Part shown: in pieces, positions 1 through 64,000 of the stretch
Layout of the letters: the number at the start of each line of letters is the position of its first letter
Numbering within the stretch: position 1 is the first letter of the stretch
Assembly (NCBI RefSeq): GCF_020662265.1
Contig: NZ_VEWM01000080.1
Span: 1 to 64,000 of the forward strand
DNA from: Psychrobacter sp. I-STPA6b
Lineage (GTDB): Bacteria > Pseudomonadota > Gammaproteobacteria > Pseudomonadales > Moraxellaceae
DNA: 64,000 bases
Direction of reading: 5' to 3'
Position numbers and translations under genes: made by a program
The notes under the pieces: generated by a model
Seen by the model: only the letters and a program-made list of their open reading frames with translations
Databases searched by the model: none
Told to the model about the DNA's origin: nothing

Positions 1-60
1 GACTAAACTGATCGCTTCAAGCTTGAACTCTCGGCTATATCTTTTGCGTTTACTGGTCAT
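1..60 (-). CDS. IS3-family transposase OrfA, N-terminal fragment cut by window edge
   Basis: Read on the minus strand, an ATG at 58-60 opens a frame beginning MTSKRKRYSREFKLEAIS, the classic start of IS3-group OrfA proteins (basic N-terminus leading into a helix-turn-helix that binds the element's ends). An AAGGAG ribosome binding site lies just upstream of the ATG. Only 20 codons are inside the window, so completeness cannot be judged. The element lies directly downstream of the Rhs toxin/immunity pair and may mark the edge of that accessory island. Confidence 0.75.
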   Translation of the reverse strand, partial: MTSKRKRYSREFKLEAISLV

Positions 61-94
61 ACTGTTTCTCCTTTTTTACTGGTAGTATAACCTC

Positions 95-268
95 TTATTT
101 GTTGTCTAACTTTATTATGCCACTACAATCTTCACCATCTAATAAGGAAACTATCTCTTTAGCTTTTTCTAGGTCATATGTGTATAAAGGGTCTTCAAGT
201 GTCACCGTTATGCCCTGTGATGTAATATAATAATGCATTTCAAACATATCTTGATTTTGTTCTTGCAT
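95..268 (-). CDS. Small presumptive immunity protein for the adjacent Rhs toxin (57 aa)
   Basis: A 57-residue frame starts MQEQNQDMFEMHYYITS and ends IIKLDNK. It is acidic, lacks Cys pairs, signal peptide or membrane segment, and so should be cytoplasmic. Its GGAGG ribosome binding site overlaps the stop codon of the Rhs tip at 278-280, leaving nine bases between stop and start, an arrangement that suggests translational coupling. Position immediately 3' of a polymorphic toxin tip is where cognate immunity genes sit. I do not recognise the family; the immunity role is inferred from position, size and charge only. Confidence 0.65.
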   Translation of the reverse strand: MQEQNQDMFEMHYYITSQGITVTLEDPLYTYDLEKAKEIVSLLDGEDCSGIIKLDNK

Positions 269-277
269 GTTTTCCTC

Positions 278-1447
278 CTAATTAATCAGACCCCAAACAT
301 GTTGACAGGCGTCACAATAGTCTTTTCTTTTACCCAAGACTAAATATCCTGAATTTGGATTTTTATCTACTTCATAAGCCCATGTCCAACGAATATTTTT
401 AACTCTAGTACCACCAAATAACAATTTGTCAGTAGCTCGGAATTCAGCACATCTACCCACAGTACTTGTTCCTATACAATCCCCAATCTTAACACCCATT
501 TTGAGTGCATGTCCCCTCAATCTTGTTGAAGAGCTTCGATGTTGACCATTGAATGCTGCTACTCCTATCCCTTTCTTGTAATCAAATGCACCTGCTACAG
601 TGTAAACTTTATTACGCTTTCTATTTCTTGCTGAATTAGGTGTGGTAGCTACTAATAGTCTTATTTTTACATGTGCCTCGACAAATCCTTTTGCATAATT
701 ACAAAAATCATTTCTTTTACCTTTACAGTTTCTAAGAGCCGTCTTAAAATAGCGAAGACCTAAGCGGTTTGCTATTGCCATACCACCTGCTGCTGAAGAG
801 GTACTACCACTTCCAATACCCAAAACCCTAGCTGCTGCTGAGCCACCATGTGAGAGCCCCCTTATGGCAGCTGAGGATAAATTTGCTCTTATGTTAAGTC
901 CACTCATCACACTCCCCAAGCTCATATGCCCACTCGGGTCAATATTCATCACAGGGTTAGCGTCAGCATACAAATACTTATTTAACGTTGTTGGATTACT
1001 GGCTTTACCCTGCCACGTATCCATCTGCGTAAACCTGCCCACGCCCTGATTATAATATCTGGCTCTTAAGTAATACTGATTTAGACTTCTATCGTATTGT
1101 TCTCCTGTATATAGATAAATATTATCGGTATTGCCTGTTTTGGTAGTGATTTCACCATAAACATCATACTGATAGCTATCTGTGATTTGTCCAGCCTGAT
1201 TGGTTAAAAACTTAGTTGAACCTAAACCATCATAACCAAAGTAGCTGGTATTGCCATTCACATTTTGGCTGATTAAATCATCGCCATAGCTGTAGCTGGC
1301 TACAGGGGTGTTGTTCTGCTCCTCTAATATGACTTGAGCGTAAGAGCGGTTTTTGTCCGTAACACAATCAATAGTTACGCCATTTTTTGATTTGGCATTA
1401 CGGATACCATCAATATCATAGCCAAAGGATACATCATTAGCTTGCAC
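278..1447 (-). CDS. Truncated Rhs tip with C-terminal predicted deaminase toxin domain
   Basis: The first ~165 residues are the last YD-repeats and hyperconserved end of an Rhs core (YYLRARYYNQGVGRFTQ near residue 125), closing at the DPSGH junction at 170-174. The variable tip (~175-389) has C333-A334-E335 followed by C378-D-A-C381. That matches the zinc-binding signature of the cytidine-deaminase-like fold (H/C-A-E, then CxxC) used by YwqJ-like and related toxin deaminases. If active it would deaminate a base in the target cell. The predicted start is GTG; the frame can be read up to a TAA near 1495, so the N-terminal secretion shell and most of the core are missing. Thus this is a displaced orphan tip, not a complete Rhs protein. 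Rhs assignment is firm; the deaminase assignment is motif-based. Confidence 0.8.
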   Translation of the reverse strand: MQANDVSFGYDIDGIRNAKSKNGVTIDCVTDKNRSYAQVILEEQNNTPVASYSYGDDLISQNVNGNTSYFGYDGLGSTKFLTNQAGQITDSYQYDVYGEITTKTGNTDNIYLYTGEQYDRSLNQYYLRARYYNQGVGRFTQMDTWQGKASNPTTLNKYLYADANPVMNIDPSGHMSLGSVMSGLNIRANLSSAAIRGLSHGGSAAARVLGIGSGSTSSAAGGMAIANRLGLRYFKTALRNCKGKRNDFCNYAKGFVEAHVKIRLLVATTPNSARNRKRNKVYTVAGAFDYKKGIGVAAFNGQHRSSSTRLRGHALKMGVKIGDCIGTSTVGRCAEFRATDKLLFGGTRVKNIRWTWAYEVDKNPNSGYLVLGKRKDYCDACQHVWGLIN

Positions 1448-1505
1448 AAGCTCATTTCTGGCATTATAGCTATAGTTTGAATTTTTGAATGATTAAACAT
1501 TTGTG

Positions 1506-1955
1506 TTAATTTAAGCCTACTATGTTTCCATCTTTGTCATAAACAAATTCTAAAAAATCACGAAAATCTATGACATCTAACGGCTCATATATTGGTAGCC
1601 CTGTAGTTTTTAATAGTTCTGCTCCACATTTTCTTAGATTAGTCCAATCCTCACCATTGTAAAACCCTTCAGCATCCATTCTAAAATTACCGTATGTCAA
1701 TAAACGATGAAATTCTTTATAAACTTCAAAGTCACTATCTGACTCAAAATCAAAGTGGTCATAAAAAGCATCTTGAAACTTTTCCAGTGTGTTTAAAAAT
1801 TGTACTAAATGATTACCACATTCATCTTTATTAGAGTTAATACCACCAATGATTCGTTCTTGTTCAATAGGAGGCAAAGTTAAAACACTTAACAACATCC
1901 ACAAAAAATCACCAGCATCTTCATAATGTACATATGCTACAGAATATGTTTTCAT
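1506..1955 (-). CDS. Orphan immunity-like protein (~150 aa)
   Basis: Acidic soluble protein starting MKTYSVAYVHYEDAGDF, family not recognised. Three in-frame ATGs exist (1976, 1967, 1955); 1955 is preferred because GGTGAGG lies ~12 bases upstream, whereas the others have no usable ribosome binding site. The gene start overlaps the end of a broken toxin tail (tail stop at 1970-1972), so in the original module it was the gene directly downstream of a toxin. It is now an immunity gene whose toxin is dead. Function inferred from context. Confidence 0.6.
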   Translation of the reverse strand: MKTYSVAYVHYEDAGDFLWMLLSVLTLPPIEQERIIGGINSNKDECGNHLVQFLNTLEKFQDAFYDHFDFESDSDFEVYKEFHRLLTYGNFRMDAEGFYNGEDWTNLRKCGAELLKTTGLPIYEPLDVIDFRDFLEFVYDKDGNIVGLN

Positions 1956-1969
1956 TTTATACTTCATCC

Positions 1970-2420
1970 TCACCATTTATTGACATGATAGTGTAAGTTT
2001 CCATCTACCCAATATGATAATTCATCTCCCTTGACTCCATCAGAACCCCCATGACCTTCACGTGCTTCATGATAATCCATTCTCACTAATTGACGATTCA
2101 CTATCCCTTTGGTGCCTTTGGTTTACACGCCAATACCAAACAATGAACCATATACTTCCTCTTTTTTTGCACCAAATACAATTTTAACTGGGACTTTTTT
2201 ATTTCCCCAACTTACCTTGGCAGATGTTTGTATAGTGTTTTGCATATTTATACCAAAAGTCAAAGGCATATATACTAAAAAACCAGTAACTCTAACGCTT
2301 CTTTTAGAGAGGTCTTCAGACCAATTACCTAATCCTGTACCAATTGCTATAGGAAAATTAATACTTGCACTTTGAATTGCTTCCGCACTTAGTTGAACCT
2401 AAACTATCATAATCCAAAAC
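1970..2420 (-). pseudogene. Decayed Rhs toxin tip (core scrap plus interrupted toxin tail)
   Basis: On the minus strand, 2420 to ~2385 encodes YDSLGSTK, matching YDGLGSTK in the intact Rhs tip (residues 72-79; DNA near 1209-1235). The frame then shifts into a ~75-residue stretch (AIQSASINFPIAIGTG ... SLFGIGV) ending in TAA, and continues in the same frame with TKGTKGIVNRQLVRMDYHEA to a natural end at HYHVNKW-stop. The TAA is probably a point mutation of a lysine codon. The short core piece joined out of frame implies an internal deletion. The H-rich tail looks like a nuclease-type toxin end, but I cannot name the family. Confidence 0.6.
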
Positions 2421-2444
2421 ATTGTATATCTATATCACATTTAT

Positions 2445-2861
2445 TTATATAGGATCTACCCAAAAGAATAACTTAGCCAAATTTGAACTGTATATAAAAA
2501 TTATCAACTCGTCATAGTCATCTTCTAGGATATAAACTTCCTCATATCCGTCTAATTTAAAATTATCAACATCTAACTGTTTGTTCCCTATTGTTATTAC
2601 AGAATAAGGATAAATTTTAATCCGATTGATTATTACTGATATTTTTTTATAAAACTCATCTATATTGATTTCTTTATAAATAAAAGCTCTCCTTTCTTCA
2701 TTAAATAAAGCCTTATTTTTTTGATTATATTCCAATTCATTAGCTTGAAACCAAACTACCTCTAAGCTTTTATCAAAGCTCAAGTTATTATGGCTTTGCT
2801 CAATCCATAGTATATCGCCATAACCTTCATCTTGAGTCTTATATTCAAGCTCTATATTCAT
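2445..2861 (-). CDS. Acidic hypothetical protein, immunity-like
   Basis: A 138-residue acidic protein starting MNIELEYKTQDEGYG, with an alternating beta-type pattern and a D/E-rich patch (YILEDDYDELIIFIYSS) near the C-terminus. No signal peptide or membrane helix. It lies in the row of minus-strand orphan genes downstream of Rhs fragments. Very low GC, codon use and size match its neighbours and differ from the core genes after 8 kb. Not recognised as a named family; immunity function is a contextual inference. Confidence 0.55.
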   Translation of the reverse strand: MNIELEYKTQDEGYGDILWIEQSHNNLSFDKSLEVVWFQANELEYNQKNKALFNEERRAFIYKEINIDEFYKKISVIINRIKIYPYSVITIGNKQLDVDNFKLDGYEEVYILEDDYDELIIFIYSSNLAKLFFWVDPI

Positions 2862-3038
2862 ATTTATTTACCGTATCGGATAACCTTGCAACATAATCCC
2901 ATTTTAACATAGTATTGAATCTTGTAAGGTCTAATATATGCTGAAAAAACCGTAGCTAAAACCAGAAAGGGATTAGAATATCTTAGAAATTGCTATTATA
3001 AGATAATTTCCTTCTACAAATGGCTTGTTATTAAATAC

Positions 3039-3671
3039 TTAACTCATTCTAATAGAATATATCAATTTTTTTATAAATGGTAAATAATATTTACAAAAAA
3101 TCCTGTCAATATCTTTAAGTACAGGTTTGATGATAGTATGGACTTGCCAATCTTCAATACTATCTATAAAGAATATCTCTTCGAATAACTCCCAAGTCTT
3201 TATCATTTCAGGTGAAAAATTAAGTTTAGTGACACCATGTTTCTTAGCACTTTCATAATTGAAACTATATTCATTAGTTAATAATGATGTCATTAGCTCT
3301 TTGGTTGGCTCCATTATTTCTGAAGAAGTATTTGTACAACCCTCAAAATCGCATTTATATAGCGTTATGCCAATATAATTAGAGTTAATACAGCTTAAGT
3401 TACCGTTTAAGTCTACATTAAAGTTATTTTCACACTCATTTGCAAACTTTATCTCTTTGGCAGATGTTCTGATATAAGGAATAATATAGTTTCTATTTTT
3501 TACGAAGCGAATACCGAAATAGACATAAAGATTCACCTTACTATCTTTATAGATAGAAATAGAGTATGCTGAGCCTTTATTTTTCCAGTTATCTAATATT
3601 TCTATATTATAGTTATCTTGAAGTATATTAAGAGTTTCTATTAATATCATTTTTTCAAATTGTTTTAACAT
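3039..3671 (-). CDS. Hypothetical protein in immunity array (210 aa)
   Basis: Soluble, strongly AT-rich gene starting MLKQFEKMILIETLNILQDN. It has a beta-rich middle (KVNLYVYFGIRFVKNRNY) and four Cys residues (two in CDFEGC). No membrane segment apart from a weakly hydrophobic end. Family not recognised. Its position among orphan immunity-like genes between Rhs scraps is the only clue to a role; it could instead be cargo of the island. Confidence 0.5.
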   Translation of the reverse strand: MLKQFEKMILIETLNILQDNYNIEILDNWKNKGSAYSISIYKDSKVNLYVYFGIRFVKNRNYIIPYIRTSAKEIKFANECENNFNVDLNGNLSCINSNYIGITLYKCDFEGCTNTSSEIMEPTKELMTSLLTNEYSFNYESAKKHGVTKLNFSPEMIKTWELFEEIFFIDSIEDWQVHTIIKPVLKDIDRIFCKYYLPFIKKLIYSIRMS

Positions 3672-3761
3672 TCATTATAATTCTATATATTTTTAGCAAA
3701 AACTTTAGAATATTGCCTAGCAAACAAAATATCTTCTTTAAATTTACTAGAACCTATTATT

Positions 3762-4280
3762 TTATAATCGCAAATCTTCAGCTTCTATATTAAACCGACG
3801 TTTTAACATTATTTTCCAGTACTCTACTGCTACTGTTTCAAGATCCTCAAAAATTATTGAAAATTCATTTTCAGGCATTACTTTATTTGCTAAATATCTA
3901 TTCCTTGTTAATCGACCATGTAAACGCTCTAAAGATACCATCATATAATTTCTTTGAAATTCTTCTGTAGGTTGATTTTCTCTATAATAGTCCAACCAGT
4001 AACCACAAAAGTTAAACTCATTCATCTCAGGGTCTCTCAAAGGTAAAGAATCGCTCCATCCTACAGATACTCCATACTCTCCTCTTGTATAGGCTATATT
4101 AAAGAAAACAACTAGATTTGTTTCTTTATAAAACCTTTTCAAATAAACAAAATCTGTAAGTTTTGGCAACTTAACATACAAGCTAGGCGTATTTGTCAAA
4201 CTCCAACCAGAGTAATTCTGTAAAAAATTATCTTTTAAATTTGCAAGTCTATTGGTGGCATCTGCCTTATTTAATATCAT
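3762..4280 (-). CDS. Hypothetical protein in immunity array (172 aa)
   Basis: Starts MILNKADATNRLANLKDNF with GAGGG about 8 bases upstream, a good ribosome binding site. The middle (ETNLVVFFNIAYTRGEYGVSV) suggests a beta sheet and the C-terminal third is helical and charged. Soluble, family not recognised. It follows the array pattern of single small minus-strand genes with 50-200 bp gaps. Immunity role inferred. Confidence 0.5.
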   Translation of the reverse strand: MILNKADATNRLANLKDNFLQNYSGWSLTNTPSLYVKLPKLTDFVYLKRFYKETNLVVFFNIAYTRGEYGVSVGWSDSLPLRDPEMNEFNFCGYWLDYYRENQPTEEFQRNYMMVSLERLHGRLTRNRYLANKVMPENEFSIIFEDLETVAVEYWKIMLKRRFNIEAEDLRL

Positions 4281-4495
4281 TATATAGCCCTCATAAAAAA
4301 ATCATCTAAAAACATTAAATCTCAATGTTAATTATAATCTCGACTCATTAACCCTACTTGAAAAACCAATCTTGTCATTTTTTGAACAATGATTTTGCTG
4401 TGCTCCATTCAAGTTAGCTGGTTTTTGGGGTTATAGTCTAAAAAGGAGAACTATCAAGCTAACGAATATTTTTAATTCTATTCAATAAAATATTG

Positions 4496-5296
4496 CTAAA
4501 AATTATCTATAACTTTATCCAAAATATTGATATCCTTATTATTCTTAACTAAATATAGCTTAAACCTATCAGAATAAGTCAATGACTCAATCATTTTTTC
4601 TTTGTTATTTTTCACAAAAGTTTCACTTTCAGAATGATTTATCTTTATCTCTGTACTTCCTACATAAGGTACTAGCTCGCAATCTACAAAATCTAAGATA
4701 ATAGCACCTTCTTCTTTTGTGATATTATTTGAGCAATCTTTTTGATATAAATACCAAAAGAGTAGAGTCTCTTTACCTATAATCATATCTATTAGATTCA
4801 AAATATTTATAACACCATCTGTATGATATTTATCTAATAGATAGGATTGTATTTTTTTATGAAAGTAAGTGTATCTTTTGTTTTTTATTCGGTGTTTGGT
4901 GGTAATACACCCCCGTTTATTACTATAGCTTTCTTCAAATTCTAGTGATGAAAACCACCCCAAATCATATCGTTTATTTTCCCGCAACTTCCCTTTAAAT
5001 CCATCAAAATTTATTTCATCTTGAATATATTCTTCATATTCTTTTTTAGCAAGTACTGATAGTTGAGGTATGACTTTAGAGATTTTTTCTGTTCCACGAA
5101 TTAAATTTTTATCATGCTTTTTTAGTATTAACCTTAGCCAATAACTCAAATCAATAACATCTGACAAACCCGCCATATGACCATGGTAATCTATATACAT
5201 TTGACCTATATTATCCAGTATGTGAAACACATAATCGCTGTTATCATCACTTCTATCAATACATATAAGCTCACAATAATCTACTAAAATTGCCAT
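4496..5296 (-). CDS. Immunity-like protein following a deleted Rhs toxin (266 aa)
   Basis: Starts MAILVDYCELICIDRSDDNS with AAGGATC upstream of the ATG. Predominantly helical, soluble, many Lys/Asp; no recognised motif. Directly upstream (5297-5457) lies an Rhs-core scrap and then a short open tail (GTAYAKVVSKIKI-stop), so the gene sits where the immunity gene of that lost toxin would be. At 266 residues it is the largest gene in the array. Function is inferred; an unrelated cargo role remains possible. Confidence 0.55.
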   Translation of the reverse strand: MAILVDYCELICIDRSDDNSDYVFHILDNIGQMYIDYHGHMAGLSDVIDLSYWLRLILKKHDKNLIRGTEKISKVIPQLSVLAKKEYEEYIQDEINFDGFKGKLRENKRYDLGWFSSLEFEESYSNKRGCITTKHRIKNKRYTYFHKKIQSYLLDKYHTDGVINILNLIDMIIGKETLLFWYLYQKDCSNNITKEEGAIILDFVDCELVPYVGSTEIKINHSESETFVKNNKEKMIESLTYSDRFKLYLVKNNKDINILDKVIDNF

Positions 5297-5457
5297 AATT
5301 TAAGATCCTTCGTGTTTATATCTTAATTTTAGACACAACTTTGGCATAAGCAGTTCCTGTAACTTGTACTGCCATTGATATTTTGACTGTTTAAGTCATC
5401 ACCATAGCTATAACTGGCTACAAGGATTTCATTTTATTTCTCTAGCAATAATGAAAG
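5297..5457 (-). pseudogene. Rhs-core scrap with residual toxin tail
   Basis: Minus-strand translation of about 5370-5457 gives VILLEK, a stop, then VASYSYGDDLNSQNINGSTS. This aligns with VILEEQ...VASYSYGDDLISQNVNGNTS of the Rhs tip (residues 39-68, DNA 1245-1335). It then leaves the core and, in another frame, reads VTGTAYAKVVSKIKI-stop just before the next gene. This is what remains when an Rhs tip loses nearly all of its toxin domain by deletion. Confidence 0.65.
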
Positions 5458-5460
5458 TTA

Positions 5461-5769
5461 TCAAGGCGTACCATATTTTAAATCATAAGGTTTAAATCCA
5501 AATTTTTCTGGTCTAACTGAAAATTCATCAATTTTATCTATTAGAAATTTTTGTTTATTTTCATTGACAAATTCAAACTCGTATTTTATTTCTACTACAT
5601 TAATACTAATCGCAACTTGAATGCTATTCAAATATATAGTTATAGTATCGTTGTCATCTTCTAAAATATGGCAAAGCTTTATAATATATTCCAGTTCATT
5701 TTCTTGTATATGTTTAGTAGTAGATAAACTACTATTTCTTTCTGAAAAAAACTTCACTATGTATTTCAT
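5461..5769 (-). CDS. Small immunity-like protein (102 aa)
   Basis: Starts MKYIVKFFSERNSSLSTTKH; acidic middle (CHILEDDNDTITIYLNSIQV) with predicted beta strands; no signal or membrane helix. Its stop codon abuts the Rhs-core scrap at 5457, so a recombination joint probably lies right behind the gene. Family not recognised; role inferred from the array. Confidence 0.5.
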   Translation of the reverse strand: MKYIVKFFSERNSSLSTTKHIQENELEYIIKLCHILEDDNDTITIYLNSIQVAISINVVEIKYEFEFVNENKQKFLIDKIDEFSVRPEKFGFKPYDLKYGTP

Positions 5770-5834
5770 GGTAAAAAATACACACTATCACAGATTCTAC
5801 GAGAGGGGAAAATCATAGTTAGAAGTGGTATTAG

Positions 5835-6305
5835 TCAACACTTAAACCATGATTTCGGTAGTGTTTCTAGGTTTGAAATATCATAATCAGTAAGATAACT
5901 ATCAATAGTTTTTTTATTCTCAAAAACATCTAAAAGGCTATTGCTATAATATTCTAATATGGTATCACCAGCTCCTATATCTAAAAAATAGACTGGAGAA
6001 ATGATAGATTTATCTTTATATAAGATAATAAAAAGAAATTGTGAATTATAATCACATACAGGAAATAAAGCCTCTGGCCATTGAGTATTCATTTGGCAAG
6101 ACTGTTCAATAAATTCTTTATATATATAAACTGCCTCTGTAATAGGCAAAATTGATTGTTCAATGAGTAAAAACTTACCTTCATTGATAAATTTCTTATC
6201 ATAATCCATGCCCAATATAAATTCTTTATATTGATAGTATATTTCTGGTAATACAAAAGGATTTATCAAGGATTCACATTGTTCAAAACAATCCATATTA
6301 TTCAT
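5835..6305 (-). CDS. Possible SMI1/KNR4 (SUKH)-like immunity protein
   Basis: A 156-residue acidic protein starting MNNMDCFEQCESLINPF, with AGGAAT upstream of the first ATG. The pattern 'LFPVCDYNSQFLFIILY...FLDIGAGD' followed by a helix with an N-S-L-L-D-V-F-E run is reminiscent of SUKH-superfamily immunity proteins. The resemblance is weak and not verified by alignment. Position in the Rhs-associated array supports an immunity role. Confidence 0.5.
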   Translation of the reverse strand: MNNMDCFEQCESLINPFVLPEIYYQYKEFILGMDYDKKFINEGKFLLIEQSILPITEAVYIYKEFIEQSCQMNTQWPEALFPVCDYNSQFLFIILYKDKSIISPVYFLDIGAGDTILEYYSNSLLDVFENKKTIDSYLTDYDISNLETLPKSWFKC

Positions 6306-6341
6306 ATTAACATTCCTATTATCTTAAACATACCAATCCAT

Positions 6342-6830
6342 TTAAAAAACATCTTGTCTATTATAAATCGGTGCTGGGTACATATAATCTGGCAGACATA
6401 TCTCAATCGGTCTTTTTAAACCAACAGGATACAACTCAACCTCTAACAATCCATCTGTTGCTAATTTTCTTACATACTGCCATTTTTTGCTATTTTTTAA
6501 TTCATTTGGCTCAAACATTAAGACATCTATCTCTAAAAATGGTTTATATATACCTTCAAATATAAACGAACATAATTCTTCAAGTGACCCAGCAAATTTA
6601 TTATTTGTAGTAGGAATGGATTTCATATGTGGAAAAAAGTCAGAAAAAGTATTGTATAAAAACATTTTAACAAGCTGTAGAATATAGTTACCTTCATCTG
6701 ACAACCTATCATAAAAATGACCATAATCATAAGATGGTTTACCAATCATTTGCTTTTGCTCTGGATAACCCATACTAAAAAAAGTAATAATTTTCCATAT
6801 CTCCGAGTATTTCATTCTTTGATTAAACAT
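6342..6830 (-). CDS. Hypothetical protein in immunity array (162 aa)
   Basis: Starts MFNQRMKYSEIWKIITFFSM. Soluble, aromatic-rich, ends with a Pro/Tyr-rich stretch (LPDYMYPAPIYNRQDVF). No recognised domain. It lies 46 bases downstream of the next array gene and 36 bases upstream of the SUKH-like gene, so these three may be co-transcribed. Immunity role inferred. Confidence 0.5.
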   Translation of the reverse strand: MFNQRMKYSEIWKIITFFSMGYPEQKQMIGKPSYDYGHFYDRLSDEGNYILQLVKMFLYNTFSDFFPHMKSIPTTNNKFAGSLEELCSFIFEGIYKPFLEIDVLMFEPNELKNSKKWQYVRKLATDGLLEVELYPVGLKRPIEICLPDYMYPAPIYNRQDVF

Positions 6831-6876
6831 TTCATCAACTCAATTTTATATAACTCAATATTATTAAGAAGTCAGT

Positions 6877-7125
6877 CTAAGCTCCATTTTTTTCAAAGCC
6901 ATATTTTTCTAGATTCTCAATATAGTCGTCTATGTTATCTAGCATATCTATAACTTCTTCAAGTGTGCATTCTTTATAATAGTAAGGCAGAGGTAAACTA
7001 ATATCTACCAAAAAACTATAAGGCTGTTTTTCTATAGTAATATATTGTGGTATACCTGTACATATTAGCTTATTTAGTCCTGAGTATATGCCTTTATATC
7101 TTTTTTTAGGTCGGGTATCTATCAT
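6877..7125 (-). CDS. Small acidic immunity-like protein (82 aa)
   Basis: Starts MIDTRPKKRYKGIYSGLNK and ends with an acidic helix (EEVIDMLDNIDDYIENLEKY). The basic N-terminus with acidic C-terminus and small size fit a protein inhibitor. It is the first gene of the array in the direction of transcription. Family not recognised. Confidence 0.5.
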   Translation of the reverse strand: MIDTRPKKRYKGIYSGLNKLICTGIPQYITIEKQPYSFLVDISLPLPYYYKECTLEEVIDMLDNIDDYIENLEKYGFEKNGA

Positions 7126-8085
7126 CTAAAGTAGACTTTGAAACATTATATTCCAGAGATAATAAAATTTCATCAGATTCTAGAAATCTCTAAATCACTG
7201 TCAGGTATTTTTTTAATAAATTATTTTGATGGATATAATTGATAAATACTATGATATCACCATAGTATTCATTGTAATAACTCAATAATTTATAAAAACA
7301 TCCAAATATTATTCATGATTACAGATTGTAACCTTAACGCTATATATTGGTGCATAAAATAAACCCATATAAATAATCCTATATTGGTAACTTAGAGATA
7401 GCAACGGCGTCAACTGAGTCATCAACCTCAAAATACTTATTTAACCTATTGGACTACTGGTTTTATATTATAAATCCATCTGTACAAACCTATCACTTTA
7501 ATAAATAAGCCACCTGCATTCATTGCCTTGATTAAGTCACTGTTTGTTAAAATCAGCTTCTCAATTTTTCTATAAATATGAATGTTCAACAAGCTTTAGT
7601 AGCATCATTTAAATATTACTTATTTAATTTTTTATCTAAAAAGCCCGATATGAGTTAACATCTGTTTTTTTCTTCGGCAAGCCCCAGCCTTATACTTTCC
7701 AGTCAACACACAAGCCGTTTGCCCAGCATGATTGTGATAGGATATATTGCTTGTGCAAGGACGCATGGTATGTATGTTTTATTTAGCCTTCAGCCTTACT
7801 TTATGACTACATAACTACTGATAACCTTATATGAACTTATAAGGATAAGTCATCAATATGATGTGTCACCATATACTGACTATGTCCTCTAAATATTGTA
7901 GTGACACACTGCTAACTGGATTTAAAAAACTGTATTCAAAAGTAGAATAAAGCATGATACTAACAACGAAAAATCCTGTAATCCATGACAATAAACAATA
8001 GCAAATAATGATAAATGATTCACCTACTCATTAATATCTGGCTTTAGACACTTTTTATCCACTTTATGTTTTAGATGGTATCCAT
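7126..8085. other. Gene-free gap between immunity array and TolC gene
   Basis: No frame with a credible start, composition and ribosome binding site was found. The part 7425-7497 is a decayed Rhs-core scrap (listed separately). The last ~400 bases should contain the promoter of the tolC-like gene, but no convincing -35/-10 pair was identified. The remainder is very AT-rich and may be decayed toxin or immunity DNA. Confidence 0.5.
7425..7497 (-). pseudogene. Rhs-core scrap
   Basis: The DNA around AAATACTTATTTAAC and CCATCTG, with matching spacing, parallels the intact Rhs tip at 965-1035. That segment encodes the conserved R-F-T-Q-M-D-T-W ... L-N-K-Y-L-Y core end. Here the minus-strand reading contains stops (R-F-V-Q-M-D-L-stop). 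It is a small non-functional remnant marking the upstream limit of the island. Confidence 0.6.
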
Positions 8086-9816
8086 ATGACCTCAACGCAT
8101 CACTCATCCAAAAGCACCCATATTCAGGCAGTATCTTATTTGTTGCTTGGGATATCAGTCATTCCAAGCATACCAACTGCATTGGCAAACACAGAAGCGC
8201 CAGCAGCTCAAGCTACAGATACAATGATTACCTCTGTAACCATTGATGAGACACCAGTGTCTCAGTATGTAGAGACAACCTCCACTGAAACAATACGCTT
8301 AGCACCACAAGCAAACAACATACAAAACAATCTTCAAAGTAGCATACAAAGTAATATTCAAAGTGGTGAGCAAAATGACGTGCAAAGCGTTGCGTTACAG
8401 ACTTATATCGACCCAAAATCAGGTATGGTTATAGATGATACATACGCACTGGATGTGCCAAGTCTGCTTAGCCTAGACCAAGCTCAACGAGTACTAACAC
8501 AAGTGTCACCAAAGATGGCTGCCAATAATGCTGCCATTGCTGCCAGTGAGCTTCGTGCCGAAGCAACAGAGTCTTTAAAGCAGCCGATGGTGTTTTTAAA
8601 TGCCTCGGCCACACACTATGATATCAATCATGATGTGAGCTTATCTCAGCTCAAGTCTGGCATTCATGATGGTATCAATCAAGGTATTAACAATCTAGGC
8701 TTAGGAACGCTGCCACCAAGTATTGACCCTTCATCTATCATTACCAATCACATTCCTGATAATTATGAGTTTCATCGTGAGGGTAACAATACTCGTGCAG
8801 GCGTTGCTGTTGTCTGGCCAGTCTATACTGCTGGACGTACAGATGCCATTACAGGATTTGTTGATGCACGCACTCAAGAGGCTCAAGCTGATGCTTTGTT
8901 AGATGGTAATACGCTATACACGACCTTAGTACAGCGCTATTTTAATGCCCAGCTTGCCATTATTGCTGCATATTTGCGTGACGATGCACTACGCACTATC
9001 CAAGAGACTGACCACATGGCACAGCGCCTATTAGATGAAGGTTTTATCTCGACAGTAGAGCGACTAGAAGCAAAGTCCGCCCTTGCTGAAGCACAAAGTG
9101 AGGCCATCAAAGCACGCAATGATGCCAGACTTGCTATGACAGCATTACAAAGTTTATTGCGTACCCCTACACCCATTAAACCAACAACGCCACTATTTGT
9201 ATATACCAGACCACTACCAGAGTTAGCCTACTTTCAAGATTTGGCATTAAAAAATCACCCTGGACTTAAAAAAGTCGATGCGAAATATCAGCAGGCCTCT
9301 CAGATAAGAGCATTTTCAGATACTGGCTTTAAACCTACCATTAATATTTTTGGTTATCATGAGATTGATAAAAATCCTAGTTGGGTTGCTGGAGTATCAG
9401 CAAACTGGAAGCTATGGGGCGGTTTAAATAAAAGTGCACAACTGGCGGCTGGCGATGCCTCTTTGCGACAAGCACAGCTTAGTAAGCTTGATGTGAGTGA
9501 TAATATCCTACTATTGGTCGAAAAAAACTGGCAAGCCGTTGATAATGCTCGTGTCCGCTTTTTATCATTAGGCAGCAATGAGCAACTCACTGCTGAAGTG
9601 CTACGTCTAAAACAACTTGGATTGCAAGAAGGGGTAAATACTGCCATTGACGTTGCACAAGCACAGACTAAATACCTAAAAGCACGCACAGAAAGAGCAG
9701 CAGCAGCGAATGATTATGTTCAAGCTCTTGCCAACCTAATGGAAAGCTGTGGTACACCTTTGGCATTTAATGACTATATGAATCAAGCAGATGTACGTTT
9801 ACCACAGTTATATTAG
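8086..9816 (+). CDS. TolC-family outer membrane efflux/export channel
   Basis: A 576-residue precursor with an N-terminal hydrophobic signal (about residues 16-35, ending near ALA-NTE), then a Gln/Asn-rich linker to ~120. The outer-membrane efflux protein fold follows as two long helical repeats (AQRVLTQVSPKMAANNAA near 130; SALAEAQSEAIKARNDAR near 335; AIDVAQAQTKYLKARTER near 525). Such proteins trimerise into a channel spanning the outer membrane and periplasm. The adaptor and two permease genes directly downstream on the same strand (gap 213 bases) indicate a dedicated export system. The Q/N-rich linker is longer than in E. coli TolC. Confidence 0.88.
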   Translation: MTSTHHSSKSTHIQAVSYLLLGISVIPSIPTALANTEAPAAQATDTMITSVTIDETPVSQYVETTSTETIRLAPQANNIQNNLQSSIQSNIQSGEQNDVQSVALQTYIDPKSGMVIDDTYALDVPSLLSLDQAQRVLTQVSPKMAANNAAIAASELRAEATESLKQPMVFLNASATHYDINHDVSLSQLKSGIHDGINQGINNLGLGTLPPSIDPSSIITNHIPDNYEFHREGNNTRAGVAVVWPVYTAGRTDAITGFVDARTQEAQADALLDGNTLYTTLVQRYFNAQLAIIAAYLRDDALRTIQETDHMAQRLLDEGFISTVERLEAKSALAEAQSEAIKARNDARLAMTALQSLLRTPTPIKPTTPLFVYTRPLPELAYFQDLALKNHPGLKKVDAKYQQASQIRAFSDTGFKPTINIFGYHEIDKNPSWVAGVSANWKLWGGLNKSAQLAAGDASLRQAQLSKLDVSDNILLLVEKNWQAVDNARVRFLSLGSNEQLTAEVLRLKQLGLQEGVNTAIDVAQAQTKYLKARTERAAAANDYVQALANLMESCGTPLAFNDYMNQADVRLPQLY

Positions 9817-9850
9817 AAGCAACTATATTAGAAACAGCTATATTAGAAAT
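9809..9850 (+). repeat. Three tandem 15-bp units across the tolC-like stop codon
   Basis: TATATTAGAA starts at 9809, 9824 and 9839, an exact 15-bp period with variable 5-bp spacers. The stop codon TAG (9814-9816) lies inside the first unit. Because the period is a multiple of three, the repeats put a TAG in the same frame three times. Confidence 0.8.
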
Positions 9851-10029
9851 GGTTAAAAAGGTTTCAGTGGTTACTGATGCTGAAACTGACAGCGAATAGA
9901 GATTTATCAAATATTTTACACACATTGAGCATCAATACACTGCAATAACCTGCCTAAAATTGATGATACAACATTGATGGCATAACAGCTTATTGTAGAT
10001 AAAAGATATTATTTTAAAGGATAAACAGT

Positions 10030-11085
10030 ATGACCCCATCGACCACAGTAAAAATAAGAAAACTGGTCATTATCTTACTGGTAATCAGCGCACTCGGCTT
10101 TATCTTTTATGGTCTGAAAAAAAGTCACGATAGCAATGATGAACCCATCACTCTACAAGGACAGATGGAAATGCAGACCACTGCCATCGCCTCCAAAGTT
10201 GCTGGACGTGTTGCCAAAGTCTTTGTCACTGAAGGTGATTTTGTAGAAGTTGGTGAGCAGCTTATCGAAATGGACTCACCAGAAATCACCGCAAAAATGA
10301 ATCAAGCATTGGCAGCCAGAGAAGCCGCTCAAAGCCAGCTTGATAAAGCAGAGGCAGGCGCACGCCCCCAAGAAGTTGCGCAAGCAAAAGCGGGCTGGCA
10401 AGCACATCAAGCTGCTGCTGAGCTTGCCCAAAGTACCTATGAACGTGTCAATCGTCTTTATAATGAAGGCTTGATGGCTCGTCAAAAACGTGATGAAGCG
10501 TATACACAATATATTGCCCAACATGAGCAAGCTGAAGCTGCCCGCCAACAGTATAACTTAGCACTAGAGGGTGCAAGGTCTGAGGACAAACAAGCAGCAG
10601 CAGCACAGGTGGCACAAGTCGATGCCAAAATCGAAGAAGCGCAAGTGGCTCAAGATGAAGCAAACTTAAAAAGTCCCATTGCAGGTATTGTGGATGATGT
10701 CATCATCAATGCTGGTGAAGTTGTTGGTCAAGGTGTACCGCTGATGACCTTAGTAAACCCTGAGCAGCAGTGGGTCGTATTAAATGTCACCGAAAACTAC
10801 CTTAATCAATTTGGCATTGGACAGCATTTTACTGGGCATATCCCTGCTCTATCAACACCTGAGCGTCCTTATCAACAAGAGTTTGTGGTCTATGCCAGCT
10901 CTATGCTTTCAGACTTTGCCACATGGCGTGCAACCAATAGTGAAGATGGATTTGATGTGCGTACCTTTGAAATCAAAGCACGTCCAACCACACCAAATAA
11001 AAATATCCGTGCTGGTATGAGTGTAACCATCAAGGTAGACCCCAATCTTTCTAACGCTAACCCTTCTGGTGTCAGCCATAACTAG
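10030..11085 (+). CDS. HlyD/EmrA-type membrane fusion protein
   Basis: Periplasmic adaptor of 351 residues, linking inner-membrane permeases to the TolC-like channel. One N-terminal membrane anchor (~9-27, IRKLVIILLVISALGFIFYG); first half of the lipoyl domain (~55-88, AGRVAKVFVTEGDFVEVGEQ); a long Ala/Gln-rich coiled-coil hairpin (~90-205); second lipoyl half (LKSPIAGIVDDVIINAGEVV); then a beta barrel. An AAAGGA ribosome binding site precedes the ATG. It lies 33 bases before the first permease, so the genes probably form an operon. Confidence 0.9.
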   Translation: MTPSTTVKIRKLVIILLVISALGFIFYGLKKSHDSNDEPITLQGQMEMQTTAIASKVAGRVAKVFVTEGDFVEVGEQLIEMDSPEITAKMNQALAAREAAQSQLDKAEAGARPQEVAQAKAGWQAHQAAAELAQSTYERVNRLYNEGLMARQKRDEAYTQYIAQHEQAEAARQQYNLALEGARSEDKQAAAAQVAQVDAKIEEAQVAQDEANLKSPIAGIVDDVIINAGEVVGQGVPLMTLVNPEQQWVVLNVTENYLNQFGIGQHFTGHIPALSTPERPYQQEFVVYASSMLSDFATWRATNSEDGFDVRTFEIKARPTTPNKNIRAGMSVTIKVDPNLSNANPSGVSHN

Positions 11086-11118
11086 CCCATAAGAGCAGAC
11101 AGACGAAGAGCGCCTACC

Positions 11119-12600
11119 ATGACTTTAGACGATACTTTGCGTACAAAGACCAAACGCCCCTACTCTCAAGATAGCGCCCCAGGCAATATCTTTCAACGGA
11201 TGGCTCAGGCCTTCTGGCGTAGCGCACGCTACGAGGGGAATTTTTTACGCCATAATCGCTGGGATTTTAGCGTTCTATTTTGGATACCACTTGCTGTTAT
11301 CGTGCTGGTCTGGTGGATTTTTTCACGCCCATTTATTGTTAATCTACCCATTGGAATGATTAATGATAGCCATAATAGCTATTCGCAAACCTTAATCCGC
11401 TATCTTGATGCCAGCCCAGACCTAGCAGTGACACAGATATTTAAAAATAGCAATGAGGCAAATGATGCTTTATTACGCCAGCAGGTCTATGCGGTCGTCA
11501 TTATTCCCAGAGATTTTGGTGAAAAAATCAACCAAGCTCAAGCCTCTCCTGTATTATTAGAGGTTAACGCCCAATTTGGCTCACATTCTGGTATTATTCA
11601 GCGTGGGGTACAATCCGCAGTTGGAACATTTTCCGCTGGGGTGGAGATTAAACGTAGCATCAAACAAGGTAGTAACCCAAGCCAAGCCAAAATAGACTAC
11701 TCTCCCATTTCCATTCAACGAGTTAGCCTATTTAATGCAGGCAGTAATTATCAGCTATTTTTAGCCTCTACTGTCTTACCAGCTCTACTTCATATATTGG
11801 CAATGGTTGTTGGAGCAACTACAATAGGACGAGAAATACGTGACTGCACCTTTGCTGATTGGTGTCAGTTACTCACTGCCAAAACTTATACCAATACTCA
11901 TACTCCAGCAAACGAAAATTCATTAACATCAATCCACTTTCCATCATTTGCACAACAAACATTTGTTGCAACGCCGCATTCAAATGTTGGTAGCACAGGC
12001 AATGGCTATACCCTAGAACATCGCTTAGCACCCCCTCAGCACTTGCTCAATACATCAACCAAGCAAGCCACACAACCCATGCAGTCCAAACAGCACTCCC
12101 CTTCACTACTGATACTGATAGCAGGTCTTCATGGTAAATATCTGTGGGCAATATTGGCATATGCTCTATGGGGTGCCGTTGCCTTAACACTGGCACTACA
12201 GCTTAACCATGCTAGTATTGGTGCATGGGCAGTCACTTATGTTGCCTATCTACTGCTATTATTACTGTCTATATGGCTGGGTGCAATTTTTAGTCTTGCT
12301 GGCTATTCACTGCGTATGGGGTTATCAATAACGGGCTTTGTCTCTGCACCATCCTATGCCTTTGCAGGGGTCGCTTATCCTTATATTGCCATATCCGATA
12401 GTGCTAAATATTGGGCAGATGCCTTGCCATTAACCCATTATCTTAAACTTCATATTGGCTTATTACAGATGCATGCACCACTTGATACATACCGTGGTAT
12501 TTTATATGGTTTATTAATTGCCACATTGGTTTCGATGCTACTTACTGCATTGTTATGCAAGCGAGCATGGGCGCATCCTGAGCGCTGGGGGGCACGCTAA
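11119..12600 (+). CDS. ABC-2 type transporter permease with unusual cytoplasmic insert
   Basis: A 493-residue inner-membrane permease of the YbhS/YbhR/YhhJ type: one N-terminal helix (~50-68), a large periplasmic domain (~70-210), then a membrane bundle (214-235, 338-360, 369-396, 400-425, 461-480). Between the second and third helices is a hydrophilic, Thr/Gln/His-rich insert of ~80 residues (about 250-328) not expected in the family. It follows the adaptor gene and its stop overlaps the next start (TAATG). No ATP-binding motif is present in this protein. Likely transports a substrate outward together with the next permease; substrate unknown. Confidence 0.85.
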   Translation: MTLDDTLRTKTKRPYSQDSAPGNIFQRMAQAFWRSARYEGNFLRHNRWDFSVLFWIPLAVIVLVWWIFSRPFIVNLPIGMINDSHNSYSQTLIRYLDASPDLAVTQIFKNSNEANDALLRQQVYAVVIIPRDFGEKINQAQASPVLLEVNAQFGSHSGIIQRGVQSAVGTFSAGVEIKRSIKQGSNPSQAKIDYSPISIQRVSLFNAGSNYQLFLASTVLPALLHILAMVVGATTIGREIRDCTFADWCQLLTAKTYTNTHTPANENSLTSIHFPSFAQQTFVATPHSNVGSTGNGYTLEHRLAPPQHLLNTSTKQATQPMQSKQHSPSLLILIAGLHGKYLWAILAYALWGAVALTLALQLNHASIGAWAVTYVAYLLLLLLSIWLGAIFSLAGYSLRMGLSITGFVSAPSYAFAGVAYPYIAISDSAKYWADALPLTHYLKLHIGLLQMHAPLDTYRGILYGLLIATLVSMLLTALLCKRAWAHPERWGAR

Positions 12601-13784
12601 TGACCCATCATCTTAATCATTCTCATAAGCAACACTCTCAGCAAGATAACTCACAAGGATTTTTAGAGAGCTTTTTAACCACTTTACGCTCAATATTTAC
12701 AGATAAGGGCGTTATCTTGATGTTGGTCATCGCTCCAATTATTTATGGTTTCTTTTATCCTTGGCCATATAATGACCAAATCATTGTAGATATTCCCGTT
12801 GGTATCGTGGACTATGATAATAGTAAACTGTCACATACCATTATGCGCTATAGCAGTAGTAGTCCTCGATTAGAGATTAAAACGTTTGATAATGAGCAAG
12901 CTGCAAAAGAGGCTCTATGGAATTATCAAATCGCTGGCTATTTAGTGATTCCCCCTGAGCTAGAAAAAAACGTCTATTCTGGACGACCTGCTCATGTCAG
13001 TATTTTGGGTAACGGGGGGTACTTTATACTCAATAAATATGTGCAAACAGGATTTACACAAGCAGTTGCGACCGTATCGGCAGGTATTGAGGTTAAGCGC
13101 CATGTAGCACATGGTGAGCGTATTGAGCATGCAAAAACAAATACCCAAGCAGTACCCTTGCGTATCGACCCGCTATACAACCCAATAGAAAGCTATGGTG
13201 TCTATATTGTACCTGCCGTTGCTATCTTGATTTTACAGCAAACCCTATTGATGGGTACTGCCATGCTGATTGGCACATGGGCAGAAAAACGCCAACAATA
13301 TGCTTCCTTGTTAGGTTGGCTTGGACGCATCTGTGCATTAAGCTTTATTGGTATTGTTATTGGTGCATTTTATTTTGGCTGGATATTTAACTTTCAAGGC
13401 TACCCTAGAGGGCATAATCCCATTGGGGCGATGGTCTTTTTAGTTATCTTTACCTTTGCTGTCTCTGCTTTGGGCTGTTTACTAGGGTTATGGTTTCGTC
13501 AACGTGAACGTAGCTTACAGATTCTGATTTTTAGCTCACTGCCCATCTTTTTTCTTAGTGGCTACCCGTGGCCAACTCAGCAACTACCAGAAGCACTACA
13601 GTATTTACGCTGGGTAATACCGACCTCTTCTGGTATGAATGCTTCTGTACAACTGAATCAAATGGGTGCTTCCTTGGTACAGGTCAGCCACTACCTATAT
13701 GCACTTGCCCTATTATTTATTGTTTATTTTTCACTATTAATCATTGTTGATAAACGACAAAAACGCAAACTTCATTCACCTTAA
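12600..13784 (+). CDS. ABC-2 type transporter permease
   Basis: Second permease, 394 residues, same architecture as its upstream partner: N-terminal helix ~37-54, periplasmic domain carrying the conserved F-x-Q-A-V-A-T-V-S-A-G-I-E-V motif near 145-165, and a five-helix C-terminal bundle from ~197. Its ATG overlaps the upstream stop (TAATG), so the two are translationally coupled and probably heterodimerise. The short N-terminus is His/Gln-rich. No ATPase gene follows; a terminator lies 30 bases downstream. Confidence 0.87.
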   Translation: MTHHLNHSHKQHSQQDNSQGFLESFLTTLRSIFTDKGVILMLVIAPIIYGFFYPWPYNDQIIVDIPVGIVDYDNSKLSHTIMRYSSSSPRLEIKTFDNEQAAKEALWNYQIAGYLVIPPELEKNVYSGRPAHVSILGNGGYFILNKYVQTGFTQAVATVSAGIEVKRHVAHGERIEHAKTNTQAVPLRIDPLYNPIESYGVYIVPAVAILILQQTLLMGTAMLIGTWAEKRQQYASLLGWLGRICALSFIGIVIGAFYFGWIFNFQGYPRGHNPIGAMVFLVIFTFAVSALGCLLGLWFRQRERSLQILIFSSLPIFFLSGYPWPTQQLPEALQYLRWVIPTSSGMNASVQLNQMGASLVQVSHYLYALALLFIVYFSLLIIVDKRQKRKLHSP

Positions 13785-13813
13785 CAACCATTACCTCATG
13801 TCACCATATGACC

Positions 13814-13841
13814 AGCCAGCCATCACAACGCTGGCTTTTTT
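13814..13841 (+). terminator. Rho-independent terminator after the exporter operon
   Basis: AGCCAGC (13814-13820) pairs with GCTGGCT (13830-13836) across a 9-base loop and is followed by a T-run. Confidence 0.8.
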
Positions 13842-13967
13842 CATGGTTTTTCCATCAACTCTACATCCTCCTTCCTTAGTTAACTTATAAGCTGTTATGG
13901 CTAATTAATTAAACAACTCTATCCAATAAATACTTAGCAAATATTCATACAATACTAAGGAAATGCC

Positions 13968-15467
13968 ATGCAAAAAACACTGTTTATCAAGCTGTCCATC
14001 ATCATTGGACTGTGTATTCTCTTTGCCGTTGGGCTAAGTATGATACAGTCACTGGTCTATGAGCGAAAAAACTATGCCAGCTCTGTCATTCAGGAAATTA
14101 GCACCCAGCATGTCAGACCACAAGAGCTGATGACCCCTTTTATTGTCATTCCCACCACCGTCACACCTGAGTGTCATGAGGTACAAACAAGTACACAAGC
14201 GAATGAACAAAAAAAGGACTGCAAAGAGCCTTATACACATCTCATCCCAGTTTTACCAGAACAAACACAGGCAAAACAAAACCTAAATGTTAGCACTGAC
14301 ACCTATCAGCGTGGTATTTATCATGCTACCAGCTACAAAGGCACACTTAACTTTTCTCAGCAGTATAATATCAAAGCAAACTTGTCGCCTGATGATATCC
14401 ACAACCTCTATCTACAAACGGGAATTAAACCCCGTCAAAATACCAATAGCCCAACTGTAGATGCTGTGACAACGAATGATACACCACAACAAAGTGACCG
14501 CATTGATAAACACTTTAATGATATTCAACTTATCATTCCAGTGTCTGACTTACGTGGTGTCTCACAGCTTCCTACCGTTACTATTAACAATCAGGAAATA
14601 AGCGCCAGCTACCCAACAACGCCTTTACTCTTAGGCATCAACTATGTCACTGTAAATCTACCTGCATCTGTATTACAGAATGGCTCTCTACAAGTACAAA
14701 TATCGCTACCGTTAGTTGGTATCAGTGAAATACAAACCATACCTTTAGGACAACATTTTGACTTAAATATAAATAGCAACTGGCATGCACCAAACTTTAT
14801 TGGTGATGCACTGCCAAATGAAAAGAACTTTACATCTCAGGGCTTTGATGCACATTGGCAAAATCAATATCTCACCATTAATAATAATCAAACATTGACT
14901 CGTTGCCTACATGCACCACTACAGACTTGCTATATTGAAGCTCAATATAACACTGATAATGGCTCAAATACTGAGGAAGTAAACGACTTTATCCATCTAA
15001 ACAGCTTTGGCGTGGACTTTGCTGAGCCGAATAATATCTACCTACAAACCCAACGTACCATGAAATATGCACTACTACTGATACTGGTTTCTTTTGGTAC
15101 TTTCTTCTTATTCGAAATCATCAAATCAACCCGTATCCACCCCATACAATATGTATTAGTTGGGGCGGCACTATTGGTATTTTATGTCTTACTTCTACCA
15201 CTAGCAGAGCAAGTCAAATTCTGGCAGGCCTATGCCATTGCGGCAGGTGCATGTGTCAGCCTAATTGGTTGGTATGCCTACTATATTCTTGGTAGTGTCA
15301 AACGCGCTGCCATCTTTACTGCCCTGCTTAGCGGTTTATATGGTGCATTTTATGGCATCTTAACCACCGAAGAGCTTAATCTATTATTAGGTGCAGTATT
15401 CTGCTTTATTATCTTGGCAGCAGTCATGTATATGACCCGTAAGATTGACTGGTATGAAATTGCCTAG
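13968..15467 (+). CDS. creD: CreD-family inner membrane protein
   Basis: A 499-residue membrane protein. It has an N-terminal helix (~7-26), a large periplasmic domain (~30-360) and a C-terminal bundle of about five helices (~365-490: YALLLILVSFGTFFLFEI, YVLVGAALLVFYVLLLPLAE, and so on). The Y-R-G-I-Y-x-A-T-S-Y-K-G-x-L-N-F motif and the C-terminal bundle fit CreD. CreD in enterobacteria belongs to the CreBC regulon and affects envelope integrity and colicin tolerance; no creBC genes lie nearby. AAGGAA precedes the ATG. Slightly longer than the E. coli protein (450). Confidence 0.85.
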   Translation: MQKTLFIKLSIIIGLCILFAVGLSMIQSLVYERKNYASSVIQEISTQHVRPQELMTPFIVIPTTVTPECHEVQTSTQANEQKKDCKEPYTHLIPVLPEQTQAKQNLNVSTDTYQRGIYHATSYKGTLNFSQQYNIKANLSPDDIHNLYLQTGIKPRQNTNSPTVDAVTTNDTPQQSDRIDKHFNDIQLIIPVSDLRGVSQLPTVTINNQEISASYPTTPLLLGINYVTVNLPASVLQNGSLQVQISLPLVGISEIQTIPLGQHFDLNINSNWHAPNFIGDALPNEKNFTSQGFDAHWQNQYLTINNNQTLTRCLHAPLQTCYIEAQYNTDNGSNTEEVNDFIHLNSFGVDFAEPNNIYLQTQRTMKYALLLILVSFGTFFLFEIIKSTRIHPIQYVLVGAALLVFYVLLLPLAEQVKFWQAYAIAAGACVSLIGWYAYYILGSVKRAAIFTALLSGLYGAFYGILTTEELNLLLGAVFCFIILAAVMYMTRKIDWYEIA

Positions 15468-15538
15468 CCAACTTCATACATTGATTTTATATATTGATAT
15501 CAAATGTGGCGATAAGTTATTTCAACTCAGTATTGCAC

Positions 15539-15605
15539 AATAGTCAAAAAAACATAGTCAAAAAACCATAGTCAAAGCAAAACTGTTTAGTGACTCTTTG
15601 ACTAT
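15539..15605 (+). repeat. Tandem ATAGTCAAA units ending in a hairpin
   Basis: Three ATAGTCAAA units occur about 14-15 bases apart (15539-15577). The last, ATAGTCAAAG (15568-15577), pairs with CTTTGACTAT (15596-15605). The hairpin could act as a weak terminator for creD. The ATAGTC word also ends the larger dispersed repeat at 17805 and 62538. Confidence 0.6.
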
Positions 15606-15709
15606 ATTTTGACTCTTATATTTATCACCACATAGGATATGTTGAGCTTTTAGCTTGTTAAGCCAAATAATTGTAACAACTTTAACCATTTATAACTAAG
15701 GATACTCTG

Positions 15710-16063
15710 ATGCTAGCGCAATCACATTTAAACACCAACCAAAACCATCAAGCACACTACTTAAATAGTGGCCAATTATATAGTAGAAGATTACACAGTG
15801 AGCAAAGAGCGCACACTTCACAACATCATCACTACCACTATAACCATAGTCACCAGCCCAATAAAACAATACCCCCCTCTAGCAAAGAGGCTCAGTGGCT
15901 TGGTATGAGTAAAGAGAATTGCTTGGCTAAATGCCAGACACAAGATATCAGCCAAATTGCATTTGCACATTGGCTTGCTTTACCCCAATTAGGAATTTTA
16001 TTAGTTTTTAAGAAACAGCAATGTGTCGCTGTTGAGAGACTTTTAAACTGCAAGGAATTTTAG
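15710..16063 (+). CDS. Small His-rich hypothetical protein (117 aa)
   Basis: An AAGGA ribosome binding site sits 8 bases before the ATG, in the same context as that of the next gene at 16440, supporting expression. The first ~50 residues are hydrophilic and very rich in His, Asn and Gln (a run of H-H-H-Y-H-Y-N-H-S-H near 38-47), a possible metal-binding stretch. The C-terminal half is compact with Cys residues (ENCLAKCQ, QQCVAV, LLNCKEF). No signal peptide. Family not recognised. Confidence 0.55.
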   Translation: MLAQSHLNTNQNHQAHYLNSGQLYSRRLHSEQRAHTSQHHHYHYNHSHQPNKTIPPSSKEAQWLGMSKENCLAKCQTQDISQIAFAHWLALPQLGILLVFKKQQCVAVERLLNCKEF

Positions 16064-16067
16064 GCAC

Positions 16068-16190
<123 letters not shown>

Positions 16191-16191
16191 T

Positions 16192-16219
16192 ATTATACAT
16201 CATTCATGTTGTATTGCAA
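16192..16219 (-). promoter_or_regulatory. Sigma-70 promoter of the SRP RNA gene
   Basis: On the minus strand TTGCAA (-35, 16214-16219) and a perfect TATAAT (-10, 16192-16197) are 16 bases apart, with the RNA start expected about 6-8 bases on, at ~16185-16190. Confidence 0.75.
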
Positions 16220-16439
16220 GTGTTAAAAGTAAATCTACCGTTAATCATCTATGACTACTCTGAATGACAAATATCAGACCTGTTGAATACACATATCATC
16301 TATCCAGCTTTCTTTTCAGGTTTATAAGGCTATTCAACTTAATAGTAACGTTAGACACAATAAACCTACCATTATAGCCAAATAAATCTTGATATGATAA
16401 ATAGGCTGTTTATTCAATAACTAACTAAGGATATCCATT

Positions 16440-17162
16440 ATGAAAAGAATGCTTCACTCTCTACCACAAGCGATTGCTCTAAGTACAGCCATCATAGCAA
16501 CACTTGGCTTTAGTGCTACTTCACATGCTGAGCCATCGGGCTATAATCAAATTAGCTTTTCAACACAAGTACAAACTGAAGTAGAAAATGATGAAATATC
16601 TGCCAGTTTATATAAGCAAGTCCAAGCCAGTACACCACAAGCATTAGCAACACAGCTAAACAGCGCCATGAACCAAGCCATCGCCACTGCCAAACGCTAC
16701 CCAAGTGTTAAGGTCTCTACTGGACAGCACCACAGCTACCCTCGCTATGATGATAACCGTAAAATCATCGGCTGGACAGGTAGAGCCAGCATTCACCTAA
16801 CCAGTACAGATTTAGCAAAAACCAGTGAGCTAATCGCTGAGCTACAAAATACGTTAATCTTAAATCAGATAAACTTTGGCGTCTCTCAATCCAAACAAGA
16901 CCGCGTCGAAAAAGAGCTATTGACTCAAGCATCGAAGGCATTTCAACAACAGGCAAGTAGTTTAGCCAGTGCTTGGAATGCCTCAGGTTATCGAGTAGTT
17001 TCTGTTTCTTTAAACTCTCAAGGTAACTATGCACCACCTATGCTGATGCGCAATATGGCCATGAGTGAAAGTGAAAATATAACTCCACCAGCACCAAACT
17101 TTGAATCAGGCAACAGCACACTAAGTGTCAGCGCCAATGGTACAATTGAGCTGGTACAGTAA
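16440..17162 (+). CDS. SIMPL-domain (DUF541) periplasmic protein
   Basis: A 240-residue precursor with a classical signal peptide (~1-30, ending SHA-E). The rest is the SIMPL/DUF541 fold: an N-terminal strand (ISFSTQVQTEVENDEISASL), paired helices, and a C-terminal 'NSTLSVSANGTIELV' strand. Members are secreted proteins (E. coli YggE) linked to oxidative-stress resistance; the biochemical role is unsettled. AAGGATATCC precedes the ATG. It appears monocistronic and converges with the next minus-strand gene. Confidence 0.88.
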   Translation: MKRMLHSLPQAIALSTAIIATLGFSATSHAEPSGYNQISFSTQVQTEVENDEISASLYKQVQASTPQALATQLNSAMNQAIATAKRYPSVKVSTGQHHSYPRYDDNRKIIGWTGRASIHLTSTDLAKTSELIAELQNTLILNQINFGVSQSKQDRVEKELLTQASKAFQQQASSLASAWNASGYRVVSVSLNSQGNYAPPMLMRNMAMSESENITPPAPNFESGNSTLSVSANGTIELVQ

Positions 17163-17194
17163 ATCTATGAATCAGTTTTATTTATAAGTTATAT

Positions 17195-17779
17195 TTAAAA
17201 GGCACTTCCACGATTACCATATGGGTTAGGTTGGGTGGTGCCTTGTTTATTTGGTATTTTGGCATTATCAGGCACGGACTGCTGTCGTAACTGAACATAT
17301 GCTTTTTTATACCATGGTAAGCGATTATAAGCCTCAATACGCTCAGCTTCAGCTTGCTGTGCTTGGCGTTGCTGTCTGACATAAGTATTTTGAATCACAT
17401 AAATAGTTCGATTCACTGGTGCAGTTTCTGCTCCCGTTTGTTCATTTTTAACCAGAACAGACAATGTATGTTCACCAGGATTTAGCTGAACTGTAGCTAT
17501 ACTAGCACTTAGACCCGTTGCAACTTGATGACCATCTAGCAGTATCATAGCAGTATCATTTGCTCTAAGTGATGGTGCTACTTGCACCTGTATATCGATA
17601 CTTTGTCCAGGTTTTTGATAGGCACGACTGTCACTTGGTTGGGTAATACGAACTTGATAATTTGGCATGACTTGAGCCGATGCTGTTTGACTGTTGGTTT
17701 CAGCATGCACAATACTCATGCCAGCCATACTACCTAACGCAAATAGTACGCCAGCACAATAGGTTGTTATTATTCTCAT
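17195..17779 (-). CDS. Secreted hypothetical protein with Ig-like domain (194 aa)
   Basis: Signal peptide ~1-26 (ending VHA-E), then a beta-sandwich-like region from ~43 to 128 (VRITQPSDSRAYQKPGQSID ... GEHTLSVLVKNEQTGA), resembling penicillin-binding-protein-associated or Ig-like extracellular modules. The C-terminal part is helical and Gln/Tyr-rich (TYVRQQRQAQQAEAERIEAY). Periplasmic by prediction. It lies downstream of glnA on the same strand, but a terminator and a dispersed repeat separate them, so it is probably not in the glnA operon. Function unknown. Confidence 0.75.
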   Translation of the reverse strand: MRIITTYCAGVLFALGSMAGMSIVHAETNSQTASAQVMPNYQVRITQPSDSRAYQKPGQSIDIQVQVAPSLRANDTAMILLDGHQVATGLSASIATVQLNPGEHTLSVLVKNEQTGAETAPVNRTIYVIQNTYVRQQRQAQQAEAERIEAYNRLPWYKKAYVQLRQQSVPDNAKIPNKQGTTQPNPYGNRGSAF

Positions 17780-17804
17780 AATGAAATTCCTCAGTTTTTT
17801 ATAT

Positions 17805-17911
17805 TATAGTCAACGAAGTTATAAACTGGTACAAGGCAGGCAAGTGCAGATAGTACGGTTGTACAGCAAGCGAGCCTAACACCGTAACAGTTATCAAGTT
17901 CATTGACTATA
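17805..17911. repeat. Dispersed palindrome-ended repeat, copy 1 (~107 bp)
   Basis: Ends are inverted: TATAGTCAACGAAG at the left, and a right end whose complement reads TATAGTCAATGAAC. A 59-base core from CAAGG to GTAACAG has the same length and shared words (AGCGAG, GTAC pairs) as the copy at 62538-62646. No coding capacity. It resembles a MITE or palindromic repeat family; mobility is inferred only. Confidence 0.7.
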
Positions 17912-17952
17912 GTCAATTTTGTATGTTCTTTATATCATGTTACACAATATAA

Positions 17953-17999
17953 AAAAACCCAGCCACCATCATTCATAAAGAATTAAGTAGCTGGGTTTT
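17953..17999 (-). terminator. Terminator of glnA
   Basis: AAAACCCAGC and GCTGGGTTTT form a long stem; on the minus strand, downstream of glnA, the stem is followed by a run of T. The symmetric A/T flanks could also let it work on the plus strand. Confidence 0.85.
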
Positions 18000-18048
18000 C
18001 TCATGATAATTTATCATTGAAGATAAACTATCAACTTGTTATCAATGC

Positions 18049-19458
18049 TTAGCAGCTATAGTACATATCAAACTCTACTGGATGTACTGTTGTATTTAGA
18101 CGCTGTACTTCTTCCTCTTTTAGAGCAATATAGCCTTCTAGCATATCTTTAGTAAATACATCACCTTTTAATAAGAAGTCATGGTCATCTTTTAGTGCTT
18201 GTAATGCCACTTCTAAGTTTTCAGCAACAGTAGGGATTTGTGCTTCTTCTTCAGGTGGTAAGTCATATAAGTTTTTGTCGGCTGCATCACCAGGGTGCAT
18301 TTTGTTTTGGATACCGTCAAGACCTGCCATCAATAAAGCAGCAAATGCTAAGTATGGGTTTGCAGTTGGGTCAGGAAAGCGAGCCTCAACACGAACAGCT
18401 TTCGGACTAGTGACGTATGGGATACGGATTGATGCTGAGCGGTTACGTGCAGAATAAGCCAATTTAATTGGTGCTTCGTAGTGTGGCACCAAACGCTTAT
18501 AACTATTGGTTGATGGGTTAACGATTGCATTCAATGCACGTGCATGCTTGATGATACCACCGATAAAGTATAGTGCTGTCTCTGAAAGACCTGCATATTC
18601 ATCACCAGCAAATGTGTTTTGTCCATCTTTTGAAATAGACATATGCACATGCATTCCAGAGCCATTATCACCAACAATAGGCTTTGGCATAAAGGTTGCT
18701 GTTTTACCAAATTGATGTGCTACATTATGTATCACATATTTTAACTGTTGTACTTCATCCGCTTTACGCACCATGGTATTAAATGAAACGCCAATCTCAG
18801 ACTGACATGAAGCGACTTCATGGTGATGAACTTCAACACGGTCTGCACCCATGATATCTTCTAAACGCTCACACATAACTGAACGCATATCTTGTGAGCT
18901 ATCGACTGGTGGTACTGGGAAATAGCCGCCTTTTACGCGAGGACGGTGTGCCATATTGCCCCACTCGTAGTCTTCATCAGTTGACCACGCTGCCTCTTCT
19001 GCAGTGATTTTATGACGAGCACCAGACATATCAATTGACCATTTTACATCGTCAAATACGAAAAATTCAGGCTCAGGACCAAAATAAGCAGTATCACCAA
19101 TACCTGTAGATTTTAGATACTCTTCAGCACGACGAGCGATTGAACGAGGGTCACGCTCATAGCCTTGCATGGTTGAAGGCTCAATGATGTCACAAGTTAC
19201 AACAACTGTTGTTGCATCAAAAAATGGGTCAATAAATGCTGTTTCTGGGTCAGGGCGTAAAATCATATCTGACGCTTCGATACCTTTCCAACCAGCGATA
19301 GATGAGCCATCAAACATTTTACCATCTTCTAGTACGTCTTCATCGACTGTTGACGCAGGATAGCTAATATGTTGCTCTTTACCACGAGTATCTGTAAAAC
19401 GGAAATCAACCCATTTTGCATCAGATTCTTTAATTAGGTCTAATAATTTATTTGACAT
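18049..19458 (-). CDS. glnA: Glutamine synthetase, type I
   Basis: Makes glutamine from glutamate, ammonia and ATP as a cytoplasmic dodecamer. The start [13 protein letters not shown] is chosen at 19458 because GGAG lies upstream and it gives 469 residues, identical in length to E. coli GlnA; an upstream in-frame extension of 14 codons lacks a ribosome binding site. Visible features: beta-grasp N-terminus with [13 protein letters not shown], metal/nucleotide motifs [10 protein letters not shown] and the ...[12 protein letters not shown] loop, and the adenylylation site NLYDLPPEE near Tyr397, showing it belongs to the class controlled by GlnE adenylylation. A sigma-54 promoter and NtrC-type sites lie upstream. 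Confidence 0.98.
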
Positions 19459-19769
19459 AAACGCTCCATATGTATTTAACTTAAATAAAACTAACAGCAA
19501 AACTGCCCATTAGTTAGATGCCTAAAAATATGATTTATAACGAAATCTCATATATTCACACCTAAAGTTATAACCATCCACTAACTATATAGGGTGATGA
19601 GGATTTGTTTTATAAAAAATTTTCCATTTAGTATAGGGTAAGCCCGACAAAAAACCTAGTCATAATTAGCCATAATTCTAAATTCGTAGCTCTAAATGTT
19701 CAGTCCTATGACAGCATAAAGACCACAATACCCTGCTTTATCTACCCTAATCACTGTTAATAATGATAC

Positions 19770-19785
19770 TGCAACGGGTATGCCA
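19770..19785 (-). promoter_or_regulatory. Sigma-54 promoter of glnA
   Basis: The minus strand reads TTGGCATACCCGTTGCAGT. TGGCAT (19780-19785) and TTGCA (19770-19774) are separated by five bases, matching the -24/-12 consensus TGGCAC-N5-TTGCA with one mismatch. It faces glnA with a leader of ~300 nt. This is the arrangement used for nitrogen-limited glnA expression. Confidence 0.82.
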
Positions 19786-19985
19786 AGTTTACTATACTGG
19801 GGGCTATTTTTACCAAAAAAATCCTAGAGCTTATAAAAATAAAGAGAAAAAATACCATTGATACCTCAATTATTACCAGATACGTCCTCGTATTCTCGAT
19901 ATTTCCTACCTAAAGAGTATTTTGCTAATTCTATGGTTCTGTTATTACTTAACAGATGGATATATCAATAGCCCTCCTATATCAC

Positions 19986-20002
19986 TGCACTAAAATAGTG
20001 CA
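19986..20002. promoter_or_regulatory. NtrC-type enhancer site 1
   Basis: TGCAC-TAAAATA-GTGCA is a perfect inverted repeat with the 5-7-5 layout of NtrC (NRI) sites. It lies ~200 bp upstream of the sigma-54 promoter, a normal enhancer distance. Confidence 0.75.
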
Positions 20003-20029
20003 TATTATTCACATTACCAGATAAGTAAG

Positions 20030-20046
20030 TGCATATTTTTTGTGCA
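20030..20046. promoter_or_regulatory. NtrC-type enhancer site 2
   Basis: TGCAT-ATTTTTT-GTGCA differs from a perfect 5-7-5 NtrC site at one base and is 44 bp (about four helical turns) from site 1, so two dimers could bind on the same DNA face. Confidence 0.6.
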
Positions 20047-20212
20047 TAAATATTTAACGCCCTATTTTTGTGCATACTAATCATAAAATCATGCTAAGCA
20101 GACAGTAACAAATAGATATTAGTAAACAGGCTAAAGGTAAATAGGTAGATTAGAAATACCTCAACCAATGAATATATGCGGTGAACGATAACCCGAGTGA
20201 CTTAATTTCCGA

Positions 20213-20218
20213 TATAAT
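20213..20218 (+). promoter_or_regulatory. Candidate -10 element for trpG
   Basis: A perfect TATAAT lies 37 bases before the trpG ATG. No good -35 is present at 16-18 bp spacing, so this is tentative. Confidence 0.35.
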
Positions 20219-20255
20219 ACGCTGCCTGTTTTTTTCTGCTGATTTTGAGCCAGTT

Positions 20256-20894
20256 ATGTTATTAATGATTGATAACTTTGATAGCTTTACCTATAACATT
20301 GTGCAGTATTTTGAGCAACTGCAACAAAGCGTACAGGTAATAACAAACAATGCGGTTACCATTGAGCAACTAGAAGCCATGAGCTTTGATGCCATCGTTA
20401 TTGGACCTGGACCTTGCACCCCATCTGACTCAGGCATCTCATTGCAAGCCATTGAACATTTTGCTGGCAAAGTACCTATTTTAGGTATTTGTTTGGGGCA
20501 TCAAGCGATTGCTCAAGTTTATGGTGCATCCATTATTCGAGCAGCCGAAGTTATGCATGGGCGTACTTCATTTGTATATCATCATCAACAAGGTATCTTT
20601 GCCAATATTGCTTCTCCCTTTCTTGCAACCCGTTATCACTCACTGGTTATTGACAAAAATACATTAGCTGATACGCTTGAAGTGACAGCATGGACAGAAG
20701 ATGAAGCCGGTATGCCTTTAGAAATCATGGGTATTCGCCATCGGCAACACTGTATTGAAGGGGTTCAGTTTCATCCTGAATCTATTTTAAGTGAGTCAGG
20801 ATTTACCTTGCTCAATAACTTTTTGTTGCATAACAATCTTGGTGGATTACCACTAACAGCACTGCCTTCTGTTGCCTTAAACACAAACAGTTAG
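20256..20894 (+). CDS. trpG: Anthranilate/aminodeoxychorismate synthase glutaminase subunit
   Basis: Class I glutamine amidotransferase of 212 residues that supplies ammonia to TrpE (tryptophan) and possibly PabB (folate). The start is set at MLLMIDNFDSFTYN, the family's conserved N-terminus; a longer GTG-initiated frame from 20181 would add 25 unconserved residues and overlap the TATAAT. Catalytic Cys79 lies in GICLGHQAIAQ, and the His-Glu pair in GVQFHPES near the end. First gene of trpG-trpD-trpC; trpE is not in the window, as is usual in Moraxellaceae/Pseudomonas-type genomes. Confidence 0.95.
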   Translation: MLLMIDNFDSFTYNIVQYFEQLQQSVQVITNNAVTIEQLEAMSFDAIVIGPGPCTPSDSGISLQAIEHFAGKVPILGICLGHQAIAQVYGASIIRAAEVMHGRTSFVYHHQQGIFANIASPFLATRYHSLVIDKNTLADTLEVTAWTEDEAGMPLEIMGIRHRQHCIEGVQFHPESILSESGFTLLNNFLLHNNLGGLPLTALPSVALNTNS

Positions 20895-20961
20895 GGACTG
20901 ATAATAGTCAGCCAAACACCCACTCTCAAATATTAAAATGAGTCACTATAAAGAGAATTTT

Positions 20962-22044
20962 ATGAGCCAAAATACACAAGTAATGGATGAGTCTGCACAC
21001 CAATTGATGACGACTGCGCTAAACCGTATGTTACAGCGTATCGACCTTACCCAAACAGAAATGCAGGAAGTGATGAACATCATCATGCAAGGCGGTTGCT
21101 CCGATGCAATGATGGGGGCATTATTGGTTGCACTACGGATGAAAGGTGAGTCTATTGAAGAGATTACGGCGGCAGCCAGTGTCATGCGCCAACTTGCCAG
21201 CACTATTGAGCCTCAAAACTGCAACTATCTTGTAGATATCGTTGGTACTGGTGGTGATGATGCCAATCTATTTAATGTTTCAACCGCCGCCGCTATGGTT
21301 ACCGCAGCAGCAGGTGCGCAAGTTGCTAAACATGGAAATCGTGGCGTATCTTCCAAATCAGGTAGTTCAGACGTTTTAGAGCAAGCAGGTATTAATCTGG
21401 CACTAACACCAGAGCAAACCCAACAATGTATTGAGCAACAAGGCATTGGCTTTTTATTTGCCCCCAACCACCATAAAGCCATGAAACATGCCATCAATGT
21501 ACGACGCACATTAAAAGTACGCACCATTTTTAATATTTTAGGTCCTCTCACCAATCCGGCTGGTGTACCAAATTTAGTTATTGGTGTGTTTACTCCAGAG
21601 CTATGCGAGCCTCTGGCACATGTTATGAAAAACTTGGGTGCAAAGCATGTGATGGTCGTTGGTGCAAAAGATGGGCTTGATGAAATCAGTCTGGCAACCA
21701 GCACCAAAGTTGCTGAGCTAAAAGATGGTCAAGTCTCAATTTATGAGCTACTACCAGAAGATGCTGGTATTGAGTCACAAACACTGGTTGGTTTATCTGT
21801 GCAATCATCTGAAGAAAGCTTAGAGATGATTCAACAAGCCTTGAGTGGTGAAGAAACACATAACAGTCGTATCTTAAAAGCACGAGATATGATTGCTCTA
21901 AATGCAGGGGCTGCCATTTATGTGGCAGGACTTGCCAGCAACTTCCCCAATGGAGTCAGCCAAGCACAAACCATTATCCAGACGGGGGCTGCCTTAACAA
22001 AACTGCAAGAACTGGCTAAGTTTACCCAAAGTTTTAAAGACTAG
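20962..22044 (+). CDS. trpD: Anthranilate phosphoribosyltransferase
   Basis: Transfers phosphoribose from PRPP to anthranilate, the second step of tryptophan synthesis. 360 residues, all-helical N-terminal domain followed by the PRPP-binding GTGGDDANLFNVSTA loop and HGNRGVSSKSGSSD, then NILGPLTNP. The start at 20962 (MSQNTQVMDE) is chosen over 20938 because AGAGAA lies just before it. It follows trpG by 67 bases and precedes trpC. Confidence 0.96.
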   Translation: MSQNTQVMDESAHQLMTTALNRMLQRIDLTQTEMQEVMNIIMQGGCSDAMMGALLVALRMKGESIEEITAAASVMRQLASTIEPQNCNYLVDIVGTGGDDANLFNVSTAAAMVTAAAGAQVAKHGNRGVSSKSGSSDVLEQAGINLALTPEQTQQCIEQQGIGFLFAPNHHKAMKHAINVRRTLKVRTIFNILGPLTNPAGVPNLVIGVFTPELCEPLAHVMKNLGAKHVMVVGAKDGLDEISLATSTKVAELKDGQVSIYELLPEDAGIESQTLVGLSVQSSEESLEMIQQALSGEETHNSRILKARDMIALNAGAAIYVAGLASNFPNGVSQAQTIIQTGAALTKLQELAKFTQSFKD

Positions 22045-22178
22045 TTTCAAAGCCTAATTTTAAAAATTAGCCTTTGAAAATAATGGATGTCATATCTCTT
22101 AAACCATCTGTTGACATCATTATTACAACAACTTTTTCATTTTTAATGATTTTAAACCCTACTATAGAGCAATTATTC

Positions 22179-23036
22179 ATGAGTGCATCCAACATACCCT
22201 CAATTTTAAAGCGAATTGTTGCAACCAAACATCAAGAAGTCCTTGATGCCAAAGCAGCTCATCCACTCACTCAACTACAAGAGCAAGTCAGCCAAATTCA
22301 ACAAGATAAAGCCCTTGCTACCCGCCGTGGTTTTGTACAAGCTTTACGGCAAAAGCAACAAAATGGGCAAATCGGTGTGATTGCTGAAATCAAAAAAGCT
22401 TCTCCCTCCAAAGGCGTTATCAATCATAACTTTGACCCCACTGCATTTGCCAAACAGTATGAGCAAGCAGGGGCGGCATGTTTGTCTGTCTTAACTGACA
22501 AAGATTACTTTCAAGGTGCGGATGATTATCTCAAACAAGCGAAGGTTGCCTGCCAACTGCCTATTTTACGTAAAGACTTTATGGTAGATGACTATCAGAT
22601 ATACCAGTCTTATATTCTTGGCGCAGACTGCATTTTATTGATTATGGCATGCTTAGATGATGCAACTGTCAAACAGCTTCATCATACAGCTTGCCAGCTT
22701 GGTATGGATGTATTAATTGAAATACATACCCAAGAAGAGCTAGAGCGCGCCTTGGCACTACCTAAAAGTGAACACAATATCTATGGTATCAACAACCGTG
22801 ATCTAAATACCTTTAATACCGATCTAAATACTTCTTTGCAACTTGCCTCACAGCTACAACAAACACTGGATAATCCATTGATTGTCAGTGAAAGTGGTAT
22901 CCATACACCAGAAGACATTCATCTGATGACAGATGCACATATCAGTAGCTTTTTGATTGGAGAGCAGTTTATGAAAACCCAACATCCTGGTACACAGTTA
23001 CAAACCCTACTTGATAGCGTCGCATCAAGCCAGTAA
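22179..23036 (+). CDS. trpC: Indole-3-glycerol phosphate synthase
   Basis: TIM-barrel enzyme closing the indole ring, here monofunctional (285 residues, no TrpF fusion). Motifs: AEIKKASPSKG (catalytic Lys), LSVLTDKDYFQG, PILRKDFMV, GINNRDLNTF and VSESGI. The start at MSASNIPSILKRI fits the family; the 35 extra upstream codons are hydrophobic and unlike TrpC. Third gene of the trp block, 134 bases after trpD. Confidence 0.96.
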   Translation: MSASNIPSILKRIVATKHQEVLDAKAAHPLTQLQEQVSQIQQDKALATRRGFVQALRQKQQNGQIGVIAEIKKASPSKGVINHNFDPTAFAKQYEQAGAACLSVLTDKDYFQGADDYLKQAKVACQLPILRKDFMVDDYQIYQSYILGADCILLIMACLDDATVKQLHHTACQLGMDVLIEIHTQEELERALALPKSEHNIYGINNRDLNTFNTDLNTSLQLASQLQQTLDNPLIVSESGIHTPEDIHLMTDAHISSFLIGEQFMKTQHPGTQLQTLLDSVASSQ

Positions 23037-23076
23037 AGTAGTCACTAATTTTTTTAATTGTTAAAAGTTTATTATT

Positions 23077-23808
23077 ATGTCAAATTCATTATTTTCTAAA
23101 GAAATGCAAAACCAGCTTAAAGAGCTAAAAGGTCAGTTAAGCCGTGGGCGAGAAACTGCCAGCACTGACCCTGAAAACCAAAAGCCTACTGAGCCAGTTG
23201 CTCTACCAACAAAAAAACAAGTCGAAAAAACCGTAAAACGCCTAGACAGTGAGCATATTGATGATGATAAAGTGCTGTTTATGCAGGCAATGGCAGGTGT
23301 CACCCCTATTCAAGATAACAACACCATCTCACCTGTGCAAAAACCAAACATCAACAAACCAGATGCTACCACTTTATCAAAACGTGCGGCTGCTCAAGGG
23401 GCAGATACAGACACATTAGGTGCAGGACTGTCTGATATGCAGGCTCTACTCAACCCTGTTTCTGGTGAATCCTATCTTGCCTATAAAGTTGCTACCTTGC
23501 AAAACAAAGTATTTAATCAGCTCAAGCAAGGCAAGTTACGCTGGTATGATGCTGTTGATATTCATGGTTGCACTATTGATGAAGCACGAGATGCCGTTAC
23601 TCAGCTACTTTCCCAAGCCAAAAAGAACGGCGAAACTGTTGTCAAAATTGTACACGGCAAAGGTACGGATGCTGTCCTCAAAACCTGTGTCAATGGCTGG
23701 TTACAACAAATCCCTGATGTCTTAGCATTTTGCTCAGCACCTCCAAAAGATGGTGGTAATGGTGCTGTCTTAGTATTATTAAAAAAAGCAGCCTCTAGCA
23801 AAGACTAA
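23077..23808 (+). CDS. Smr-domain protein (SmrA/YdaL type)
   Basis: 243 residues: a charged N-terminal linker (~1-125), a short helix (LAYKVATLQNKVFNQLKQG), and the Smr domain at ~155-240 with DIHGCTIDEA and the VKIVHGKGTD core. Stand-alone Smr domains are nucleic-acid-binding and some act as RNA endonucleases. Forty bases after trpC on the same strand, so probably the last gene of the trp transcript, followed by a strong terminator. Confidence 0.85.
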   Translation: MSNSLFSKEMQNQLKELKGQLSRGRETASTDPENQKPTEPVALPTKKQVEKTVKRLDSEHIDDDKVLFMQAMAGVTPIQDNNTISPVQKPNINKPDATTLSKRAAAQGADTDTLGAGLSDMQALLNPVSGESYLAYKVATLQNKVFNQLKQGKLRWYDAVDIHGCTIDEARDAVTQLLSQAKKNGETVVKIVHGKGTDAVLKTCVNGWLQQIPDVLAFCSAPPKDGGNGAVLVLLKKAASSKD

Positions 23809-23855
23809 CCACCTACCAGTATTTTAAATCTATAAACAAAATACTATGGACCGTC

Positions 23856-23891
23856 AAAAAAATAAGCCTAGTTAAACTAGGCTTATTTTTT
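23856..23891. terminator. Bidirectional terminator between smr and mscS
   Basis: AAATAAGCCTAG and CTAGGCTTATTT form a 12-bp perfect stem with a TTAAA loop, flanked by A-run and T-run, serving the convergent genes on both sides. Confidence 0.88.
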
Positions 23892-23924
23892 ATGGCTAAT
23901 ACTATATATCTACATGTCTCATAT

Positions 23925-25679
23925 CTACTCAGAATCAGCAGAATCTATCTGACCACGACGCTTTATCTGTTCAGTTAATACTGGCAGAGACTCATGACTA
24001 CTGTCACTTTGTGCTGGTTTTTGGGCATTTGTATCTAACAACATTTGTTGTACTGGTAGCGCATGCTCTGCACCATATGCCTCGACTTTCGCTAACACAT
24101 CAAGTAATAACTGGGTTTGTTTATCATAAAAATCAGCCGCACCTTGTGCATTAATATATGCTCGCAACTCAATCACAAAACAATCCTGACGCAGCTCTGC
24201 TAATCTAACCTGATTCCACTCACTATTAGTCAGCTCATGCTCATCAATAAACTCATTAAGACCGACAATCAACTGCTGTAATACCGCCGTATCTGTAGTA
24301 CGCTTAATATACAAGTTATGCAAAAATGAAAACATATCACGCTGAGCAAAGTTTTCAATGCGCAATGAAGAGAAATCACCATTTGGCACTGTCACAACGG
24401 TTCGATTCAGTGTTCTAATCCTTGTCGAACGGATGCCAATATCAACGACTGTACCTTCTTGATCACCAAACTTACAATAATCACCAACACGTACTGGCTG
24501 GTCAGCAACCACAACCACACTACCAACCAAGTTTTCTATCATCTTTTGCGCACCCAGTGCCAGTGCCAAACCACCCACACCCAGTGCAGCTATCCCTGTG
24601 GTTAAATCAAAGCCCAAATTGCCAAAAATAAAAATCATGGCAAAAATTAGCAAAATCGCTTTTACCAATTTACGCAACAAACTTAAAATAGAAACTCGCT
24701 CTGTATGATTGCGACGATAGCTCAAACGCTCTGCACGATTAAACACCGCATCAATAACGCGCAACAACAACCATGTCAGTGCAAACCATGCCACAATATC
24801 CTTGATACGACTGACTGGCTCACGCACTGTCACAGATACGCCAGCATATACCATCACCTCTGTTAATATCATTGACGTAACTACCAACGCTAAAGGCAGA
24901 ATCACCTTAGCATCAACTGGCAAAGGCTTGCGGCGAATATAGGGATATACCAGCTTGAGTAATAAATACAATACACCAACCAATAAATAGGCAATAAAAC
25001 AACAAGTCAGCGCCAATAAAAAGACAGCTACAATATCTGCCAAGTTATAGCCATAAAATTTGCGCCCCTCTAATGGTGTCAGTGTATACCTATCTACCAG
25101 TGTGGACTGCGCCTCAAACCCTGCACGTTTAATCGCCCGAATTGTACCATCAGAAAACTGCCAGTAATGATTACCATGCTCTGCGATTCTTCGCTCTAAA
25201 ATGAGATCAATTGTATGCTCATCACGGCTGACTGTTCCGACTTTTTCTTGGTTTGGTGGCAGTCTATCTGCCATATTACCCGCTGGACTACCACTAATCT
25301 GTAAGTCTGTCTGTAGTCGTCCACCAGTATCTAATGCCAACTGTACCTGACGTACTGTTTCATTGACATTATCATTAGGGCTCAAATGTAGATAATTGGC
25401 AGCCAATGTTGGATCATTGTCAGATAAAGCGCGAATAAACCCTTGTACCGTACCACGTGGTGTCTGCCGACCAAAAGGATCAACAATGTCCTGATCTGCT
25501 ATTGTGGTAACTGCCTCAATATCTGTGGTCGAACCCACCGCAAATACTGTCGCTTGTGCAGCACTCATGCTACATAGCAGATAAATCATAAGGCTAAAAA
25601 CAGTGGTCAATAACCACGTAGCGATACAAAATGATTTCTTTTTCAATGGACTCAATGGAATGAACACAGCTCGCATCAT
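23925..25679 (-). CDS. MscS-family mechanosensitive ion channel with periplasmic domain
   Basis: 584 residues. N-terminal signal (~17-45, ending AAQA), a periplasmic domain (~45-205), four or five membrane helices (~210-355) and the pore helix GIAALGVGGLALALGAQKM (~363-382). The conserved beta domain (VGDYCKFGDQEGTVVDIGIR ... TVPNGDF) and a cytoplasmic vestibule end follow. Opens under membrane tension to release solutes during osmotic down-shock. Longer than E. coli MscS (286) because of the periplasmic N-terminal part. Terminates at the shared terminator with smr. Confidence 0.9.
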   Translation of the reverse strand: MMRAVFIPLSPLKKKSFCIATWLLTTVFSLMIYLLCSMSAAQATVFAVGSTTDIEAVTTIADQDIVDPFGRQTPRGTVQGFIRALSDNDPTLAANYLHLSPNDNVNETVRQVQLALDTGGRLQTDLQISGSPAGNMADRLPPNQEKVGTVSRDEHTIDLILERRIAEHGNHYWQFSDGTIRAIKRAGFEAQSTLVDRYTLTPLEGRKFYGYNLADIVAVFLLALTCCFIAYLLVGVLYLLLKLVYPYIRRKPLPVDAKVILPLALVVTSMILTEVMVYAGVSVTVREPVSRIKDIVAWFALTWLLLRVIDAVFNRAERLSYRRNHTERVSILSLLRKLVKAILLIFAMIFIFGNLGFDLTTGIAALGVGGLALALGAQKMIENLVGSVVVVADQPVRVGDYCKFGDQEGTVVDIGIRSTRIRTLNRTVVTVPNGDFSSLRIENFAQRDMFSFLHNLYIKRTTDTAVLQQLIVGLNEFIDEHELTNSEWNQVRLAELRQDCFVIELRAYINAQGAADFYDKQTQLLLDVLAKVEAYGAEHALPVQQMLLDTNAQKPAQSDSSHESLPVLTEQIKRRGQIDSADSE

Positions 25680-25836
25680 GATGACTCACAATTAGAAATA
25701 GAAAATAAATAATGAATAAACAACCTGTTATGTTAACAACTTTTTGAATCTTTGCACGCCTACTTATTATTGAATAAACAAAATAGGACACTAAGTGAGT
25801 TTTGGTAATAATTTATATACATTTTCATTTAACTTC

Positions 25837-25851
25837 ATGAATAATATTCAT
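25837..25851. promoter_or_regulatory. Perfect palindrome upstream of the TonB receptor
   Basis: ATGAATA-A-TATTCAT is a 7-1-7 perfect palindrome about 105 bp before the receptor start, and ATGAATAA recurs at 25858. The geometry is that of a dimeric repressor site (Fur/Zur-like), but the base match to the Fur consensus is poor. Confidence 0.4.
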
Positions 25852-25955
25852 CTTCACATGAATAAATTATGGCAAATTAACGTTTATTAATTGTCAAAAT
25901 TTAACGATAATGTTACTCGAATTTTTCTATCAATGAATTGCCCCTAGGATGCACT

Positions 25956-27929
25956 ATGATCTCTCACCCAGCCAACACACAAACTCGCTTTTCTCGCACT
26001 CCGCTAAATACAATTTTACTAAGTATTTTAGCAACGGCTAGCCTTACCATGACTGCCAATGCTCAAGCAGATGTAGAAACGAGTCGTACAGCCAACGTTG
26101 AGGTATCAACTGACAACTCACCAGAAACCGTACTTCCCGAAGTCGTTATTACCGCTACTCGTACCCCTACTCTCGTAAGCGACACCATCGCTCAAACTCG
26201 TATTATTGATCAAGAAGAACTGCAACGTTATCAAGGTCAAACGGTACTTGATGTGTTAAAAAAGCAACCAGGGTTTAGCTATTATCAATATGGTGGCATA
26301 GGTACAAAAAGTAGTTTTTATCTACGTGGCTATGACAGCAAACAAGTACTAGTACTCATTGATGGCATACGCTATGGAGCGATGGACTCAGGACAACCAA
26401 AACTAGCATTGTTGCCTGCCGATCAAATAGATCGTATTGAGGTATTATATGGTGCTTCAGGCTCTAGTATTTATGGCTCAGATGCCATGGGTGGGGTCAT
26501 TCAAATTTTTACCAAAGGTAGAGACGCCAGCCATACCAATGCCTCTATCAATGCAGGTATCGGCTCACACAATCATTATCTATATGGTGTCACTGCTCAA
26601 TGGGTAAGTCCTTCTTCAACAGGCGGGCAAACTGTTGCCAGCATTTCTGCAAGTCATAATCAGACTAAAGGAATCAATGCCACATTACCTAACGCCAGTA
26701 ATCCTTTCTCACCTTACTATCCAGATAAAGATGGCTTTAAAGCAGACAATGCTAGCCTCTACCTTAAACATGATATCAATGAACAAATCAGTCTAGGATT
26801 AAGTGGTTTATATAGTAAGTCAACAACTGATTATGATAATGGTGCAACCGTACCTAATACCTATCAACAACAAGAACAAGGGGCGGCCAACGCCTTTATT
26901 CAACTAAATACAAACCAATTAAATACCAAGCTACAGTATGGTGAAAGCCTAGATAAAATCAATGCAGTAGATAAAAACTCTCCTAATGGCAATGAGTTTG
27001 AAACCAAACAAAAACAAGCCAATCTAGTAGCTACATATCCACTGCAAGTTGGTCAAGTCATTGGTGGAGCAGAATGGTTAAAACAAGAAGTAGATAGTGC
27101 GTTATATAGTACCAATAATCGTACAGTTAAAAGTGTGTTTGCTGGCTATCAAATCTCAGGTGAACCATACAACCTACAAGCCAATGTTCGTTATGATGAT
27201 AACTCCCAATACAAAAGTGAAACGACTTATAACTTAGGTGCTGCATACTCTATTACCCCTTCTACTCGTGTAGGTACTTCATATGCCACCGGATTTCGTG
27301 CGCCAAACTTAAATGAACTATATGGTGGTTCAGGTAACCCAAATCTCAAGCCCGAAACCAGTGATAATTACGAAGTGTTCATTGAAAATAACAGTCAACT
27401 ACAGACTACCCGCCTAACAGGATATCACTCTAAAGTCGAAAATCTTATTGACTATGATTCTAATAATAGCTGGAAGATGGGAAATATTGATAAAGCTCGT
27501 ATTCAAGGCGTCACTGTAACCTCAGACTGGAATATCAATAACTATTTGTTAGGCTTTAGCTACGATTATCAAGATGCCAAAAACAAATCTGGTAACTATA
27601 AAGGTGATCAAATAAAATTCCGCCCCAGACATAAAGGCTTAGTGTATGCTGGGTATCAAGGCAATGATTTTGACGTACGTGCTGAGGTGCAACACATCAG
27701 TGACCGCTATGCTCTTGATGGTATCTCAACCAATCGTTTGGGTACAAAAATGGATGCTTATACCTTAGTAAATCTAAGTGCTAGCTACTATCTGTCACCT
27801 AGTCTTAAACTAAACACTCGTATTGATAATTTAACAAATGAAGACTACGTTACTATTGATACCTACAATACACGCTATAACACTGACGGCACCAACTTTA
27901 TGGCTGCCCTAACCTATACTTGGTTCTAA
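25956..27929 (+). CDS. TonB-dependent outer membrane receptor, BtuB-like
   Basis: 657 residues. Signal peptide (~10-35), TonB-box-like PEVVITATRTP, plug domain (~50-165: VLDVLKKQPGFSYYQ, FYLRGYDSKQVLVLIDGIR, IEVLYGASGSSIYGSDAMGG), then a 22-strand barrel ending in TYTWF with the terminal aromatic residue needed for BAM insertion. The plug sequence is close to cobalamin receptors (BtuB), but siderophore or metal uptake cannot be excluded. No cobalamin riboswitch was seen upstream. The start is at the ATG (25956) with AGGA upstream, rather than the TTG 18 bases before. Confidence 0.88.
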   Translation: MISHPANTQTRFSRTPLNTILLSILATASLTMTANAQADVETSRTANVEVSTDNSPETVLPEVVITATRTPTLVSDTIAQTRIIDQEELQRYQGQTVLDVLKKQPGFSYYQYGGIGTKSSFYLRGYDSKQVLVLIDGIRYGAMDSGQPKLALLPADQIDRIEVLYGASGSSIYGSDAMGGVIQIFTKGRDASHTNASINAGIGSHNHYLYGVTAQWVSPSSTGGQTVASISASHNQTKGINATLPNASNPFSPYYPDKDGFKADNASLYLKHDINEQISLGLSGLYSKSTTDYDNGATVPNTYQQQEQGAANAFIQLNTNQLNTKLQYGESLDKINAVDKNSPNGNEFETKQKQANLVATYPLQVGQVIGGAEWLKQEVDSALYSTNNRTVKSVFAGYQISGEPYNLQANVRYDDNSQYKSETTYNLGAAYSITPSTRVGTSYATGFRAPNLNELYGGSGNPNLKPETSDNYEVFIENNSQLQTTRLTGYHSKVENLIDYDSNNSWKMGNIDKARIQGVTVTSDWNINNYLLGFSYDYQDAKNKSGNYKGDQIKFRPRHKGLVYAGYQGNDFDVRAEVQHISDRYALDGISTNRLGTKMDAYTLVNLSASYYLSPSLKLNTRIDNLTNEDYVTIDTYNTRYNTDGTNFMAALTYTWF

Positions 27930-27954
27930 AAATCAAATATGTCCTTCTGATAAC

Positions 27955-27984
27955 AAAAAGACCAACATAACGTTGGTCTTTTTT
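27955..27984. terminator. Bidirectional terminator after the TonB receptor
   Basis: AAAGACCAAC and GTTGGTCTTT form a 10-bp stem with flanking A and T runs; it also faces the convergent DUF2905 gene. Confidence 0.87.
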
Positions 27985-28020
27985 ATTTCAATCCTTAATC
28001 TCACCAACTCTTAGATAAAA

Positions 28021-28227
28021 CTAACGATTAAATAGATTCAACAAAATACTACCAACCACACTGATAATAATCATAGTCATAACTGGAAAATAAATGCGAG
28101 TATTACCAGATTCATAGCGAATGTCTCCTGGCAGTCTTCCTATCCAAGAAAATATATTAGGAAACACTAACCACACCACACCCACTAAAACCAAAATAAT
28201 GCCCAGAAAAATCAACACTTTTGCCAT
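28021..28227 (-). CDS. DUF2905 small membrane protein
   Basis: 68 residues: helix 1 (~2-24, AKVLIFLGIILVLVGVVWLV), the conserved central P-G-D-I-R-Y motif (IGRLPGDIRYESGNTRIYFP), and helix 2 (~45-62). This two-helix layout defines DUF2905, a widespread inner-membrane family of unknown function. Start at 28227 (MAKVL) with GGGA upstream; a six-codon longer frame lacks a site. Confidence 0.88.
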   Translation of the reverse strand: MAKVLIFLGIILVLVGVVWLVFPNIFSWIGRLPGDIRYESGNTRIYFPVMTMIIISVVGSILLNLFNR

Positions 28228-28538
28228 ACTAAATTCCCACATCAAACCACTTAACCATATAATTTTACTAACATTTTATAAAATTACATGTCTACAAGTC
28301 ATACTTGGTAGCTATCCTATCTGATTTTATTTGTTATAATGCGTACGCTATACAATTGAGAAATCTGACACAAATATGACTGCTCTTCAATACATCATTT
28401 GCAATCATCATAAAATGTCGCCAGTATATGACATCAATCATAACACCGCATTGATAACGCATTAATAAACTGACACTAACAGCATCAATAGCACAAAGCC
28501 TCTAAAAGACTCATTTTAATTGATAGGACAGATTGGAT

Positions 28539-29846
28539 ATGAATATTTTAATCATTGGTTCAGGTGGTAGGGAACATGCTCTGGCATGGCAGTGTGCCAA
28601 GGATAAAAACGTAAACACCGTCTATGTAGCATCTGGAAATGCTGGTACTGCCTTAGAGCCACACTGTGAAAATGTCACTCTAGATGTTACTAATCATCAA
28701 GCAGTGATTGACTTTTGCCAGTCTAGTAACATTGACTTTGTGATTGTCGGTCCAGAAGCACCACTGGTAGATGGACTGGTGGATGACTGTCAAAAAGCAG
28801 ATATTGCCATTTGGGGACCTACACAGTACTGCGCACAACTTGAAGGCTCAAAAACCTTTGCCAAAGAGTTTATGATTGCCAATAATATTCCAACTGCTCA
28901 CTATCAAGCATTTACTGATGCCACAGCAGCAAAAGCCTATGTTAGTGAACAAGGCGCACCAATTGTAGTCAAAGCTGATGGCTTGGCGGCTGGTAAAGGG
29001 GTCATCGTCGCAGAAAGTATCGAAGATGCTCACCAAGCCATTGATGATATGCTTGCAGACAATAAGTTTGGTGAGGCAGGAAGTCGTGTGGTCATTGAGC
29101 AGTTTTTGACGGGTGAGGAAGCCAGCTTTATTTGCATGATTGATGGTGAAAATATCCTACCAATGGCAACCAGCCAAGACCATAAACGTATCTTCGAAGG
29201 TGATACAGGGGCAAATACTGGCGGGATGGGTGCTTATTCACCAGCGCCTGTTGTTACTGCTGAAGTTCATAACAAAGTTATTGAGCGTATTATTCGCCCT
29301 GTTGTTCAAGCGATGAAAGACAGTGGTCATCCTTATACAGGCTTTTTGTACGCAGGACTAATGATTGATGAACATCAAGACCCCTACGTGATTGAGTTTA
29401 ACTGTCGCTTTGGTGATCCAGAAACTCAGCCAATTATGATGCGCTTACAATCTTCACTGGTAGAGTTGGTTCAGCAAGGCATTACGGGTAACTTGCCAGC
29501 AGAAGCACAGTGGGATGAACGTGCCGCTTTAGGTATTGTTTTGGCATCAAAAGGTTACCCACAATCCTCTTCAAAAGGCGATGTTATTACTGGCTTGCCA
29601 CAAATAACAACTGACAGTGACGATACTGTCAAAGTATTTCATGCAGGCACAAAATTTGGTGACACCTCTCAAGATGGTATACCAGTCGTTGAGACCAATG
29701 GCGGGCGTGTGCTGTGTGTCACTGCTTTGGGCAAAGATATTTTAGAAGCACAACAAAAAGCCTTAGTGACGACTGCCTCTATCCGCTTTGATGGCGCTCA
29801 CTATCGTCGTGATATTGGACATCGTGCCATCTCTCGACAATCGTAA
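28539..29846 (+). CDS. purD: Phosphoribosylamine-glycine ligase (GARS)
   Basis: 435 residues, second step of de novo purine synthesis. N-terminal nucleotide-binding motif NILIIGSGGREHALAW, ATP-grasp domain (~103-300: VVKADGLAAGKGV, GEEASFICMIDG, GANTGGMGAYSPAP, FNCRFGDPETQ) and the C-terminal domain. Start at the ATG 28539; the TTG two codons earlier is unlikely. AGGACAG upstream. The next gene follows after 33 bases. Confidence 0.97.
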   Translation: MNILIIGSGGREHALAWQCAKDKNVNTVYVASGNAGTALEPHCENVTLDVTNHQAVIDFCQSSNIDFVIVGPEAPLVDGLVDDCQKADIAIWGPTQYCAQLEGSKTFAKEFMIANNIPTAHYQAFTDATAAKAYVSEQGAPIVVKADGLAAGKGVIVAESIEDAHQAIDDMLADNKFGEAGSRVVIEQFLTGEEASFICMIDGENILPMATSQDHKRIFEGDTGANTGGMGAYSPAPVVTAEVHNKVIERIIRPVVQAMKDSGHPYTGFLYAGLMIDEHQDPYVIEFNCRFGDPETQPIMMRLQSSLVELVQQGITGNLPAEAQWDERAALGIVLASKGYPQSSSKGDVITGLPQITTDSDDTVKVFHAGTKFGDTSQDGIPVVETNGGRVLCVTALGKDILEAQQKALVTTASIRFDGAHYRRDIGHRAISRQS

Positions 29847-29879
29847 CACCTTTATTTTTATTCTGGCAAACAGGTATTT

Positions 29880-31271
29880 ATGGCTGATAATACGACCAAG
29901 AAAACACTCGATGAACTCAAAACATCAAGTTTTGACCGACGTTTATCAATTGCTAAAGCATCTTTACAACTTGGCAAGCGCTGGGCGGGTAATAGCATGT
30001 CTGGGCTGTTTTTGAATAAAGAGCAGCGTGACCTACGCAATCAAAACTTTCGCCAAGAGCAAGCCCAATACCTTGCTGATGAGCTGGGAAAACTGAAAGG
30101 TTCGGTGGTTAAAATTGGGCAGATGCTCGCACTATATGGTGAGCATTTTCTGCCTGCTGAGATTACACAAGCACTACACAGCCTCAATGATAATACAGCA
30201 ACTTTATCATGGTCTGTTATTGAAAATGCACTCAAATCACAGCTAGGTGATGCTTATCATGAGCTTGAGATTGACCCCCAGCCCATTGGTACTGCCTCAC
30301 TGGCTCAAGTACATCGAGCGACCATCACTGCTACAGGGCAAGATGTGGTACTTAAAGTGCAATATCCTGGTGTTGCCGATGCCATTGACTCTGACCTCAG
30401 CCTATTTAAGCAACTACTAAAAGTCACCAATGCTGTGCCACAAACACGCGCGCTTGATGAATGGTTTGCAGAAATCCAAGATTTGTTGCATCATGAAGTC
30501 GATTATCATGCCGAAGCTGATACCACAGAGCGCTTCTACCAGCGCCTCCAGCATGATAATCGTTATATTGTGCCACAGATTATCCGCCCCTACTCGACCA
30601 ATCGCTTGCTATGTATGACCTATGAATATGGCGTACCTGTCACAGATGCTAGCTTGCAGTCACTCAGTCAGGCACGCCGTAATGCTTTAGGGCAAGCAAC
30701 CATTGATATTTTATTACAAGAGATATTTCATTGGGGTGAGATGCAGACTGACCCCAACTTTGGTAACTACCTAATCCGTACCCATGACGAAACATCTGGG
30801 CTACCTGACCAAATCATTTTGCTTGATTTTGGAGCGATGCGTCAGTTTGATGAACAGCTTTTGCATATTGCACGAGACTTAATGCAAGCAGGCTTTTATC
30901 ATAACCAGCAAGCCATGGAAGATGCCATGAAAGGCTATGCTTTCTTTGACAATATGAGTGATACTGTGCGCCATGATATGGCTGAAGTCTTCTTAATTGC
31001 CACTGAGCCATTTAGCCTGCCTGAGCATAATCCAGATATTCCTGCAGAGCTAATTGATGAGCAAGGACAATATCGTTGGGCAGATAGCCAGCTACACCAA
31101 CGTATCATGAAAAAAGCCAGCCAATCAATGCAGTCATTAGAGTTCAGTCTGCCCCCTAAAGAATTTATGTTTATCAGTCGTAAGTTTATCGGTGCTTATA
31201 CCTTTTTGACTGTATTAGACGCACGTACTGACAGCCGTAGATTAATAGAAACGGTGGTTAACGCTTCATAG
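29880..31271 (+). CDS. ABC1/UbiB-family atypical kinase-like protein
   Basis: 463 residues. The ABC1 signature is present: the K-x-G-Q motif (VVKIGQMLA), the Ala-rich nucleotide loop (GTASLAQVHRA), the catalytic Lys in VVLKVQYPG, the QTDPNFGNYL loop and LLDFGAM metal motif. Family members (UbiB, Coq8/ADCK) are ATPases tied to lipid or quinone metabolism. It is not clearly UbiB: it lacks the C-terminal pair of membrane helices. Thirty-three bases after purD on the same strand, possibly co-transcribed. Confidence 0.87.
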   Translation: MADNTTKKTLDELKTSSFDRRLSIAKASLQLGKRWAGNSMSGLFLNKEQRDLRNQNFRQEQAQYLADELGKLKGSVVKIGQMLALYGEHFLPAEITQALHSLNDNTATLSWSVIENALKSQLGDAYHELEIDPQPIGTASLAQVHRATITATGQDVVLKVQYPGVADAIDSDLSLFKQLLKVTNAVPQTRALDEWFAEIQDLLHHEVDYHAEADTTERFYQRLQHDNRYIVPQIIRPYSTNRLLCMTYEYGVPVTDASLQSLSQARRNALGQATIDILLQEIFHWGEMQTDPNFGNYLIRTHDETSGLPDQIILLDFGAMRQFDEQLLHIARDLMQAGFYHNQQAMEDAMKGYAFFDNMSDTVRHDMAEVFLIATEPFSLPEHNPDIPAELIDEQGQYRWADSQLHQRIMKKASQSMQSLEFSLPPKEFMFISRKFIGAYTFLTVLDARTDSRRLIETVVNAS

Positions 31272-31318
31272 CACCATATAATATCATTGCTACCCCTAGT
31301 ATTCTCACTCTAAAAATA

Positions 31319-31349
31319 CATACCTTCTTATTTAAATAGAGAAGGTATG
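31319..31349. terminator. Hairpin between convergent genes
   Basis: CATACCTTCT pairs with AGAAGGTATG over an 11-base loop. No T-run follows on either strand, so termination is likely weak or of another kind. Confidence 0.4.
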
Positions 31350-31364
31350 CCACTTAGATAAATC

Positions 31365-31973
31365 CTAGATAAAGATAGCATTTAAATAAAACACATGGCT
31401 AGAGCAACGGCAATCACTACTGCCAATACCCAATAGAGGGTTTGATGTTATAGCAGTATTTGTATCAGCGCTTATATCAGCACCTAATTGTTTACTTTGC
31501 AATGCTTTATTTGGTAGCACCTTAACCTGTGACAGCTTATTATCGTTTAATTTACCTTTTAATAACTGTGCCAAGCGACACTCCGCCATCAACTCTTGAT
31601 TTTCCTGATCACTCAATACCCAACAACCAAGCATCTGCATCGGCTCACGTATATAGTCAATATGCCAACGCTTTGCTTTTTGAGCATCATTACGCCAGTG
31701 CCGACCAACACGACTGGCTATTCCTCCCGCACCTCTAGCACTACCCACATAAAAATAAAACCCTGAAGACAAAGTAAAATCACCCAACTTTCCCACAGTT
31801 ACACATACTTCATCTGCTAGGTACATGACCAAAATATAGAGACCTTTTGTCTTAGGTAGCATCTCTGCTGTTTTAATCCAAGTGAGATGTTGATTGATAC
31901 TGTCATTTATTAATATGTCATCTATTAACGAAGATAGTAAAAAATCTGGCGATTGATGTACTGATTTTTTCAT
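31365..31973 (-). CDS. GIY-YIG-type DUF123 domain protein
   Basis: 202 residues. Central domain ~40-140 with KGLYILVMYL, the F-Y-F-Y-V-G-S-A-R-G motif (GIY-YIG variant), RVGRHWRN and the KRWHIDYIRE helix, typical of DUF123, which is sometimes fused to Nth-type endonucleases. The C-terminal part (LLGIGSSDCRCSSHVFYL) ends in the Cys/His motif typical of DUF123. Nuclease activity is not established for the family. Monocistronic, AT-rich N-terminus. Confidence 0.8.
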   Translation of the reverse strand: MKKSVHQSPDFLLSSLIDDILINDSINQHLTWIKTAEMLPKTKGLYILVMYLADEVCVTVGKLGDFTLSSGFYFYVGSARGAGGIASRVGRHWRNDAQKAKRWHIDYIREPMQMLGCWVLSDQENQELMAECRLAQLLKGKLNDNKLSQVKVLPNKALQSKQLGADISADTNTAITSNPLLGIGSSDCRCSSHVFYLNAIFI

Positions 31974-32014
31974 ATACTTGACTTTCAGTGCGACAACTGC
32001 AAAAAACTAGCTAG

Positions 32015-32653
32015 TTATGGCTGATAATACCACTGATCAAAACGAGTTTTATAATTAACTGGTTTGCATAAAGTCAACTGCCAGCATGCCTCTCCCCTTG
32101 CCAGATACTTCACCTCAAAGTGCGTACGCTGACTATCTGCTGGTACGGGCGTCTTAATGGTTGGCAGGCACCAAACATTTACAGATTGTGATTCAGCATT
32201 GTCAATATAACTTTGGATGTTACTAGCTAAAATGATTTGTCCACCCTCTTTAAGACGTGATAATAAAAACTCAAAAAATGGCATATTTAACCACTGCTGA
32301 TTTGGATTATGCGGTTCAGGGTTTGGATATAATAAATACACAGCATCAATGCTGGCAGGGGCAAGTGCATGTACCACCCATGCAATCGCATCTGCATGTA
32401 TTGGAAATAAATTATTTAACTGTTTTTGCTGTGCAATTTTGGCAAAAGCTTGAAACTTTGTACGTGTACGCTCAATAGCAATCAGTTGCTGTTTGGGGTG
32501 TTGCTCTGCATACTCAACAGCATGCTTCCCCTTACCAGCACCGATTTCTATCAGTAGTGGCTGTGACTCATCAATAACAGGTATGCTAAAGTCTCTTGGT
32601 AAATGTAACTTTTCAGGTTGAAACTCTCGGTTATGACGGTGGGATAATGACAT
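32015..32653 (-). CDS. TrmB-like SAM-dependent methyltransferase
   Basis: 212 residues. Class I methyltransferase fold with LLIEIGAGKGKHAVEYA (SAM loop), IAIERTRTKFQ, DAIAWV and a TrmB-type motif IDAVYLLYPNPEPH. In true TrmB (tRNA m7G46) this last motif is normally F-P-D-P-W-P-K-x-R-H; here it is Y-P-N-P-E-P-H, so catalytic equivalence is uncertain. Probably a paralogue rather than the main TrmB. The start at 32653 (MSLSHRHNREF) has AGAAG upstream; the longer frame from 32719 has none. Confidence 0.72.
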   Translation of the reverse strand: MSLSHRHNREFQPEKLHLPRDFSIPVIDESQPLLIEIGAGKGKHAVEYAEQHPKQQLIAIERTRTKFQAFAKIAQQKQLNNLFPIHADAIAWVVHALAPASIDAVYLLYPNPEPHNPNQQWLNMPFFEFLLSRLKEGGQIILASNIQSYIDNAESQSVNVWCLPTIKTPVPADSQRTHFEVKYLARGEACWQLTLCKPVNYKTRFDQWYYQP

Positions 32654-32819
32654 CAATTTCTTCTCTTGTATCAATATATTTCTAATATCAGCTCTGATAA
32701 ACAATTTTTTGTTTAACAAATTGAGTTTATTATCGTCCGTGATATGATACTAGAGCATATCATTAATTAGAACACTTGTTTCTTTTTTTAACTCACTTAT
32801 AGATGAATATCCAAACTTT

Positions 32820-33014
32820 ATGACTCAACCGCACAGCAATACACCAAAAATGTACCCTTGCCCACGCTGTAAAACTGCAACAACATGGCAAGATAATCCC
32901 TATAAACCCTTTTGTAGTGAGCGATGCAAGCTCATTGATTTGGGTGCATGGGCAAATGAGGACTATAAAATAGCATCTGCTGATAGTCCTTTTTCTACAG
33001 AGCTACCTGAGTAA
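32820..33014 (+). CDS. yacG: DNA gyrase inhibitor YacG
   Basis: 64-residue zinc protein with Cys14-x2-Cys17 and Cys32-x3-Cys36 ([12 protein letters not shown] ... [19 protein letters not shown]), the exact YacG signature. In E. coli YacG binds GyrB and inhibits gyrase. The acidic tail matches homologues. Eighty-two bases upstream of argD, possibly co-transcribed. Confidence 0.95.
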
Positions 33015-33096
33015 TAGCCCTTTCCACTGATATATAATGATAAACTCACCTATCAATGCTTTTCTTTTATTGTGATTTATAGAATAAGGCTTTTTT

Positions 33097-34287
33097 ATGA
33101 CACACTCTTACTTAATGCCAACGTATACTCGCCAGCCCATCACCTTCACACGGGGTGAAGGCAGTTGGCTATATACTGAAGATAATACCGCCTATCTTGA
33201 TGCTTTAACTGGTATCGCTGTTTGTGGGCTCGGACATTGTCACCCTGAAATCACCAAAGCCATTCAAGAGCAGGCTCAAACACTCATACATACCAGCAAT
33301 TTATTTGGGATTGAATGGCAAGAGCGTGCTGGTGCAGTGTTATGCCAAGCTGCTGGGATGGATAATGTCTTTTTTGCAAACAGTGGCGCTGAGGCAAATG
33401 AAGCCGCCCTAAAACTGGCACGACTATATGCACACAATAAAGGCTTCAAACGCCCTAAAGTGATAGTTATGGAAAAGTCCTTTCATGGACGCACCTTGTT
33501 GACTGTCTCAGCAACGGCAAATCCCAAAGCACGCGAGGGTTTTTTCACCCTAGATGATGATTTTATTCGTGTACCATTTGGTGATATTGATGCCATTAAA
33601 CAAGCCGCAGCAAATAATGACGAAATTGCTGCTATTTTATTAGAGCCTATCCAAGGTGAAGGTGGTCTCAATGATGCTGCTAATGGTTTTGAGTTTTTAG
33701 AGCAGATACAAGATATTTGCAATGCCAATGACTGGCTATTTATGCTTGATGAAGTACAAACCGGTAATGGACGTACAGGTAAATACTTTGCTTATCAGTA
33801 TAGTAGTGCCAAACCTGATGTATTAACTACCGCAAAAGGGCTAGGTAATGGTTTTCCTGTCGGTGCATGTATGGTCAGAGGTCGTGCTAACGGACTGTTT
33901 GGTGCAGGTAGTCATGGCTCAACCTATGGTGGTACTCCCCTAGCCAGCCGTGTGGTATACAGTGTTTATGAACAACTAAAAGATGGTACTGTCATGCAAA
34001 ATGCTGTGCAAGAAGGTGACTTTATCAGACAAAGCCTGACAGAAAAGCTGGCTGAATATCACGTGACTACCCGTGGACACGGTATGATGATTGGGATTGT
34101 TCTACCCAGTGACTGGGATTGTAGCACTTTAGTGGATACAGCTCGTGAACAACAAAAACTGATTATTAATGTGGTTGGTGGGCATGTTGTACGTCTATTA
34201 CCACCTTTGAATATGAGCCGTAGCGAAAGTGAGCAGTTAATTGAGCGACTGGTTAATGCCATTCAAACATTGGCTAAACAACAGTAA
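33097..34287 (+). CDS. argD: Acetylornithine aminotransferase family protein
   Basis: 396 residues, class III PLP aminotransferase converting N-acetylglutamate semialdehyde to N-acetylornithine in arginine synthesis (many also act in lysine synthesis). PLP contacts: NSGAEANEAALKLAR, SFHGRTL, LLEPIQGEGG, MLDEVQTGNGRTG (Asp218) and the Schiff-base Lys247 in TTAKGLGNGFPVGA. Length is typical. AATAAGGC precedes the ATG. Confidence 0.93.
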   Translation: MTHSYLMPTYTRQPITFTRGEGSWLYTEDNTAYLDALTGIAVCGLGHCHPEITKAIQEQAQTLIHTSNLFGIEWQERAGAVLCQAAGMDNVFFANSGAEANEAALKLARLYAHNKGFKRPKVIVMEKSFHGRTLLTVSATANPKAREGFFTLDDDFIRVPFGDIDAIKQAAANNDEIAAILLEPIQGEGGLNDAANGFEFLEQIQDICNANDWLFMLDEVQTGNGRTGKYFAYQYSSAKPDVLTTAKGLGNGFPVGACMVRGRANGLFGAGSHGSTYGGTPLASRVVYSVYEQLKDGTVMQNAVQEGDFIRQSLTEKLAEYHVTTRGHGMMIGIVLPSDWDCSTLVDTAREQQKLIINVVGGHVVRLLPPLNMSRSESEQLIERLVNAIQTLAKQQ

Positions 34288-34360
34288 CCATAAACCACTT
34301 TGTCATTCTTTGACTATCTTACTGATACATCGTATTGAAAATGCAATATCTCAATATAAT

Positions 34361-34386
34361 AAAACAGCCCAATAAGGGCTGTTTTT
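34361..34386. terminator. Bidirectional terminator between argD and the LysR gene
   Basis: AAAACAGCCC and GGGCTGTTTT form a 10-bp stem with a 5-base loop, with T-run on both strands. Confidence 0.85.
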
Positions 34387-34493
34387 ATATGCTACATCAT
34401 AGTCTTAGCTGAGCAATCCAGAAACAAACGATGTCGAAGTATCTATAAAAGATACCCAATAAAGTTTTCAACTGTTGCTACAGATAAAACTCA

Positions 34494-35399
34494 TTACTTT
34501 GAATAGTTTTCAAAGTATTCTTTTAACACTTCCAAACATCGTGTAATTTTTGCAGGTTGTTGCTCTCTATCTAAAGTTACCGCATACAATACATAATCTG
34601 GTAACTGATACTCAGGTAACACTTCCACCAACTCACCTGAATCCAATTCTTTTTGGATATCCAGTGATATCATCCGTACCAAGCCATGCCCTGACTTAGC
34701 CAATGCGGTTGCAACAAAGACATTATTGGTTTGGATACGAGTATTACACTTCACCTTTGTCTTTTTACCTGATTCACGACATACCATCTCAAGCACATTA
34801 GGGTCTTTAACCAGCTCAATACCAATTAACTCATGCTTGCTAAGGTCTTTGGGTGTTTCAATTTTATCATGCTGTTGTAGATATTCTGGTGACGCAACCA
34901 ATACTTGCTTCACCTCAGCCAAAGCATGGCTACTCATTTTGCTATCTACAATACTAGGACTCATACGAATAGCAATATCAACTCGCTCATCAATCATATC
35001 TATATAATGATTGTCTGCTAAGAAATGCACAGCCAAATCATCATGTGCAGTTAGCCATGTTGATAGTGCAGGCAAAATATGATTGACGCTAAGCTCAGGT
35101 GTGGTTGCAATACGTAGGCTTCCAGCCAACTCATCACGCAACTGATTCACCCGCATACGTCCTTGTTCAGCCGCATCTACCACATCTTTAGCAGCCTCAT
35201 AAAACCCTGCTCCTGCTTCAGTAAGGCTTAGCTTACGAGTTGAGCGATGTAGCAACACAACACCCAAGTCATTTTCTAATGAGCGAATTTGCTGACTAAC
35301 CGCACTGGTGGTTATTCCTAATTCGCGAGCTGAGCCACTAAATGAACCATGATTAACGACACTAGCAAATACTGCCATCCCTCTTAAATTGTCTAACAT
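34494..35399 (-). CDS. LysR-family transcriptional regulator
   Basis: 301 residues. Winged helix at ~1-62 (FASVVNHGSFSGSARELGIT, AVSQQIRSLENDLGVVLLHR), linker helix and effector-binding domain. The sequence S-G-S-A-R-E-L-G-I-T-T-S-A-V is of the CrgA/AaeR-like subgroup. Start at MLDNLRGMAVFA with GGTAGG upstream; the 16-codon extension is not LysR-like. No divergent target gene is adjacent (dnaX precedes it on the same strand), so the regulated gene cannot be deduced. Confidence 0.9.
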   Translation of the reverse strand: MLDNLRGMAVFASVVNHGSFSGSARELGITTSAVSQQIRSLENDLGVVLLHRSTRKLSLTEAGAGFYEAAKDVVDAAEQGRMRVNQLRDELAGSLRIATTPELSVNHILPALSTWLTAHDDLAVHFLADNHYIDMIDERVDIAIRMSPSIVDSKMSSHALAEVKQVLVASPEYLQQHDKIETPKDLSKHELIGIELVKDPNVLEMVCRESGKKTKVKCNTRIQTNNVFVATALAKSGHGLVRMISLDIQKELDSGELVEVLPEYQLPDYVLYAVTLDREQQPAKITRCLEVLKEYFENYSK

Positions 35400-35592
35400 A
35401 TTATTGATACCTACCTTTGGAAATGAAGGGTAATAATTATAACGCAAATTCTTGTTATTTTATATTTTTCTTGTAACGAAAATTCGCCTATATGATTGAT
35501 AATACAGAGATTACATTACATTTGTCCATCAACACAACGTACAATATATTTAATTATATATTAAAGATGACTTCAATGTGATTTATCTCAAC

Positions 35593-37638
35593 TTATGTTT
35601 CTAAATTCAGTTTCAATTTAACAATACTTCCTTGTCCTTGAGACTGTAAATATTGCATTACTGGTGACTGATTTAGCTTTTGTTTCGCCATTAACTCAGC
35701 TTGCTCTAAGCGCATTTGTTGTCGTTTTTCTGGTATTAAAGTCTGTGCAGATGCTAATAAGCTTGAATCGACCTCAATACTTAAAGAAACCATGCCCAAA
35801 TCTTGTTGTAATTGCTGTGCCAAAGCATGAAATGTACTGTGCATATGCTTGGTATCAAATGCCACTTTAAATACACCATCACCATGCACATCACCTGTCA
35901 TCACACCTTGTCGTGCTAGTGCTAACTGGTCTTGGGCTAGCTTGCCTGCTTTGCGCGCACATTGTAACCAATAATCCCATTTTTCTGCTGTCCACTGCCC
36001 CTCTAAAAGCTGTTCTGGACAATTTAACAACGCTCTGGGGTCATCAGGCAGTAACTGAGACGTATTCTCGTTTGGTTCAACGTTTGGTTCAACGTTTGGT
36101 TCAACGTTTGGTTCAACGTTTGGTTCAACGTTTGGTTCAACGTTTGGTTCAACGTTTGGTTCAACGTTTGGTTCAACGTTTGGTTCAGCGTTTGGTTCAA
36201 CGTTTGGTTCAACGTTTGGTTCAACAGCATCTAGGCTAACATTAGAGAACTGCTCAGAAAACCGCATCGCCTCTTGGTCATATCCATCATAACGACTATC
36301 TAACGCATCATATCGTATATCTTGCGTATCGTATGCACTTGCTAAGCCCGCATTATCTGTTACTCCCGTCGCATCTACCGTTTCTACAGAGCGTATATCA
36401 TCATAGCTCTCTTCTCTGGTGTCTTCTCTTGTATCTTTATCTTCCCTAATATATTCCTCAGTATCTTCTTCAACAACTTGCTGAGAAGATGATATGGATA
36501 CAGATTGCAATTGTTCAGCTTGTGGTTGAACGACTTCATTAACGGGTAATGGTCGAAATGCCAGCAACCGTAACAGACACATCTCTAATGCCTGCATCGG
36601 TGTATTTGCCAACTTAATATTCTCTCGACCTTGTATGGTGATTTGATAATATAACTGCAAAACATCAGGGCTTATTTGCTGTGCCAAATGCTCAATATCT
36701 TGGGCATGATAAGCACTGACATTTAAGCTCACATTAGGTACTATTTGTACCATTGCCAACTGATGAAGTAGTTCAGCAAGCCCATCAAACATACTACCAG
36801 CATCAACTAACTGCTGGCGCATCTGCTCAATTTGCGCCCCTACAGCCACCGTATCTCCCACAAAAATAGCATGCAACAACTTCACTAAATCTGCACTATC
36901 TATCAATCCCAGCATGTCATTGACAGTCTCATCACTCAAAGCACCTTGCCCAAAGGCAATGGCTTGGTCTGTCAAAGATAACGCATCACGTACTGAGCCT
37001 TTTGCAGCATGTGCTAACTGCCATAACGCAGCATCAGTAAAACTTACCTGCTCTTGAGTCAAGATATGATGAAGATGCTCACTAATCGCTTGTTGAGTTA
37101 AAGGACGCAACACAAATTGCAGACAACGAGAAATAATAGTGATAGGAAGTTTTTGGGGGTCAGTTGTTGCCAACAAAAACTTGACATGCTCTGGTGGCTC
37201 TTCTAACGTCTTTAATAGTGCATTAAAACTGTGTGTTGACAGCATATGCACTTCATCAATCAAATAAACCTTATAACGCCCTTGTGTGGGTGCATAAGGT
37301 ACATTATCTAACAGCTCACGTGTATCTTCGACTTTAGTACGTGAAGCCGCATCAATCTCTATTAAATCAATAAACCGCCCTTGGTCAATTGCCACACAGC
37401 TACTACACTTCCCACATGGCTGGCTGGTGACGCCCGTATCACAGTTCAAGCATTTTGCCAAAATACGAGCAATGGTAGTTTTACCAACACCTCGTGTCCC
37501 TGTAAATAAATAAGCATGATGAAGACGACCATAATCAATCGCATTAATCAGTGCTTGTGAGACGTGCGTCTGTCCGACTAAATCATAAAAACTCTTTGGA
37601 CGATATTTGCGAGCTAAAACTTGATAAGGCTGTGACAT
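35593..37638 (-). CDS. dnaX: DNA polymerase III subunit gamma/tau with tandem-repeat linker
   Basis: 681 residues; clamp-loader ATPase. AAA+ module with Walker [10 protein letters not shown] near 46-54, zinc module (CLNC ... PCGKCSSC), Walker B/DEVH-like LIDEVHMLS and sensor SRC; lid and collar to ~370. The linker is acidic, Arg-rich and then carries 13 E-P-N-(V/A) units encoded by a 12-bp minisatellite (36071-36222), ahead of the tau C-terminal domain (~545-681). I saw no A-AAA-AAG slippery site, so whether gamma is made by frameshifting is open. Start at [14 protein letters not shown] (37638). Confidence 0.96.
36071..36222 (-). repeat. 12-bp coding minisatellite in dnaX (13 units)
   Basis: GAACCAAACGTT (minus strand) is repeated 13 times without a break, one unit reading GCT for GTT (Ala for Val). 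It encodes Glu-Pro-Asn-Val repeats in the tau linker. The near-perfect identity of the units points to recent expansion; the multiple-of-three period keeps the frame at any copy number. Confidence 0.95.
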
Positions 37639-37691
37639 AGGGGCAATCAAACTTATAAATTAAAAGAAAAAAGTACCACAAAAAGTATAAC

Positions 37692-37718
37692 AAAAAAGCC
37701 AACCATAAAGGCTGGCTT
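37692..37718 (-). terminator. Terminator of the DJ-1/PfpI gene
   Basis: AGCCAACC pairs with GGCTGGCT (one mismatch) over ATAAA; on the minus strand it ends in TTTTTT. Confidence 0.75.
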
Positions 37719-37789
37719 TATCCATATAAATTATATATAAATAAAAATATCAGAGTAATTTAACTTTCCTAACTTATTAAATTAAACCT

Positions 37790-38371
37790 CTAAATTTCAA
37801 TTTTTGCTCCCAATACTTTAGCAAACTGTGCTAACCAAACAGGATGTGCAGGCCATGCAGGGGCTGTCACTAAATGACCATCTGTCACAGCTTCTGTCAC
37901 CTCAATATCTGCATACTCACCGCCTGCCAAACGTACATCAGGTGCACAAGCGGGATAAGCAGAGCATTTTTTATCAGTCAGTACATTAGCGGTTGCCAAA
38001 AGTTGCGCCCCATGACATACGGCAGCGATTGGCTTTTTAGCACTATCAAACTCTTTGACAATCTCCAAAACCCGATCATTCAAACGCAGATATTCTGGCG
38101 CACGCCCACCGGGAATCAGTAAGCCAACATAGTCTTCTGTATTAACTGCCGCAAAGTCATAATTGATGGCAAAATTATGTCCCCGCTTTTCGCTATATGT
38201 CTGATCACCTTCAAAATCATGAATCGCAGTTGCTACCGTATCACCCGCTTTTTTATCAGGACAGACTGCATCTACTTGATAGCCCAGTGCTAATAAAAAC
38301 TGGAATGGCACCATGGTTTCATAATCTTCAGCGTAATCACCAACAAGCATTAAAATCTTTTTATCTGACAT
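37790..38371 (-). CDS. DJ-1/PfpI family protein
   Basis: 193 residues, flavodoxin-like fold of the DJ-1/PfpI superfamily with the nucleophile elbow [11 protein letters not shown] (Cys ~120) and upstream acidic residue in YAEDYE. Family members are reported as proteases, chaperones or glyoxalase/deglycase-type enzymes; the specific activity cannot be read from sequence. Start at [22 protein letters not shown] lies upstream of this ATG (plus-strand ACTCCTT at 38379-38385). Confidence 0.9.
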
Positions 38372-38585
38372 CGACTGACTCCTTATCTTAGTTATAGATG
38401 TATTTGATATAAATACCAATATTTTTATTGGTACTTATATCATAGCCTCTAATATGATAAAGAACAATGACACAAAGATGACAGTTTTAAGAGCCTATAT
38501 TTGTTTTTTATAGCAGGGTAATAAATATTCAATATAGACCCTCATATCACACATATCCACAGAATATGTTATCTATATAATATAG

Positions 38586-40115
38586 TTAATCTACTTTACG
38601 GCGCATATGCGGGAACAAAATCACATCACGAATACTTGCTGCATCAGTAAATAACATTACCAAACGGTCGATACCAATGCCTTCACCTGCGGTCGGTGGC
38701 AAGCCATACGATAATGCCTCAATATAATCGGCATCAAAGTGCATTGCTTCATCATCACCTGCATCTTTTTCAGCAACCTGACCATGAAAACGCTCAGCTT
38801 GGTCGGCAGGGTCATTCAGCTCACTAAAGCCATTTGCCAACTCACGCCCGCCAATAAACAGCTCAAAACGGTCGGTAATCTCTGGATTGTCATCATTACG
38901 GCGAGCCAATGGCGATGTTTCAGCAGGGTATTCAGTAATAAAGGTTGGCTGGCGTAGCTTATGTTCTGCCGTTTCTTCAAAGATAATGGTTTGCAGTTTA
39001 CCAATACCAAAGCCTTCTTTAACCTGTTGTTTTAAGGTATTTTGGGCATAATCGGCTAAGTAATCTCTGTCGTCAATTTTGCTCATATCAAAATCTTCGG
39101 CATATTGAGCAATCGCCTCTTTCATCGTTAAGCGAGCAAATGGGGCTTTTAAGCTGATAGCCTCTTCTTGATAAGTCAGCTCTGTTGTTCCCAAAATATC
39201 ATTGGCTAATTGATTAAACAGACGCTCAGTCAAATCCATCAAATCATGATAATCAGCATAAGCCTGATAAAACTCAATCATGGTAAATTCTGGGTTATGA
39301 CGAGTTGAAACACCTTCATTACGAAAACTGCGGTTAATCTCAAATACCCGCTCAAAGCCACCGACTACCAAGCGTTTTAGGTACAACTCAGGGGCAATAC
39401 GCAAATATAACGGCATATCTAACGCATTATGATGAGTAATAAATGGACGAGCCACTGCACCACCGGGGATTGGGTGCATCATTGGCGTTTCTACTTCCAT
39501 AAAGCGTTCATTCAACATAAATTTGCGAATACCACTAATCACCTGACTGCGAATGATAAAGGTATCACGACTGGCTTCATTGGTCATCAAATCCAAATGG
39601 CGATTGCGATAACGTGCCTCAACATCAGCTAAACCATGAAACTTATTCGGCATTGGACGCAAAGATTTGGTTAATAAAGTAATCTGTTCGATATGCACAT
39701 ACAAGTCGCCTTTACCTGAGCGACCGATATAACCTGATACGCCCACAATATCACCCAAATCAAGTGATTTAATCAATGCTAACGTGTCTTTATCAAGCTC
39801 TTTGCGAGCGACATAAAGCTGAATACGCCCTGTCATGTCTTGGATAACGATAAATGCCCCACGATTGAGCATCACTCGCCCTGCAACATTAACTTGCGTT
39901 TTCTCACCTGCAGATACTTTCTCTTCAATCTCTTGCTTAGAAATATCAGCAAACTTGGTCTGCAAATCTTGAGCATAGTCGGTGCGTTTAAAGCCATTGG
40001 GATAAGCAGGCTTGCCCGTTGCAGTTATCTCATCAAGTTTGGCTTGACGCTGAGCAATTAGCTCATTGGCATCTTGTGGATTTTCGTTTTGCTCTTGGTG
40101 ATTTTGATTTGACAT
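38586..40115 (-). CDS. lysS: Lysyl-tRNA synthetase, class II
   Basis: 509 residues. N-terminal OB fold for anticodon binding (~60-160: [20 protein letters not shown]), class II motifs 1-3 in the catalytic domain ([49 protein letters not shown]). Charges tRNA-Lys. N-terminus is Gln/Asn-rich for ~20 residues. Good match in length to E. coli LysS (505). Confidence 0.98.
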
Positions 40116-40200
40116 AAAACTCTCAAAATTGTTAATTAAAAAAATAAATATAAGTTGCTAATATCATTAGCAACCTAATAGTAAAAATAGATTCGCTGGG

Positions 40201-40713
40201 TTAATCGACACAAAGCATACCTTGTGCCACACCTTTTTCAATGACTTGGTAACAGCCAAAGGGACTGCTGTTTGCTGAACACTGTCCAGTTTGATTACTC
40301 AACCCTGCCTCAATATATTGTTCTGTATTTCGGCAAGTCCCTTGACACTCTGAGCTATCTTGGCAAGTTTTGCCTGCATCTGCATACTCAACCACACACT
40401 GATAACAACCCAACATACCGCCCACTTGTAAGCTTCCACCCTGCTGTTGACACTGCTGAACCATGGCTGTTGGAGGTTTATTAGATGGCGTATAACAACC
40501 TGAATATTCTGCATTCTCTGTTGTGCTTTCCAATGTACTTTTTGGCGTTTTCTCTAAGTTTTCTGTGATTTTAACAGAGCTATCTGGGTTTTGATTGTCT
40601 GCTTTAGTTAATGAAGACGTACATGCAGATAACCCAAATAAAAGCACCATTATAAAACCAATCAAGGTTAATTTATTGCTCAATGGTGCTAATGTGAATG
40701 ATGTCTTTACCAT
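40201..40713 (-). CDS. Cys-rich putative lipoprotein
   Basis: About 170 residues with a hydrophobic signal (LTLIGFIMVLLFGLSACTSS) ending in a lipobox L-S-A-C. The mature part has a Ser/Thr/Glu-rich linker (~30-65) then ~100 residues with twelve or more Cys (GMLGCYQC, KTCQDSSECQGTC), suggesting a disulfide-bonded periplasmic domain. Start taken as ATG 40713; a GTG four codons earlier is possible. Family not recognised. It lies between lysS and prfA. Confidence 0.7.
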   Translation of the reverse strand: MVKTSFTLAPLSNKLTLIGFIMVLLFGLSACTSSLTKADNQNPDSSVKITENLEKTPKSTLESTTENAEYSGCYTPSNKPPTAMVQQCQQQGGSLQVGGMLGCYQCVVEYADAGKTCQDSSECQGTCRNTEQYIEAGLSNQTGQCSANSSPFGCYQVIEKGVAQGMLCVD

Positions 40714-40832
40714 AAAAAATTTCACTATTGGGTTAAGGTTTTTCTATCGCTAAGTTTAGAGTCATTCGCTATTCAGGCTGTTTCCATATTGTTTTTGGTA
40801 AAAAATAAAATATGGATAATAACGTACCTACC

Positions 40833-41924
40833 TTATTCCTCACCGCCAATGCTTGCCATTAAATCTGCCTGATGCTCACGCAATAACGCATCTAACAACT
40901 CGTCCAAATCGCCTTCCATAATGCTGTCTAACTTATATAGAGTCAGATTAATGCGGTGGTCGGTCATACGCCCTTGTGGGAAGTTATAGGTACGAATACG
41001 CTCACTACGGTCGCCACTACCAACCAAATCTCGACGCATCTCATCGGCAGTATCTACTTGGGCTTGCACTTTGGCTTGCTGAATACGTGATACCAGCATT
41101 TTCATCGCTTTATCGCGGTTTTTGTGTTGGCTACGTTCTTGCTGACACTCAACCACGGTACCAGTTGGAATGTGCGTTAAACGTACTGCCGAATCAGTGG
41201 TATTGACGTGCTGACCACCCGCCCCACTTGAGCGGAAAGTATCCATACGAATATCGGCAGGGTTAATATCCACCGTATCATCAATTTCAACTTCTGGCAT
41301 GACTGCAACGGTACACGCTGAGGTATGCACTCGCCCTTGACTTTCAGTCTCTGGCACACGTTGCACTCGATGCGCCCCTGATTCAAACTTTAAGCGACCA
41401 TATACACCCGTTCCTGATACTCGGGTGATGATTTCTTTGTAACCACCATGTTCGCCTTCATTGGCAGACAGCACTTCCACTGTCCAGCCTTGATTTTGAG
41501 CATATTTTTGGTACATACGGAACAAGTCACCTGAAAATATCGCCGCTTCATCACCACCTGTCCCTGCACGAATTTCCAAAAAGGCAGGTACTTTGTCATT
41601 GGGGTCTTTGGGCAACATCATGACGTTTAACTCTTCTTCCATATCAATAATGGCTTGGCGAGCAGTGTCAATTTCATCTTGCATCATTTCTTTCATTTCA
41701 GGGTCAATTGCTTCAGCTATCATCTCTTCAGCATCGGCTTGGTCAGCTTCTGCTTGTAGATAACGCTGCCAAAGAGTAGTGATTTCGCTTAAATCACTGT
41801 GCTCCATTGACAGTTCACGAAACTGATTATTATCACTAATAACATCAGGGTCAGATAATAATGCAGTGACTTCTTCAAAGCGGTCAACCATTTGGTCGAG
41901 GCGTAGGCGTAAGGATTCTTTCAT
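40833..41924 (-). CDS. prfA: Peptide chain release factor 1
   Basis: 363 residues. Recognises UAA/UAG stop codons. Domain 3 has the GGQ hydrolysis motif ([16 protein letters not shown]); the codon-recognition tripeptide is P-E-T ([13 protein letters not shown]), a common variant of the P-A/V-T of RF1, and not the S-P-F of RF2. Coiled N-terminal domain typical. Preceded by a terminator and an AT-rich TATAAT element. Confidence 0.97.
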
Positions 41925-41964
41925 ATTGGTATTTTAATGTGGTTAAAACAAAGGGGGATTATAA

Positions 41965-41999
41965 CAAAAAACCCAACCTATCACAGCGACAGGTTGAGT
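41965..41999 (-). terminator. Terminator between the FabH-like gene and prfA
   Basis: ACTCAACCTGTC and GATAGGTTGGGT (minus strand) pair with two mismatches and are followed by TTTTTT; TATAAT for prfA follows directly (minus strand of 41958-41963). Confidence 0.78.
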
Positions 42000-42054
42000 C
42001 TTTATACAAATTTTGACAAGGTTTTATCCATTGTCTGATACAAGTCGGGCAGAT

Positions 42055-43200
42055 TTATACCTTTCTGACCAATACTGAGCCAATCGAATAGCCTGCACCA
42101 AATGAACAAATAACCCCTAAATCACCCGAGCTTAGCTGGTCTTGATAACGGTGAAAAACAATCATTGGGCTGGCTGAGCTGGTATTGGCAAACTCATCAA
42201 TCACACTTGGAGCAATAGATTTATCTGCTTCTTTACCGACAACCATACGCAAAATTAAATCGAGCATATTAGCATTGGCTTGGTGTAACCACATCATCTT
42301 AATTTCGCTAGGCTGTAAGTCATTTTCTTGCAGATGGGTACTGATGATTTCAGCAACTTTCGGGCAGACTTCCTTAAAGACTTTACGCCCATGTTGCAAA
42401 AACAGCTTATCTGTCACTGGCTCTTTGATATCGGGATACATTGGCGTACCCGCTGCCAAAAACTCGGCTCTATCCATAAAGCCATATTCATTTTTGATAT
42501 TGGTTGAAAACTGAGTAAACAGTTTACTATCTAAGATTTCATAGCCTTTTGGTGTTTCTAGCTCTTCAACAATGGTTGCAGTCGCCACGTCACCAAAAAT
42601 AAAATGACTGTCACGATTACGCCAGTTTAAATGTGCTGAGGTAATCTCAACATTAATCACAGCCACGCGCTTACCCAAGCCAGCACGAATTGAGCCTACC
42701 ACTTGAGACAAACCGAAAGTTGCCGCACTACAGGCAACGTTCATATCAAAGGCAAAGCCTCTCTTCATACCAATCGCATGTTGAATTTCAATGGCAACGG
42801 CAGGATAGGTTCGCTGAAAATTTGAACACGCTAAAATTACCCCATCCAAGTCATCTGCTGTTAATCCTGCATTATCTAGTGCTTGTTGTAATGCTGATAC
42901 GCCCATCTCTGCCATCACGGACAGCTCTTCACCCAACTTGCGATATGGGATAACAGGTGCCATGATTTCAGGGTCTAAAATGCCTGATTTTTCCATCACA
43001 TAGCGTGATTTAATACCTGATACTTTTTCAATAAACTCTGCTGATGAATGTTGTAGTGGCTCAATATCACCTGCGTCAATCTGCGCTTGATGCTCAGCAT
43101 TATAGTTGTCTACATACTGATTAAACGTAGCAACCAGCTCTTCATTGCTGATTTTATAAGGTGGGATATATAACCCTGTGGCGGTGATACAAATACTCAT
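42055..43200 (-). CDS. 3-oxoacyl-ACP synthase III (FabH-like) family protein
   Basis: 381 residues, thiolase fold. The KAS III triad is visible: Cys157 (NVACSAATF), His306 (WLHQANANM) and Asn339 (FANTSSASP). It is ~60 residues longer than housekeeping FabH because of an N-terminal insert ([18 protein letters not shown]). This matches the second, PA3286-like group of long KAS III proteins known to elongate medium-chain acyl-CoAs in pseudomonads and vibrios. The specific substrate is inferred from that resemblance only. Monocistronic. Confidence 0.87.
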
Positions 43201-43664
43201 AGATATTCCTTATGTCTATATTTTTAGCAACCCTAGTATTTCATAAATCTAGTGTTTAGTGAATAACTGTAAACTCATATTAATATGGGCTATTATGCCT
43301 TGATTTAGCAAATTTGACCATATTTTGTTACATTTATTGTCGTTTGGGTATAAAGTTAAGTGACATTGATGATGATATGGTTACGTTATATAGTTACTTT
43401 ATATCCTTCTTTGTATGTCCATGAAATCACTCTCGCCACAAATAAAAATAAACAATATTTCATCATAACTTCATTATAGATTCTGGATTATATTAAAATA
43501 AACATGCACTGATATTCAAATAATATTAAATAATAACCAATGATAATAAAACCCAAATACTTTATCAAAATACACAATACAATTTACCTGCATAAAACCC
43601 ACCACCTTTGTACAATCCCAATCATTAGTATAGAATGGTTCTCATTCTCTTAGGAAACCTGACT
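43201..43664. other. 464-bp intergenic region upstream of pnuC
   Basis: Divergent promoter region between the FabH-like gene and pnuC, very AT-rich. No ORF with a ribosome binding site, no known NAD-riboswitch motif and no repeat were seen. A short inverted repeat (listed separately) lies next to the pnuC ribosome binding site. Confidence 0.5.
43632..43648. promoter_or_regulatory. Inverted repeat AGAATG-N5-CATTCT before pnuC
   Basis: A 6-5-6 inverted repeat directly before the pnuC ribosome binding site. It partly matches the Fur consensus (13 of 19 by eye). A repressor bound here would block transcription or translation of pnuC. Confidence 0.4.
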
Positions 43665-44381
43665 ATGCTAGACATTTTTAATTGGTTATTTGGGCAATAT
43701 GCCGAATACGAACCCATCTTTATTGTCCTTGAACTCATCGCCTCTGTATTTGGTATTGCCAGTGTATTATTAGCACGTAAAGGTAATGTTCTGGTTTATC
43801 CTGTGGGGCTGGTTAGTACCGCTTTATATGTCTATCTACTTTGGAATTGGCAACTATTTGGTGATATGTTGATTAATGCTTACTATACCGCCATGAGCTT
43901 ATATGGTTGGTATAACTGGTCACAAAATTCTGATGCTAATAACAGTAACTCTGATGATAATACAGTGCGTATTGAGCGTATGAGCAAACGTGACTTACCC
44001 ATCATGCTTGGGCTTGCCAGCGTTACAGTCGCCTTTGTGGCATTGGTTTATTATTTCCGCCCAGTGATTAATAATCACTTTAGCTTTACTGGTGTGGAGT
44101 TAGGCATACATTTATTCACATGGGTAGACTACGCTGATATGGTCACCACAGCGTTATTTTTAATGGGTATGTGGCTGATGGCAAGCCGTAAAATCGAAAA
44201 CTGGATTGTATGGATTATCGCTGATAGCATCTCTGTACCATTATATTTTTATAAAGGCTATACCTTCACCTCAGTGCAATATATTATCTTTACTGCCATT
44301 GCCATTTGGGCTTATATCGGCTGGCGTAAACTATATCGTGAGCAACAACTCTCCCATACACCGAATGCCAAACTTGCCTAA
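43665..44381 (+). CDS. pnuC: Nicotinamide riboside/mononucleotide transporter PnuC
   Basis: 238 residues with seven predicted helices, including SVFGIASVLLARKGNVLVYP, WQLFGDMLINAYYTAMSLYGWYNW-type motifs and the SVPLYFYKGY segment typical of PnuC. Imports nicotinamide riboside for NAD salvage. Start at 43665 with AGGA upstream; the earlier GTG-type start has none. A kinase gene follows after two bases, forming an uptake-and-phosphorylation operon. Confidence 0.93.
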   Translation: MLDIFNWLFGQYAEYEPIFIVLELIASVFGIASVLLARKGNVLVYPVGLVSTALYVYLLWNWQLFGDMLINAYYTAMSLYGWYNWSQNSDANNSNSDDNTVRIERMSKRDLPIMLGLASVTVAFVALVYYFRPVINNHFSFTGVELGIHLFTWVDYADMVTTALFLMGMWLMASRKIENWIVWIIADSISVPLYFYKGYTFTSVQYIIFTAIAIWAYIGWRKLYREQQLSHTPNAKLA

Positions 44382-44383
44382 TT

Positions 44384-44989
44384 ATGCAAAATTCCAACCC
44401 AACACTCACCGCTTATCAGCCTAACTTAATCCACTGTGACCTTAGCCAATATCAGCCAGAGTCAATCACTAAAGTGCTGATACTGGGGGCAGAAAGTACA
44501 GGAAAGACAACTTTGTGTCAGGATTTAGCGACTCATTTTAATGAGCCGTGGGTGCTGGAATATATGCGTCCTTATTTGCAAGAAAAATGGGATAAAGAGC
44601 AAAAAACCTGTGAATGGCAGGATTTATTACCCATCGCTCAAGGGCAGATTGACTTAGAAAATAAACTGGCAAAACAAGCTCAAAAATATTTGTTTTGTGA
44701 TACCAGTTTGTTTGAATTGATGGTGTATTCACATTGGTATTATAACGACTGCCCTAGTCAGATTGAGCAAGCAGTCTTATCACACCATTATGATTTAATT
44801 TTGCTCACCAAAGTTGATGTGCCGTGGGTGGCAGATGATTTGCGTGATTGTCCACATGAACGCGATAAAATGGCACAAAAGTTTGCAGACACACTACGCC
44901 ATTACAATAAAGACTTTCGCTGGATTGGTGGTAGTCGGCAACAGCGAGTACAAACGGTGGTGGGTTGGCTTAATGACTTATTAGCTTAG
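44384..44989 (+). CDS. NadR-type ribosylnicotinamide kinase
   Basis: 201 residues, P-loop ILGAESTGKTTLCQDLA at ~33-48, then EYMRPYLQEKW, CDTSLFELMVYSHWYY and LLTKVDVPWVADDLRD, as in the C-terminal domain of NadR. It lacks NadR's repressor and adenylyltransferase domains, so it would only phosphorylate nicotinamide riboside, trapping it after PnuC import. Two bases after pnuC, so translationally coupled. Confidence 0.9.
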   Translation: MQNSNPTLTAYQPNLIHCDLSQYQPESITKVLILGAESTGKTTLCQDLATHFNEPWVLEYMRPYLQEKWDKEQKTCEWQDLLPIAQGQIDLENKLAKQAQKYLFCDTSLFELMVYSHWYYNDCPSQIEQAVLSHHYDLILLTKVDVPWVADDLRDCPHERDKMAQKFADTLRHYNKDFRWIGGSRQQRVQTVVGWLNDLLA

Positions 44990-45002
44990 TGCAATCAATA
45001 AA

Positions 45003-45173
45003 TTAAAACCAATTTTGTGCCACATACCAGCCAGCAAATAACCCAATAATACTGCCCACCAAGCCCATCACCAAGCTGGTTGGCGACCAATAACTTGCAC
45101 CAAATACCCCCGCTAATAAACTACCTGCATAACCAAAACCGATACTAAATACTGCCATCATTAGACGATTCAT
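45003..45173 (-). CDS. Small Gly-rich membrane protein (56 aa)
   Basis: MNRLMMAVFSIGFGYAGS-type start with AGGAATAAAA upstream; two hydrophobic helices (~3-22 and ~33-49) with Gly-x-x-x-Gly spacing, ending AQNWF. This resembles two-helix Gly-zipper proteins. Inner-membrane by prediction. It converges with the kinase gene (14 bases apart). Function unknown. Confidence 0.65.
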   Translation of the reverse strand: MNRLMMAVFSIGFGYAGSLLAGVFGASYWSPTSLVMGLVGSIIGLFAGWYVAQNWF

Positions 45174-45330
45174 TTTTATTCCTGTGTATAATTCATTATA
45201 GTCAATCTAAAAACACAGTATAATATAAATTGTGTCAAGTATTTGATAAATAACATTCCCATTTAACTAATTTTTCGTTACATTAGCTATATTCGACCCA
45301 AATACTGACAAACCCTTTAGGAATAAATCC

Positions 45331-46344
45331 ATGTCCATGTCTAAAACAAATAGCCCTGTTAAAACACACCATATCTTAAGCCTTAGCTTATTAGCCATTG
45401 CCATCAGTGGCTGTGGTGGTCGCGATGACAGTAAGATTAACCGAGAATACGAGCGTATTGAAAATCAAGTCAAAGATGAATACAAACGGGTAGAAAATAA
45501 ACTGTCAAACAATGAAAAAAGTATGGCAGAGATTTTAAAGTCTGTCTTTTTACCTGAGCAAAGCCTTGATAGATTTTTGGATAAAATCACCCCTGAAGGT
45601 GGGCGTGGTGGCTTATATGTTGGGCATTTTGTAGAGCTAGATGATGGTGATAGCAATGATATTGATATTGGAGCGATTTATTTTGATATTAGCGAAGATG
45701 TCGCAGGCAGTGTAAATGGTCGTGTTAGCTATCAACAGCAACCTTGCCAAGATAATCGCACCTTAGCAACGGATACTGCGGTTAAAGTCAATAATAATAT
45801 CGTCGGTAAACTCTCTGGTAGCCTCGATACGCCTAAGTTTCTTGACATGAAATATTTCAATAAACTTGATATAAGAACGCCCAGTATTTTAACCACATTT
45901 GCTGGTAGCTTTAGTGAAAGTGCAAGTGGTCATCCGTGGTTAGGTAGCTTTGAATATCAAGATGGCTTGGGTGGACAAAAACTCTCATCAGGCAAAGATG
46001 ACTGTCATGTTCGCTATACTCTTGGGGGACGAGCCAACTATAGCAGTTATCCGCTTGATTACCATCTTGGTGATATGAAGCTTGAGGTGGTCAATAATAC
46101 GCTTCAATGGCAAAACCCTGCTAATACTGCATTGGTTTTGGTTAGTCAGATAAATATTGATAAGGCAAAATCTGCTGATAATGGCTTTGAGCGTAATCAA
46201 GTGTTCCATCAGCAAGAAACGCAATTTACACCTGTTATCACCGCCCAACGAACCAACTATGCCTTTGTTGCCCAAGCCTTTGATAAAAATAATGCATTAA
46301 TTGGTTATCAAGCAATTGTGATGGATTTGCCAAACGGTAAATAA
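45331..46344 (+). CDS. Putative outer membrane lipoprotein (337 aa)
   Basis: Signal (~13-30) ending I-S-G-C-G-G, a lipobox. Mature protein: a charged helix (~38-70, INREYERIENQVKDEYKRVE), then a long beta-rich region with Tyr/Gly/Asp-rich strands (GGLYVGHFVELDDGDSND, FAGSFSESASGHPWLGSFEY). The latter is reminiscent of Slam-dependent or transferrin-binding-protein-like surface lipoprotein barrels, but not clearly either. AGGAATAAATCC upstream of the ATG. Followed by a strong terminator. Confidence 0.72.
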   Translation: MSMSKTNSPVKTHHILSLSLLAIAISGCGGRDDSKINREYERIENQVKDEYKRVENKLSNNEKSMAEILKSVFLPEQSLDRFLDKITPEGGRGGLYVGHFVELDDGDSNDIDIGAIYFDISEDVAGSVNGRVSYQQQPCQDNRTLATDTAVKVNNNIVGKLSGSLDTPKFLDMKYFNKLDIRTPSILTTFAGSFSESASGHPWLGSFEYQDGLGGQKLSSGKDDCHVRYTLGGRANYSSYPLDYHLGDMKLEVVNNTLQWQNPANTALVLVSQINIDKAKSADNGFERNQVFHQQETQFTPVITAQRTNYAFVAQAFDKNNALIGYQAIVMDLPNGK

Positions 46345-46368
46345 TTAATTGTTTTTTAGGCTAAAGTT

Positions 46369-46403
46369 AAAGTAAGCCAGTTATTTTATTGGCTTACTTT
46401 TTT
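46369..46403 (+). terminator. Terminator of the lipoprotein gene
   Basis: AAAGTAAGCCA pairs with TGGCTTACTTT over a 10-base loop, followed by T-run. Confidence 0.85.
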
Positions 46404-46421
46404 GCTAAATATTGATATAAA

Positions 46422-46784
46422 ATGAATGACTATCTCGTATGTCCCAAATGTCAAAAACTTGTTAAAAGTAAAATTCAAGAACGTACATCAGGTCTATACT
46501 GCTCAACCTGTGATGAATGGACTGTCGTCACCAGCCACTTTTCAGCCATTGAAACTGACCCAAATCAATACACATTAACTTTTCAGTTAACCTCTCTTCC
46601 ACCGAAACAGACACTTAAAACTTTATCCCATAAACTTAAACTAAATTATATTACCATCAAAAATAAAATAGATAAAAAACATGACTTTATTTTTAAGGGT
46701 AATGCAAGTGATGTATTAGAACTGATAGAAGTTTTAGATAATACTGATAATACCTATCTGATAGAACCAAATTTTTATTATTAG
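46422..46784 (+). CDS. Hypothetical protein with zinc ribbon (120 aa)
   Basis: CPKC at 7-10 and CSTC at 27-30 form an N-terminal zinc ribbon (LVCPKCQKLVKSK ... YCSTCDEWT). The rest is a lysine-rich domain with repeating strands and helices. Soluble, no signal. Convergent with hrpA, ending six bases from it. No strong ribosome binding site, so translation efficiency is uncertain. Family not recognised. Confidence 0.6.
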   Translation: MNDYLVCPKCQKLVKSKIQERTSGLYCSTCDEWTVVTSHFSAIETDPNQYTLTFQLTSLPPKQTLKTLSHKLKLNYITIKNKIDKKHDFIFKGNASDVLELIEVLDNTDNTYLIEPNFYY

Positions 46785-46790
46785 TAGCTG

Positions 46791-49700
46791 TTAACTCACC
46801 TTTTCCCATACTTTACTTAGGCGTTTTTGCGAAACGGCTTGACGGGTTTTCATTGGTTGGGCAAATAGTTGGATACGATATTCTTCGACCAGCCAGCGAT
46901 AATCGCTGATTGTCTCATCATCAGCACGTCCTGCCAGTCGCTCCATGTGTATGTCTAGCTCGTACACACCATCAAGGTCACTATCAAGGTTATGTTGCAA
47001 GCGTTCGATACGGATTTCTAAGGCTTCAAGGTAGCGAGGATATTGTTGCCAGTGTTCATAATCCATACGATAGACAAAGTCGGCTAGGTGTAAGTCCTCA
47101 AGCTGGTCTTCAATGTCATCAATAGATTCGCCAAAGATTTCTCTATCAAGCATAAGCAGGCTTTGGCGGATACGTTGCCAACGGGTGTAAACCTCTTTAA
47201 GCAAATGCAATATGCGTTGCCCGACCAATAGGAAATTTGCAAGGACAGCTTGGGAAGTTTGCTGATATTCACTGTTGCTTAAAGGTAATTGCTCAATAAG
47301 GTTTTGGGCAATTTGGTCAGCAGTATTATTGTTGCTATTGATATGCTCAGGCAAGAAATCTTGATGGTCAAACACAATACCATGCTCGCTTAGGGTAGCG
47401 TCAAGACTGGCATCAGTGACGATGGTTTTAAGTTTATCCATCTCACCTAATGGGGCAAAGGCAAGTTTAAAGGCTTTGTCAATTTGTGAGGTTAGCTGTT
47501 TTTGTTTTGCCCCCAACTGCCCTTTGATAAGAGTCAGCACCCCTTGGCGATGGGCTTTTAGACAGGCGGTAATGTCGGTGTAATGGTGGATAGATACCGC
47601 TTCGCCTTGCTCATCAGCGACAAGGGCAGAAAATTGCTTCATCACCACGCCTGCACTGTGGCGATTTTTACTAAAACGGAAGTGTTCGGGAAAATCGTGG
47701 TGTATGCCTTGAGCGTCACCCTCTTTATGGCTTAGAGCTTGAGCGGTGGTGCTGGCATGGCGAAGTTGCAAGGTTTGTAAGTCACGCCCCTTTTCAATCA
47801 GACGGTTTTTATCATCAACCACACAAATTTGCGGTTGTAGATAGCGGTCAATATTGGCAGGGTTAAAGTGTTCAGGGGTGACCCCTGTAATACCTCGACG
47901 CTGTAGGGCTTGGCAAAGCTGTTTTAGCAAGCCTTGTTGGTGGTCACGCTCAAGCTCATCAAATAAGCTGTCGGCAGTATCAGGAATAGGAACGATTTGC
48001 CGACGTATGTCTTTGGGCAATGATTTAAGCAATTGTAACACCAATTCAAACCGCCAACCTGCAATACCCCAAAGCAGTTCAACAGCGTCCAGTTGCGGTA
48101 AGGCAACCAATGGCACGCGGATACTCACACCATCATCATCACTGGCAGGGTCAAAAACATAAGTTAAGGGTAGTTTTAAATCACCCAGTTGCCACACTTC
48201 GGGGAAATCGCCTGTAGTCGGGGCGGTTTCTTTGAGTACGTCTTCATCGGTAAAGAATAGATACTGTGGGTCGCTACTTTCGACTTCAGCTCGCCAATCC
48301 TCAAAGGCTTTGCGACTGGCGATGTGTTCGGGAATTTTACGCTCATAAAATTGGTATAAGGCTTCTTCATCGACCAATAAATCACGACGACGCAGTTTAT
48401 CCTCAATGCGTTCGACATCAGCGATTTTATTTAGGTTATGTTGCAAAAATTTGGCGTCACGTCCCAACTGCCCTGTTACTAAGCCATCACGAATAAAGAT
48501 TTCTCTGGCTTCAGCAAGGTTGACTTGCTCATAATTGGTTAGCTGTTTGTGAATGACGATTAGACCAAATAGACTAATTTGGGCGTAAGCTCGCACTCGT
48601 CCTGTTTTCTTTGACCAATGCGGTTCAAAGTAGTGATATTTAAGCAAATCCCCTGCACAAGCGATAACCCATTCAGGTTCAATTTTGGCAACGGTTCGCA
48701 TAAATACTTGTGAGGTTTCCACCACTTCAAACGCCATCACCCATGCAGGCATTTGTTTAAAGACGGTACTGGCAGGGAAAATCTTGGCTTTTTGCTGGCG
48801 AGCAACCAAATACTCTCCGCGATTTTCGGTTTTATGGGCAATCACCGATAATAACCCTGTTAATAAGGCTCGGTGCAGATTGGCATATTTAACCGCCTTT
48901 AATTGTTCGTCTGCTTGTTCGTTTTGCTCATTGCCTTTGTTTTTGTTATTACCATTACTACTATCCGATGACAATAACCCCAATTCACTAACCATTTGCG
49001 TTAATTGTTGATAGGTTTTTTGCCATTCTCGCAGGCGTGGAAAACTTAGGTAATGCTTTTTGGCAAATTGTTTGCGTTGGTTATTCGACAGCTTATCGCC
49101 ATTGTCATCACTGCAAAATACCGCTTTCCATAAGTTAATATAAAATAAAAAGTCGGAATTTTCGGCTCGGAATAAGGCGTGTTTTTGGTCGGCTTGGGTG
49201 CGTTTTTCGGCAGGGCGTTCTCGTGGGTCTTGTACCGCCAATGCCGAAACGATAATCAGCATATCTTGCATACAGTCAAAGTCACTGCCTGCCACCAACA
49301 TTCTAGCAAGGCGTGGGTCGATGGGCATACGTGCCATTTTCTGCCCAATACGAGTTAGTTTAATGTCGTTTAGGGTTTGTTTGCTGATTGGTTTAGTTTT
49401 GGCTTTGGAATTTTTGGCAGTCAATGCCCCCAACTCATCTAACAATTTGCGTCCATCTTTGACCAAACGGCTGTCAGGTGGCTCAATAAAGTCAAAGTTT
49501 TCCACCGTTCCCAAACGTAGGCTTGCCATCTGCAAAATCACTGAGGCAAGGTTGGTACGTAAGATTTCAGGCTCGGTAAATTCGGGACGAGAATTAAAAT
49601 CCTCCTCACTATATAGGCGGATACACATACCCGCTGCCACCCGACCACAGCGACCTTTACGCTGATTTGCTGCTGCTTGGCTAATCGCCTCAATCGGCAA

Positions 49701-51122
49701 ACGTTGCACCCGTGAGCGATAAGAATAACGAGAGATACGGGCAAAACCTAAGTCAATCACATAGCGAATACCGGGGACAGTCAATGCCGTTTCAGCAACG
49801 TTGGTAGCAATAACAATGCGTCGCCCTTTACCTGATGGTTGGAAAATGCGTTGTTGCTCAGCGTAGCTTTGACGGGCAAATAACGGCAATACTTCGGTAT
49901 GGCGAGGACCATGCGTCTGTAATACCTCTTGCAAATCACGAATTTCTGCCTCAGTGGCGGCAAAAATCAAAATATCAGCTTGGTCAGGGTGTCCTTTTTG
50001 CTTGGCATCAGCAAAACACTCCTCCACCGCCGCTGTCACAGCTCGAGGCAAGTTATCCTCAAAGTCATCAAAAGCGTCATCATCTGAGCTACTGACAGGC
50101 TCATCAGTCAATGGTCGATAACGCACTTCTACTGGATAACTGCGACCTTCAACATTGATAACAGGGGCAGGCACAAGGCGTTTTTTTGCCTTATCATATT
50201 GAGCAAAATAATTGCTAAACCGCTGGGTATCAAGGGTCGCTGAGGTGATAATTACCTTTAAATCAGGGCGTTTGGGCAGTAAATTTTTAAGATAGCCCAT
50301 GATAAAGTCAATATTCAGGCTGCGTTCGTGTGCCTCATCAATAATGATGGTGTCATAACGGGTCAAAAAGCGGTCATGACCAAGCTCAGCAAGCAAAATA
50401 CCATCGGTCATTAACTTAACAATCGAGTCTGCACTGCCCTGCTCATTAAAGCGGATTTTAAAACTGACCGTTTCACCCAATGGCTCGCCAAGCTCTTCGG
50501 CAATGCGATTGGCGACACTACGAGCTGCTAACCTGCGTGGCTGAGTGTGTCCAATCTGCCCTGTAATCCCACGCCCTGCCATCATTGCCAGTTTGGGTAG
50601 TTGAGTGGTTTTGCCCGATCCTGTCTCCCCTGCGACGATAATCACTTGATGGTCAATAATCGCCTGTACCAAATCTTCAGCACGTTGGCTAACAGGTAAG
50701 TCATGGTTCAGTTTTTGGGCTAGGTTTTTAGGTAGGCTGTCAATACGCGCTTGCACCGCTTGCTGTGAGCGGGCTTTGATTTTGTCAAATTTGCTTTGCT
50801 GGTCATTATGATTATTGCCGTTATGGTTTTTATGACTGTTTTTGCTGTTAGTATGGCTTTGTTTATCTGATGGCTTGCCATTTTGTTTGCCAAGCTGATG
50901 TTGCAACCGACTAAGATAATGACGGTCTTTGGCTAAAACAGGCAATTCATCATATTTTTTAGTCGTTTGCATGTCATTGCTGGCAGTGATGGGGCTATCA
51001 GTGTTTACAGTTTGCTCTGTTTTTTGTGTTAGTTCTTGTATTGCATCTTGCTTGGAAGTAGTTGGGGTTTGTGTAGTGGCTTGCTTAGAATGAGTTGCAG
51101 TTTTCTTAGAAGTATCAGTCAT
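46791..51122 (-). CDS. hrpA: ATP-dependent RNA helicase HrpA (DEAH box)
   Basis: 1443 residues. A ~120-residue hydrophilic Lys/Thr/Gln/Asn-rich N-terminal extension precedes the DEAH helicase core (Walker A GETGSGKTTQ, Walker B IDEAHERS, SAT, QRKGRCGR). The HA2/OB domains follow, then the DUF3418-type HrpA C-terminal region (~900-1443). HrpA resolves stalled ribosomes on mRNA in E. coli. The protein is ~140 residues longer than E. coli HrpA (1300). Confidence 0.95.
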   Translation of the reverse strand: MTDTSKKTATHSKQATTQTPTTSKQDAIQELTQKTEQTVNTDSPITASNDMQTTKKYDELPVLAKDRHYLSRLQHQLGKQNGKPSDKQSHTNSKNSHKNHNGNNHNDQQSKFDKIKARSQQAVQARIDSLPKNLAQKLNHDLPVSQRAEDLVQAIIDHQVIIVAGETGSGKTTQLPKLAMMAGRGITGQIGHTQPRRLAARSVANRIAEELGEPLGETVSFKIRFNEQGSADSIVKLMTDGILLAELGHDRFLTRYDTIIIDEAHERSLNIDFIMGYLKNLLPKRPDLKVIITSATLDTQRFSNYFAQYDKAKKRLVPAPVINVEGRSYPVEVRYRPLTDEPVSSSDDDAFDDFEDNLPRAVTAAVEECFADAKQKGHPDQADILIFAATEAEIRDLQEVLQTHGPRHTEVLPLFARQSYAEQQRIFQPSGKGRRIVIATNVAETALTVPGIRYVIDLGFARISRYSYRSRVQRLPIEAISQAAANQRKGRCGRVAAGMCIRLYSEEDFNSRPEFTEPEILRTNLASVILQMASLRLGTVENFDFIEPPDSRLVKDGRKLLDELGALTAKNSKAKTKPISKQTLNDIKLTRIGQKMARMPIDPRLARMLVAGSDFDCMQDMLIIVSALAVQDPRERPAEKRTQADQKHALFRAENSDFLFYINLWKAVFCSDDNGDKLSNNQRKQFAKKHYLSFPRLREWQKTYQQLTQMVSELGLLSSDSSNGNNKNKGNEQNEQADEQLKAVKYANLHRALLTGLLSVIAHKTENRGEYLVARQQKAKIFPASTVFKQMPAWVMAFEVVETSQVFMRTVAKIEPEWVIACAGDLLKYHYFEPHWSKKTGRVRAYAQISLFGLIVIHKQLTNYEQVNLAEAREIFIRDGLVTGQLGRDAKFLQHNLNKIADVERIEDKLRRRDLLVDEEALYQFYERKIPEHIASRKAFEDWRAEVESSDPQYLFFTDEDVLKETAPTTGDFPEVWQLGDLKLPLTYVFDPASDDDGVSIRVPLVALPQLDAVELLWGIAGWRFELVLQLLKSLPKDIRRQIVPIPDTADSLFDELERDHQQGLLKQLCQALQRRGITGVTPEHFNPANIDRYLQPQICVVDDKNRLIEKGRDLQTLQLRHASTTAQALSHKEGDAQGIHHDFPEHFRFSKNRHSAGVVMKQFSALVADEQGEAVSIHHYTDITACLKAHRQGVLTLIKGQLGAKQKQLTSQIDKAFKLAFAPLGEMDKLKTIVTDASLDATLSEHGIVFDHQDFLPEHINSNNNTADQIAQNLIEQLPLSNSEYQQTSQAVLANFLLVGQRILHLLKEVYTRWQRIRQSLLMLDREIFGESIDDIEDQLEDLHLADFVYRMDYEHWQQYPRYLEALEIRIERLQHNLDSDLDGVYELDIHMERLAGRADDETISDYRWLVEEYRIQLFAQPMKTRQAVSQKRLSKVWEKVS

Positions 51123-51254
51123 TGGCTTAGGCTATTTTTGGCTAAAGTTTGCACTAATATGAGGGTTATTGGTGCTATAATCAAGAGCGTTATCACCATT
51201 ATCTAACAGCCTTTAGGGCTAATAATAAATCACTAAAACATAAGGACAACCCTT

Positions 51255-52058
51255 ATGGATACACTAAAAGACCCTTACTCTCAGAATTTAAATTTTTGGA
51301 TTGTCATTCCACTGACTTGCTTTATTGCTTTTTTAAATTATCAATATTTTTATCATATTGGCACGATTGTACCTACAGTGCAGCGTATACAACAGTATTT
51401 TGATAGCCTACACAACCCCATCAGCATTACCCTATTTGTGGTGGGTGCTTTTATTGCGACTTGGTTATTTATCATGCTCACAAGCATTGTTGCAAGCATC
51501 ATTTTTATAATACAAATACAGCTTGTATTGCCCCTTTCTTATATTGTTGAAAAAATCGCGTATGATAGAAAGCAACAGTCTCAATCATTATCAGATACTG
51601 ACAAAACAGCAAAAGAATTGCTAGATACACAGCAAGAAATAATTAGTTTTAAATCACAAGAATCATCTGAGCCACCCAAACCACCCAGTATTAAAGCCGT
51701 CATCATTCAATTATTCGTCGGTTTTCTTTGTTTCCCATTATTATATTTAAATTTTTTTGCTCCCAATTTTAGTTTTGTAGATTATTCGGTGGGGCAGATA
51801 ACAATATATATGCTATTGCATAACCTGCTATTTTTTGCCTTTTTAGGCATAACGCTTGTATCAATTTATTTCCAGAAAGGTATCATTTTACTAATCATGC
51901 TATTACTGCCATTTATCAGCCTTTATCTCATGGTATTTTATTATCCATTTGATAATGCCTTGATGATGTTGCTGGTCAATTCACTATATAGCAATTTTTT
52001 GCTGTTAAGTATGGCAATGTTATTTCTGTTATGGATAATTTGTATGATGTCTGATTGA
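51255..52058 (+). CDS. Hypothetical multi-pass membrane protein (267 aa)
   Basis: AAGGACAACCC upstream of the ATG. Five or six hydrophobic helices (~15-35, ~55-95, ~155-175, ~185-205, ~210-230, ~240-262) with one cytoplasmic hydrophilic loop (~105-150, rich in Gln/Ser/Glu/Pro). No family signature recognised. Low GC and divergent orientation from hrpA. Probably inner membrane. Confidence 0.6.
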   Translation: MDTLKDPYSQNLNFWIVIPLTCFIAFLNYQYFYHIGTIVPTVQRIQQYFDSLHNPISITLFVVGAFIATWLFIMLTSIVASIIFIIQIQLVLPLSYIVEKIAYDRKQQSQSLSDTDKTAKELLDTQQEIISFKSQESSEPPKPPSIKAVIIQLFVGFLCFPLLYLNFFAPNFSFVDYSVGQITIYMLLHNLLFFAFLGITLVSIYFQKGIILLIMLLLPFISLYLMVFYYPFDNALMMLLVNSLYSNFLLLSMAMLFLLWIICMMSD

Positions 52059-52159
52059 GGTGATATTTATAAATCCTTCCAATAAACTAATGATAGTCAT
52101 TCTAAGATGTGCAGATGGTACTACGTAAGTATATCTACCATTAGCATATCTCAAGCTAT

Positions 52160-52196
52160 AAAAAAAACAGGCTCTAATTATACAAATTAGAACCTA
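52160..52196 (-). terminator. Terminator of sohB
   Basis: AGGTTCTAATT and AATTAGAGCCT (minus strand) pair with one mismatch over a TGTAT-type loop and are followed by a run of T. Confidence 0.82.
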
Positions 52197-52226
52197 TTTA
52201 TGGTTTTATGGTTATTTAAAAAATAT

Positions 52227-53240
52227 CTAGCGCTGAGAGTCCAATATTTTTAAACGGCTTTCACTGGCAACTTTTGCCAATACTTCTGGCAAGTTATCCA
52301 CTGCTTTATTAATAACCATCTGTACAGTCGCTTCAGCAGCACCAGCAAATCCAAGCTTTTCTGCCAATGTTGGTTTTTGTCTTGAATGCAACGCATACAC
52401 ATCATGCTCTTCCATCAGCTCTAACAGATAGCTGTCTGAGGTTTTTAACTCATCAACCAGTTGCAAATGTAGTGCATCTTCACCATACCAATGGTCACCA
52501 TTTGCAACTTTATCCAGCTCAAGCTGTGGGCGATATGTGGTCACAAAATGTTTAAATAGTTTGTGAGTTTGCTCTAGCTCTTCTTTATATTTAGCACGGT
52601 CATCATCATCATTTTCACCAAACAATGTGACGGTACGTTTATATTCACCCGCAGTGAACATTTCATAATCAATGTCATGATTTTTTAGCCATTTATGAAA
52701 GTTTGGCATTTGTGACACCACACCAATAGAGCCAATAACTGCAAAAGGAGCTGCCAACACTTTATCCGCTACACATGCCATCATATAACCACCACTGGCA
52801 GCTATTTTATCCACACAGACAGTCAGTGTTAGCCCTGCATCTTTTAAGCGAACCAACTGCGCAGCTGCTAGTCCGTAACTATGCACCATGCCACCACCTG
52901 ACTCCAAACGCACGACGACTTCATCACCTTTTTTTGCTGTACTGATAAGTGTACTAATTTCTTCTCGTAGGTGCTTCACACCACTGGCTTTGATATCGCC
53001 ATCAAAGTCTAAAACAAAAACATGCTTTTGCGCTTTTTTCTCTGTACTTTTCTCAGCATGTTTTGCCTTTGCCTTCTCTTGTAACATCTGCTTGGCTTTT
53101 TTTGCCAGTTGTTGCTTGAGCTGTTTACGTTCTGACTCATGATTCATCGCCTCTTTTAAGTCATCACGGCGCTGTTGTTGAGTTTTGTTTAGATGAATAA
53201 CTCGAAGCTCAACAGGATTTTTTGGTGGATGAAATAGCAT
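52227..53240 (-). CDS. sohB: SohB/SppA-family S49 serine peptidase without membrane anchor
   Basis: 337 residues. Peptidase S49 domain with Ser149 in KIAASGGYMMAC and the general-base Lys201 in AGEYKRTVTLFGEND, matching the Ser-Lys dyad. The N-terminus (~1-70) is a charged, Lys/Gln-rich helix (KQQLAKKAKQMLQEKAKAKH). There is no membrane helix, whereas E. coli SohB begins with one. AAGGAAACG upstream of this ATG supports the start. Likely a soluble or peripheral peptidase, if the start is right. Confidence 0.85.
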   Translation of the reverse strand: MLFHPPKNPVELRVIHLNKTQQQRRDDLKEAMNHESERKQLKQQLAKKAKQMLQEKAKAKHAEKSTEKKAQKHVFVLDFDGDIKASGVKHLREEISTLISTAKKGDEVVVRLESGGGMVHSYGLAAAQLVRLKDAGLTLTVCVDKIAASGGYMMACVADKVLAAPFAVIGSIGVVSQMPNFHKWLKNHDIDYEMFTAGEYKRTVTLFGENDDDDRAKYKEELEQTHKLFKHFVTTYRPQLELDKVANGDHWYGEDALHLQLVDELKTSDSYLLELMEEHDVYALHSRQKPTLAEKLGFAGAAEATVQMVINKAVDNLPEVLAKVASESRLKILDSQR

Positions 53241-53710
53241 GTTTCGTTTCCTTAATATTTAAATACTTATATCACTACAATGAATGTCATGGTTTAAACG
53301 TAATATCACAACGTTACAATCTCACCTACTCATCCTCCATATTGCCACAATTACAATATAAAGGCTGACAAGATGACAAACACAAGATTTTAACTATGCG
53401 CTTAGATATGCGACTAATGACAATCATTTTCAAGTCTAAACTTTGTATATTATTGTGACGATGGCTAGAAGAGCTAGAAGCTCAAAGCCTGTATTTATAG
53501 CCTTGAAATGTTTAATTTTGCCCAATATATCCTGATTTTAATGGATGAATACAGGTTCTAAGTTGTGTCAATGCCGAAATTTAGGCATAATGGACGTTTG
53601 ATAAAAATTTTACAGTTTATCTGTGTTATTCAGAACACACTAAATAAACTGATAAAAATGATTTATTTAATTAATATACAGCTTTTTTAAGTTATTGGGA
53701 TGGCAAGTTT
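53241..53710. other. Divergent intergenic region sohB/aspS
   Basis: 470 bp without an ORF carrying a ribosome binding site. It holds a Fur-like motif (listed separately) and is otherwise AT-rich; the aspS promoter must lie in the last ~200 bp, but no strong -35/-10 pair was picked out. Confidence 0.5.
53413..53431. promoter_or_regulatory. Fur-box-like sequence
   Basis: ACTAATGACAATCATTTTC matches 15 of 19 positions of the GATAATGATAATCATTATC Fur consensus by eye. It lies 173 bp from the sohB start and 280 bp from aspS; which gene it would act on is unclear. Confidence 0.45.
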
Positions 53711-55519
53711 ATGATGCGTAGTGAATATTGCGGGGCAGTTACCGAAGCCCTATTGGATCAAACCATTACGATTACAGGTTGGGTACACCGTCGCCGTGAT
53801 CATGGCGGTGTCATTTTCCTAGATATGCGTGACCGTGAAGGCCTACTACAAGTGGTTGTCGACCCTGATACCCCTGAAGCATTTGCTACTGCGGATGCTG
53901 TACGTCCAGAGTACGTGTTAAAAATCACTGGTCGAGTACGCAAGCGTTATGAAGGCACAGAAAACCCCAATATGACCAGCGGTCAAGTCGAGTTGTTGGG
54001 TAAAGAAATCGAAGTATTGGCAAAGTCAGAGACACCACCATTCCCACTGAATGATGAAAATACCACTGTTTCTGAAGATTTGCGCTTAAAATATCGTTAT
54101 TTAGATATGCGTCGCCCGCAAATGCAAGAGCGCATGGTATTCCGTGCCAAAGCCACATCAACGATTCGTCGTTATTTAGATGATCATGGCTTTTTGGATG
54201 TCGAAACACCTATCTTAACTCGTGCCACACCTGAAGGCGCTCGTGACTATCTAGTACCATCTCGTACACGTCAAGGTAACTTTTTTGCCCTGCCTCAGTC
54301 ACCACAGCTATTTAAACAGTTATTGATGGTATCTGGCTTTGACCGCTATTATCAGATTGCTAAATGCTTCCGTGATGAAGACTTACGTGCAGACCGTCAA
54401 CCTGAGTTTACACAGATTGATATTGAAACTTCATTTTTATCTGATCAAGAAATCATGGATATCAATGAAGGTCTTATCAAAAACCTTTTCCAAACCATGC
54501 TAGATGTAGACTTAGGTGACTTCCCACGTATGACCTATGCAGAAGCAATGCGTGACTATGCTTCAGATAAGCCAGATTTACGTATTCCTTTAAAACTTAT
54601 TGACGTTGCAGATCTGATGCAAAGTGTTGATTTTAAAGTGTTTGCAGGTCCTGCAAATGATCCAAAAGGGCGTGTTGTTGCCTTACGTGTACCAAATGGT
54701 GGTACGCTAACTCGTAAACAAATCGACGATTACACCAAGTTTGTTGGTATTTATGGTGCACGTGGCTTGGCTTATATTAAAGTCAATGACATCAGCAATA
54801 TCAACAATGGCGTCGATAAAGAGTCTGGACTACAGTCTCCTATCATCAAAAACATGACTGACGATGTCTTGGTCAGCTTAATTGAGCGTACCGAAGCGCA
54901 AAATGGTGATATCATCTTCTTCGGTGCAGACAAAGCCCGAGTAGTTAATGATGCCATGGGCGCACTACGTGTCAAAGTAGGTCATGATATGGAGATGGCA
55001 ACTTGTGAATGGGCGCCTCTATGGGTCGTTGACTTCCCAATGTTTGAAGAGACAGACGATGGCAAATGGACATCAATGCACCACCCATTTACCAAACCAA
55101 AAGGCTCTGTACAAGAGCTAAAAGACAGCCCAGAGACGGCATTATCTATCGCCTATGATATGGTATTAAACGGTACAGAAATCGGTGGTGGTAGCTTGCG
55201 TATCAACACAGTTGAAATGCAAAAAGCGGTCTTTGATGCACTTGGTATTAGTGATGAAGAAGCCGAAGAAAAATTCAGCTTCCTACTTGATGCGCTTAAA
55301 TTTGGTGCGCCACCACACGGTGGACTAGCATTTGGACTTGACCGCCTAATTATGCTCATGGTTGGTGCGAGCTCTATCCGTGATGTGATCGCCTTCCCGA
55401 AAACCAAAACTGCGGACTGCCCACTAACTGAAGCACCTGCCGAAGTTGATAACAAGCAGTTACGTGAGCTTGGTATTCGTCTGCGTGAAAAACCACAAGC
55501 AGACAACAAATCTTCATAA
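53711..55519 (+). CDS. aspS: Aspartyl-tRNA synthetase, class II
   Basis: 602 residues. OB fold (~1-105: [20 protein letters not shown]), class II catalytic domain with [38 protein letters not shown] and [13 protein letters not shown], plus the bacterial GAD insertion (~290-420). Charges tRNA-Asp. Two ATGs in a row; GGGATGG sits upstream. The next gene begins 19 bases after the stop. Confidence 0.97.
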
Positions 55520-55538
55520 TTTTAACTATTCATTTATT

Positions 55539-56540
55539 ATGAATATATTTTCATTATTTAAATATGTGCCATTATCCGTTTTGCGGGTAATGGCACGTTT
55601 TGTCGCTTGGGCAATGGCTTTAATGCCTAACCTTAAAGTTAATCATACAATTAATACCAATTTACAGCTTGCCTGCCCTCAGCTCAGTGATTCTCAGCGC
55701 CAACAGATGGCTCACAACATCTTACGTAACCAAGCATTAAGCAGTGTTGAGTCAGTCAAAGCATGGGCAATGCCTCCTGAATGGAGCATCGCTCAAATCA
55801 AACAAGTACATAATCAGCATATCCTGCAAAAAGGGTTACAAAACCCCAAGGGGATGCTTGCCATTGTGCCACATTTAGGCACATGGGAGATGATGAACGC
55901 TTGGCTAAACCAGTTTGGCAAGCCTACCATCATGTATAAGCCCATCAAAGGCAAACAAGCAAACGACTTTGTTTTACAAGGACGACAAAGGCTACATGCT
56001 ACCTTAGTCCCTACTGATGGTACAGGCGTTAAAGCCATCTTTAAAACCCTAAAACAAGGTGGTTTTAGCATCATTCTACCCGATCACGTTCCAGACCTAT
56101 CCGGTGGCGTTATTGTGCCATTTTTTGGTGTACCTACCTTAACCAGTACCCTAGCACCAAAACTAGCCAGTAAAACCCACTGTGCCATGGTTGGACTGTC
56201 ATGTATCCGCCGACCTGATGGGGATGGCTTTGATATTCACTGCTATGATTTAAATCATAAAGATATCTATAGCCGTGATATCACCACTGCCACACAGGCA
56301 CTTAATCTTGCCATGCAACATATGATTACCCCATTTATGCCTCATTATGTATGGGGTTATCGACGTTTTAAACACGTTCCATTTGCAGTCAATCCATATA
56401 AACTTAGTACAATGGAAATGCAAAAAGCTCAGCAAGATTTATTACAAACACCATCTGAACCACCCCCAAAGATGACACAAACTGACTCAGAAAAAGTCAC
56501 AATGGTAGATAAACAGATAGACCAGAAAATAGATGAATAA
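55539..56540 (+). CDS. Lipid A biosynthesis lauroyl/myristoyl acyltransferase (LpxL/LpxM family)
   Basis: 333 residues. Inner-membrane anchor (~15-32) and the acyltransferase H-x4-D/E motif at His112-L-G-T-W-Glu117, followed by PTIMYKPIKGK, ILPDHVPDLSGGVIVPFFG and a C-terminal domain. Adds a secondary acyl chain to lipid A from acyl-ACP. The start MNIFSLFKYVPLSV is chosen over a frame reaching back into aspS. The Pro/Lys-rich tail (EPPPKMTQTDSEK) is unusual. First gene of the LOS-type cluster. Confidence 0.88.
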   Translation: MNIFSLFKYVPLSVLRVMARFVAWAMALMPNLKVNHTINTNLQLACPQLSDSQRQQMAHNILRNQALSSVESVKAWAMPPEWSIAQIKQVHNQHILQKGLQNPKGMLAIVPHLGTWEMMNAWLNQFGKPTIMYKPIKGKQANDFVLQGRQRLHATLVPTDGTGVKAIFKTLKQGGFSIILPDHVPDLSGGVIVPFFGVPTLTSTLAPKLASKTHCAMVGLSCIRRPDGDGFDIHCYDLNHKDIYSRDITTATQALNLAMQHMITPFMPHYVWGYRRFKHVPFAVNPYKLSTMEMQKAQQDLLQTPSEPPPKMTQTDSEKVTMVDKQIDQKIDE

Positions 56541-56654
56541 TATAAATGCTCTAACCTCATAGTGGTTTATTTAGTCAGTCTCTCTTTGATAACACTCATC
56601 AACCATATTCAATAAAATCTGATTAACAAGGCAATGTAATAAGGAACGGTACTT

Positions 56655-57425
56655 ATGTCAGCCAGCTCAATAAATGATACCTCTGATAATCGCTATATTA
56701 TCTGTATGAAATGGGGAACAAAATATGGGGCTGAGTATGTCAATCGCCTATATAACATGGTCAAGCGTCACCTAAGCTTAGACTTCCAGATGGTCTGTCT
56801 AACAGATGACGTCACTGGTATTGACCCTGCGGTGCAATGCTACCCCATTCCTGAGCTAAATCTTCCCGAAGGACTGCCAGAGCGTGGCTGGAAAAAACTT
56901 ACCACCTTTAAACCAGAATTGTACGACTTACAGGGAACGGCATTATTCTTAGACATTGATATTGTCATTGTTGATAATATTGACTGCTTTTTTACCCATC
57001 AAGCCGAGCATGAAGATAGCGTTATGATTATTCGTGACTGGAAAAAACCATGGCGAATGGTCGGTAATAGCTCTGTTTACCGCTTTAAAGTGGGACAAAA
57101 CACCTACCCTAACTTACTCAGCAATTTTGAAAAAAACTTTGATAGTATTCGCAAACAAGTTCGTCATGAGCAGGCTTATTTATCCAATTATTTACGAGAG
57201 CATCATCACTTAGAATATTGGGATGGCTCATGGTGTGTCAGCTTTAAATATCACTGTATCCAACCATTCCCACTCAGCTTTATCAAAGCCCCTCGCCTTC
57301 CTGATGGTGCAAAAATCATCATCTTTCATGGAGAAGTTAATCCACCTGATGCCATCAAAGGTGGTGGTGGTAAATGGTATCGCCATGTCAAAGCCAGTAA
57401 ATGGTTAGAAACATATTGGCGTTAA
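56655..57425 (+). CDS. Glycosyltransferase with DxD motif (LOS cluster)
   Basis: 256 residues, GT-A fold with ALFLDIDIVIVDNIDCF (D100-x-D102, metal and nucleotide-sugar binding), YIICMKWGTKYGAEYVNRLY and a tail resembling the GT8/GT32-type enzymes (IIIFHGEVNPPDAI). Acts on the cytoplasmic face by adding a sugar to LOS or a surface glycan; donor and acceptor unknown. AAGGAACGG precedes the ATG. 114 bases after the acyltransferase. Confidence 0.82.
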   Translation: MSASSINDTSDNRYIICMKWGTKYGAEYVNRLYNMVKRHLSLDFQMVCLTDDVTGIDPAVQCYPIPELNLPEGLPERGWKKLTTFKPELYDLQGTALFLDIDIVIVDNIDCFFTHQAEHEDSVMIIRDWKKPWRMVGNSSVYRFKVGQNTYPNLLSNFEKNFDSIRKQVRHEQAYLSNYLREHHHLEYWDGSWCVSFKYHCIQPFPLSFIKAPRLPDGAKIIIFHGEVNPPDAIKGGGGKWYRHVKASKWLETYWR

Positions 57426-57666
57426 TAAACCATAATATAGCTCATCACCCCCAATAAAATATGAAAACCTGATATACTCGTTATCTGATATATTTAATGA
57501 TATTAATGATTAAAAACTATAATCAATATTATATATATTAAGATCTGTTGAGCCTTTACTCTATTAAGATAAATTTTTCTCAATTTTTCCTATATAAATA
57601 AAAGTTCAACCACCTTTATACTCATTTAGAAATAATTTATTCACTCATAATAATGCTAAAAATACT

Positions 57667-58425
57667 ATGGTAAAACGTAAAAGAAGCAAATTTGAAAACT
57701 TCTTTAATCTTAATCGTTATCGCAAACGCCAAGGCGCTACTGTCATCTCACAGCAACTGGCAGAAGTAGACTATGAACAACTTAAAACTACCATCATCAC
57801 TGGTGAGCCTGTTGAAAACTTCCAATCATTAATGATAAAAGACCTTAATGAACATTTAGAACATCTCAAGCTCAATTTTATCGGACAGCCTGAAATTTGT
57901 TATTACCATGCCAAGCTGATTGTCCTTATTCGCCGAGAAGCACAAACTAAGCAAAACTTTGCACGCTTTAATGAGTTGTGGCATCAGCAAGCTGATTTTT
58001 TACTAGAACACCTCAACATGCGCTGGCTAATATCAGCCTGTGATACATTTATTGACCACAGTGATGACGAAACACTAAAAGCTATCTTATTAAATGCCGT
58101 CACCATGATAAACACCATCAAACTATATGAAACAGAGTATTTTTTGCTAAACCTGCAAGATACAACTCCCGCAGACTATGTGCCAAAGCAACTACACAAA
58201 GCACAGCACTGTTTTAATTTATTTGATGAATTACCTAGCTTTCGAGTCGGCGTTGATGATACTTTGCGTAATATGCGCTGGCGTATGGATGAAATCACTC
58301 AAGATCATCCATTAGCGCATAAAATTTTAACTCATATTTTTGATGTGGTGAATACACAAGGCAGTGTGTATACTCGTTTTCGTGCGTGTCATCACAAACC
58401 TAGAAATGCTTGGTGGAGTGAATAA
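57667..58425 (+). CDS. Hypothetical protein in LOS cluster (252 aa)
   Basis: Starts MVKRKRSKFENFFNLNRYRK: basic N-terminus, otherwise all-helical, soluble, His/Leu/Asp-rich, with YYHAKLIVLIRREAQTKQNF. No glycosyltransferase, kinase or methyltransferase motif is visible. Its stop overlaps the next start (TAATGA), so it is translationally coupled to the 299-residue gene and probably works with it. Function unknown. Confidence 0.6.
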   Translation: MVKRKRSKFENFFNLNRYRKRQGATVISQQLAEVDYEQLKTTIITGEPVENFQSLMIKDLNEHLEHLKLNFIGQPEICYYHAKLIVLIRREAQTKQNFARFNELWHQQADFLLEHLNMRWLISACDTFIDHSDDETLKAILLNAVTMINTIKLYETEYFLLNLQDTTPADYVPKQLHKAQHCFNLFDELPSFRVGVDDTLRNMRWRMDEITQDHPLAHKILTHIFDVVNTQGSVYTRFRACHHKPRNAWWSE

Positions 58426-59324
58426 TGAGCCAGCGCCAGACACAACAGCCTCAGCCCATCACCACCTTGACTTATCATATTGATAATCAACCCTACTCTA
58501 TTAAAACCATTTGTCACCCACAAAGCCAGCTCAGTCTATTACAAAGCCAACAACCAACCCCCGAAGCCATTAATATTTACGCATCAGGGGCATCTATTGA
58601 GCAGGTTGACTTTTCAATACAACGATGCCAAACACCTGCTATCTTTGTGAATGGCAGTATTACATTGACCGAAAAACACTCATTCTCTCAGATTTATGCT
58701 TATGTCATCACTGATGCCAGATTTGTCCAAAATGGGCTAGATGTTTTACGGCAACACTATCAAGGACAACCTCTCTATCTGACTCAGCCAGTATTAGAAG
58801 CACTTATCACCCATCTGCCCAATTTAGTGACACAATATCATACTCGTATCTGTGTTATTTTTGCCGTTGATCGTCCATTGCTACCACCACCCGATAGCTT
58901 ATGGCAAAAACTGTGCTCTAAATGGCTTGAAAAACGTAAAAGAATTGCATTAGAGCAAATACAAAATTCTTTTGCCTTTGTCATCGAGTCACAACATACT
59001 CCAGTTTTGGGGGTATCTTTGGACATACGACACGGATTCGTGGAGGCAGGAACGGTTGCTTATGTCGCTTGCCAGCTTGCCTTTAGCATGGGTTCAACTG
59101 CCATTCATATTTTTGGTGTGGATTTGCTTAACCATAACCAACCCAGATTTTATGAAAGTCCACAAAAAAATGCACCTTGCAAATTAGACAAAGCCATTTA
59201 TAATCGAATCGCACCTTCTTTTGCACTGTTAGCAACAACCTATGCACAGCATCAGGTCAGTATTTATAATCACTCTCCCATTTCAAAAGACTTATTAACT
59301 GGTTTAATTTATGCCGACGACTAG
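58425..59324 (+). CDS. Putative LOS-modifying protein with Rossmann/sialyltransferase-like features (299 aa)
   Basis: N-terminal Gly-loop INIYASGASIEQVDFS followed by CQTPAIFVNGSI, the layout of CST-I/GT42-type sialyltransferases and of DUF115 proteins (a G-x-G/S-P/A-S loop then a strand). The conserved later piece AFSMGSTAIHIFGVDLLNHN also fits such families. The precise activity cannot be read off. Overlaps the following gene by 14 bases and the preceding one by 1, i.e. tightly coupled. Confidence 0.62.
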   Translation: MSQRQTQQPQPITTLTYHIDNQPYSIKTICHPQSQLSLLQSQQPTPEAINIYASGASIEQVDFSIQRCQTPAIFVNGSITLTEKHSFSQIYAYVITDARFVQNGLDVLRQHYQGQPLYLTQPVLEALITHLPNLVTQYHTRICVIFAVDRPLLPPPDSLWQKLCSKWLEKRKRIALEQIQNSFAFVIESQHTPVLGVSLDIRHGFVEAGTVAYVACQLAFSMGSTAIHIFGVDLLNHNQPRFYESPQKNAPCKLDKAIYNRIAPSFALLATTYAQHQVSIYNHSPISKDLLTGLIYADD

Positions 59325-60030
59325 CGTACTGCTTCCTGACAGCTTAACCTTTTCTGGTGATAGCATACTTGTCGACCATCATGACCAAAACTTCTTGGTC
59401 TGTTGTTTTTATACACCTAACTATCAACAACATGCACAGCAATTAAAGCAGTCACTAGACAATCTTAACATCAATCACTATTTACAAAGTGTTCCTGACC
59501 AAGGCTACTGGGAAGCTAATACTCGAATCAAACCCTATTTTTTGCAACACTGCCTGACACGCTTTGCCAATAAAAACATCTTATATTTAGATGCTGATGC
59601 CGTTGTTAAACGCCCATTAGATTATTTTGAAAATATTGATACAGACATTGCTGTTTATGAAACGCATCGAGCAAAAGGTATGTCACATGACTATCTAACA
59701 GGTACGATATTTTTACGTCAGACACCAGCCACACATGATCTAGTTGAAAAATGGTGTATGGCACAACAACCAGAGAAAAAAACTCAAGTAGACCAAGATA
59801 GCTTTGATAGCGCCATGCAACAAATGAAAGCACAGCTTAGTATCGAACCATTGCCTCTTGGCTATATCAAAATCTTTGATAAAGACTACTCAGGTACAGT
59901 ATATATCGAGCAGTATCAAGCCAGCCGTGGACAAACCAAACTACGCCGCCAGCGCATACGCCGACGCAATCAAATACTAGCAGGTGTTGTGATTATTCTG
60001 ATTATCATCACTGCTCTAAAAATATTCTAA
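59311..60030 (+). CDS. DxD glycosyltransferase with C-terminal membrane anchor
   Basis: 239 residues. GT-A motifs NILYLDADAVVKRPLDYF (D94-x-D96) and the DYLTGTIFLRQT element typical of nucleotide-diphospho-sugar transferases. A basic hinge (RGQTKLRRQRIRRRNQ) leads into a single C-terminal helix (~218-238, ILAGVVIILIIITALKIF), making it tail-anchored with the catalytic domain in the cytoplasm. Overlaps the previous gene by 14 bases. Donor and acceptor unknown. Confidence 0.8.
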   Translation: MPTTSVLLPDSLTFSGDSILVDHHDQNFLVCCFYTPNYQQHAQQLKQSLDNLNINHYLQSVPDQGYWEANTRIKPYFLQHCLTRFANKNILYLDADAVVKRPLDYFENIDTDIAVYETHRAKGMSHDYLTGTIFLRQTPATHDLVEKWCMAQQPEKKTQVDQDSFDSAMQQMKAQLSIEPLPLGYIKIFDKDYSGTVYIEQYQASRGQTKLRRQRIRRRNQILAGVVIILIIITALKIF

Positions 60031-60082
60031 AATATTATCTAGACACTACTAATTAGTATAAGAAGACTCAAGGATATTATTC

Positions 60083-61162
60083 ATGCCTCAAACTTCAGTA
60101 TTATCCCAGCTTAACGCCAACATTACTGAACAAAACCGTCCTGCCACTCATGATAATGCATTGGCATTTTGTGTTGATAATAACTACTTGCCTTATGCCT
60201 TATTTGTCGCTCATCAATTTATAGCACATCATCCAGACAATCCTTGTGATATTTGTATTTGTTTACCAGATATCAGTCAAATCCCTCAACACTTGCTATC
60301 TTCAAGTATTCGCTTTGTCGAGCTACAAATAGAAGGTATGGATAATCTGCCTGTTGGACGACTAAGCTTAGCAGCCTATCATCGTTTATTTTTACCACAG
60401 CTTTTTGCTGAGGATTATGATTATATTATTTATCTTGATGCTGATGCCTATATCATGCGTCCTTTTTATACACAGATTATGCAACTGATACAAAGTTATC
60501 CAGAAGACTTTAGTGTGGCCGCTGCAGCTGATGTCATGGAGCTAAAACTACAAATTACTCCTAGTAGAAAATTTAGCAAAGTTGAAAGCTACGTTCTCAA
60601 ATATCACCAACATAAGCATTTATACCGAAACTCTGGGGTCTTAATTCTTAATACCAAAAACTACCGTCAACAAGATGTCTTACCCAGAGTGTTTGGCTAT
60701 GCTTTTGAGCATATCAACGAGCTACAGTGCCATGACCAGTCTGCACTCAATGGAGCATTGCTTCATGAGATAGCAATTCTACCTTTTATGTTCAACTGGC
60801 AAGTACATAGCCTAACTTATGAGCTAACCGATGAATTTAAGCCTTATATCATTCATTTTATTGGTAATAATAAGCCTTGGCGCTTAACCAACCGCTATAC
60901 ACAGCCCTTTCAAGAGAGTTATCAACAATTTATTGAAAAAAACTTCCCAAAACAAGAGTTTTCAGTTTATACAGAATATGAAAAACGACAAAAACAACCT
61001 AAATATGACAACTCAATACGAGAGCTTATTTCACAAAAAAATATTTTATTTCAAAACTTTATTGATAATAAAAGATCATGGTTACCTTATAGTATAAAAA
61101 ACAGCAAGGTTAGAAACTTGTTAAAATTACCTTCATTCACAGGATGTAATACAAAACTCTAA
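60083..61162 (+). CDS. Glycosyltransferase family 8 protein
   Basis: 359 residues. Clear GT8 layout: AFCVDNNYLPYALFVAHQFI start, DYDYIIYLDADAYIMRPF (D119-x-D121), NSGVLILNTKNYR, CHDQSALNGALL and IIHFIGNNKPW with the retained H-x-x-G. Retaining transferase, probably galactosyl or glucosyl, typical for LPS/LOS core. CAAGGATATT precedes the ATG; it follows the previous gene after 52 bases. Confidence 0.9.
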   Translation: MPQTSVLSQLNANITEQNRPATHDNALAFCVDNNYLPYALFVAHQFIAHHPDNPCDICICLPDISQIPQHLLSSSIRFVELQIEGMDNLPVGRLSLAAYHRLFLPQLFAEDYDYIIYLDADAYIMRPFYTQIMQLIQSYPEDFSVAAAADVMELKLQITPSRKFSKVESYVLKYHQHKHLYRNSGVLILNTKNYRQQDVLPRVFGYAFEHINELQCHDQSALNGALLHEIAILPFMFNWQVHSLTYELTDEFKPYIIHFIGNNKPWRLTNRYTQPFQESYQQFIEKNFPKQEFSVYTEYEKRQKQPKYDNSIRELISQKNILFQNFIDNKRSWLPYSIKNSKVRNLLKLPSFTGCNTKL

Positions 61163-61185
61163 ACTAATTATTAAACTGGAGATTA

Positions 61186-62526
61186 ATGTTGTCACAACCT
61201 AATATATTAAAATCAGAAAGTAATAATATTCTTTTTTCTTATCATCGCTTAGATTGTATTGGAGGTATAGAAACTCGGCTAATAGATGAATTTGATTATT
61301 TACAGAGGCAAAATTTTCAAGTTTTTTTCTTAACCAATAAAAACCGTTGTGATCCACAAGTTTGTGAGATATTCTCACACTGCCAATTTATCACTATTGA
61401 TATTGATAATATCTCTTATGCACCTGATTTTATTAAACTAGTTGATAGTACTATCAATGCTATAGAAATACATGGTATCACTCTAGTTAGTATTCATGCC
61501 CTTGATCTATTTACCTTAGCCACTGTCATGGCAGCTCAAATATGCAAAGTTCCAGTGATTGCAACTGTACATGGTGTTATTGATATTTATCGACAACCTT
61601 TTTATCAAATACTTATTCAACAGTTTACTAATAAAAGCTTCAGCCAGCTCATCTTTGTATCTAAAACCACACAGAACTTAGGAGCACATATTGGCTCTTG
61701 CCAGTCATACTTGATACCAAATTTGATTAATCTTGATAAATATCAATTTCATAATCAGGATGAACAAAATGGCTGGCTCATTGTAAGCCGTATTAGCCAT
61801 GAAAAATTCCCTTCAATTATGGCTTTTTTAAAAGCCGCAGAGACCTGTAATATCAATAAAGTTAGCATTGCTGGGGGAGGTAACCCAGAAGCTCTACAAC
61901 AACGTATAATACAAGCTAACATAACAATAACCATTGAATTTTTAGGAGAACGTACTGATATTGCCACATTAATCCCTCAATATGAAGGGATTGCTGGTAT
62001 GGCACGTGTGGCATTGGAGGGTCTTGCCTGTAAAAAGCCTGTCTGTATTATTTCTCCTGAGGGTACATTAAAAGGCTTAGTAATGCCTAATAACTTTATG
62101 CGATTAAAAGATTATAACTTCACTGGAAAGTCATTATTAACAATTTCAGAAAATGATTTTGTAAACCAACTACAGAATCTACGCCCAAAAGATATTCAAA
62201 CAAATTATGAGTTATTAAATCAGCATTTATCTACTAAAAAGTGGCTGGAATATATACCTATCTATAAAAAAGCTAGTTTTATTGACAATCCTGAACTAGA
62301 GGCGTTATATCATAAAATTGCTTACTATGCTCCTATGTTACAAACCCCATTTGAAAAGGATGAGTTCTTTCATCAATTATTTATAGAAACACTCAGACAA
62401 TTTGAATTAAAAGAAGTTGAAAACAGCTGGTGGTTACACAAACAAGATAATGATTTATTTAAATCTTATCCAAGTCCATTTTCACCGAGAAAAAAAGAAA
62501 AGTTTTATAAGAAACTATTGAAATAA
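61186..62526 (+). CDS. Glycosyltransferase family 4-like protein
   Basis: 446 residues, GT-B fold. N-terminal domain with GGIETRLIDEFDYLQ (Gly-Gly-x-E loop), VIATVHGVIDIY, then the C-terminal nucleotide-sugar domain (WLIVSRISHEKFPSIM, VSIAGGGNPEAL, VALEGLACKKPVCII, where the E-x7-type motif is present in shortened form). The ~100-residue C-terminal extension is Lys-rich. TGGAG precedes the ATG. Low GC compared with aspS suggests that the distal LOS genes have a separate history. Confidence 0.85.
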   Translation: MLSQPNILKSESNNILFSYHRLDCIGGIETRLIDEFDYLQRQNFQVFFLTNKNRCDPQVCEIFSHCQFITIDIDNISYAPDFIKLVDSTINAIEIHGITLVSIHALDLFTLATVMAAQICKVPVIATVHGVIDIYRQPFYQILIQQFTNKSFSQLIFVSKTTQNLGAHIGSCQSYLIPNLINLDKYQFHNQDEQNGWLIVSRISHEKFPSIMAFLKAAETCNINKVSIAGGGNPEALQQRIIQANITITIEFLGERTDIATLIPQYEGIAGMARVALEGLACKKPVCIISPEGTLKGLVMPNNFMRLKDYNFTGKSLLTISENDFVNQLQNLRPKDIQTNYELLNQHLSTKKWLEYIPIYKKASFIDNPELEALYHKIAYYAPMLQTPFEKDEFFHQLFIETLRQFELKEVENSWWLHKQDNDLFKSYPSPFSPRKKEKFYKKLLK

Positions 62527-62537
62527 GATGAGCATAT

Positions 62538-62646
62538 CTATAGTCAATTTAAGATAATACTGTTACAAGGAAAACGAGCGAAGGTGTACAAGTAGTACTG
62601 AGAGCGAGTTTGACGATGTAACAGTTTTGTATTGAGCCGACTATAG
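62538..62646. repeat. Dispersed palindrome-ended repeat, copy 2 (~109 bp)
   Basis: CTATAGTC at the left and GACTATAG at the right are inverted. ACTGTTACA and TGTAACAGT form a second inverted pair inside. The 59-base core from CAAGG to GTAACAG has the same length as in copy 1 (17805-17911). It separates the GT4 gene from the GT39 gene. Confidence 0.7.
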
Positions 62647-62741
62647 CTACAACCAAACTACACTTAGATTAATATACAAATAGTTTCAGAAATAGCTAAT
62701 AATTCAACTCCGTTAAAGTCTACTAGTAAGGCTTATGTATT

Positions 62742-64000
62742 ATGATATCTGGTCAACAATCGACTAAACGAAGTAGTATGCACTCTCGTAAACCTTGGCA
62801 TTATTTTCTATTTTTCTTAAGCATTTACTTCACCATCTGGGTAGTTGCTCCAACCTTACTTGCCAGCAGTGTGCCACTAGATGTCAGTGAGGGCGTAAAT
62901 TGGGGCAGTGAGTGGCAGTGGGGATATTATAAGCATCCTCCACTTTCGTCATGGGTTTTGTATTCGTTTTATGCATTGTTTGGACATCTAGGGGTATATC
63001 TACTTAGTCAGTTAACTGTCATACTGACACTGGTGCTGGTTTACGCTCTGACAACCAAGTTATGGTCAAAAACAACAGCTTATCTGGCAGTTTTATTTAC
63101 CCTATTGATATTGTACTATGGCTATCCTAGCCTAGAGTTTAACCATAATGTCGCTCAGTTTCCGATTTGGGTGGGCTTATGTTTGTGTTTTTTTAATGCC
63201 GTCACCCGCCAGCGTTTATCTGACTGGCTATGGGTGGGTGTAATTGGTGGCATTGGTATGCTCACCAAATACAGTGTGATTTTTTTATTACTTCCCATGG
63301 CGTTATATCTGCTTTACCCAAAACAATGGCACTTACTAAAAAGCCCTTATCCGTGGCTGTCTGCACTGGTTATGCTCGCAATTTTTTCGCCTCATTTTTA
63401 TTGGTTAATGCAACATGACTGGCTACCACTCACCTATGCACAAGGGCGTACTCATGAGGCAACCGCTTCTGCCAGTGCTATCAGCAGTCACTTTAAATTT
63501 ATTGGTTTTAGCTTAACGCAAATATTGGCTCATCTGCCATTATTAGTCATACTTCTACTAAATAGACAGCATTTGCTAAGTAGAAGCACCTATAAACAGC
63601 AATATAATCAGTCTCAACAGCTATTGTATTATTTATGGCTTGCACCATTAATGGTTTTGATTGCGCTAAATTTGTTATTAGGCATCGGCTTGCGAGATAT
63701 GTGGGGCATGCCAATGTGGGGGCTATCTGGTATTTTAGTCGCATCGTGGCTAATACCCAGCTCAAAAGTTCTGCAAAGAGTGAGTAAAATGGTGATGATA
63801 TGGCTAAGTATGGTCACTATTTTAATGATGGCTTATATCGGCTATGGTCATCAACTGCGTGATAAGCCTTCTCGTATGGACTGGTCTGAGCAAGCTCTTG
63901 CCAAAAAAGCAGAGCAAACTTGGAGTTCTGTTAGTAGTTGTCCGTTAGATAGCGTCTCTGGTGACCGATGGCTCTCTGCTCTGGTCGCAATGAATCAGCC
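62742..64000 (+). CDS. GT39-type integral membrane glycosyltransferase, partial (no stop in window)
   Basis: An open frame from ATG 62742 (MISGQQSTKRSS) runs past the window end (about 419 codons so far). Multi-pass membrane protein with many helices and the periplasmic-loop motifs LDVSEGVNWGSEWQWGYYKH and PPLSSW, the Asp/Glu and Lys-His-Pro-Pro hallmarks of GT39/ArnT-type lipid-linked sugar transferases. It would use a polyprenyl-phosphate sugar in the periplasm. A second in-frame ATG at 62778 is possible; AAGG sits ~10 bases before 62742. Confidence 0.8.
   Translation, partial: MISGQQSTKRSSMHSRKPWHYFLFFLSIYFTIWVVAPTLLASSVPLDVSEGVNWGSEWQWGYYKHPPLSSWVLYSFYALFGHLGVYLLSQLTVILTLVLVYALTTKLWSKTTAYLAVLFTLLILYYGYPSLEFNHNVAQFPIWVGLCLCFFNAVTRQRLSDWLWVGVIGGIGMLTKYSVIFLLLPMALYLLYPKQWHLLKSPYPWLSALVMLAIFSPHFYWLMQHDWLPLTYAQGRTHEATASASAISSHFKFIGFSLTQILAHLPLLVILLLNRQHLLSRSTYKQQYNQSQQLLYYLWLAPLMVLIALNLLLGIGLRDMWGMPMWGLSGILVASWLIPSSKVLQRVSKMVMIWLSMVTILMMAYIGYGHQLRDKPSRMDWSEQALAKKAEQTWSSVSSCPLDSVSGDRWLSALVAMNQ

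What the first reader, a model, noticed from the sequence alone, without database searches (positions are those of the whole stretch)
278..1447. Orphan Rhs tip with predicted CAE/CxxC deaminase toxin
The variable domain after the DPSGH junction carries C-A-E (333-335) and C-x-x-C (378-381), the metal-binding signature of deaminase-fold toxins. The usual His ligand is Cys, as in YwqJ-like and related groups. The carrier lacks almost all of the Rhs shell and has a stop codon just upstream, so it is a displaced tip. It may act only after recombination with a full-length rhs gene elsewhere.
Basis: partly seen in the sequence, partly recalled or inferred. Interest (0 to 1): 0.7.

Follow-up and report, generated by a model that had tools for sequence, protein, structure and literature searches.

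The report
Stranded deaminase toxin tip, immunity broken
A Psychrobacter chromosome keeps the loose end of a large antibacterial-type toxin gene, a distant relative of the YwqJ deaminase toxins, but its carrier gene was not found and the antidote gene beside it appears cut in two by a jumping element, so the weapon is probably silent.

Summary
The ORF 278-1447(-) is a displaced Rhs tip: 174 residues of Rhs core end joined to a 215-residue toxin domain with C333-A-E335 and C378-x-x-C381. Pfam and NCBIfam do not name the domain, but it has relatives: on a full-length 3177-residue Rhs protein in Hahella sp. CCB-MM4, on a displaced tip in Pseudoteredinibacter isoporae, and on a broken tip in Hahella sp. 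HN01. Their profile matches a YwqJ-deaminase (PF14431) profile in register through CAE and CxxC (hhalign 92%, E 6e-7 for one comparison; 100 column shuffles reached 5% at most). An AlphaFold model from four sequences (pLDDT 70) is closest to blasticidin-S and cytidine deaminases, at modest scores. The deaminase reading is supported, as a divergent branch outside PF14431's detection range. The gene 9 bases downstream is probably its immunity gene, cut after 47 codons by an IS element; a likely second piece lies at the end of contig C106. And no full-length rhs gene of this core clade was found in the draft assembly, so activation by recombination would need DNA from another strain. Activity, substrate and expression are untested.

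The parts
278..1447 (-). Displaced Rhs tip ORF, 389 codons, GTG as first possible start (true start uncertain)
1493..1495 (-). In-frame TAA that ends the upstream reading frame
926..1475 (-). Rhs core-end fragment, about 550 bp, 78.6% DNA identity to P. vallis; homology starts at 1475
   Evidence: TIGR03696 E 8.5e-19; blastn; 87-88% protein identity to P. aquaticus and P. vallis
281..925 (-). Variable toxin domain, residues 175-389; the modelled deaminase-like part is residues 240-389 (281-730)
443..451 (-). C333-A334-E335, predicted zinc ligand and catalytic Glu
305..316 (-). C378-x-x-C381, predicted zinc ligands
128..268 (-). First 47 codons of the probable immunity gene, cut by the IS element (the ORF reads on to 95 inside the IS)
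   Evidence: family assignment rests mainly on the other piece, on contig C106; this piece alone matches weakly, 16%
1..127 (-). Left end of an IS3-type element (inverted repeat and start of its first ORF); runs off the contig end
   Evidence: an rve-type transposase ORF at the C106 end, E 1.3e-24; IS3 naming recalled
6877..7125 (-). 5'-truncated copy of the immunity gene, 93% DNA identity to the C106 piece over 242 bp
1506..1976 (-). Unidentified 156-aa ORF directly upstream, possibly an orphan immunity gene of an older tip
   Evidence: no family above cut-off; inferred from position only
2000..2420 (-). Broken Rhs tip remnant with an in-frame stop; core match at 2387-2418 (94% over 32 bp)
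5359..5454 (-). Rhs core remnant, 66% protein identity over 32 residues
2445..6830 (-). Run of unidentified same-strand ORFs (2445-2861, 3039-3671, 3762-4280, 4496-5296, 5461-5769, 5835-6305, 6342-6830), possibly orphan immunity genes
   Evidence: 5835-6305 has a SUKH-1 match below cut-off, E 0.0095; otherwise inferred from position

Best explanation
This is a displaced C-terminal tip of an Rhs toxin of the Ig/cadherin-repeat kind, carrying a divergent YwqJ-like, zinc-dependent deaminase domain (predicted ligands C333, C378, C381; predicted catalytic E335). When joined to a full-length Rhs carrier, as in Hahella sp. CCB-MM4, the shell would export the domain, which would enter a neighbouring bacterium and deaminate a base in a nucleic acid or nucleotide. 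Here it is stranded: it was probably displaced by other tips, the carrier gene was not found, and an IS element cuts the probable immunity gene. Shown by computation: displaced-tip anatomy, homologues, conserved motifs, profile similarity to YwqJ deaminases, an IS end inside the neighbouring gene. Inferred: fold, zinc binding, catalysis, export, bacterial target, the join of contigs C52 and C106, silence.
For: Core end 87-88% identical to P. aquaticus and P. vallis tips that carry other toxin domains. Same domain on a full-length Rhs protein in Hahella CCB-MM4, 44% identity, CAE and CxxC kept; on a displaced tip in P. isoporae and a broken one in Hahella HN01. hhalign of the four-row family profile with four PF14431-matching proteins: 92.1%, E 6.3e-7, 96 columns covering the hairpin, CAE and CxxC; 100 column shuffles at most 4.94%, reversed profile 0.56%; the window domain alone scores 40.2 (85.6%), and 34 other tips at most 21.6. 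AlphaFold pTM 0.69; rows 1-25 of the 44 VIA-align rows shown are deaminases, Z 5.9 to 3.6. Immunity: the C106 piece matches the proteins encoded beside the P. isoporae and HN01 tips (89.7%, E 1.9e-6), while 7 of 8 other array ORFs score under 1%.
Against: No Pfam match at E up to 10 for the window, Hahella or P. isoporae domains, no NCBIfam match for the window and P. isoporae domains. The Hahella domain alone reaches only 40% over 28 columns against the YwqJ profile. Foldseek is weak: best E 0.42, with unrelated folds at 0.44; VIA Z of 5.9 is below 8 and comes from a second look at Foldseek's own list. Profile E-values are for a single comparison and rest on four sequences each. The immunity gene in Hahella CCB-MM4 is not recognisably related. 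One of 8 control ORFs (5461-5769) also matches the immunity profile, 31%. The GAT repeat that links C52 and C106 is weak evidence. No activity data exist.
Confidence: 0.76

Rival explanations
1. The domain has a deaminase-like fold and metal site but is no nucleic-acid deaminase: it acts on a small molecule, or has lost activity in this stranded copy.
For: B. subtilis YwqJ arrested growth without visible effect on chromosome or rRNA, and its authors suggest small-molecule targets (PMC8321402, passages read). The nearest solved fold here is blasticidin S deaminase, a small-molecule enzyme. The copy has no known carrier and an interrupted immunity gene.
Against: All predicted active-site residues are intact in this copy. 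Deaminase toxins of three other families change cytosines in DNA (PMC7901873, passages read).
Confidence: 0.3
2. The CAE and CxxC are a structural zinc knuckle or a coincidence, and the domain is another kind of toxin, such as a nuclease.
For: No curated deaminase model detects it; structure matches are modest.
Against: Profile match with PF14431 proteins in register over both motifs, far above shuffles and 34 other tips; motifs conserved in relatives; deaminases fill the top 25 rows of the VIA list; shuffles give the spacing in 10 of 20,000.
Confidence: 0.1
3. The tip is a live reserve weapon: it is expressed from the GTG at 1447 or can still be joined to a full-length rhs gene, as shown for an orphan Rhs toxin in Salmonella.
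For: The reading frame is intact and its GC (39-40%) matches 8086-64000 (40.1%), while 1506-7125 has 28.8%. The 550 bp core fragment is like the 522 bp, 95% identical stretch proposed for the Salmonella recombination (PMC3967940, abstract and passages read).
Against: No full-length rhs gene of this core clade in the draft assembly; the other rhs cores are 27-34% identical; the immunity gene is interrupted; promoter-like sites in 1-2500 (12, against 10.4 +/- 3.5 in shuffles) give no signal.
Confidence: 0.12

Closest known systems
YwqJ-like deaminase toxins (PF14431; Rhs, LXG and other polymorphic toxins)
   Same: CAE plus CxxC, hairpin before CAE, C-terminal tip position on Rhs proteins; profile match 92%; a PF14431 tip also lies in this genome on contig C74
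   Different: Below Pfam detection; 44-45 residues from CAE to CxxC, against 35 in the C74 tip; own conserved motifs TPNS and AAFNG
Blasticidin S deaminase and cytidine deaminases
   Same: Best structural matches, Z 5.9 to 3.6 in rows 1-25 (blasticidin S deaminase 2z3h: Z 5.9, rmsd 3.6, 96 residues); Cys as first zinc ligand (recalled)
   Different: 11-19% identity in the rows shown; metabolic or resistance enzymes, not Rhs-borne toxins (recalled)
Displaced (orphan) Rhs tips and immunity arrays
   Same: Core fragment plus exchangeable tip, strings of remnants, linked immunity genes (PMC2935791 passages; PMC3967940 abstract and passages; PMC5361080 abstract and start of introduction)
   Different: No main rhs gene at the locus or of this clade in the draft; immunity gene interrupted by an IS element
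DddA, SsdA and BaDTF3 deaminase toxins
   Same: Bacterial deaminase toxins (PMC7901873 passages); a P. syringae cytidine deaminase T6S toxin structure, 9c63, is listed at Z 4.7, rmsd 3.6, 104 residues
   Different: SsdA has His and Cys at the zinc site, here Cys is predicted in place of His; DddA is delivered by T6SS (abstract), here an exported Rhs carrier is inferred

Membership tests
PF14431 YwqJ-like deaminase | HMM match above the curated cut-off | tested here: not met
   No hit at E up to 10 for the window domain or two homologues; the genome search with PF14431 found the C74 tip but not this one
PF14431 YwqJ-like deaminase | Detectable relationship by profile-profile comparison | tested here: met
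   hhalign 92.1%, E 6.3e-7 for one comparison, with shuffle, reversal and other-tip controls
Deaminase superfamily | [HCD]xE then CxxC in order (motif as listed in PMC3482391, passages) | tested here: met
   Both motifs in the window domain and the two complete homologues
Deaminase superfamily | Deaminase fold | tested here: inconclusive
   Model pLDDT 69.8; best solved matches are deaminases at Z up to 5.9, below 8; Foldseek E 0.42
Deaminase superfamily | Zinc ligands and Glu clustered in space; activity | not testable with these tools
   Model coordinates are not given; no assay
Displaced Rhs tip (orphan rhs-CT) | Core fragment homologous to full-length rhs genes, then a non-homologous tip | tested here: met
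Displaced Rhs tip (orphan rhs-CT) | Linked immunity gene | tested here: inconclusive
   ORF 9 nt downstream, interrupted by an IS; the piece in the window matches the relatives' immunity profile weakly, 16%; the C106 piece matches at 89.7%, but that both belong to one gene is inferred
Displaced Rhs tip (orphan rhs-CT) | Full-length rhs gene of the same clade upstream | tested here: not met
   None at the locus or elsewhere in the assembly; the genome is a 142-contig draft
IS3-family element | rve-type transposase and terminal inverted repeats | tested here: met
   rve E 1.3e-24; the C52 left end and the C106 right end read as related inverted repeats (by eye); family naming recalled; the element is not in one contig here
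IS3-family element | 3-bp target repeat (recalled) | tested here: inconclusive
   GAT stands outside the C52 left end and the C106 right end; but the T is found before all four left ends with a visible flank and the A before three of the four, so it could be chance

The most novel reading that the evidence does not exclude
The domain founds a separate, rare deaminase toxin family with its own immunity family, seen so far in four genomes (Psychrobacter, two Hahella, Pseudoteredinibacter), whose substrate differs from that of known deaminase toxins and could be a base in DNA or RNA.
Probability: 0.35. Interest if true: 0.6.

Novelty: new variant of a known kind. Interest (0 to 1): 0.42.

Why it matters
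Deaminase toxins can mutate rival bacteria (PMC7901873, passages), and one has been made into a base editor (PMC11789416, title and start of abstract in the listing). The target of B. subtilis YwqJ was left open in the paper read (PMC8321402). A divergent branch with a candidate immunity family and a full-length carrier in Hahella can be tested directly. The locus also shows a toxin tip kept intact while no carrier is found and its immunity gene is interrupted, which fits the view that stranded tips are silent.

Tried and rejected
Single-sequence AlphaFold of the whole ORF: useless, pLDDT 33. Relatives of the toxin domain by single sequence: none confirmed in genome contigs or viral contigs, nor with profiles in viral contigs. 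Plasmid and phage tblastn at E up to 10 gave 41, 1, 3 and 4 records, best E 0.2; of these I fetched only H43 (the E 0.2 row), which shows no such domain.

Chance hits: 12 of the 13 genomes (read; the 13th is this genome); 2 of 3 (read); 3 of 4 (read); 1 of 2 (read). In one search, 6 of 33 genomes matched at E up to 0.1: three are real; the three at E 0.04-0.08 were dropped without reading because they cover only 38-39 profile positions. I gave 33 of 37 loci, leaving out L042, L043, L057 and L068 as further contigs of genomes already listed.

In one search I scored 35 of 37 tips; L054 and L063 were left out because the frame ends before a tip. P. isoporae's tip was not scored alone there.

The Hahella CCB-MM4 immunity gene as a relative: not supported. 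Foldseek against PDB: no match at E 0.001. The VIA list shows no DddA or MafB structure; that absence says nothing. Only one deaminase toxin family (YwqJ) was at hand for profile comparison, so a nearer family is not excluded. PADLOC gave nothing, PHROGs only a match at residues 111-185, mostly core end. A complete copy of the IS with both ends was not found: the C3 copy has a left end, but no matching right end was found within L073.

Full report
The finding is real. The ORF at 278-1447(-) has 389 codons from a GTG, in a frame open for 404 codons from a TAA at 1493-1495. Residues 94-174 match the Rhs core-end model TIGR03696 at E 8.5e-19.

The window is the start of a 337 kb contig, C52, of a 3.2 Mb, 142-contig draft. 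Two same-genus genomes hold the core on contigs that names Psychrobacter aquaticus and P. vallis (contig lengths 21,926 and 151,071), so the genus is Psychrobacter. The core itself is rare there: 3 of 105 genus genomes at E 1e-20.

It is a displaced tip. The core fragment (926-1475) is 79% identical in DNA to P. vallis and P. aquaticus and 87-88% in protein. In P. aquaticus the same core ends a 3425-residue ORF with bacterial Ig, cadherin-like and IgGFc-binding domains and RHS repeats, carrying a different toxin domain, with a further displaced tip downstream. In the window, homology stops at 1475, beside an unidentified 156-aa ORF. Further core remnants lie at 2387-2418, 5359-5454 and 7431-7465, among small same-strand ORFs. 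This is the tip-displacement picture of PMC2935791 (passages read) and resembles the immunity arrays of PMC5361080 (abstract and start of introduction read).

The toxin domain has no match in Pfam at E up to 10 and none in NCBIfam. It is rare: found in 1 of 105 genus genomes, this one; in 1 of 369 class genomes, again this one; and, once hits that proved chance on reading are set aside, in no further genome among 398 of the phylum and 390 of the order. Genomes that share the core clade did better: of 33 searched, three hold it: Hahella sp. CCB-MM4 on a full-length 3177-residue Rhs protein, Pseudoteredinibacter isoporae on a displaced tip, and Hahella sp. HN01 as a broken tip. The three complete domains share TPNS, an AAFNG turn, TVGRCAE-x-RA-xx-KLL and CxxC.

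Is it a deaminase? The genome offers a built-in yardstick: a search with PF14431 found one tip, on contig C74, and not this ORF. That tip and three plasmid relatives, all four matching PF14431, made a comparison profile. hhalign matched it to the new family at 92.1%, E 6.3e-7 for a single comparison, aligning the hairpin, CAE and CxxC. Of 100 column shuffles none passed 4.94%, and the reversed profile gave 0.56%. Against the same profile the window domain alone scored 40.2 (85.6%); the Hahella relative alone 30.2, but over only 28 columns (40%); the other 34 tips at most 21.6.

AlphaFold on four rows gave pLDDT 69.8 and pTM 0.69, with the order helix-strand-strand-helix-helix-strand-strand-strand-helix; residues 78-89, just before CAE at 94, are poorly defined. 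Foldseek against PDB is weak: blasticidin S deaminase leads at E 0.42, and unrelated folds follow at 0.44. VIA-align, a second look at the 1000 chains Foldseek ranks highest, puts deaminases in all of its first 25 rows and in 27 of the 44 rows shown; the best, blasticidin S deaminase, has Z 5.9, rmsd 3.6-3.9, 94-97 residues, and the first unrelated fold has Z 3.3. Z under 8 can reflect a common arrangement, so I call the fold likely, not shown. I could not inspect the metal site.

The neighbour at 95-268, 9 bases after the tip, is probably the immunity gene, and it is interrupted. Window bases 1-127 are the end of an IS element: 127-129 identical bases recur at the ends of contigs C106, C32 and C84, and a 91% copy lies in C3. 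The far end of contig C106 holds the right part of such an element, with an rve-type transposase. The C52 left end and the C106 right end read as related inverted repeats, and GAT stands outside both. That repeat is weak evidence, since the T precedes all four visible left ends and the A three of them. Stronger is what lies directly beyond the element on C106: a 94-residue piece that matches the proteins encoded beside the P. isoporae and Hahella HN01 tips (89.7%, E 1.9e-6), whereas 7 of 8 other array ORFs score under 1%; the eighth, 5461-5769, scores 31%. The 47-codon piece in the window matches the same profile weakly, 16%. A 93% identical copy of the C106 piece lies at 6877-7125. The Hahella CCB-MM4 immunity gene is not recognisably related. 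The contig join, and so the statement that the two pieces belong to one gene, is inferred.

Can it fire? In Salmonella an orphan Rhs toxin gained expression in evolved cells, by recombination with the main gene as the authors argue, the two sharing 522 bp at 95% identity (PMC3967940, abstract and passages read). Here the draft shows no full-length rhs gene of this clade. Apart from this ORF, the matches are short remnants on C106 and C52 and a different rhs type, 27-34% identical, on C74 and C121. Promoter-like sites in 1-2500 number 12, against 10.4 with sd 3.5 in shuffles. I infer that the tip is silent in this strain and could be revived only with DNA from outside.

What would it attack? 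Unknown. Deaminase toxins of three families changed cytosines in DNA (PMC7901873, passages read), while YwqJ of B. subtilis arrested growth without visible effect on chromosome or rRNA (PMC8321402, passages read). A search for papers with Psychrobacter, Rhs and toxin gave 3, none on this subject by title and start of abstract.

Noticed in passing
G000 contig C74, 57426-63656 and 68164-69186 (L004, L090): A second, different rhs locus: a 2076-codon gene with displaced tips behind it, one of them a PF14431 YwqJ-type deaminase tip, so this genome holds two deaminase-type tips of different branches.
   Followed up: partly
window 5461-5769(-): A 102-aa ORF matches the immunity profile of the relatives (31%, E 5e-4), so it may be another, older immunity gene of the same family.
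   Followed up: no
window 1506-7125: This stretch has 28.8% GC, against 39-40% for the tip and 40.1% for 8086-64000.
   Followed up: no
window 7498-7591 and L027 8131-8226: Besides the duplicated immunity piece, C52 and the end of C106 share an 86% identical stretch of 96 bp, hinting at an old duplication around the locus.
   Followed up: no
window 5835-6305(-): ORF with a SUKH-1 match below the cut-off (E 0.0095), a common immunity fold.
   Followed up: no
window 8086-13784 and L027 5806-7437: If C52 and C106 join as inferred, the array lies between an efflux-type operon and a glycerol-kinase-like gene (names recalled from the sequences).
   Followed up: no
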